From: Chloroflexi bacterium RBG_13_53_26
Lineage (GTDB): Bacteria; Chloroflexota; Dehalococcoidia; UBA2247; RBG-13-53-26
Direction of reading: 5' to 3'
Assembly: GCA_001795035.1 (NCBI GenBank)
Contig: MGMW01000112.1
Coordinates: forward strand, 1 to 34,406
DNA: 34,406 bases
Under the pieces are notes generated by a model, which saw nothing but the letters and a program-made list of their open reading frames with translations, made no database searches and was not told where the DNA came from. Below are positions 1-34,406 of this stretch, one piece after another. Numbering within the stretch: the first letter of the stretch is position 1; every line of letters begins with the position of its first letter. The translations under genes and the position numbers were made by a program.

Positions 1-2
1 TA

Positions 3-926
3 TCTAAAGCGTACATATCCCAAGTCAAGAGTGCTAAGCGGCCACCATCGAAGAAGCTTCTGCAGTGTCTGGGCGAACTGGAACAAGGCACAGGCAGAAG
101 AAACGGCCATCTAAGCCCGTACGAGGTTATTGAGGCCTTTCTCAACTCAAGGCGGGAAGGTGCGTCACTCGGAACACTGGAGTTCTATGGCAAGTACCTG
201 TCCAAGTCAATCCCTGTTCTGGGAGTGACCCCAAGTGCCAGAGCTATCGGCAAGTACCTTGATTCATTGTCCTGCACTATGGGTGGCAAGCACGCCTATT
301 TCAGAGCTATATCCGTCTTCTACAATTGGCTGTACAGCCCAAGGTCAGGTTTTGCTTTCATAGGCAGAGAAAACCCCATCACTCTTGTTGACCCTCCGAG
401 AAGGCCCAAGCGCATAATGCCCAGCCTGACAAGGGAGCAAGTCGAACTACTAATTGAGAAAGCGCCCACAGCAAGGGACAAGGCGATGATTGCTCTCTTT
501 GCCGAGTCGGGACTCAGGTTGTCCGAACTGGCCAACATCAGGACTGGTGATATCGACTGGAGGTCGCACACCGTGAGAGTGATAGGCAAGGGCAACAAAG
601 AGGGCCATGCTCCCTTCGGCAACTTGACTGAGAATCTCTTGAAGGCTTGGCTAAGCGAATACCAGCCAAAGGAAGAAGAACCCATATGGAACATCGGCTA
701 TTGGGGCGTCAAGACTATGCTCAACAACCTGAGAGTGCAAACTGGCATTCCCTGCAATCCTCACACCTTCCGCCGTACCTTCGCCTGCCTGCTCAGAAAG
801 GCCGGCGTGGACACCATGACCATCAAGGATTTGGGCAGGTGGGAGTCACTGGAGATGGTGCAGCGGTACACCAGGTCAGTGACTTTCGAGGATAGCCTGA
901 AGTTCTACAAGGCACCGCTAGGGTGA
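3..926 (+). CDS. Tyrosine recombinase/integrase (XerC/D-like), 5' end truncated by window edge
   Basis: The supplied ORF starts at GTG 225, but the same frame stays open to the window start (…SKAYISQVKSAKRPPSKKLLQCLGELEQGTGRRNGHLSPYEVIEAFLNSRREGASLGTLEFYGKYLSKSIPVLGVTPS…). Catalytic motifs: SGLRLSEL (R), GKGNKEG (K), HTFRRTF (HxxR), LGRWES, MVQRYTRS (Y). Confidence 0.9.
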   Translation, partial: SKAYISQVKSAKRPPSKKLLQCLGELEQGTGRRNGHLSPYEVIEAFLNSRREGASLGTLEFYGKYLSKSIPVLGVTPSARAIGKYLDSLSCTMGGKHAYFRAISVFYNWLYSPRSGFAFIGRENPITLVDPPRRPKRIMPSLTREQVELLIEKAPTARDKAMIALFAESGLRLSELANIRTGDIDWRSHTVRVIGKGNKEGHAPFGNLTENLLKAWLSEYQPKEEEPIWNIGYWGVKTMLNNLRVQTGIPCNPHTFRRTFACLLRKAGVDTMTIKDLGRWESLEMVQRYTRSVTFEDSLKFYKAPLG

Positions 927-997
927 GTCGGTATCTGTACACCCACAGCAGCACTCTCGATGACTGCATGAAGCACTACAGGGCTGTCCTGAACTGA
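923..997 (+). pseudogene. Remnant of a second tyrosine-recombinase C-terminal tail in another frame
   Basis: Frame starting GTG 923: VSRYLYTHSSTLDDCMKHYRAVLN*. It aligns with the tail of the intact gene, VQRYTRSVTFEDSLKFYKAPLG*. Confidence 0.5.
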
Positions 998-1050
998 GAG
1001 ATTGGCCCCAACCGACGAACTGGTGGGGGAGATGTATCTCCCATGGCCTA

Positions 1051-1100
1051 TCACCTGTCTAGTGGCCTCTGGTGAGGCCATATGCCTAGCGAACAGGTGA
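1051..1100. repeat. Nested inverted repeat (outer 8 bp, inner 7 bp)
   Basis: TCACCTGT(1051-1058)…ACAGGTGA(1093-1100) encloses TGGCCTC(1063-1069)-TGGT-GAGGCCA(1074-1080). Intergenic, just downstream of the recombinase. Confidence 0.7.
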
Positions 1101-1256
1101 GGGCAGGTTGATGTTGTGTGAGATGCTGGGAGGTGCTGGCTGGGTGAGAACTATGTCCAACGACGAGCTGGGGATTTGCCAAACGACAGGGGAAAGGACT
1201 GTAGACAACAGGGTTCTACTCAAGCACATGCTGGCAGAGCCATGACCAGTCTAGCC

Positions 1257-1706
1257 TTACTCTCTCGGAAGTAGGCCTCGCTCGCCTATTTCCCGCATAA
1301 ACGCATCAGGGTCTCTTCGTGCAGTCTTAGCGACGTTCTCCCAATCCGCTCTTGCCATCTGGGGAGCCTGCTGGCGCATTTTGGAGGCCTGGTTCCTCAC
1401 CCTAAATTCTGCTCGCTGCAATTCTTCCTTGGTATGTTCAAGCTCAGCTTTCGTTTCCTGCAGGGTTTTGCGGCACTCCTCCAATTCCTGTTGCAGTCCT
1501 TCTTTGGGAGCTTCCGGGGGCAACTCAGTGCTGCCCAATATCTCGTCAACCTTCGATTCGACTTGGACCAGCATCGCTCCCATTTCGTTCTTTTCGCCTT
1601 TGGTAATCGTCAATTCAGCAAGTGCCTTGTCCATATCATCCTGGAGCAGCTTGAGAAAGGCTATTGCCTTATCCATTCTCTCCAGCAGTGGTGCCTGTTG
1701 GGTCAT
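1257..1706 (-). CDS. Small coiled-coil protein of unknown function
   Basis: 149 aa, heptad-rich (ELEECRKTLQETKAELEHTKEELQRAEFRVRNQASKMRQQ). Purine-rich SD-like sequence upstream of the ATG. N-terminus resembles the product at 30281..30487. Confidence 0.65.
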   Translation of the reverse strand: MTQQAPLLERMDKAIAFLKLLQDDMDKALAELTITKGEKNEMGAMLVQVESKVDEILGSTELPPEAPKEGLQQELEECRKTLQETKAELEHTKEELQRAEFRVRNQASKMRQQAPQMARADWENVAKTARRDPDAFMREIGERGLLPRE

Positions 1707-2090
1707 TGTCGTCTCTCCCTTTCCAAAAGGCTGCTTCGCAGTATTGGCGAGTGAACAGCGGTGACTCTTGCCACCAGAATAAGCCTAACACGGCAGTGTC
1801 ACCACGTTCTCTCTACAGCAGCCCAGGCACCCACAGAGTGCTCTCAAAAGGGAGCTGGGCCTTCAGACGACTTCAAGCTACTAAACCTCTCAGCCGGCAG
1901 GACGCATGTCAGTCAATCCTGAACAAACACGACCAACACAGTCGCCTTCGCCCAGAACCGAAGTGGGATGCCGCACAGGAATGGATATGCGGACGGTATG
2001 ATGCCCCGGCGAAATCTTGAGCCAAAATCCAGCACATCGGGGGCGGAACAGGGTTCTACGAGGCGCCAATGGGCTCAGATAAACTCCACT

Positions 2091-3098
2091 TCAGTAGAGT
2101 TGTGCGAACACCCGCTTGAGCGGTATCTTCTCGCTCTCCAGTGCCTCTATTCCTCCTGCAAGTCCTGCGAACTTCGGCCTCACGAAGCCCATTACTTTGT
2201 CTGATTGTCCTGCTCTTCCAAGTGCCGCAAACATCGCCAGTCTGAAGTCCTTGAGTTGGTCCAGATTGGTGTCTGGTCCAAAGGTTTCATTGGCGTTTCT
2301 GATGGCCCTGACCAGCCTGTCCACGACCTTGTTGTGATACACCGCAAGTGAGTGGTACTTCGCCAGCAGAATAGGGTCGGCTTTCTTCCCAGGCTTCGTC
2401 TCTACAGCCTTCTCAATCGCCCTTCGGTGTTCGGCAATGTAGTCTGTGGTGATGTAATCGTAGGCTTTGAGAGAATCCTGCCTGAGGACATTTAGTGACC
2501 CAGACATGTATTCTACGAGCCAAGCGGTCTCCTTATTCAAAGTGTATGTTGCTTGAAGGTAGTTGAGATACGGCAGTCCATCATCGCCTCGGAGAACCAG
2601 CTGTCCTTCCACAAGCCCAGCGAATTCTGGCGCACTGCGCCGCAGACTCTGGAGGACGTCTGGCTTAACCAGCACTCTGGGCCAACCTGCTGAATCCTAC
2701 AAGTTTACCGCCGCTATCATTGCAGGCCCGAACATGACCTTGCCCTTTTCGTAATGGAGGCCGCCGGCCAGTGCTCCTCTCCACAGGAAGCCTTTCAGCA
2801 GGAGTTGTGTCTGCAGAAGCATGAGATTGCCCGTCATCGCTGCGAAGGACCACTTGCCGGTTCCAAGCACGCTGAGGGATATTGAATCAGAGAACATCTG
2901 GGTGGTCACTCTCGGTGTTGGAACCCCAGGCACCCGACCTCGCGTTCGTATAGCTCTGGTGTGTGCCTCCACTGACTCCAGGGCGTCCTTGATGGCAGAG
3001 AACACCATACTATTGTTCACGGAGTGCTCAACTCTATCTTTGAATCCCAGAAGGTCCAAATAAGCGACTAGACGCGTTCTGTAGCTTGCCATGGCCAT
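2091..3098 (-). pseudogene. Cyclase-like 'YLDLLGF' family protein interrupted by one in-frame TAG
   Basis: ORFs 2697..3098 and 2091..2675 share one frame and are separated only by TAG at 2697-2699: …GKVMFGPAMIAAVNL*DSAGWPRVLVKPDVLQSL…. Relatives have A-x-x-L-E-…-A-x-x-P-R-V here, so E(GAG)->TAG is likely. Confidence 0.75.
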
Positions 3099-3309
3099 CC
3101 ACCTCGTCGTGACTCTGATTGTGCTAGGTAAGTCCTCATGAGCCGTTTGAACAGTTCCCTACGGTCGGGAACACGCAGACGCAGCAAATCATGAACGATG
3201 GATTCAGCTCCCAATCGACTGTGATATTCTACCACACCGACCTCAGCCTGGACTACAAGAGGAAAAGGAAACCGAAGAGGAAGAAGGAGGGAAAGGTCAC
3301 ATGAGAGGT

Positions 3310-3366
3310 GTTAAGCAAAGTCCCAAAGCTCGTTACATACAAAGAGTTAAGCAAAATGTTAAGCAA
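3310..3366. repeat. Three direct copies of GTTAAGCAA
   Basis: Copies at 3310-3318, 3346-3354 and 3358-3366, close to the 3' end of tRNA-Glu. Confidence 0.65.
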
Positions 3367-3395
3367 CTGGAAATCAGTGACGCTCATAGCAGGAA

Positions 3396-3468
3396 TGCCC
3401 TCAAGGGAATTCGAATCCCTGTTTTCGGCTTGAAAGGCCAACGTCCTAGTCCACTAGACGATGAGGGC
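3396..3468 (-). tRNA. tRNA-Glu (anticodon TTC)
   Basis: Minus strand GCCCTCA TC GTCTAGTGGACTAGGAC G TTGGC CTTTCAA GCCGA AAACA GGGAT TCGAATT CCC TTGAGGGC A. Cloverleaf folds; acceptor GCCCTCA/TGAGGGC; anticodon loop CTTTCAA. Confidence 0.95.
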
Positions 3469-3520
3469 GCCAAAGTGAAGAGTATATAATGGCCTGGAAC
3501 AAATAACAAGCGTCGTGGCG

Positions 3521-4561
3521 CTACGGATAGACAGGCAATGCCTCTAACCCCGTGGTCTCAGGAAAGCCCAGCATCAGGTTCATATTCTGGATCGCCTGCC
3601 CGGCTCCCCCCTTGACCAGATTGTCAATGCAACTGACTACTATCAGCCTGTTGGTTCTCAGGTCAATGGTGGGATGAAGAAGGCACAGATTGCTCCCCCA
3701 GGCTTGCTTGGTCTGCGGTGGGATATCCACAACCTTCACAAAAGGCTCACCTTTGTAGAATTCCCGATAGTGCTGTCTCAATTCGGCTATCCCCTGCTGG
3801 CTGACCGCAATCTTCCCCTCCACCAATCGAGCATAGCACGAGCTGAGAATTCCCCGTGTCATCGGCACCAGATGAGGCAGAAAGGTCACCGATACTGGCT
3901 TGTCTGGATGGAATGCGCTCAGCTCCTGGACTATCTCGGGGATGTGGCGGTGGCCTTCCAGAGAATAGGCTGACACACTCTCGTTGATCTCCGCATAGTG
4001 CGTTCCCAGGCTGGGCGTTCTGCCTGCACCTGACACGCCCGATTTGCTGTCAACGATAACGTCAGGTTGGATAAGCCCCGCCTTGACCGCCGGAGCCAGG
4101 GCCAGGATTGCACCGGTCGGATAGCAGCCGGGATTGGCCACCAGAGATGCCGGTGCAACCTCAGAGCGGTGAAGCTCCGTGAGGCCATAGACAGCCTTCG
4201 GCAGCAGTTCCACTGCAGGATGGGTGAAATCATACCACCGCGGGTATTCCGCCGCGTCCTTCAGTCTGAAGTCGGCGCTGAGGTCTACCACCTTCACACC
4301 CTTCTTGACCAGAGGTGCGATGGCTTCCGCGCTCGCCTTATGGGGTAGCGATGAAAAGATTAGGTCTGCCTCCCTGGGCTCCGCCTCAATGACGAGGTCG
4401 ATGTCGGAGAGGTAAGGCATGACTTTGCCCAGCTTTTTGCCTGCTTCGCTTCGCCCGGTTACAGAGATAATCTGCACCCCGGGATGGCCATAGAGCAGGC
4501 GGGCTACCTCTGCGCCTATGTAACCGGTAATGTTGATGATGGCTATTCTAAACTGCTTCAT
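3521..4561 (-). CDS. argC: N-acetyl-gamma-glutamyl-phosphate reductase
   Basis: ITGYIGAEVARLLYGHPG, ANPGCYPTGAILAL, SGVSGAGRTPS and HRHIPEI motifs; full-length 346 aa. Confidence 0.95.
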   Translation of the reverse strand: MKQFRIAIINITGYIGAEVARLLYGHPGVQIISVTGRSEAGKKLGKVMPYLSDIDLVIEAEPREADLIFSSLPHKASAEAIAPLVKKGVKVVDLSADFRLKDAAEYPRWYDFTHPAVELLPKAVYGLTELHRSEVAPASLVANPGCYPTGAILALAPAVKAGLIQPDVIVDSKSGVSGAGRTPSLGTHYAEINESVSAYSLEGHRHIPEIVQELSAFHPDKPVSVTFLPHLVPMTRGILSSCYARLVEGKIAVSQQGIAELRQHYREFYKGEPFVKVVDIPPQTKQAWGSNLCLLHPTIDLRTNRLIVVSCIDNLVKGGAGQAIQNMNLMLGFPETTGLEALPVYP

Positions 4562-4660
4562 TCGTTATACCATCTGCATTCTTCTGACAGTTCTGCTGAA
4601 AAGGATTTTATCGCTTGAACATCGGCTAAGGCAACTCTGAGCACCAATGCCGTGAATTGG

Positions 4661-5314
4661 CTATCCGCGGGCTTCTGTAGCACTCGGACAGAGTTCTCGC
4701 AAAACACAAAGGTGACAGCGGGGTCGCTGTGCCTTGCATACCTTCCGCCCATGCTCCACCATATTGAGGTGGAACTCATAGACTTGGCCTGCTGGAATCA
4801 GATTCTCCAGAATCTCGTGGGCTTGCTCGGCGGAGACCTTGGAGTGAAGTAGGCCCAGTCTCCTGGCCACTCGAAAGACGTGGGTGTCGACAGGCAGAGC
4901 AGGTCTCCCCAGAGAAAAGAGCAGTACACACGCCGCAGTTTTCGGTCCCACACCAGGCAGCTTCATCAACCAGGCTTTGGCCTCGGCCAGGCTGAAACTG
5001 CCCAGGAAATCCAGGTCAAAGCCACCCCGCTCTTGGCGCACCTCTTGGAGCATGTTCTTTATTCGCCTTGCCTTTATTTCCGCCAGGCCACCCACCCTTA
5101 TGGACCTGGTTATTTCGCTGGGGCTGGCGTCAGCCACAGCTTCCCAGCCACCAAAGGCAGCCATGAGAGAATCAAAGGCTCGTTCTGAGTTCACATCCGA
5201 GGTATTCTGGGAGAGCACAGTTGACACCAGCGTGGACATCGGGGCTCCCTTCGGCTTCCAGCGGCGCGGCCCATACTCCTGCCTCAAGAGGCGGAGGATC
5301 TGATCAATCCTCAC
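4661..5314 (-). CDS. nth: Endonuclease III-like DNA glycosylase
   Basis: HhH motif LPGVGPKTAACVLLFSLGRPALPVDTHVFRVARRLGL; Fe-S motif C-x6-C-x2-C-x5-C. GTG at 5314 overlaps the TGA of the upstream gene (GTGA), so the longer supplied ORF start (5398) is less likely. Confidence 0.88.
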   Translation of the reverse strand: MRIDQILRLLRQEYGPRRWKPKGAPMSTLVSTVLSQNTSDVNSERAFDSLMAAFGGWEAVADASPSEITRSIRVGGLAEIKARRIKNMLQEVRQERGGFDLDFLGSFSLAEAKAWLMKLPGVGPKTAACVLLFSLGRPALPVDTHVFRVARRLGLLHSKVSAEQAHEILENLIPAGQVYEFHLNMVEHGRKVCKAQRPRCHLCVLRELCPSATEARG

Positions 5315-5940
5315 CCGACATCCCGAAGGTGACAGGTATCGTTCAGCAACAGCATCACTGGAACATCGTTCTCTATCTCGACCAGGCTTATGGCACAAAG
5401 CCCCTGCTGTATCTGCCAGAAGTGGGAGTTATCCAGACCGAGAAGGCTGCATAGCAGCACCTTGCAGACTACCTTGTGCGAAACCAGGACAACGGTCTGC
5501 CCGGGATGACGCGGCACCAAGATTTCCACCGCGCTGGTTACCCTTTCCCTGACCTGCTCCAGGCCCTCACCGCCGGGGAAGGTGGTCAAATGCGGACGCT
5601 GCAGCCAGAGCCTGTACAGCTCAGGGTCATTTGCCTCTGCTTCCTTCAGGCTGAGCCCCTGCCAGCTCCCGTAGTCTATGTCTATGAGCCCTTCAAGCGC
5701 TTGAGCTTTCAATCTAAGTGACTCTGCCAGGATTTCTGCTGTGGTCACTGCTCTTTTCAGGGGGCTGGAGTAGACGGCAGTCACTCGCCATAGAGCCATC
5801 CTTGTCGCCGCTGCCCTGGCCTGCCGCAGGCCGATTCCATCCAGTTCCAGATCGGCCCGTCCCCGAAGTCTCTCCCCTTCGCCCTCATTCCACGCGGTTT
5901 GTCCATGCCTGATTATGATGAGACGGGTCAAGGATAGCAC
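5311..5940 (-). CDS. Histidine phosphatase family protein (phosphoglycerate mutase-like; possibly CobC-like)
   Basis: LIIIRHGQTAWNE, YSSPLKRAVTTAEI, FPGGEGLEQVRERV, VLVSHKVVCKVLL. Confidence 0.9.
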   Translation of the reverse strand: MLSLTRLIIIRHGQTAWNEGEGERLRGRADLELDGIGLRQARAAATRMALWRVTAVYSSPLKRAVTTAEILAESLRLKAQALEGLIDIDYGSWQGLSLKEAEANDPELYRLWLQRPHLTTFPGGEGLEQVRERVTSAVEILVPRHPGQTVVLVSHKVVCKVLLCSLLGLDNSHFWQIQQGLCAISLVEIENDVPVMLLLNDTCHLRDVG

Positions 5941-6169
5941 CTCCTTGCCTGACAGATTTCATTGTGACACGGATGAGCGCTCGCTTTTTCAGCCGGCAGC
6001 AGCAATTGTACCAGATTCAAGAACAACGCTGGGAGCCACCGGGCGCAACGGCAGTGAGAACCCATTCAGAAATCCTCGCAACAAGAAAGGCTGCATAGTT
6101 GCAGCCTCTTGCGTTGGAAGCAGGCGTTTATGGCAAAGCTAACGCATAGTGTGCCGTGACCTTGTCCCC

Positions 6170-6313
6170 CTAGTCCGAAGAAGGCAGTGGCCTGGGTTGC
6201 TGCTCTGCCATTTCTTTGTCACAGCAGACAACCGCGCCCGCACCTTGCTTGGTGCAAAGGACTTCGGTATTACACACTTCGCAGCGATATCTCTTGCCTA
6301 GCGTATTGGCCAT
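6170..6313 (-). CDS. Desulforedoxin/desulfoferrodoxin N-terminal-like mini-protein (47 aa)
   Basis: Not in the supplied track. Manual translation: MANTLGKRYRCEVCNTEVLCTKQGAGAVVCCDKEMAEQQPRPLPSSD*. CxxC…CC metal-site pattern. Confidence 0.75.
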   Translation of the reverse strand: MANTLGKRYRCEVCNTEVLCTKQGAGAVVCCDKEMAEQQPRPLPSSD

Positions 6314-6331
6314 GTCAGTTCGCAACCTCCT

Positions 6332-6451
6332 CTACTTCTTGATCTCCATCGGCTTTCCACAGCAGTGAAGAGTACCTTGGCCCCCCCGTGTGACGATGAA
6401 CTCCGAGCCACACTTGGCGCAGAAGTACCTTTTGCCTATCTGATTTGCCAT
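6332..6451 (-). CDS. Desulforedoxin-like mini-protein (39 aa)
   Basis: Not in the supplied track. Manual translation: MANQIGKRYFCAKCGSEFIVTRGGQGTLHCCGKPMEIKK*. CxxC…CC; tandem paralog of 6170..6313; minus-strand SD AAAAGGAG upstream. Confidence 0.8.
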   Translation of the reverse strand: MANQIGKRYFCAKCGSEFIVTRGGQGTLHCCGKPMEIKK

Positions 6452-6487
6452 TCACCCAACTCCTTTTTCTAGAATTTCCTTCCTCTG

Positions 6488-7168
6488 TTACTCCTCAAGC
6501 TTGAATTCCCACTGGCAGGCGATCTCATCCGAACTCTTCCTCGGTGGCAGCTTGAGCGGCGTCACTTTTATCTTTCGATTGACCAGATATCTCTCGATAA
6601 TCTTCTTCTCGTTTATGTGACAAACGTGATGGATCCTCTCCGGTTCCTTGGCTTCGAAAAATTCCAGCGAGCGGCACCTGGGAATAGTCCAGATAACGTG
6701 GTTCGGATTTATGATCTTCGCCTCGGCAGGGAACAGCCCGCCGGTAGTATTATCCAAAGGCAACTGGAGGCATTTCAGAGAGTCGACCACAGTTTTGAGC
6801 TCGATGTTGGCCACCTTGGCAAACCTCGGATTCACTCGCTCTCCTATGGTCTCCCAGGCCTGCGTCTCACATTCGTTGGCTACATCAACGCCATACCTTT
6901 GCTTGACCGCGTTATACCAGGCTTCTGTCATGTGAAGCCAGCCGTACTGCCAGATGAGCATTAGCTTCAACAGGAATTCTTTGGAGAAGTCGTTGAAGGT
7001 CAGGTTAGGAATGAATGGGCCACTATAGTCGTCCATCTCTTTCTTCTTTTTCGGCACGGATGTCTTCTTCACTGGCATTTGTCTTGTTGCCTTAGCCTTC
7101 GGTCTCACCGTCTTCTTCTTTGGCGTTTCTTTAGCCATCCTGTAAACCTTCCTTTCCGTTGGGATCAC
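6488..7168 (-). CDS. DUF6125-like / amino-thiazoline hydrolase-like protein with Lys-rich N-terminal extension
   Basis: WLHMTEAWYNAVKQRYGVDVANECETQAWETIGERV region. Alternative start MAKETPKKK at 7138. Family name from recall, not searched. Confidence 0.6.
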   Translation of the reverse strand: MIPTERKVYRMAKETPKKKTVRPKAKATRQMPVKKTSVPKKKKEMDDYSGPFIPNLTFNDFSKEFLLKLMLIWQYGWLHMTEAWYNAVKQRYGVDVANECETQAWETIGERVNPRFAKVANIELKTVVDSLKCLQLPLDNTTGGLFPAEAKIINPNHVIWTIPRCRSLEFFEAKEPERIHHVCHINEKKIIERYLVNRKIKVTPLKLPPRKSSDEIACQWEFKLEE

Positions 7169-7287
7169 TTTGCGATTTCAGCGCCGCTTTACCGCGACAG
7201 CCGCATGCTTGCTCCCAAGTCTGAACCACAACTTTCAGGCGATCTTAATTATTCCAATTCCATTACTGCACTGTCAAGTTTGGCCAA

Positions 7288-7316
7288 TTGCCTCCTGCGT
7301 ATCAGGATGGTATAAC
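7288..7316 (+). promoter_or_regulatory. Candidate sigma70-type promoter for the fol genes
   Basis: TTGCCT (7288-7293), 17-nt spacer, TATAAC (7311-7316); an additional TATAAT at 7319-7324. Confidence 0.5.
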
Positions 7317-7360
7317 AGTATAATTGCACATATTCCCGAAACGCCGACTAAGGTGATTGA

Positions 7361-8224
7361 ATGAGCACTTCAAGTATGGGTATTACCTGCTGTGGGAACA
7401 GGGGCTTCAAGTGGGGTGAGCGTACCTATATCATGGGCGTCATCAACACCACCCCGGACTCCTTCTCAGGAGATGGGTTAGGCCGGGATATTGAGGCTGC
7501 CGTTGCACAGGGCAAACGCTTCGCTGCTGAAGGGGCTGACCTCCTCGATATCGGCGGCGAGTCGACCCGGCCGAACGCTGCTCCAGTATCTGATGACGAT
7601 GAGCTGAGACGGGTGATTCCGGTCATCGAGCGCCTGGCCAGCGAGGTATCACTGCCCCTGAGCATTGATACCTACAAGTGGGAAGTGGCGCGGAAGGCCC
7701 TCTCGGCCGGTGCGCGCATGATAAATGATATCTGGGGACTGAAACACGATCCTCGCCTGGCTGATCTTGCCGCTGAATGGGACGTGCCCCTGGTGCTGAT
7801 GAGCAATCAGCGGGGCAAGGCCTGCCAGAACATCATTCCTGAGGTGGTCTCTGATCTGGGAGCAAGTATGAACTTGGCCATGGAGCGGGGTCTGGCCTGG
7901 GAGAATATCATCGTTGATCCCGGCGTGGGCTTCGGCAAAACGCTGGAGCAGAATCTTGAGATCGTCTGCCGATTGGATGAGTTGAGGTGCCTGGAGAGGC
8001 CCATCCTGATAGGTACCTCTCGCAAGTCGATGATTGGCCTGGTACTCGATCTGCCGCCCGATCAGCGGATCGAGGGCACAGCAGCCACCGTAGCCATCAG
8101 TATTGCCAGGGGCGCCGATATCGTACGGGTACATGACGTAGAGCAAATGGCCAGGGTATGCCAGATGAGTGATGCCATCATTAGAGGAAGACGTCCATCG
8201 AAAGACCAGAAGACAGCCCGGTGA
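7361..8224 (+). CDS. folP: Dihydropteroate synthase
   Basis: MGVINTTPDSFSGDG, DIGGESTRPNA, IIVDPGVGFGKT, GTSRKSMIG. Confidence 0.95.
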   Translation: MSTSSMGITCCGNRGFKWGERTYIMGVINTTPDSFSGDGLGRDIEAAVAQGKRFAAEGADLLDIGGESTRPNAAPVSDDDELRRVIPVIERLASEVSLPLSIDTYKWEVARKALSAGARMINDIWGLKHDPRLADLAAEWDVPLVLMSNQRGKACQNIIPEVVSDLGASMNLAMERGLAWENIIVDPGVGFGKTLEQNLEIVCRLDELRCLERPILIGTSRKSMIGLVLDLPPDQRIEGTAATVAISIARGADIVRVHDVEQMARVCQMSDAIIRGRRPSKDQKTAR

Positions 8225-8715
8225 CGGTTTACTTGGGCCTGGGATCCAATCTGGGCGACAGGGAGCAGAACATCTCCAGAGCAATCGAGATGCTGTCTCA
8301 TTGGCTGCACGTGGAGAAGATCTCATCCTATTATGAAACCGAACCTGTGGGCTATAGCCAGCAACCTCGATTTCTCAATGCTGTCTGTGAGGCTACCACC
8401 ACTCTTGCCCCGGAGGAACTGCTCTCCGCCGGAAAAAAAATTGAGTCCGCCCTGGGCAGGGGAAAAAACACTTTCCCCAACACCCCCCGAATAATAGACA
8501 TAGACATCCTCTTCTATGCTGATAGGACAGTCGAATCCACCCAACTGAATATCCCTCATCCTCGCTTGGAGGAGAGAGCTTTTGTCCTGGTTCCTCTGAC
8601 AGAGATCGCCTCCGAACTGGTCCATCCGGTGAGCGGCAGAACCGCCACGGAGATGCTGAAAGAACTGGGGATGATAGAAGGGGTGACAAAGTGGAAGGAG
8701 GCCAGGAATGTATGA
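8221..8715 (+). CDS. folK: 2-amino-4-hydroxy-6-hydroxymethyldihydropteridine pyrophosphokinase
   Basis: YLGLGSNLGDREQNI, YETEPVGYSQQPRFLNAV, RIIDIDILFY, IPHPRLEERAFVLVPL. Overlaps folP by 4 nt. Confidence 0.95.
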   Translation: MTVYLGLGSNLGDREQNISRAIEMLSHWLHVEKISSYYETEPVGYSQQPRFLNAVCEATTTLAPEELLSAGKKIESALGRGKNTFPNTPRIIDIDILFYADRTVESTQLNIPHPRLEERAFVLVPLTEIASELVHPVSGRTATEMLKELGMIEGVTKWKEARNV

Positions 8716-9085
8716 GGTTGCTGTTGAGCAAGAGTTCGATGCCGCCCACTATCTAAGAGGCTATCAGGGCAAGTGTGAGAATGTTCACGGGCATCGTTTT
8801 CGGGTGGTGGCCCGAGTAAGAGCGAAGGAAACAGACGATATCGGCATGGCCTATGATTTCACCCGGCTCAGGCAGCAGCTAGGGCAGGTGGTTGGCAGGT
8901 TTGATCACGTTTGTCTCAATGACACGCCGCCCTTTGACAAGATCAACCCTTCCTCGGAAAATATCGCCTCCACAATTTTCACAGAACTTCAGCCCATCCT
9001 TACAGGAACAGGGTTTTCTCTCTCCAACATCCAGGTATGGGAATCTCCGCATAGCAGCGTGACCTACTTCCCTGAAGGAGAATAG
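8708..9085 (+). CDS. 6-pyruvoyl-tetrahydropterin synthase / QueD family (COG0720), CExxHGH variant
   Basis: FDAAHYLRGYQGKCENVHGHRFRVV; overlaps folK. Confidence 0.9.
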   Translation: MYEVAVEQEFDAAHYLRGYQGKCENVHGHRFRVVARVRAKETDDIGMAYDFTRLRQQLGQVVGRFDHVCLNDTPPFDKINPSSENIASTIFTELQPILTGTGFSLSNIQVWESPHSSVTYFPEGE

Positions 9086-9091
9086 CCTTGG

Positions 9092-9274
9092 CTAGTCTCT
9101 CAGATTCGGTGGGAGGAGATTGGGAATAGCGTCCTCAATGGGGTAGGTCTCCTTACACTTAGCACAGTAAAGCGAGCCGGTAACTATCTCCTTCGTATCC
9201 TCTTTGACGACGGTGAGCTGCAAATCTCCTTTGCACAGAGGACAGGCCAGGATATCCATCAATTCCCTCTTCAC
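9092..9274 (-). CDS. UPF0434/Trm112-like zinc-ribbon protein
   Basis: MKRELMDILACPLCKGDLQL…LYCAKCKETYPIEDAIPNLLP. Confidence 0.85.
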   Translation of the reverse strand: MKRELMDILACPLCKGDLQLTVVKEDTKEIVTGSLYCAKCKETYPIEDAIPNLLPPNLRD

Positions 9275-9392
9275 TTCGCTCGCCTCCCTTTTGTATATTC
9301 GGTTAGCATTAGATTACTGGAGCAGGCCGAGTTAATCAAGTCAAGGTTGACCGGGGGCGGTAAACTCCTTATTATTCGTAAATGTCTCGGAG

Positions 9393-9920
9393 GTGCAGAA
9401 TATGATCAGAGCCTTGGGGAATAAGGTTCCCAAGATAGCCGAGTCGGCCTTCGTCAGTGAGGCTGCCTACATAATCGGGGATGTGGAGATAGGGGATAGG
9501 TGTGCCGCTTTCCCAGGGGCGGTTGTCAGGGGCGATTTTGGGCCTATAAGGATCGGCAGTTATGTTCTGATCGAGGACAATGTGGTGATACACGGCGCTC
9601 CGTCCGGGCTGGACATTGGCGATGGTGTGACGCTGGGACATAGTGCAGTGATTAACTCGCGAAGGATTGGGAGTAAAGTGCTCATCGGCATGAATGCCAC
9701 CGTTCTTCACGATTCAGAGATTGGCGATCATTGCATTATCGCTGCAGGGTCAGTTGTTGGCCAGGGTATGAAGGTTCCCGACGGCTCCTTTGTAGCTGGC
9801 GTGCCAGGCAGGATTGTAGGCAAGGCCACCGAGCAGCAACTGAAGTGGGTAGAGCATGATCCGGCGCTCTACTCCTGGTGGCTGGAAATGCTGGAGGAAT
9901 ACAAAAAGGGGCAGCTTTAG
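9393..9920 (+). CDS. Gamma carbonic anhydrase-like / hexapeptide-repeat protein
   Basis: Left-handed beta-helix repeats: AYIIGDVEIGDRCAAFPGAVVRGDFGPIRIGSYVLIEDNVVIHG…GHSAVINSRRIGSKVLIGMNATVLHDSEIGDHCIIAAGSVV. Confidence 0.9.
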   Translation: MQNMIRALGNKVPKIAESAFVSEAAYIIGDVEIGDRCAAFPGAVVRGDFGPIRIGSYVLIEDNVVIHGAPSGLDIGDGVTLGHSAVINSRRIGSKVLIGMNATVLHDSEIGDHCIIAAGSVVGQGMKVPDGSFVAGVPGRIVGKATEQQLKWVEHDPALYSWWLEMLEEYKKGQL

Positions 9921-9934
9921 GGTTCATCCTCCAC

Positions 9935-11983
9935 CTATATCTTTCGCCCGATCAGAGCAGCTTCTTCAATGGCCTCACAGGCAGTCCTTGCCTTAACGCA
10001 ATCCCCGACCTGATACACCTCAGTCACCATGCCCTGAAGTGCCTCGAACAGAATGCTCTCGGATTTCGACCCCATCGCAATAACCACGGCATCTGCCTCG
10101 GACAGTTCCTCTTTGCCTTCGCGTTCATACACTACACCCGCCCCTGTGATGCGGCGGGCAGTCGCCTTGGTAATGACCTTCACGTTGTGCAAGCGAAGGG
10201 CGAATCTCACTGAGGCTCTGGTGGTAGGACCCATGTCCTGACCGATGCGATCCAGCATCTCCAGTATGGTAACCTCGGGGCCTTTGCGTGTCATCTGGAC
10301 AGCAGTCTCGGCGTCTAAAGCTCCACCCAAGGCCAGGAATACTGCAGATTCTGCCGACATGGGACCCTGCTTGGCAATGAACAACGCTGTCTCCATGCCC
10401 ACTGCCCCACCCCCGATCACCACCACTCGCTTCCCCAACGCCACCCTTTGCTCCAGGACATCCCAGGCCCAGACCACGTTGCCGCCGTCAATCCCTGGAA
10501 TATTGGGGTGTAGAGGAGTAGCACCGGTAGCCACCACCACCACGTCAGGCGCTCGCTTCTTCACAGTATCCACATCAATCTCTTTGCCCAACTCCACCTT
10601 GACTCCGACTCTGTACAGTTCCTTGGAGAGATAGTTGACGGCGCTGGCAAACTCACCTCGCCCGGGCGGCACAGCAGCCAGGTTTAACTGACCGCCGAGC
10701 TTGTGCGACTTCTCGAACAGAGTCACCTTGTGTCCCCTTTGCGCCAGCGTGCGAGCAGCCTCCATGCCGGCTGGCCCACCACCAATGACGAACACCTTCT
10801 TGGGTTTGTCAGCATGGATCAGCGCATACTCTCTTTCTCTTCCAGCGGCCGGGTTGAAGGTGCAGGTGATTTCTTTCATCGCGAAGACAGCATCAAGGCA
10901 GCGCTGGTTGCACGCAGTACACTGTCGGATCTCATCATAGCGTCCTTCGGCTGCCTTCTTGGGCCATTCAGGATCAGTCAAGAAGGGTCGGCCCATCCCT
11001 ACCATGTCGGCCTGGTTGTTTATCAGTATCTGCTCGGCTAGGAAGGGATTGTTGATACGGTTGCAGGCGATCACCGGTACTTTGACTACTTGTTTGATTC
11101 CCTCAGCCAGGTAAACATAAGCACCCCGGGGAACGTCCATTGAGGCTAAGGGGAGAAAGGATTGATGCCATCCGGCGGTTACATTGACCAGATCGATGCC
11201 AGCTTTCTCCAAGGCTTTCGCGATGGTCTTCATTTCCTCCTGCCGATTGCCTCCCTTCATGAACTCATCACCGGAGGCGCGATAGGAGATAGGGAAACCG
11301 GGGCCGACTCTGGCCCTTATCTCTTTGACTACTTCCAGGGGGAACCTCATCCGCCTCTCGAAATCTCCGCCATACTCGTCGCTGCGCGTGTTGGTCAGCG
11401 GCGAGAGGAACTGATTCATCAAGTAGCCGCCATTGCCCACAAGCTCTACCCCATCGAAGCCGCCCTCTTTGGCTCTCCAGGCTCCTTCACCGAAATGCTG
11501 AATAAGCAGCTTGACCTCTGCCGTTGTCATTTCGCGGGGCATTACGCGAGTGAGTGTGTTGCGGATTGCCGAGGGCGCTGCCGGCGGGCCACCGTCTGCA
11601 GTGGAAAAGCATGATGATCCCATGTTCATCATTTGCCCAAAGACCATGGCACCGTGCTCATGCATCGCTTCGGTCAGCCTCTTTAGCCCGGGGAGAAACC
11701 TGTCATCATCCAGGGCTGGGATATTTGGCAGGTATACACAAAAATCGTTGTATCCGCAGACAACATAGATCAGCCCTGCCCCGCCCTTTGCTCTCTCGAT
11801 GTAGAAATCGACCATGCCGTCGGTGACTTGGCCATCCTTGGTAGCTCGTCCCAGTCCCATCGGAGACATGGCAATCCGGTTCTTGACCTGCACGTCGGCG
11901 ATTTTGATGGGCTCAAAAAGCTTCCTGAGTATTCTCATTGTCCATCCTTTCATATTCCCTTCGACAGTCAGCACCGTAGCCAA
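9935..11983 (-). CDS. OYE-family NADH:flavin oxidoreductase / 2,4-dienoyl-CoA reductase-like fusion
   Basis: TIM-barrel FMN domain (PIKIADVQVKNRIAMSPMG), Fe-S CTACNQRCLDAVFAMKEITCTFNP, FAD Rossmann VFVIGGGPAGMEAARTLAQRGH, NAD-binding VVVIGGGAVGMETA. Likely start MRILRKLFEP. Confidence 0.92.
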   Translation of the reverse strand: MATVLTVEGNMKGWTMRILRKLFEPIKIADVQVKNRIAMSPMGLGRATKDGQVTDGMVDFYIERAKGGAGLIYVVCGYNDFCVYLPNIPALDDDRFLPGLKRLTEAMHEHGAMVFGQMMNMGSSCFSTADGGPPAAPSAIRNTLTRVMPREMTTAEVKLLIQHFGEGAWRAKEGGFDGVELVGNGGYLMNQFLSPLTNTRSDEYGGDFERRMRFPLEVVKEIRARVGPGFPISYRASGDEFMKGGNRQEEMKTIAKALEKAGIDLVNVTAGWHQSFLPLASMDVPRGAYVYLAEGIKQVVKVPVIACNRINNPFLAEQILINNQADMVGMGRPFLTDPEWPKKAAEGRYDEIRQCTACNQRCLDAVFAMKEITCTFNPAAGREREYALIHADKPKKVFVIGGGPAGMEAARTLAQRGHKVTLFEKSHKLGGQLNLAAVPPGRGEFASAVNYLSKELYRVGVKVELGKEIDVDTVKKRAPDVVVVATGATPLHPNIPGIDGGNVVWAWDVLEQRVALGKRVVVIGGGAVGMETALFIAKQGPMSAESAVFLALGGALDAETAVQMTRKGPEVTILEMLDRIGQDMGPTTRASVRFALRLHNVKVITKATARRITGAGVVYEREGKEELSEADAVVIAMGSKSESILFEALQGMVTEVYQVGDCVKARTACEAIEEAALIGRKI

Positions 11984-12348
11984 CTATCGTCATTGCCCAT
12001 GATCCAGACTATGGATGATCTGACATTTGACTGCAATACGGTTCTCGCCATGGCCTTCCCCAAATAGTGTACCATTAGGGCGTCTCTGGGCGCATGGTTT
12101 TACACACACCCTGGGTAATGCATCCTTGATCGAGAGCTGTCTCTCTGAACCTTCCCAGCCATCGGCAATTGCTCCGCTTTATCAACCGCCGTCTGATGTG
12201 CTGGTGAATCATACATCCTGTATAATTACGAAAATGTCTCCTCACTTGCCGGAATCCTCTGAATGCCTGGGAAGGCATGCCATGAACTCTGATTCTTCAG
12301 GTTTCGAACTGTAACCACATCCCTCATGGTACGGAGAGGAGGACAAAA

Positions 12349-13845
12349 ATGATGAATCCCGTTCGGGAATATCGAAAATGTGAGATTGCGGACAAACGTC
12401 AACTTGAGGATATCGTTGGGGCAGACAACGTTATCGACGATCCAACCGTACTGGAAGAGCATACTCACGACATGAGCTTCACTGCTGGTCGTCCGCCCGT
12501 TCTTGTTGTGAGGCCCAAGCAGGCGCAACAGGTTCAGGAAATCGTCAAGTGGGCCAACCGAACGTTGATGCCTCTGATACCTGTTAGCTCTGGCCCCCCT
12601 CATTTCAAGGGTGACACCGTTCCTGCATTGGGTGGATTAATAATAGACCTCTCGGGAATGAAGAATATCTTGCGCATCGATCGCAGGAACCGCGTGGCAA
12701 TGATCGAGCCCGGCGTTACATTCGGGGCTCTTAGACCTGAGATTGAAAAGCACCATATGCGATTGATGCTCCCACTGGCACCTAGAGTCACCAAATCGAT
12801 AGTTGGCAGTTATCTGGAGCGTGAACCGATCTTGGTGCCGAAATACCACTGGGACATGTCTGACCCCCTTTGCTGCACAGAGGTGATCTTCGGTACAGGC
12901 GACATGTTCAGGACAGGCGCCGCCGCCGGTCCGGGCACACTGGAGGAACAGTGGGAATCGGGCCAAGCCCAGAAGAACCCACTGGGCCCCGGGCCGAGCG
13001 ATCTGTTCAGAGTGGTGCAGGGTGCGCAGGGCACGCTGGGGATAGTTACATGGGCCACAATCCGACTGGAGCTCTTGCCATCCGTCCAGAAACTGTTCAT
13101 GGTGGGCTGCGAGAGAGTGGATGAAATCATAGACTTTGTGTACCGGCTGCAGCGGCTCAAATTGGGCGACGAGTGCCTGATCCTTGACCGTCTCAATCTG
13201 GCCTCGATTCTTGAGCAGGACGCTCAGTCCATGGAAGAACTCCGATCGGCACTGCCACCGTATATCCTGATCCTGGTCATCGCAGGTTACGATAGATTTC
13301 CCGAGGAACGGGTAGACTACCAGACAAAGGACATAGTGGAGATCGCTGAGAGATACGGTGTCCACCCTGTAACGGCACTGCCTGGAGTGGATTCCAGAAA
13401 GCTTCTTCAGGCCCTGAGTGAGCCTAGTGCCGAACCATATTGGAAGCTGCGTTACAAAGGCAACAGCGCCGACATATTCTTCCTGACGACCCTGGACCGA
13501 TGCCCACAATTCGTAGAGACCATGGGCAGGGTTGCCGGCGAAACAGATTTCCCAACAACCAGCATTGGCACATATATCCAGCCGATACAACAGGGCCGTT
13601 CCTGTCATGTGGAGTTTGACCTGGCGTTCGATCCGAACAATGTGATGGAAGCAGCCCGGACAAAGAGAACCTTTGAGCAAGCAAGCAGGGTCCTGATGCA
13701 AGAAGGGGCTTTCTTCTCCAGACCTTATGGAATGTGGTCGGCAATGATAAGTAGCCAATATGCAGAGAATGTGATTGCGCTGAGAAAGGTGAAGAGGATT
13801 TTCGACCCTAACAACGTGATGAACCCAGGGAAGCTCTACTTCTAA
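12349..13845 (+). CDS. FAD-linked oxidase (PCMH/GlcD-type), paralog 1
   Basis: PPVLVVRPKQAQQVQEIVKWANR…GGLIIDLSGMKNILRIDRRNRVAMIEPGVTFGAL…VVQGAQGTLGIVTWATIRLELLP…FDPNNVMNPGKLYF; SD GAGGAGG before ATG. Confidence 0.9.
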   Translation: MMNPVREYRKCEIADKRQLEDIVGADNVIDDPTVLEEHTHDMSFTAGRPPVLVVRPKQAQQVQEIVKWANRTLMPLIPVSSGPPHFKGDTVPALGGLIIDLSGMKNILRIDRRNRVAMIEPGVTFGALRPEIEKHHMRLMLPLAPRVTKSIVGSYLEREPILVPKYHWDMSDPLCCTEVIFGTGDMFRTGAAAGPGTLEEQWESGQAQKNPLGPGPSDLFRVVQGAQGTLGIVTWATIRLELLPSVQKLFMVGCERVDEIIDFVYRLQRLKLGDECLILDRLNLASILEQDAQSMEELRSALPPYILILVIAGYDRFPEERVDYQTKDIVEIAERYGVHPVTALPGVDSRKLLQALSEPSAEPYWKLRYKGNSADIFFLTTLDRCPQFVETMGRVAGETDFPTTSIGTYIQPIQQGRSCHVEFDLAFDPNNVMEAARTKRTFEQASRVLMQEGAFFSRPYGMWSAMISSQYAENVIALRKVKRIFDPNNVMNPGKLYF

Positions 13846-13858
13846 TGGACTTGAAAGT

Positions 13859-14644
13859 ATGCAGGTCGTCGTCTGCATAAAACAGATACTCGATCCGGAG
13901 ATGCCCCGTTCTGCCTTCAAGATTGACTCGGAGAAGAAACGGGTGGTTCCGCCACAAGGCATCCCGCCGGTAATTTCACCGTTCGACGAAAATGCGCTTG
14001 AGGCAGCATTGCGCATAAAGGATGAGCACAAAGCCAAGGTAATTGCGCTGAGCATGGGGAATAGACTGTCCCGTCCACTGCTCACGAAGGCTTTGGCCGC
14101 GGGCGCGGACGAACTGATCTTACTTGAAGATACAGTCTTCGAATACCTGGATAGCTTCGCAAGCGCAAGTGTTCTGGCGGCCGCGATCAGAAAAATCGGT
14201 GTTGCCGACATCGTATTCACCGGGCGCCAAGCTGCTGACTGGGACTCGGGTATCACCGGTTGTGCTATCGCGGAAGAGTTAGGGCTACCCTGCGTCACCA
14301 TAGCCAGAAAGGTCGAGGTAAACAGGGGGCAAATGAGGATAGAGCGAGTGATCGCAGATGGCTTTGAGATCGTTCAGGCACCCCTTCCATGCGTCATTAC
14401 CGTTGATAGCGACTTAGGGGGATTACGTCACGTCACTCTGCAGGACCTATCGTCTGCACGGAAGAAGCCACTGCAGGTATGGAAGGCAGGAGACTTGAAC
14501 ATGTCCCCACCCCCACCACGGTGCGAGCTTCTCGACTTGTACGTCCCTAAGCGCGAAACAGTCTGCGAAGTGATTAACGGGAAGACTCCTGAAGAGGCGG
14601 CAGCAAGACTCGCCGATAGACTACGAGAGGAAGGCTTCCTGTGA
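13859..14644 (+). CDS. Electron transfer flavoprotein beta subunit / FixA family
   Basis: MQVVVCIKQILDPE…PVISPFDENALEAALRIKDEHKAKVIALSMG…FTGRQAADWDSGITGCAIAEELGLPCVT. Confidence 0.92.
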   Translation: MQVVVCIKQILDPEMPRSAFKIDSEKKRVVPPQGIPPVISPFDENALEAALRIKDEHKAKVIALSMGNRLSRPLLTKALAAGADELILLEDTVFEYLDSFASASVLAAAIRKIGVADIVFTGRQAADWDSGITGCAIAEELGLPCVTIARKVEVNRGQMRIERVIADGFEIVQAPLPCVITVDSDLGGLRHVTLQDLSSARKKPLQVWKAGDLNMSPPPPRCELLDLYVPKRETVCEVINGKTPEEAAARLADRLREEGFL

Positions 14645-14667
14645 CTAAAGGGTGAGGGAGAGAGACG

Positions 14668-15954
14668 ATGATACTTGAGCTCAAGGACTACGTAGGTGAC
14701 ATGAAAAGATGTGCCAGGTGCTCGTTGTGCAAATGGCCACCTCTGGCCCAAATGAAGAGCTGGAGATTCTCGAATAACTGCCCCAGCATTGCCAGGTACA
14801 ATTTTCACTCGTACTCTGGCGGCGGCAGGATGGCCCTGGGACTAGCCCTGGCCGAAGGGCGGCTGGATGAGATAACGGATGAACTGTTGAACATTGTCTA
14901 CCGATGTACAGCCTGCGGTGCCTGCGATTCATCCTGCAAGTACAATGCCGAACTGGAAGTTCTATGGCCCATCTACTCCACCCGCGCACACCTTGTAGGC
15001 ATGGGATACTTGCTACCCGAGCACTCGATGATCATTGAGAGTCTCAGGAAAGAAGACAACACCATGATGCAGCCCAAAGCCGATCGCGGCAAATGGGCCG
15101 AAGGTCTTGACGTCAAAGATCTCTCCAAAGGCGAGAAAGCAGAGGTTGTATATCATGCCGGATGTCTCTACTGCTACGACCCGGAGCTGTCAGCCATAGC
15201 CAGAGATACGGTCACGCTGCTCAAAGAGGCCGGAGTTGATGTGGGTATCAGGGGCAGCCAGGAGACATGCTGCGGTAGTATCGCCTTCCAACTGGGCTTT
15301 CAGGGTGAGTTCATTAAGTTCGCCGAGAGCAATATCGATGACTGGAATGCAGCCGGCGTGACAGAAGTCATCACTTCATGTGCCTGCGGATTCGGCATCA
15401 TGAAGTCCGTGTATCCGCTTCTGGGCAAGGAAATGAAGTTCAAGGTGCTGCATATAACCCAGTATCTTGACGAACTGATCAAGCAGGGCAAGTTGAAGCT
15501 TTCCAGAAGTTTGTCCATGCGGGTCACCTATCACGACCCATGCAACCTGGGTCGGAAATCCGAGACATACGTGCCGTGGAAAGGCGAAGAAAAGAAGGTG
15601 CTCGGCCAATTCATCCTGAGGGAACCAGAGAAGATTGTACACCGGGGCTGGAACGGCATTTATGAGCCTCCCCGCAATATCATAAGGAGTGTGCCCGGTA
15701 TCCATCTGGTGGAGATGGAGAGGATCATGGAGTACTCCTGGTGCTGCGGGGCTGGTTCTGGTGTGAAGCAGACGATGAACGATCTCGCGCTCTGGACCGC
15801 ATCCGAACGCATAGAGGAAGCGAAGTCTGTAGGCAGCGAAGCAATCATAACTGCTTGCCCATGGTGTGAGCGCAATTTCAAGGATGCGATCACGGAGGCT
15901 GGAGACAATCTAATGGTCTATGACATTGTAGAACTGGTTAGACAAGCTCTATAA
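14668..15954 (+). CDS. (Fe-S)-binding protein, HdrD/GlcF-like with CCG domains
   Basis: CARCSLCKW…CP, CTACGACDSSCKYN, CLYC…ETCCGS…SCACGFG, HDPCNLGR…WCCGAGSG…ACPWCERN; SD before ATG. Confidence 0.92.
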   Translation: MILELKDYVGDMKRCARCSLCKWPPLAQMKSWRFSNNCPSIARYNFHSYSGGGRMALGLALAEGRLDEITDELLNIVYRCTACGACDSSCKYNAELEVLWPIYSTRAHLVGMGYLLPEHSMIIESLRKEDNTMMQPKADRGKWAEGLDVKDLSKGEKAEVVYHAGCLYCYDPELSAIARDTVTLLKEAGVDVGIRGSQETCCGSIAFQLGFQGEFIKFAESNIDDWNAAGVTEVITSCACGFGIMKSVYPLLGKEMKFKVLHITQYLDELIKQGKLKLSRSLSMRVTYHDPCNLGRKSETYVPWKGEEKKVLGQFILREPEKIVHRGWNGIYEPPRNIIRSVPGIHLVEMERIMEYSWCCGAGSGVKQTMNDLALWTASERIEEAKSVGSEAIITACPWCERNFKDAITEAGDNLMVYDIVELVRQAL

Positions 15955-15983
15955 CCACTCTTTTGAGAGTGAAGGAGGCAATA

Positions 15984-17546
15984 ATGGCCCTTCGCGGAGA
16001 TATTTACAGATTGTTTGAAAGTGTTGTCGGCCCTGAGAACATATCAGACGATCCGGCGGTGCTCAGATCATACATGTATCAGCCGTTTGGAGCCAAGGAG
16101 GGCGTGTGGGCCGATATCTCGCCTGCGGCCGTTATCATGCCCTCGAGCACTGAGGAGGTCGTTGCCATAGCCAAAATCTGCAATAGATACGGCATTGTGT
16201 TCAAGGCCATGAGCACCGGGTGGGGCATGCACAACCTGCCGGGAGTTGAGGGTGCAGTGTCTCTTGACCTGCGCCGCATGAATCGCATCCTCGAGATAGA
16301 CGAAAAAAACATGTACGCTGTTGTCGAGCCACACGTGATCTGTATGCAACTCCAGGTAGAGGCAATGAAAAAGGGCCTGAACTGCCACATTATCGGCGCA
16401 GGATCCAATACATCGGTGCTGGCCAGTGCGACTTCAGTGGTTGGCTACGGACCGGATGGACTGAGTATGGGGTTCAGCGGGCGCAATCTTCTTGGGGTAG
16501 AATGGGTACTTCCTACCGGCGATGTTCTCAAGCTAGGATCCCTAGGTGCAGACTCGGGCTGGTTCTGCGGCGATGGTCCAGGCCCCAGCCTGCGAGGCAT
16601 AATGAGGGGTTGGGAAGGAGCTTGGGGAGGCCTCGGCGTTTTCACCAAAGGTGCTGTTAAGCTGTTCCACTGGAACGGGCCGACTGAACTAGAGATGAAG
16701 CGAACACCTCCAAATTACGTACTCAAGGAGCCTCTCAGGTTTTTCAAAGTTTCGCTGTTCAGTTTCTCCACTATCGAGAAACTCGCAGAGGCAGCCCTGA
16801 AGTTAGGGGAGGCAGAGATCGGATACTTCATTTCGCGGCTAAGCCCGTCCTTTGTTGGCCTGCAGTTGGCTTCTGGTGCGAATTACGTTGCCACATGGAA
16901 TACGGGCATGCTTCAGCAAATGCTGAAGTATGCCTTCCTCTTTGTTATCTTCGCTAACTCTGAGAGGGAGTTTGAGTATCAGCAAAAATTGCTGGCGCAG
17001 ATTCTTGAAGAGACCGACGGTCAGACTTCGCCAATATCTGAGACCAAGGAGATGCAGGAGCAGACTTCAACAGCCGTAATCAAAGTGGATGCAGTTGTAC
17101 GCTCATGCTTCCGAACTACAGGGGGGTTCAATACATCTTTCGGCTCTATGGATACTGTGGACTTGGCCATGAATCAGATCAAGGCAGGTACGGAACTTAA
17201 AGACAAGTACATCAATAAGGGCGTCATCATGGACGACGGAGGAGACAATTCCGCCACATTAGCGTTTGACCAGGGACATCTTGCCTATACTGAAATGTTG
17301 ATTATGTACGATCACCACGACCGTGATTCTGCAGAAGGTGCCTGTCAGTATCTGGCTGAGTCAAATCAGGCGTGTTTGGACAAGAAGCTCGGACCACCAA
17401 TATTCCAGATCTCGCAGATCGGCAAGGGGAAGCACGGGGCTTTCGGGCCCGCATGTTTCAATTATGATAGCTGGCTGCGCAAAATCAAAGGAGAATTTGA
17501 CCCGAACAATACGTCCGATCCTACTGCCTACGCATCGCCGGAATGA
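15984..17546 (+). CDS. FAD-linked oxidase (PCMH/GlcD-type), paralog 2
   Basis: AVIMPSSTEEVVAIAKICNRYGIVFKAMSTGWGMHNLPGVEGAVSLDLRRMNRILEIDEKNMYAVVEPHV…KGEFDPNNTSDP; SD GAAGGAGG before ATG 15984. Confidence 0.9.
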   Translation: MALRGDIYRLFESVVGPENISDDPAVLRSYMYQPFGAKEGVWADISPAAVIMPSSTEEVVAIAKICNRYGIVFKAMSTGWGMHNLPGVEGAVSLDLRRMNRILEIDEKNMYAVVEPHVICMQLQVEAMKKGLNCHIIGAGSNTSVLASATSVVGYGPDGLSMGFSGRNLLGVEWVLPTGDVLKLGSLGADSGWFCGDGPGPSLRGIMRGWEGAWGGLGVFTKGAVKLFHWNGPTELEMKRTPPNYVLKEPLRFFKVSLFSFSTIEKLAEAALKLGEAEIGYFISRLSPSFVGLQLASGANYVATWNTGMLQQMLKYAFLFVIFANSEREFEYQQKLLAQILEETDGQTSPISETKEMQEQTSTAVIKVDAVVRSCFRTTGGFNTSFGSMDTVDLAMNQIKAGTELKDKYINKGVIMDDGGDNSATLAFDQGHLAYTEMLIMYDHHDRDSAEGACQYLAESNQACLDKKLGPPIFQISQIGKGKHGAFGPACFNYDSWLRKIKGEFDPNNTSDPTAYASPE

Positions 17547-17618
17547 TGATATTAACTACCTCACCCGGCATTCGACCGCAATCCGTGAATAGTCTCAGTA
17601 TTCGAAGGAGGTGGCTAG

Positions 17619-19010
17619 ATGAATAGTTATGATCTGATTGTAGTTGGCGGCGGCCCTGGAGGTAGCGCCGCAGCCAAGGAGGCCGCTGACAGCGGACTCA
17701 AGGTAATCGTCTTCGAGCGGGGGAGGTTCTGCGGCGAGAAAAATTCATCAGGCTTCGGATTGTCGCCCAAGGCTGCTCGGGATTTTGACTACATCAGGGA
17801 ACTCGATGTGCCCTCACTGTGGCCCACCAAGTTCGGCATGATGCACATCGTCGAACCCCAACCATCAAATGCAGATCGGATGACCTGGGGGCTGACACCG
17901 CCAAGGCGTAGCAGCTACCCACAGGCCAGCGAGTACATGGTGCAGATGATGTACCGGGCTGAGTTCGACCAGTGGATGATGGAGAAGGCCACCTCAGCAG
18001 GAGCAGAGTTAAAGCTTACTACCCTGATCACCAACGTTCTTCGGGATGGCGAACAAGTGGTAGGTGTGATAGACAACGAAGGCAACCAATATCAGGCACC
18101 GGTGGTGATTGCAGCAGATGGTGCTCACTCCTTGGTAGCCCAAAAGGCGGGGCTGAGAAACAAATGGGACAAGGATCAGGTTACCGTGCTGGCTACTGTC
18201 GATTTCGAAGCAGATTCAGAGCGGATTGCCGAATACTGCGGTGACACAAACGTCCACATTTTCATGGGGCCAGACCGAGGAGGGTATGTGTGCGTTTTCC
18301 GAAACGGATTCCACGTAGGTTCCCGACCCGCCAAGACCCTGTTGAGTGAAATAGACGCGGGCCGTAACTTGTCCACCACATCTATCACCGACAACACACG
18401 ACTGGATTTTGTCCAGCGCCTGATCAAGGCTACTAGAGCTGAGCCTCGAGAGTTCCAGCTTCACTTTCTGCCCTGGCTAAAAAGATTCAACGAGAGAATC
18501 TATACCGGGGGACTCATGCTCACCGGTGACGCTGCGGGAGTCCCTGAGCCGTTTATGGCAGAAGGAGTGTGGCAGGCGATGTATTCGTCGAGGCTGGCGG
18601 CTCAAGTTGCTCTGCGAGCGCACAAAGACAAAGACTTTTCTAAAGCATATCTGAGCCAATATATGGAGGAACTCAAAATGTCGCCCGTGGGAGTTGATTT
18701 CATGGCCGGCACGGAGTTAAGGGACTTCTTTTCCGAGTGGACCTCACAGACATTCTACGATCTGTTCGATAACCTGGCGGATGCCATGTTCTATGGAATG
18801 CTCACCATGGCCGAACCTCATGCTCAGGGAATGTTGCGCGTGCCCGCAATACTCGTGGATATGATCCCACAACTGCTTTTCCTGACGCGCTACTACTTCC
18901 CCATAGCAGAGGAAGCCTCGAGGGAAAAGATTACCAACTTCCTAGCAGGGATGAAGATGATGGCCCCTATACTTAAGAGCATGATGCCACCGGCAGCAGG
19001 AGGAAAGTAA
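17619..19010 (+). CDS. FixC / ETF-quinone oxidoreductase-like flavoprotein
   Basis: DLIVVGGGPGGSAAAKEAADSGLKVIVFERGRFCGEKNSSG, GLMLTGDAAGVPEPFMAEGVWQAMYSSRLAAQ; SD AAGGAGGT. Confidence 0.92.
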   Translation: MNSYDLIVVGGGPGGSAAAKEAADSGLKVIVFERGRFCGEKNSSGFGLSPKAARDFDYIRELDVPSLWPTKFGMMHIVEPQPSNADRMTWGLTPPRRSSYPQASEYMVQMMYRAEFDQWMMEKATSAGAELKLTTLITNVLRDGEQVVGVIDNEGNQYQAPVVIAADGAHSLVAQKAGLRNKWDKDQVTVLATVDFEADSERIAEYCGDTNVHIFMGPDRGGYVCVFRNGFHVGSRPAKTLLSEIDAGRNLSTTSITDNTRLDFVQRLIKATRAEPREFQLHFLPWLKRFNERIYTGGLMLTGDAAGVPEPFMAEGVWQAMYSSRLAAQVALRAHKDKDFSKAYLSQYMEELKMSPVGVDFMAGTELRDFFSEWTSQTFYDLFDNLADAMFYGMLTMAEPHAQGMLRVPAILVDMIPQLLFLTRYYFPIAEEASREKITNFLAGMKMMAPILKSMMPPAAGGK

Positions 19011-19012
19011 CC

Positions 19013-19291
19013 ATGGAGAAACATCCAATACAGAAAAGAGAGTTGGTAACAGTGATTGAATCACCTGTCGACTTTATCAGGGTCGATCAAGAGAAGTGCG
19101 TCGGCTGCAAGAACTGTGTGATAATCTGTGGCATGGATTTGTGGAGAATGAGTAACGGCAAAGCTTTGTTGGCCTCCGACTACAAGAGGTTCTGTACCGA
19201 GTGCGCTTCCTGCTATACCGTTTGCGACTACAATGCAATCGAGTTCACCTTCCCACCGCCAGGGTATGGCATTGTGTACGAGAAAGGCTGA
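19013..19291 (+). CDS. FixX-like 2[4Fe-4S] ferredoxin
   Basis: CVGCKNCVIICGMDLW and CTECASCYTVCDYNAIEF (each CxxCxxCxxxC), directly after the FixC-like gene. Confidence 0.88.
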   Translation: MEKHPIQKRELVTVIESPVDFIRVDQEKCVGCKNCVIICGMDLWRMSNGKALLASDYKRFCTECASCYTVCDYNAIEFTFPPPGYGIVYEKG

Positions 19292-19327
19292 TCTGAGGAC
19301 TTTGGGATCGAACCGACTCATTGATAA

Positions 19328-19336
19328 TGATATAAT
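19328..19336 (+). promoter_or_regulatory. Extended -10 (TGATATAAT) upstream of amidohydrolase
   Basis: TGA-TATAAT, with TATAAT at 19331-19336, only 9 nt before the GTG at 19346. Confidence 0.5.
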
Positions 19337-19345
19337 CTCTGCAAC

Positions 19346-20188
19346 GTGATAGTTGATTTCCATACCCATATCTTCCCGCCGGAGATGAAGAATCGACACC
19401 AGGACTATCTGCGCGATGATGTCCTGTTCTCTGAGCTCTATTCCTCTCCCAAGGCCAAAATTGCCACCGCTGAAGACCTTATCTCCAGCATGGATAATTC
19501 CGGGGTCGATTTGTCAGTGATACTGAATGCAGGCTGGACAAGTCATGAGGCCTGTGTTCGAACAAACGACTATATTCTCGATGCAGCAGCACGCTACCCA
19601 AAGCGTCTGATTCCCTTCTGTGCTATACAGCCGAAGGTCGGGGAGGCAGCAATAGTGGAACTGGAACGCTGTGTCAGGGGTGGGGCGAAGGGGATTGGAG
19701 AGATGAGGTCAGATACTCAGGGCTTCGACTTGGCAGACAAAGAGGTGATGGGGCCCGTTGTCGAAGTGGCCAGGAAACACAGCTTGATCTTCCTCACCCA
19801 TGCCTCAGAGCCTGTAGGACATCAATACCCGGGGAAGGGCAAGATTACGCCGGATGTTCTATATCGCTTTATCTCGACCTTCCCTGAACTTACTGTCGTC
19901 TGTGCTCACTGGGGTGGCGGCCTACCCTTCTACGCTTTGATGCCTGAGGTGGCTTCTGCCCTGACCAACACCTTCTTCGATACCGCTGCTACGCCTTTCC
20001 TTTACCAGCCTCATATCTTCAAGCACGTCGTGGAGATTTTGGGCGCTGACAAGATACTCCTTGGCAGTGACAATCCCCTGATCTCACCCGAGAGGGTGAC
20101 GAAGCAGATCGAGTCTACTGGTCTGCCTGCAGAGGCAAAGGCCATGATCCTTGGGGGAAACGCACAGAGGCTGCTGGGATGGAGCTAG
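19346..20188 (+). CDS. Amidohydrolase family (TIM-barrel metal-dependent hydrolase)
   Basis: VIVDFHTHIFPPEMKN, FLTHASEPVGHQYPG, VCAHWGGGLPFY, ILLGSDNPLISPERV. Confidence 0.9.
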   Translation: MIVDFHTHIFPPEMKNRHQDYLRDDVLFSELYSSPKAKIATAEDLISSMDNSGVDLSVILNAGWTSHEACVRTNDYILDAAARYPKRLIPFCAIQPKVGEAAIVELERCVRGGAKGIGEMRSDTQGFDLADKEVMGPVVEVARKHSLIFLTHASEPVGHQYPGKGKITPDVLYRFISTFPELTVVCAHWGGGLPFYALMPEVASALTNTFFDTAATPFLYQPHIFKHVVEILGADKILLGSDNPLISPERVTKQIESTGLPAEAKAMILGGNAQRLLGWS

Positions 20189-20766
20189 TCCGCAGTTTCA
20201 TCGCTATTGAACTCCCGCAAGAGATAAAGGCCGAGCTTACTGCAATGGAGGAGAACCTCAAGGCAAGACGGCATCCCTTTGTGAAGTGGGTCGATCCAGA
20301 GAGCATTCACCTTACCCTCAAGTTCCTGGGCAGTGTAGCCCTGGACACCATACCGCAAATAGTCGAAGCAATGACCAGGATAGCCCAACCAGCATCGCCG
20401 TTTTCCCTGCAAGTGAGGGGGGCAGGCGCCTTCCCCAATTGGCAGCGGCCGCAGGTCATCTGGGTGGGGATCGGGGGCGAAATAGGCAGGTTAGCTGCGT
20501 TGCAGAAGGAGTTGGAGGCTGCCCTGTCTCCACTGGGTTTTCCACCTGAGTCCCGGGCTTTCAGCCCGCATCTGACTCTGGGAAGGCTCAGGGACCGCGT
20601 ATCTCCTGAAGATAGGCGAAGATTTGGCCAATGGGCTGAGTCTGTGAAGTTTGAAGTCAGCCCATCCTTCGAGGTTGATGCCCTCAGGTTGATGAAGAGC
20701 CAGTTGACCCCTGATGGCCCCATCTACTCCGGGCTTAGCTCTGTACATCTGACGGGCCAGGGCTGA
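20179..20766 (+). CDS. thpR: RNA 2',3'-cyclic phosphodiesterase (2H phosphoesterase, LigT-like)
   Basis: RSFIAIELP, HLTLKFLG and HLTLGRLR motifs; overlaps the upstream gene. Confidence 0.9.
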   Translation: MELVRSFIAIELPQEIKAELTAMEENLKARRHPFVKWVDPESIHLTLKFLGSVALDTIPQIVEAMTRIAQPASPFSLQVRGAGAFPNWQRPQVIWVGIGGEIGRLAALQKELEAALSPLGFPPESRAFSPHLTLGRLRDRVSPEDRRRFGQWAESVKFEVSPSFEVDALRLMKSQLTPDGPIYSGLSSVHLTGQG

Positions 20767-20792
20767 TCTCCTCTGCAAAGCCGGCGTCGCGT

Positions 20793-22649
20793 TTATCTCA
20801 GCACCCGTTCGTCGCCAACACGTCGGGTGATCTTCTGCTCATCAAGGTGTTCCATCAGAGCCAGGGCGTACTTGCGGCTGGTTTGAAAGAGATCGCGCAC
20901 TTCCGCCACCGTTATCTTGCCGTGTGATTTGACGTGGGCGATAACACGTTCCACCATTTCATCATAGGCCGAGGCGGCAAAGATGACATTTTCGGCTACC
21001 TTCACTACCTTCCGTTGCTCGATCAGCAGTTCGAGCAGTTCCTGATCCATGGTTGTCTCGCTGGGCGGGGAATAGGGGTTTTGGGTCAAAGGCCTGAGGA
21101 AAGCATCTACGGCAGCCTGCTGCCCTTTTTTCAGCTCTATCCGATGAGAAGGCAGATAAACGAGTTTGCCAGCCTCCGCCAGCGCACCGTCCCGCACAAG
21201 TTGCTGCACTGCCGCAGGGAATGAGCCAGGGGGGATCGTCAGCTTGCTCTTCAGCTCCTCTTTGGGCATACCTGAACGGAGAGGGAACTGCTGATGGTAA
21301 CGCCCCACTGCTCGCGTTACTTTGTCTGTCAGACGCCGCCAACCCGTAGACGAAAAGAGCAGCGCATGAGACCCTTTGTCGCCAAGCATCACCAGCTTAC
21401 TTTCAAAAAGCAGGGATTCTATAGCCTGCTCTACTTCGGATTGAGATAGGCTGGAACGGGTCAGTAGCTCACCCATCGCCAGAGGCTCTTGGGCCTCCAG
21501 GGTTGCCAGTAGTATATCATTAGGCCCGCCCTTCTCCCTCGCAGCCAGTCCCTGAATGGTGCTCGCCTGAAAGCGGCGGTGGCGTCTTGGATAGGCATCC
21601 ACAATCTCGCCGCCACCCAGAGTGTCCTTAGAGGAGCGAATGACGAAGAGGTCACCCTTGACCACAGCCACCGGACGAGAGAGGGCTATCTGTGCCCAAC
21701 TCCTATCCCCGGGTTCAAGCTTTTCTTTTTCCAGCAATCGCACCTTTCCGATTGCCTCAAGGGCATTGCTGTGGAAAGTGATCTCGGCGTTATGTCTCAG
21801 AGGGTGAGTCACCCTGGGAAGTAGCTCTATCTTGACATCCACTACTTTTGTAGGGCGCAACCAGTCAGGGGTGGTCAACACATCGCCACGCTCCAGTTGA
21901 GCCGTGGACAGGCCTGACAGGTTAGCTGCCACTCTGCTTCCGGGGGAAGCGGTTTCCACCTTCCTTTTGTGGGTCTGGAGCCCGCGCAGGCGTGCCTTGA
22001 AGCGAGACGGGAGTATTTCTACCTCCTGTCCCACCATGAGGTTTCCGTCCACAAGCGTCCCTGTCACTACAGTGCCGAAGCCGGCGATGGTGAATACCCG
22101 GTCAATGGGAAGCCTCGGTCTGCCGACGTCCCTTTTGGGTTGGGTGGCGTCCAGAAGACGATCAATGGTAGCCACAAGTTCAGGCAGACCTTCTCCGGTT
22201 ACCGCAGACACGCCGATGATGGGGGCTGGAGCCAGAGCAGTGCCAGCTATGACCTCTTTGACCTCCATGGTGACCAACTCCAGTAGTTCCTGATCTACCA
22301 GGTCCTTCTTGGTGATAACGACAATCCCCTTTTCCAGACGAAGCAGGTCGAGGATGGCCAGATGCTCCCTCGTCTGCGGCATCACACCCTCATCGGCAGC
22401 GATGACCAGCAGGGCCAGATCGATACCCCCCACCCCAGCCAGCATATTCTTGATGAACCTCTCATGCCCTGGAACATCGACGATGCTGACTTCCCGACCA
22501 CTGGGCAACTTCAGCCAGGCAAAGCCGAGGTCGATAGTCATGCCCCGCTCTTTCTCTTCGGTCAGGCGGTCGGGGTCGATACCGGTTAGCGCCTCAACCA
22601 GGCGGGATTTGCCATGGTCTACGTGGCCAGCCGTGCCAAGAACAAACAT
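20793..22649 (-). CDS. selB: Selenocysteine-specific elongation factor
   Basis: [68 protein letters not shown]-terminal winged-helix region. Confidence 0.96.
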
Positions 22650-22652
22650 ACC

Positions 22653-23705
22653 CTACCCCTCTATGATGATCATTTCCTTGGGTTGCCCTACTACCTCTCC
22701 AACAATTCTAGCCTCAACCACGCCAGCTTTGTGCAATCTGGAAAGCAATAGGTCTGCTTTGGCAGCGCTGACCGCGATGAACAAACCACCGGAAGTTTGT
22801 GGATCGAAGAGGACGTCTTGCACATATTCTGGGACTTCAGTTGCCTTCTTCACCATGCTGGAACGGAACTCCTTGTTACGGTATGTGCCTCCAGGGATCA
22901 TTCCCATCTGGGCAAACTCTATGGCCTCAGCAAACACGGGGACAGAAGCAGCGCGAATCTTCATACCGATCTCACTGTCCTGGATCATTTCACAGGCATG
23001 TCCCAGAAGGCCAAAACCTGTGATATCGGTACAGGCATTGACTCCGATTTCCTGCATCGCTTCGGAGGCTACCTTGTTGAGAGTGGCCATATGGCCGGCG
23101 ACTTTGGTCACGGTTTCTTCACCTGCCACCCTCCCTTTGATAGCGGTGTTGATGATGCCTGTGCCCAACGGTTTCGTCAGTATCAGCTTGTCTCCTGCCT
23201 TGGCTCCTGTCTTGGTGATCACTTTGCTTGGGTGCATGACACCAGTGACAGAGAGCCCGTATTTCAACTCCGTATCATCAACACTGTGCCCACCGACTAG
23301 CACCACACCAGCCTCCCTCATTTTCTCCAGCCCGCCCCTCAGAATTTCCCTCAATACCGATATGTCCAGAGTCTTGATGGGGAAGCAGACTACATTCATG
23401 GCGGTGAGGGGTTTGCCTCCCATGGCATAAACGTCGCTAAGGGCATTGGCCACCGCGATCTGCCCAAAGGTATAGGGATCATCGACAATGGGCGTGAAGA
23501 AGTCAATGGTCTGTATGATAGCCAGATCTTCGCTCAGCTTATACACACCAGCGTCGTCAGCCTTCTCCAGCCCCACGATGAGATTGGGGTCATGGATCAA
23601 GGGCAAGCCACACAATGCCCTGTCCAGGTCCCCTGGACCCAGCTTGGAAGCTCAACCTGCGCCGCGAACAGTCTCGGTGAGCCTGGGGTGCCCTTTGTCG
23701 TTCAT
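22653..23705 (-). CDS. selD: Selenide, water dikinase, Sec-containing (UGA at codon 18)
   Basis: The supplied ORF (to 23615) lacks the N-terminus. Same frame from ATG 23705: [58 protein letters not shown] = TGA at 23652-23654, at the SelD active-site Cys/Sec position; SD GAAGGAG upstream. Confidence 0.93.
23622..23638 (-). promoter_or_regulatory. Bacterial SECIS-like hairpin downstream of the selD UGA
   Basis: Minus strand GTCCAGG-GGA-CCTGGAC: perfect 7-bp stem, 3-nt loop rich in G, loop starting 21 nt after the UGA. Confidence 0.75.
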
Positions 23706-23743
23706 TTACTTCTCCTTCGACCGATTCTCACCCATATGAGGTG

Positions 23744-23971
23744 CTAGATCGGGTGAATCCCCTGAATCTCTATCTGCTTCTTCTCCAGAATAGCCTTGAC
23801 GCTCGGCTCATCTGGCCGGTCAAAGCGGAGGCAAATGCCACAGTCCGAGCTGAGTTGACGGGGTACGGGTATGAGCTTGATGGCCACGCCCGTTTTCTTG
23901 AACAGCTTCTCAGCCTGCAGGGCATTGCTCGTTGAGTAAAAGAGGACTACGCTATACTCTGCGGTTTCCAT
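23744..23971 (-). CDS. DUF3343 protein (putative Se/S carrier-like)
   Basis: YSVVLFYSTSNALQAEKLFKKTGVAIKLIPVPRQLSSDCGICLRF. Confidence 0.88.
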   Translation of the reverse strand: METAEYSVVLFYSTSNALQAEKLFKKTGVAIKLIPVPRQLSSDCGICLRFDRPDEPSVKAILEKKQIEIQGIHPI

Positions 23972-23986
23972 TCAACCATTCTATCA

Positions 23987-24568
23987 TCAAAGAGAAATGA
24001 TCTTGTCAGCGTCAAGCAATGCTGCGGTAATATCATACATGTTGGAAACGCGTCCTACCTCCACCGCCTCCTTCAGGTTATAGTACCCCAAGCAGGTACC
24101 ACACGCCAGTATCTCAACCCCCTGCTTCTCCAAAGCCCGAAGGTCACCTATCACCTCGGAGTCCCTGGCCACCAGTTTGACACCGCTGTTCATGAAGATG
24201 ATTCTGCTGGGCCTGGTTTCCGCCTCAGTCAGAGTATGCATGAAGCTGCGCATCAGCGTATTCCCCAGAATATCATCTCCCCGCCCTATGGTGTTGGATG
24301 AGATGAGGAGCACATCCGACTTAGTGGCAGGAGTGACTGAGGACTTCTCCAACCCGCTCACTTTCCTGGTCAGGTGTAGGTAAGTTGCTTCACCCTTCTT
24401 CTCCACAGATACCTGGAATCCCCGGCTGTCTGCCAGACGGGAAACATTCTGTTTAGCCGTCTCGTTATCTACGATCACAAACACTTCATCAGCTTTTTCC
24501 AACGCCTTTTTGGTCAAGACCACAGGTTGAGGACAGGCCAGACCACGCGCATCCACGTTTTCAGACAT
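23987..24568 (-). CDS. yedF: Selenium metabolism protein YedF (TusA/SirA-like + DsrE-like)
   Basis: VDARGLACPQPVVLTKKALE; FMNSGVKL…LACGTCLGYYNLKEAVEVGRVSNMYDITAALL. Likely start MSENVDARG at 24568. Confidence 0.9.
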   Translation of the reverse strand: MSENVDARGLACPQPVVLTKKALEKADEVFVIVDNETAKQNVSRLADSRGFQVSVEKKGEATYLHLTRKVSGLEKSSVTPATKSDVLLISSNTIGRGDDILGNTLMRSFMHTLTEAETRPSRIIFMNSGVKLVARDSEVIGDLRALEKQGVEILACGTCLGYYNLKEAVEVGRVSNMYDITAALLDADKIISL

Positions 24569-24569
24569 T

Positions 24570-25727
24570 CTAAAACCTCGCTTTGGTGGCAATGATTCTT
24601 CGCACTGCCTCCAAGGTTCCCTCTATATCATCGTCTGAAGTGAAGTAGCCGGGACTCAGCCTTATAGTCCCCTGAGGGAACGTTCCTAGCGTCTTGTGTG
24701 CTATGGGCGAGCAGTGCAATCCCGGGCGACACATAATCTGATGGTACTCCTCTAGTTGCATGGCCACTTCTGAAGGAATGAGCCCGGAGATATTGAAAGA
24801 GACGACCGCTACCCGTTTTCTGGGATCACTGTCTCCGTAAATGGTGACACCCGGGATAGCCTTCAATCCATCGATGATTGATCTTGTCAGCACCTGTTCC
24901 CTTTTCTGTATTTCATTTACACCCTGCTCCAGAACGAAGCGCACTCCAGCACCCAGGCCAGCCAGACCCACCGTGTTGGGTGTTCCACTCTCATACTTGT
25001 CAGGCAGAAAATCGGGCTGGTACTCATGTTCGGAGCGGCTACCCGTGCCTCCATATTTGAGAGGTTCGATGCTGGATTCAATACCTTTGCGAATGTACAG
25101 GCCGCCTGTTCCCTGCGGCCCGTAGAGTCCCTTGTGCCCAGAGAAGGCCAGCAGATCGATATGCATCTCCTCTACATCGACGGGATAGCATCCCATGGTC
25201 TGAGCCGCATCAATCATCAGAAGCACTCCGCGACGGCGGGTAATCTGGCCCACTTCGGCTACGGGCAGAAGGGTGCCCACGACATTGGAGGCATGATTGA
25301 GAATGACGAGCCTGGTATGCGGACCAACAGCCTGCTCTACGTCATGGGGATTGAGGAACCCTTCGGAAGAGCATTTGACCACGGTTACTTCGACACCCAG
25401 TTTCTCCATATGACGCAGTGGTCGCATCACCGAGTTGTGCTCCATGCTGCTGGTGATCACATGGTCACCAGGATGCAGGAGTCCTCGTATCACCACATTC
25501 AAGGCTTCGGTGGCATTCGAGGTAAAGACGATACGCATCGGATCACCGATGCCGAAGAGCATGGACAGGGACTCTCTGGTCTCATAGATAATGCGGCCTG
25601 CTTCAATGGAAAGCTGATGTGCGGAGCGGCCGGGGTTGGCCCCCGTATGGCGCATGAAATTATCCATCGCCTGATATACCGCTTCTGGTTTAGGCCAGGA
25701 AGTAGCCGCATTGTCCAGATAAATCAT
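24570..25727 (-). CDS. Cysteine desulfurase / selenocysteine lyase-like PLP aminotransferase (class V)
   Basis: MIYLDNAATSWPKPEAVYQAM…SSMEHNSVMRPL…LLAFSGHKGLYGPQGTGGLYIRKG…RPGLHCSPIAHKTLGT. Confidence 0.93.
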   Translation of the reverse strand: MIYLDNAATSWPKPEAVYQAMDNFMRHTGANPGRSAHQLSIEAGRIIYETRESLSMLFGIGDPMRIVFTSNATEALNVVIRGLLHPGDHVITSSMEHNSVMRPLRHMEKLGVEVTVVKCSSEGFLNPHDVEQAVGPHTRLVILNHASNVVGTLLPVAEVGQITRRRGVLLMIDAAQTMGCYPVDVEEMHIDLLAFSGHKGLYGPQGTGGLYIRKGIESSIEPLKYGGTGSRSEHEYQPDFLPDKYESGTPNTVGLAGLGAGVRFVLEQGVNEIQKREQVLTRSIIDGLKAIPGVTIYGDSDPRKRVAVVSFNISGLIPSEVAMQLEEYHQIMCRPGLHCSPIAHKTLGTFPQGTIRLSPGYFTSDDDIEGTLEAVRRIIATKARF

Positions 25728-25767
25728 CTCGCGCCCTATCCTATGCTCTTCGACATGAGATTATAGC

Positions 25768-25986
25768 CTACTTTGACGATGGGCTCAGCAGCAGGCGAAA
25801 TCCGTCTTCGATCCTCTCCACCTTGACGGAATAACCCCTGCTTCTGGCCAGGCGAGAGACATTCTCCCTGGAGACCTCGCTCTCCACAAGGACAGACAAC
25901 GGTGCGCTCGGGTTATTGTCAATCGCTTCTTTGGTCTTGACTACGGGTATAGGGCAGGAGAAACCTCTGGCATCTACCTCCATCAT
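25768..25986 (-). CDS. TusA/SirA-like sulfur/selenium carrier
   Basis: MMEVDARGFSCPIPVVKTKEAIDNN…RENVSRLARSRGYSVKVE. Confidence 0.88.
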   Translation of the reverse strand: MMEVDARGFSCPIPVVKTKEAIDNNPSAPLSVLVESEVSRENVSRLARSRGYSVKVERIEDGFRLLLSPSSK

Positions 25987-27062
25987 CAGGATTGCCTCCT
26001 TTCCTTCATGAGGAAACCAATGACCAGGGCAATGGCCAGTCCGATGCCCACTGCCCAGGCACCAAACGTAGCTACTCCCTTGGTGCTGGCAGCCAGGCCG
26101 AAGTTATGAGCCACAGCCGCGCCAGCTATCATACCGAGGACCGTCATGACGGCATCAGTGTCTCCCTCACCAGAGAGGATCATCTGGCGCAGGGGACAGC
26201 CACCGAGGAGAGTAGCTGCCAGCCCTACCAGTGACATGCTGAAGAAGTTCCACAGGTGATTGTTATGAGCTATTGGCTGATCACTGAAACCCCAGTGACC
26301 CATTTGGCCGAGGATGAGGTTGGTAACCAGTGCCCCGACGAAGAAGGCCGCTATGATGCTAAAAAGGTGAATGTCCTTAATCAGCATCAGATCTCGCCAG
26401 CCCCCCACGAAGCACATCCTGGTCCGCTGAGCTAGAAAGCCGACGCCCAGTCCAATGACCAGAGCTACCCACAGCGCAGCGTGGAGCGCCCCGGGGCCCG
26501 TGGTGCTGGAGAAGATGAAATATGGGGTGAAGATGGCAAACAGGAGAAGGACTATTGTGAATGCAGGGAAAAGCCATCCCGGTAGGGCTGGCAGCTTGGT
26601 GGATCGACCGAGGTTGAAACCTCGCTTGAGGAAGAGGATCCCCAGGAAAGCACCAAAGATCAAGCCAACGAGAGCAGTGATCCCATTAAGATCGCCACCA
26701 GCCAATCGCAGCAAAGCTCTTACAGGGCAGCCTAGGAACACCAGGGCACCGATCATCATCAGGGCACCCAGCAAAAAACGAACTAGAGGCGCAGAGCCAC
26801 CTCTAGTTCGAAATTCCTTGAAGGCAAAAGCAGCGATGAAGCTGCCAAGCACTAGCCCCAGTATTTCAGGGCGGATGTACTGCACCACCTCCGCTCGGTG
26901 CAAGCCGAGCGCTCCGGTGATATCTCTCAGGAAGCAGGCGGCGCAGAAGCCCATGTTGGCTGGATTGCCCCACCTGACTAGTAACGAAGCGAGGACTCCG
27001 AAGACCAGTCCGGAGAAGATCAACAATATACGCGGATTGAGCGATTGAAAGAATCGCCGCAA
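25986..27062 (-). CDS. yedE: YedE-like putative selenium/sulfur transporter (YeeE/YedE family)
   Basis: Multi-TM; MGFCAACFLRDITGALG, FLGCPVRALLRLAGGD, RTRMCFVGGWRDLMLIKD, LLGGCPLRQMILSGEGDTDA. Confidence 0.92.
   Translation of the reverse strand: MRRFFQSLNPRILLIFSGLVFGVLASLLVRWGNPANMGFCAACFLRDITGALGLHRAEVVQYIRPEILGLVLGSFIAAFAFKEFRTRGGSAPLVRFLLGALMMIGALVFLGCPVRALLRLAGGDLNGITALVGLIFGAFLGILFLKRGFNLGRSTKLPALPGWLFPAFTIVLLLFAIFTPYFIFSSTTGPGALHAALWVALVIGLGVGFLAQRTRMCFVGGWRDLMLIKDIHLFSIIAAFFVGALVTNLILGQMGHWGFSDQPIAHNNHLWNFFSMSLVGLAATLLGGCPLRQMILSGEGDTDAVMTVLGMIAGAAVAHNFGLAASTKGVATFGAWAVGIGLAIALVIGFLMKERRQS
26773..26810 (-). terminator. Intrinsic-terminator-like hairpin inside the yedE coding sequence
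   Basis: Minus strand CGAACTAGAGG-TGGCTCTGCG-CCTCTAGTTCG-TTTTTT: perfect 11-bp stem, 10-nt loop, T6. Confidence 0.5.
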
Positions 27063-27322
27063 AACAGTTACCTCCTTTTCTAACTATTCTGGTAGAGACT
27101 TCTCTGACGAAGAGCCACGCCCTTCGGCCCAGATTGGTTCACGTTCGGCGATTCATCGATCTCACCCCCTCTCGGCCAGAATCTACGGGAAGAAATACTA
27201 TTGTTCCCGCTTCCTGAATTTGTACCATCTCGGGAATCAACTTGTCAAAACATGCTTTTCCTCGCCAGTTTGCCCCTTAATGAGGCCTGTGCTACATTTG
27301 TATGGCCAAGGAGAGGATCAGG

Positions 27323-28714
27323 ATGTCGAACGGTTTTCGCAGTCTCCCCAGCGTGGACAGGTTGTTGGCAGATGAGCGCCTCCAGCCGCTTGAGGCAATA
27401 TATTCTCGCCAATTCATTACCGATGAAGTGCGCCTGATCCTTGAAGAGAGTCGTTCATCGATTGTCAGAGGTCAACCCGCCCCCTCTTTTGATGAATTGT
27501 TGGCATCGGTTTGCGCCCGTGTTGAGTCGCTGGGCCAAATCACACTAAGGCCGGTGATCAACGCCACTGGCGTTGTTCTGCACACCAATCTGGGCCGTGC
27601 GCCCGTCAGCCAGGAAACCGCAACTGCTATGAAGGCGGTCTCACTGGGCTATGTGAATCTGGAATTCGATCTTGAAAGTGGGGCACGCGGGTCTCGCGAA
27701 GTCCACATATCCTCCCTGCTGTGTCGCCTTACGGGGGCCGAAGCAGCCCTGGTGGTGAATAACAACTCCTCTGCAGTTCTCCTCGCCTTGAGTGCCCTGG
27801 CGAAGAAGAAAGAGGTGATTGTGTCCCGAGGGCAAGCAGTAGAGATCGGCGGTGGTTTCCGCATCCCCGATGTGATGCGCCAGAGTGGGGCCAAGCTGGT
27901 GGAAGTGGGTACCACCAATTGTACCTACCCATCGGACTACGAGCAGGCGATTACCGCCAGAACAGCGGCACTGCTCCGTGTGCACTCAAGCAACTTCAAG
28001 ATAATCGGGTTCGCCCAAGAAGTATCTGTAAATGAAATCGCCGAACTGGGGGCAAGGCACAATCTGCCCGTGCTGGATGATTTGGGGAGCGGTTGTCTCC
28101 TGGATACCACCAGATTTGGATTGGGCCCGGAGCCTATGGTTCAGGACAGCATTGCTGCCGGCGTCGCCTTGGCCTTCTTCTCGGGTGATAAGCTCCTGGG
28201 TGGCCCACAAGCCGGCATCATTGTGGGCAAGAAGCACCTCATTGACAAACTCAGGAAACACCCCCTGGCTCGTGCAGCGCGCGTTGACAAAACGAGAATG
28301 GCCGGGCTGGCTGCTACCCTTCTCCATTATCTCAAGGGAGAGGCAGAGCAGAAGATACCAGTGTGGCAGATGATATCGATGCCTCTGGAGGAGATAGAGA
28401 AGCGGGCCAGGGAGTGGTCAGAGCACTTCAAAGGACTGGCCACCGTGACGGAAGGCGAATCTGTAGTGGGAGGGGGTAGCCTGCCGGGAAGCACTCTGCC
28501 TACCAGGCTTCTGGTCATCAAGGGATCAGCCAGGGCAAAAGAGCGGAATACGGTTCAAGCACTGGCGGCCCGGCTAAGGGCTCACCAGCCACCGGTTGTG
28601 GGACGGATAGAAGGTAATTCACTGCTTCTCGACCCCCGCACTGTGTTCCCTGATGAAGACCGTATAGTCCTTGAGGCACTTCGCCACGGCCTGGATTCCC
28701 TGGGAGTGGGCTGA
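27323..28714 (+). CDS. selA: L-seryl-tRNA(Sec) selenium transferase
   Basis: LRPVINATGVVLHTNLGRAPVS, VNNNSSAVLLAL, VLDDLGSGCLLDT, FFSGDKLLGGPQAGIIVG. SD-supported start at 27323; the supplied ORF begins at 27302. Confidence 0.95.
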   Translation: MSNGFRSLPSVDRLLADERLQPLEAIYSRQFITDEVRLILEESRSSIVRGQPAPSFDELLASVCARVESLGQITLRPVINATGVVLHTNLGRAPVSQETATAMKAVSLGYVNLEFDLESGARGSREVHISSLLCRLTGAEAALVVNNNSSAVLLALSALAKKKEVIVSRGQAVEIGGGFRIPDVMRQSGAKLVEVGTTNCTYPSDYEQAITARTAALLRVHSSNFKIIGFAQEVSVNEIAELGARHNLPVLDDLGSGCLLDTTRFGLGPEPMVQDSIAAGVALAFFSGDKLLGGPQAGIIVGKKHLIDKLRKHPLARAARVDKTRMAGLAATLLHYLKGEAEQKIPVWQMISMPLEEIEKRAREWSEHFKGLATVTEGESVVGGGSLPGSTLPTRLLVIKGSARAKERNTVQALAARLRAHQPPVVGRIEGNSLLLDPRTVFPDEDRIVLEALRHGLDSLGVG

Positions 28715-28809
28715 GGGGTTTGAATGAAGATTGTGGGAAGAGAGGTCTTCTCAAGTTCACTTCGGACCAGGAATCAATAGTGTCTGGACAACAAACAAGC
28801 TGAATCGCC

Positions 28810-29106
28810 CTATGTTACCAGACTCCTGGATTCCTCTGTCTCCCATTCGTTTTGGTGAGGTCGAGGTGCCTTGGGCTGTTTCTCTTTACCTTCATTGACT
28901 GGTTGCAGATGGTTACTGAACTCCCTTTGTTGGCCACACAATCTGCACACGCCCTTGCTGGTTTCCTCCTGTGCAAACTCGATTATCCAATGGTGCCTAC
29001 AGGTTCCTTTTGATTCAGTCTGCAGAGCATTCAATCGCCGTTTCACTGGCATGGCATCAACTCCGTAATGATATTGAAGACTCGATGAGTTCCCTCTCAG
29101 GAACAT
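28810..29106 (-). CDS. Small zinc-ribbon-like protein (CRHHWIIE…GVCRLCGQQREF)
   Basis: C-x-H-H and CxxC pattern; likely start at MPVKRRLNALQ. Confidence 0.55.
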   Translation of the reverse strand: MFLRGNSSSLQYHYGVDAMPVKRRLNALQTESKGTCRHHWIIEFAQEETSKGVCRLCGQQREFSNHLQPVNEGKEKQPKAPRPHQNEWETEESRSLVT

Positions 29107-29307
29107 TCCCGCTACTGCCGATATAGTCTACGCTGGCATGCTCTCAAGCGTATCACCGCAAGGGCTGATATCCTCTCGTAACTATCACAACAGGCTGTCA
29201 TTCCTCTCCACCAGAACGTGACAAAAGTCGCTTACTGTCCGCCATCAGTTAAATACAATTTATGGTGTATTAAGAACACTGTCTCAAAGAAAGCAGAAGG
29301 AGGTACA

Positions 29308-29724
29308 ATGATGACAGCTATGATAGTAAGACGCCCAAGTATCATCGAGGAGCTAGAGAATCTGACGGACGGGCTGTGGACAAACTGGGAACGTTGGGGT
29401 GGTCATTATATGACCCTGGATGTCCACGAGGCAAATGATGAGTTGGTAGTGAAGGCCGAGCTTCCTGGTGTTGAGAAGGACAGCTTCGATGTGACCATCG
29501 ACGGGGAGTTGCTTCGGATAGAGGCTGAGAAGAAGGGCGCGGATGAGACACAAGAGGGTAGCTACTACCTGCGCGAGAGGCATTATGGTAAGTTCTCACG
29601 AGCTCTATCTCTTCCATTCCCTGTTGACTCTGGCAAGGCATCAGCCACTCTGGAGAATGGAGTCTTGGAGATACGGTTGCCCAAGGCTGAAGAGGCCAAG
29701 AGCAAGCGGATTGAAGTGAAATAG
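29308..29724 (+). CDS. Hsp20/alpha-crystallin small heat-shock protein
   Basis: MTLDVHEANDELVVKAELPGVEKDSFDVTIDGELLRIEAEKK…YYLRERHYGKFSRALSLPFPVD…ATLENGVLEIRLPKAE; SD AAGGAGG before ATG 29308. Confidence 0.93.
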   Translation: MMTAMIVRRPSIIEELENLTDGLWTNWERWGGHYMTLDVHEANDELVVKAELPGVEKDSFDVTIDGELLRIEAEKKGADETQEGSYYLRERHYGKFSRALSLPFPVDSGKASATLENGVLEIRLPKAEEAKSKRIEVK

Positions 29725-29906
29725 AGCGGACCTCGAATAACGGTTGTAGGGGGAGTTGGGGTTTACCCGGCTCCTTCTTTTTGCCCAAGCGGCCCTCGTG
29801 ACCGTCAATTACCTTGGGGGGCAGTCATATTGGAGGTTTGCTGTCCGTTTGGACCTTGTTGCCGTATCTACGGATCCGATGGACTCTGCCGGGCTGCAAG
29901 CTGGGC

Positions 29907-30182
29907 CTAGAAGGTTCGCTTCACACAGATCGTGGATATTTCGCCCAATTCTATGTCCATTAGGTAACCGCGGTGTTCCGTGTCACCAGGTCGCTCTAGG
30001 GTGTTCTGAACGCCTTCAGAAGTCATCACGATGTCTACTTCTTCGTGGGGCTGCAAGTGCATTATCTGCGACAGTAGCTCGCTGATATCAGAGCCCTGCA
30101 ATGGAGTTTCATCTGAAGCTTTCCCTGACAGCGCATCCGCAGGATGGCCCAACACTGATTGCTGATCGATCGCATAACCCAT
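29907..30182 (-). CDS. Hypothetical protein
   Basis: Open frame with ATG at 30182 after GGAGAT; no family recognised. Confidence 0.35.
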   Translation of the reverse strand: MGYAIDQQSVLGHPADALSGKASDETPLQGSDISELLSQIMHLQPHEEVDIVMTSEGVQNTLERPGDTEHRGYLMDIELGEISTICVKRTF

Positions 30183-30280
30183 GCTATCTCCTTTTCCGTC
30201 CGTCATTCATCTGTGATCTGATAATGAACGCTGACTATCAGGGCATAGAGGATTCCTGGTATGCCGTCACTATGTCCGGC

Positions 30281-30487
30281 CTACACTCTCGTGCTGGTAG
30301 CGACAGACGTTTGACCAAGCACTTCGTCAACCTTCGATTCTGCGAGTGCCAACAGCTCTTTCAAATCCCTGTTCTCGTGGTCAAGAGTCCTAATACGTTC
30401 CAGCGCCCTGTCTCTCTCCTGGTGAAGAGCCTTGGCGAGGCCAGCAGCCTCTTCCATCTTCTGCAGTATCGATTGTTGTTGTGCCAT
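30281..30487 (-). CDS. Short coiled-coil protein similar to the N-terminus of 1257..1706
   Basis: MAQQQSILQKMEEAAGLAKALHQERDRALERIRTLDHENRDLKELLALAESKVDEVLGQTS; SD-like GAGGG upstream. Confidence 0.6.
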   Translation of the reverse strand: MAQQQSILQKMEEAAGLAKALHQERDRALERIRTLDHENRDLKELLALAESKVDEVLGQTSVATSTRV

Positions 30488-30726
30488 ATATTCCCTCGTC
30501 GGTCTTGATTGAAGTGTCCGATGCTACCAGGTGTCTCCGAGCCGCTCCTTCAGACGAGCGCAGAACCGCATGACAGTCGTCACTCCTCAACTGGATTCTA
30601 CGCGAACGGCGTCTCAAACAGACCTCAGGGGTATGACAAAAACTCACCAATAGTTCACACTGGACCAGAGGATCCATGACCCTTCACAAGTCAGGTCTTC
30701 GCCTTGACGCTGGCGTATGTCGGCGT

Positions 30727-30918
30727 TCACTTGCTCCTTCTGACTGCAAGAATGGCGATCAGGACTACCAGACCAAGGAGGGCGAGTCCCACCGGCAATA
30801 TCACACGCCACGTCGTTACTCTGACCAACAACGCAAAACTGAAGCCCAATCCCAGCACCAGAATCCACGCCAGAAGTCCCAATAACAGTTCCATGGCTGA
30901 AGTTCTTACGCTGTGCAT
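30727..30918 (-). CDS. Small two-TM membrane protein
   Basis: MHSVRTSAMELLLGLLAWILVLGLGFSFALLVRVTTWRVILPVGLALLGLVVLIAILAVRRSK; SD GGGAGA before the ATG. Confidence 0.55.
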   Translation of the reverse strand: MHSVRTSAMELLLGLLAWILVLGLGFSFALLVRVTTWRVILPVGLALLGLVVLIAILAVRRSK

Positions 30919-30990
30919 ATCGCTTCTCCCGCTTGATGTTCTGTATGTTCTGTCACATTTGTATGTGCAAAAGAAAGGCATCTTCTGCCG

Positions 30991-31440
30991 TCACGATCCC
31001 TCTTCCAGGTACTTGCGGTTTTTTTCCGCCGCAGCTTCCATCTCATCCTCCATCATCTTCTTGATCCACTTCTTCCCAAGCTGGCCCAGAACCTTTCCCG
31101 CCATTCCCCCAAACTTGATGTCCATTGTATAGGTCACCTTGGTCCCTTCAGATACTGACTCAAAGGTTGTCGTTGATTTCGAGCCTTGCCCCGGACCTGA
31201 CACTACTTCGGAGTCGATGCGATGCGGCAGATGGAGCACCGTTTTATGCGTGGTCTTCAATCGTCGACGTCCCGCATCCCGTTCTTCCTCAACCAGTATC
31301 TCATTCTCACGGCTGCTCACGATCTTGAACGATGCGTCATCGCTTGAATGCATACTGAAGTATAGCTCGGGATTGCCGAAATACTCGACCACCTTCTCTA
31401 TTGGGACTCGGATGACCTTTCGTAGCTGAACCTTGGCCAT
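30991..31440 (-). CDS. SRPBCC / polyketide-cyclase-like lipid-binding-fold protein
   Basis: VIRVPIEKVVEYFGNPELYFSMHSS…TTTFESVSEGTKVTYTMDIKFGGMAGKVLGQLGKKWIKKMMEDEM. Confidence 0.75.
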   Translation of the reverse strand: MAKVQLRKVIRVPIEKVVEYFGNPELYFSMHSSDDASFKIVSSRENEILVEEERDAGRRRLKTTHKTVLHLPHRIDSEVVSGPGQGSKSTTTFESVSEGTKVTYTMDIKFGGMAGKVLGQLGKKWIKKMMEDEMEAAAEKNRKYLEEGS

Positions 31441-31840
31441 GCTTTCACCTCACGATAGACCGCGCAGTATAAAAACTGTTGAAGGTTGTGAACTCCGACT
31501 GTTGTTTTCGCCGAAGAGGTTGCCCCTTCCATCGACTGCGCGAAGCCGGAGGAAGATTATACCATCGTAAGCCTCATCCTCCAACTCTCACGCCCGGCAT
31601 TCAGAATACGCCACTGCAACTCGGATCGGACCGTCCATGGAGGGAATATGTCTGTAACCCTCCAGGCTAGAGGACACTCTTTCGAAGACAGCATGAATCC
31701 TACAAGTCGCCACCGGGGTCCATTCAATGCTGACAGGTGAGGGTGCTATGAGGAACACAAGAGACTCACAGGTCCACGGCCAATCCGAATCTATGGAAAC
31801 AGGAGCACCACAATGCGAGTACAACAGGTGGGGCATCGAA

Positions 31841-32098
31841 TCAGGATCGGTGTAGGTCTCTCCACAATTGCCAGAGAGCATAAAGGGCAACAAGAACACA
31901 TAGTCCCAGCTCCAACCCTCTGACCCACGCATTAGGTTCGACTGCCTTCACAGCCCCATTTATCCACATCAGGGCAAATACGCCTGACAGGCCTATGAAT
32001 CCACAACACAACAAGAACAAGGGCAACGCCCGACCGTTCAATACGCGTCTGACTCTGCCCATATTCTTATTCGTCTCCACACGCCATTGGTTTGCCAC
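31841..32098 (-). CDS. Small membrane protein
   Basis: Two hydrophobic stretches (LPLFLLCCGFIGLSGVFALMWI; LELGLCVLVALYALWQLW). Confidence 0.45.
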   Translation of the reverse strand: MANQWRVETNKNMGRVRRVLNGRALPLFLLCCGFIGLSGVFALMWINGAVKAVEPNAWVRGLELGLCVLVALYALWQLWRDLHRS

Positions 32099-32592
32099 TT
32101 TCGACTTCCATACATTGGTACACCCGCAACAGCTTGTTGCATCTGTTTTCTGGGTTCAGATCGCCTATGAGGCTCCCTGCAGGGAATAAGTAAGATCAGA
32201 GACAGAATAACCATGAGCCCTACCTGAATACCTAGTGAGTCCAGGGCATCAACGTCTCTTATATATCTGGGGAATATACCACTCAGATGTATCCATCTTC
32301 CTTGAGAGCCTAATATCCATTCAAAGTCCCAGCATAGCCAAGCCCAGAGGCCTGACAGCAAATACCATCTGCCCTTTGTGACTACTGCCGAGACTGCCAG
32401 TACATGAACTCCTATAAGAATACCCCAGTACCACCATGGGCCATGAAGCCCATGATAAGCTCCGATTTCGTCCAGTACCCAGTGGGAAACAAACCCACCT
32501 GCTAGAGTAAGGCTGACCTTAGCCCAGAGTGGCTTTCTCCTCACCACTTCATATACAGTGGCCCCAGCTAATAAGTGCGCCCCAACCCACAT
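32038..32592 (-). CDS. Polytopic membrane protein, metal-dependent-hydrolase-like (DUF457-like appearance)
   Basis: MWVGAHLLAGATVYE…AGGFVSHWVLDEIGAYH…WLCWDFEWILG. Confidence 0.5.
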   Translation of the reverse strand: MWVGAHLLAGATVYEVVRRKPLWAKVSLTLAGGFVSHWVLDEIGAYHGLHGPWWYWGILIGVHVLAVSAVVTKGRWYLLSGLWAWLCWDFEWILGSQGRWIHLSGIFPRYIRDVDALDSLGIQVGLMVILSLILLIPCREPHRRSEPRKQMQQAVAGVPMYGSRKWQTNGVWRRIRIWAESDAY

Positions 32593-32732
32593 TCCTGCTC
32601 TACCCCCTGATAGACATGCTCTATGTCGCTATCTTCCCAGCCAAAAGACCGTGTGCGAGATACACCCCCTACCTCCTAGTAGAATTTGGGCAACCTGCAC
32701 CAACCAGTTCGGAGTAAGACCAAATGGCGGCA

Positions 32733-33146
32733 TCAGACTATATCAGTGTCTCCAAAAGCGGTCACCAGCCACGCCGGGGGCCATTCCGCTGTCGAGTTCC
32801 CCCCCAGAGATTCGGCGGGGGCCTGCTGCAGTTTGCTAATGAGCCATCTGAGAAGCCAGCCATGACCCTGCATTTTTATGGAGAAGAGAGGATTCGCGGT
32901 GTCATACCGCCCATGCATGTTCTTGGCGAAAACATCCACCTGGTAAAGATGAAGTCTGTCTCTCACTTCTATGCATACGGCCTCACCCATGAACACTCTC
33001 ACCGTGTCACCGGGGTTGTTGGTGATATCATCCTCGTACTCCTCGACAGCTAGCGCATCCGCAGCTTGGAGAAGGCTGCTAATCTGTTCACATAGTTCCT
33101 TTTGCATTTCACACCCCCCTAACCATAATCCGCTTGCCTGAAGCAA
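32733..33146 (-). CDS. Hypothetical protein
   Basis: Open frame with plausible composition; likely start MQKELCEQISSLL. Confidence 0.4.
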   Translation of the reverse strand: MLQASGLWLGGCEMQKELCEQISSLLQAADALAVEEYEDDITNNPGDTVRVFMGEAVCIEVRDRLHLYQVDVFAKNMHGRYDTANPLFSIKMQGHGWLLRWLISKLQQAPAESLGGNSTAEWPPAWLVTAFGDTDIV

Positions 33147-33169
33147 GTGAGAGCCTGGAGCCTTTTGTG

Positions 33170-33204
33170 CCCAAAAAGAAAACCGACCCCAGTGGGGTCG
33201 GTTT
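33170..33204 (-). terminator. Rho-independent terminator
   Basis: Minus strand AAACCGACCCC-ACT-GGGGTCGGTTT followed by TCTTTTTGG; perfect 11-bp stem. Confidence 0.85.
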
Positions 33205-33653
33205 CACTACTAGCTCCTCACCGCCCAAGTGACCATCTACGGGCAGTGATTCGTCGCTCCCCTGTGTCTATTTACTAGATTTATTCCAGGTATCTTGTTT
33301 CTATCCTATTAGTCGGAGGAAGACGACCAAAACCCTCAATCCCATCTGTGCATACCTTTCCAGCCAAATCAAGGGCAGAAAGAGTAACCAAAATGAGAAC
33401 GTGCACGTTATTCAGGAGCCCTGCCGCCAGCCTGAAGCGCTCATCTGCCCAACTGCACAATGTCAGAATTCTTGTGTGAGATGGCAGAATGCGGACTTGA
33501 CGCAACCCGCAGGAAAACGAGGTGGATCTGGACAAAAGCGGCTATCAGTCGAAAGGCCGGCCCGATAGCCGCGGAAGGCAGTGCTACAATGGCGGTGGGA
33601 GGAGGCAACTGAATCGGGTCTTCGCTTGGCAGTCCTGGCCCGCGCACTCAGTT

Positions 33654-34055
33654 CTATTTGACCCTGAATATGGAGAATGTTCCGGTCGCTTTGGCAACAA
33701 GACGTCCATCATTTGCGATTTCTGATTCCAGGGTGGCAATCCTCTTGCTCCTGTGAAGGATTCTTGTATCACAGGTCAGCCTACCCGATGCCACCGCCTT
33801 GAGGTAGATGATTTGGATTTCTATGGTTGCACACAGCTCATCATCTTCCATACATGAGTAAAGTGCGCCTCCCATGCCGGTGTCGGCCATCGAATAGATG
33901 ACGCCCCCGTGCAGCACCCTGTGAGGGTTGAGTAACCGTTCGTCTACCTCCAAGACACACTGACTGTGTCCATCCTCACACCTGACGAAATCCAGGCCTA
34001 TGAGGTCTCCGAACGGATTGAACCCTCCTGACCCCGGAGGTATCTTCTTGGGCAT
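33654..34055 (-). CDS. PaaI-family hotdog thioesterase
   Basis: NPHRVLHGGVIYSMADTGMGGALYS…ATIEIQIIYLKAVASGRLTCDTRILHRSKRIATLESEI. Confidence 0.88.
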   Translation of the reverse strand: MPKKIPPGSGGFNPFGDLIGLDFVRCEDGHSQCVLEVDERLLNPHRVLHGGVIYSMADTGMGGALYSCMEDDELCATIEIQIIYLKAVASGRLTCDTRILHRSKRIATLESEIANDGRLVAKATGTFSIFRVK

Positions 34056-34124
34056 AAAGATTTCCTCAAAATTCCTACCCGAAACTATAGCACGGGCTAC
34101 CTCTCACGCCGTACACTCACCCCA

Positions 34125-34406
34125 CTAGAGCTGTAGTTCCTCTCTGAGTATAGCGAAGAATTTCTCTTTCGCGTGCTTCTCATACCAGGGATGATGGCCA
34201 CAGCGCTCCAGTAGTATGAATCGAAAGTTGTCCACGAATCTGGAAAGCGGAGTCTCCACCCCTTCGGCGGGATGGGGGTCGTACTCTCCATGGATTGCTA
34301 CCACTGGACACTTTGTTTCGTTGCCAATCTTCAGAAGCTCCCCATTGCTTCTCATCTCTTCGGCATCTCTCCAAACACTCTGATAGATATCGTACTGGTA
34401 TTCAAT
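34125..34406 (-). CDS. Alpha/beta hydrolase, truncated by window edge
   Basis: Frame open to the edge: IEYQYDIYQSVWRDAEEMRSNGELLKIGNETKCPVVAIHGEYDPHPAEGV…LLERCGHHPWYEKHAKEKFFAIL (Asp and GHHPW His). Confidence 0.8.
   Translation of the reverse strand: MEYQYDIYQSVWRDAEEMRSNGELLKIGNETKCPVVAIHGEYDPHPAEGVETPLSRFVDNFRFILLERCGHHPWYEKHAKEKFFAILREELQL

Follow-up and report, generated by a model that had tools for sequence, protein, structure and literature searches.

An EtfB-containing flavoenzyme operon without etfA in a Chloroflexota genome, and a probable EtfA partner in trans

A contig of Chloroflexi bacterium RBG_13_53_26 (MGMW01000112.1), analysed here over a stretch of 34,406 nt referred to as the window, carries a six-gene operon that encodes the beta subunit of an electron-transferring flavoprotein (EtfB) and no EtfA. 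Most likely it varies an already known type of system and does not represent a new electron carrier. The interpretation that we favour, with moderate confidence, is that a catabolic GlcDEF-like enzyme delivers electrons through an ETF and the FixX- and FixC-like proteins to quinone, with EtfB working together with an EtfA supplied in trans after the loss of etfA from the operon. GlcD1, the HdrD-like protein, and GlcD2 would form the catabolic flavoenzyme, oxidising a substrate that is probably a carboxylate or a related small organic compound. From this enzyme the electrons would pass to the ETF, then to the FixX-like ferredoxin and FixC-like flavoprotein, and finally to the quinone pool; this order, its direction, and quinone as the acceptor are predicted. 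The ancestral operon would have encoded both ETF subunits, with etfA lost later in the lineage of the window, and the remaining EtfB would now partner an EtfA encoded elsewhere, with the C118 protein as the most likely candidate. Within this ETF, EtfB would act as the docking subunit recognising the GlcD1/HdrD/GlcD2 dehydrogenase, since the recognition loop of known ETFs sits on EtfB (PMC9232219), and the shared EtfA would supply FAD. The composite dehydrogenase, Fe-S, and quinone-linked unit envisaged in the first-pass annotation is a plausible prediction.

The operon and its products

Six intact open reading frames on the + strand follow one another in the order GlcD1, EtfB, HdrD-like, GlcD2, FixC-like, FixX-like (Table 1). 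Their coordinates confirm the gene order and the 23 nt between EtfB and the HdrD-like gene given in the first-pass annotation. Its statement that EtfA is missing from the window also holds: EtfB is the only ETF-domain match on the contig, fixB/etfA was found neither in the operon nor in the window, and a genome-wide ETF_alpha search gave matches on two contigs only, C12 and C118 (the genome is 68% complete). Because the identical six-gene set and the short EtfB-HdrD junction also occur in two other metagenome-assembled genomes of the same family (G001 and G009, 69-90% identity per protein), misassembly or chance is an unlikely source of this arrangement.

Table 1. Features of the operon in the window
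Feature	Position	Strand	Length	Remarks
GlcD1	12349..13845	+	498 aa	VAO/PCMH-family FAD protein, probable dehydrogenase subunit; FAD_binding_4 and FAD-oxidase_C
EtfB (ETF beta subunit)	13859..14644	+	261 aa	ETF domain; operon without EtfA
EtfB-HdrD gap	14645..14667	+	23 nt	Contains a Shine-Dalgarno sequence; site of etfA in relatives G191 and G494
HdrD/TfrB-like Fe-S protein	14668..15954	+	428 aa	Two CCG domains, N-terminal 4Fe-4S dicluster domain
GlcD2	15984..17546 (ORF open from TTG 15963)	+		Second VAO/PCMH-family FAD protein; FAD_binding_4
FixC/ETF-QO-like flavoprotein	17619..19010	+	463 aa	Geranylgeranyl-reductase superfamily; FAD_binding_3
FixX/EtfX-like ferredoxin	19013..19291	+	92 aa	Two 4Fe-4S motifs; 4Fe-4S dicluster models

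The gene names first assigned call for caution. The ETF and CCG domains were recovered with Pfam, but the two "GlcD" proteins score 72 and 61 bits against a GlcD equivalog cut-off of 567.9, and the FixC and FixX labels denote resemblances below the curated cut-offs. Pfam finds FAD_binding_4 in both "GlcD" proteins and FAD-oxidase_C only in GlcD1, and the closest solved relatives of both are VAO/PCMH-family enzymes. The AlphaFold model of GlcD1 (pLDDT 81.8) matches best the fold of p-cresol methylhydroxylase (TM 0.79); LctD of Ldh-EtfAB aligns with GlcD1 end to end in sequence and with a TM of 0.69 in fold. The top matches of the GlcD2 model (pLDDT 73.2) are D-lactate dehydrogenase and VAO/PCMH folds. 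For GlcD2, ATG 15984, which follows an AAGGAGG, is a more plausible start codon than TTG 15963.

The HdrD-like protein contains two CCG domains and a Fer4_8 domain and reaches 44 bits with the GlcF equivalog (cut-off 333); the cysteines of its second CCG motif are invariant in 16 sequences, and two in the first CCG region vary. With the FixC model, for which the cut-off is 610, the FixC-like protein reaches 82 bits, a weak test as the model is of the E. coli type; with the GG-red-SF model it reaches 135.8 bits, also below the cut-off. Both CxxCxxC-type 4Fe-4S motifs of the FixX-like protein are conserved in eight relatives, and EtfX carries two such motifs as well (PMC10734219).

Loss of etfA from the operon and EtfA encoded elsewhere

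The syntenic relatives are divided in their possession of etfA. A gene for EtfA lies directly before HdrD in one relative of the same class and in two Desulfobacterota (genomes G191, G494, and G458), with the order GlcD1-EtfB-EtfA-HdrD-GlcD2-FixC-FixX in G191 and G494 and EtfA-HdrD-GlcD2-FixC-FixX, running up to the contig end, in G458; most EtfB-bearing relatives of the same class have no etfA in the operon, like the window. As the three in-operon EtfA proteins form one clade (support 100/99), loss of the operon etfA in the lineage of the window is, from the sequences, the most likely course of events. In the tree of the core proteins the window group is nested beside G191 (100/99). The EtfB tree conflicts with it, grouping G191 with G494 (96/92), and transfer of an etfBA cassette in place of simple loss is therefore possible. 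The Shine-Dalgarno sequences before HdrD are all AGGAGG-like and uninformative about the direction of the change.

At least nine Chloroflexota genomes carry EtfB-only operons of this type, which belong to two EtfB lineages and in most cases have EtfB adjoining GlcD1; no report of such operons was found in the literature, covered mostly through non-subscription papers. All but one of these genomes encode EtfA elsewhere. The exception, G395, is 86% complete and yielded no EtfA; in the ten members of its family that were searched, EtfA is present.

A candidate partner was found, as far as sequence can tell, on contig C118, where EtfA adjoins an EtfB of the same subfamily as the EtfB of the window (50% identical, with the same GRQAADWD motif). 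The more complete genomes G001 (93%) and G009 (95%) combine the same EtfB-only operon with EtfA of exactly the C12 and C118 types, and in G158 (82% complete) the C12-type EtfA alone was found. The incompleteness of the genome under study would leave room for a third, operon-specific etfA in its unassembled part. However, since the nearly complete G001 and G009 carry only the two EtfA types, we regard this as very improbable. In another genome, G011 (L028), two EtfB genes lie next to one EtfA.

EtfB and its possible partners

EtfB matches the ETF domain model PF01012 over its full length with 117.5 bits, as an ETF beta subunit. Its phmmer matches are EtfB chains (10 PDB sequences), the best being CarD (6fah_B, E 4.5e-42). 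The orphan EtfB retains the conserved motifs, the recognition loop, and the C-terminal arm, and agrees with 73 of the 80 columns conserved across EtfA-paired relatives. Conserved positions of the arm are kept at 93 of 100 in orphan EtfB, against 71 of 89 in EtfB from EtfA-bearing operons, and just three sites separate orphan from partnered EtfB of close relatives. The protein is under purifying selection: its frame is uninterrupted in the window and in both G001 and G009, and dN/dS is 0.14-0.16, rough values as dS, about 1.2, is near saturation. The retained motifs, loop, and arm, together with this selection, indicate that an EtfA in trans is probably still the partner of the orphan EtfB.

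The opposite view is that EtfB does without EtfA and docks straight on GlcD1, with its own flavin or AMP only, as an electron conduit or a structural or assembly subunit. The recurrence of EtfB-only operons, the frequent adjacency of EtfB to GlcD1, and the failure to detect EtfA in G395 are in line with this, as is the faster evolution that EtfB and GlcD1 share relative to HdrD, GlcD2, and FixC. Nevertheless, it is unlikely, given the presence of EtfA in nearly all EtfB-only genomes and the features of EtfA-paired EtfB that persist with almost no orphan-specific change. Motifs linked to a flavin in the small subunit, of the bifurcating type, are also absent, and EtfB alone would for that reason probably lack a redox cofactor. 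The broader proposal that a recurrent Chloroflexota class of EtfB acts without any EtfA, as a fixed electron conduit on a PCMH-type dehydrogenase, is given a similarly low probability; if true, it would break the usual pairing of EtfA and EtfB. A shortened loop before the arm was considered as a sign of EtfA-free life and rejected because EtfA-adjacent EtfB proteins of other phyla share it.

An NADH-driven electron-bifurcating complex of the FixABCX/EtfABCX or Ldh-EtfAB type, with FixB encoded elsewhere, would fit the combination of FixA-, FixC-, and FixX-like genes with a PCMH-type flavoprotein, and the PDB chains nearest to EtfB come from bifurcating ETFs. The alignment, however, reveals neither the SPT anchor nor the RxGV motif in the EtfB of the window, and both mark the group-2 (bifurcating) small subunits (PMC10734219, PMC9232219). 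The C118 EtfB also lacks the SPT anchor, which is present in the C12 EtfB. Bifurcation is accordingly quite improbable.

There is equally little probability that EtfB is a relic without a role since the loss of etfA and that electrons leave the enzyme for a different acceptor. The operon of G420, whose five-gene core includes no gene for either EtfB or EtfA, must depend on such an acceptor. The dN of the operon EtfB, about five times that of the C118 EtfB, would suit a relic, but the EtfA-partnered EtfB of G191 is as divergent as that of the window, the conserved positions are kept, and decay is not supported by the dN/dS values, rough as they are near dS saturation.

The first-pass annotation had left two options, a distant EtfA or direct docking of EtfB on a PCMH-type subunit. 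EtfA in trans is favoured because EtfA is encoded elsewhere, relatives carry etfA within the operon, EtfB keeps the features to be expected if it still meets EtfA, and bifurcating signatures are absent; docking without EtfA is not supported. If EtfA does act in trans, the ETFs of these bacteria would be modular, one FAD-carrying EtfA serving several operon-specific EtfB proteins that bear the docking surface, and gene neighbourhood alone could not be used to match EtfA to EtfB.

Relation to known systems and gene neighbourhoods

A seven-gene operon, identified here in both G191 and G494, shares genes and their order with the window (64-86% identity per protein) and differs by etfA between EtfB and HdrD. 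E. coli GlcDEF, a quinone-linked enzyme, likewise combines a pair of PCMH-type FAD subunits with a single CCG Fe-S subunit. In contrast to it, the window proteins score far below the GlcD and GlcF equivalog cut-offs, the flavoproteins are two different large ones in place of GlcD and the small GlcE, and EtfB, FixC, and FixX are added. A PCMH-type flavoprotein is encoded with EtfB also in the Ldh-EtfAB of A. woodii (LctBCD; PMC9232219, 7QH2). Unlike the window system, LctBCD bifurcates, has an EtfA with an N-terminal ferredoxin domain, and includes no HdrD, second flavoprotein, FixC, or FixX; the window operon has no ferredoxin-domain EtfA, and its EtfB is without the SPT anchor. In FixABCX/EtfABCX (T. 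maritima, PMC10734219), a single operon unites EtfB with a FixC-like gene and a dicluster FixX-like gene, as in the window, whereas the window operon is without FixB/EtfA and bifurcating EtfB signatures and adds a dedicated three-subunit dehydrogenase.

The core also resembles the "Magic" proteins #24-26 of Ca. Anaerobenzenivorax ORM2 and BzS1_12970/80/90, a putative benzene-activating heterotrimer (PMC13101534, PMC13416013). Compared by order and domains, triad and window core have the same succession of a PCMH-type FAD protein with an FAD-oxidase C-terminus, a CCG Fe-S protein of similar size, and a PCMH-type FAD protein without that C-terminus; cysteine motifs are incomplete in both Fe-S proteins. 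The window has no other gene of the benzene cluster, where the triad is accompanied by genes for an AMP-ligase, MaoC, and a type III CoA-transferase, and the window operon adds EtfB, FixC, and FixX. This places the Chloroflexota operon beside a triad family proposed for the start of anaerobic benzene degradation, and the encoding of some such triads with ETF and FixC/FixX-like genes suggests a testable electron path for a poorly understood family.

Neighbouring genes were also compared as a clue to the substrate, and those of G420, G494, and G191 have none in common with the window, where an OYE-like reductase and an amidohydrolase lie closest to the operon. TRAP transporter genes adjoin the operon in G420 and G494, and acyl-CoA-related genes are located near that of G191.

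The operon and the EtfA genes of its genome

The six open reading frames of the operon were called again from the window DNA and translated, which reproduced the coordinates of the first-pass annotation; only the start of the fourth gene, GlcD2, is given as probable (15984). Pfam and NCBIfam models assign FAD_binding_4 to GlcD1 and GlcD2, an ETF domain of the beta type to EtfB, two CCG domains and a 4Fe-4S dicluster domain to the HdrD-like protein, FAD_binding_3 to the FixC-like protein and a dicluster ferredoxin to the FixX-like protein. A search of the whole genome (1.6 Mb, 121 contigs, 68.1% complete) with the ETF_alpha model bore out that neither the cluster nor the window encodes EtfA/FixB, as the operon EtfB was the sole ETF-domain match on the contig. 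The first-pass annotation had allowed for a distant EtfA, and two were found genome-wide. One, on contig C12, adjoins an SPT-anchored EtfB and an acyl-CoA dehydrogenase; the other, on contig C118, adjoins an EtfB with 50% identity to the window EtfB, both of them carrying the GRQAADWD motif. EtfBA pairs of the C118 type are common across the class, and at a similar locus on contig C1 of G011 two tandem EtfB genes lie 5' of one EtfA gene, whose product may serve both EtfBs.

Coordinates of the operon and of related or neighbouring features
Feature	Location	Position	Strand
Six-gene operon	window	12349-19291	+
Old-yellow-enzyme/2,4-dienoyl-CoA-reductase-like gene	window	9935-11983	-
Selenocysteine machinery genes	window	20793-28714	both
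Five-gene core	G420, L161	4580-10925
TRAP DctM/DctQ genes	Desulfobacterota, L161	845-2647
TRAP DctM/DctQ genes	Desulfobacterota, L163	955-2757
GlcD2-like/HdrD/EtfB cluster	G395, L089	1821-3843
Tandem EtfB genes and EtfA	G011 contig C1, L028	8949-11717

Distribution and history of etfA in the operon

The comparison rests entirely on sequence, and the MAGs compared are incomplete. The EtfB-only six-gene order of the first-pass annotation recurs identically in G001 and G009, but etfA lies inside the operon in three other genomes: G191, of the same class (GlcD1-EtfB-EtfA-HdrD-GlcD2-FixC-FixX, with EtfA overlapping the genes on both sides), and the Desulfobacterota G494 (the same seven genes) and G458 (EtfA-HdrD-GlcD2-FixC-FixX, running to the contig end). 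A third desulfobacterotal genome, G420, has the core GlcD1-HdrD-GlcD2-FixC-FixX but no gene for EtfB or EtfA, and therefore this core may work with another carrier. At more distant triads (GlcD1, HdrD-like, GlcD2) in several bacterial phyla and archaea, adjacent EtfA and EtfB genes are frequent; EtfB-only triads were seen solely in Chloroflexota (the window, G001, G009, G137, G158, G394, G395, the L046 and L053 genomes and, judging by a short flank alone, probably G404), some of these calls being bounded by contig ends (L078 stops after GlcD2). The remaining triads have no neighbouring ETF gene.

The EtfAs of G191, G494 and G458 form a single clade (support 100/99). In a tree of the five core proteins, the window groups with G001 and G009 (100/100), then with G191 (100/99), then with the three Desulfobacterota (91/95), and G137 falls outside. 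Most simply, the ancestral operon would have had etfBA at that site, and the lineage leading to the window would later have lost etfA. G191 pairs with G494 in the EtfB tree (96/92), a grouping that would also be compatible with a transferred etfBA cassette. In G137 and its relatives, EtfB belongs to a different lineage and lies 5' of GlcD1; the EtfB-only arrangement has therefore probably evolved at least twice.

The window's genome, G001, G009, G137, G394, the L046 and L053 genomes, and G158 (82% complete; C12 type only) all encode EtfA. In G395 (86% complete) it was not detected, whereas 10 of 10 searched family members do have it, making the G395 cluster the best candidate for an EtfB truly without EtfA.

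The orphan EtfB and the putative electron path

The window EtfB retains 73 of the 80 columns conserved among EtfA-paired relatives. Retention at conserved arm positions is no worse in the orphan group (93/100) than in operons bearing EtfA (71/89), and only three sites tell orphan from partnered close relatives. EtfB dN/dS is 0.14–0.16 in two pairs with dS of about 1.2, the remaining pairs being saturated. A non-bifurcating EtfB is expected to bind AMP, not a redox flavin, and therefore the window EtfB is probably unable to carry electrons without EtfA. In alignments it shows neither RxGV nor the SPT anchor, both features of the small subunit in bifurcating ETFs (PMC10734219, PMC9232219); by the tests made, the ETF is not bifurcating and the operon is not a complete FixABCX.

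Single-chain structure prediction gave GlcD1 a PCMH/D-2-hydroxyacid-dehydrogenase fold and GlcD2, with lower confidence, the same fold type. The FixX-like protein retains two 4Fe-4S motifs, as does EtfX. We infer the carrier order, electron direction and substrate of the pathway: electrons would pass from the substrate to the GlcD1/GlcD2 flavins and the Fe-S protein, to an ETF of EtfB and a trans EtfA, and then through FixX and FixC to quinone. TRAP transporter genes next to the G420 and G494 operons and acyl-CoA-related genes near that of G191 hint at a carboxylate substrate. The TRAP DctM/DctQ genes lie shortly downstream of the operons.

Relation to proposed benzene-activating triads and neighbouring genes

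In gene order and domains the triad matches the heterotrimer proposed for benzene activation in ORM2 and BzS1 (PMC13101534, PMC13416013). All cysteines of the second CCG motif are retained in the HdrD-like protein, and the first CCG region has two that are variable across the family; Protein #25 of the benzene cluster is likewise reported with incomplete cysteine motifs (PMC13101534). We claim no benzene activation here, because the flanking genes of the ORM2 and BzS1 clusters are missing at the window and distant syntenic homologues were given other functions (PMC13416013).

Divergent from the operon lies the Old-yellow-enzyme-like gene (Oxidored_FMN and Pyr_redox_2), which was not seen next to the operon of any relative inspected. 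The selenocysteine region holds, in close proximity, SelA, a class V aminotransferase, a SelB-like translation factor read from the translation, and an AIR-synthase-type protein that is likely SelD.
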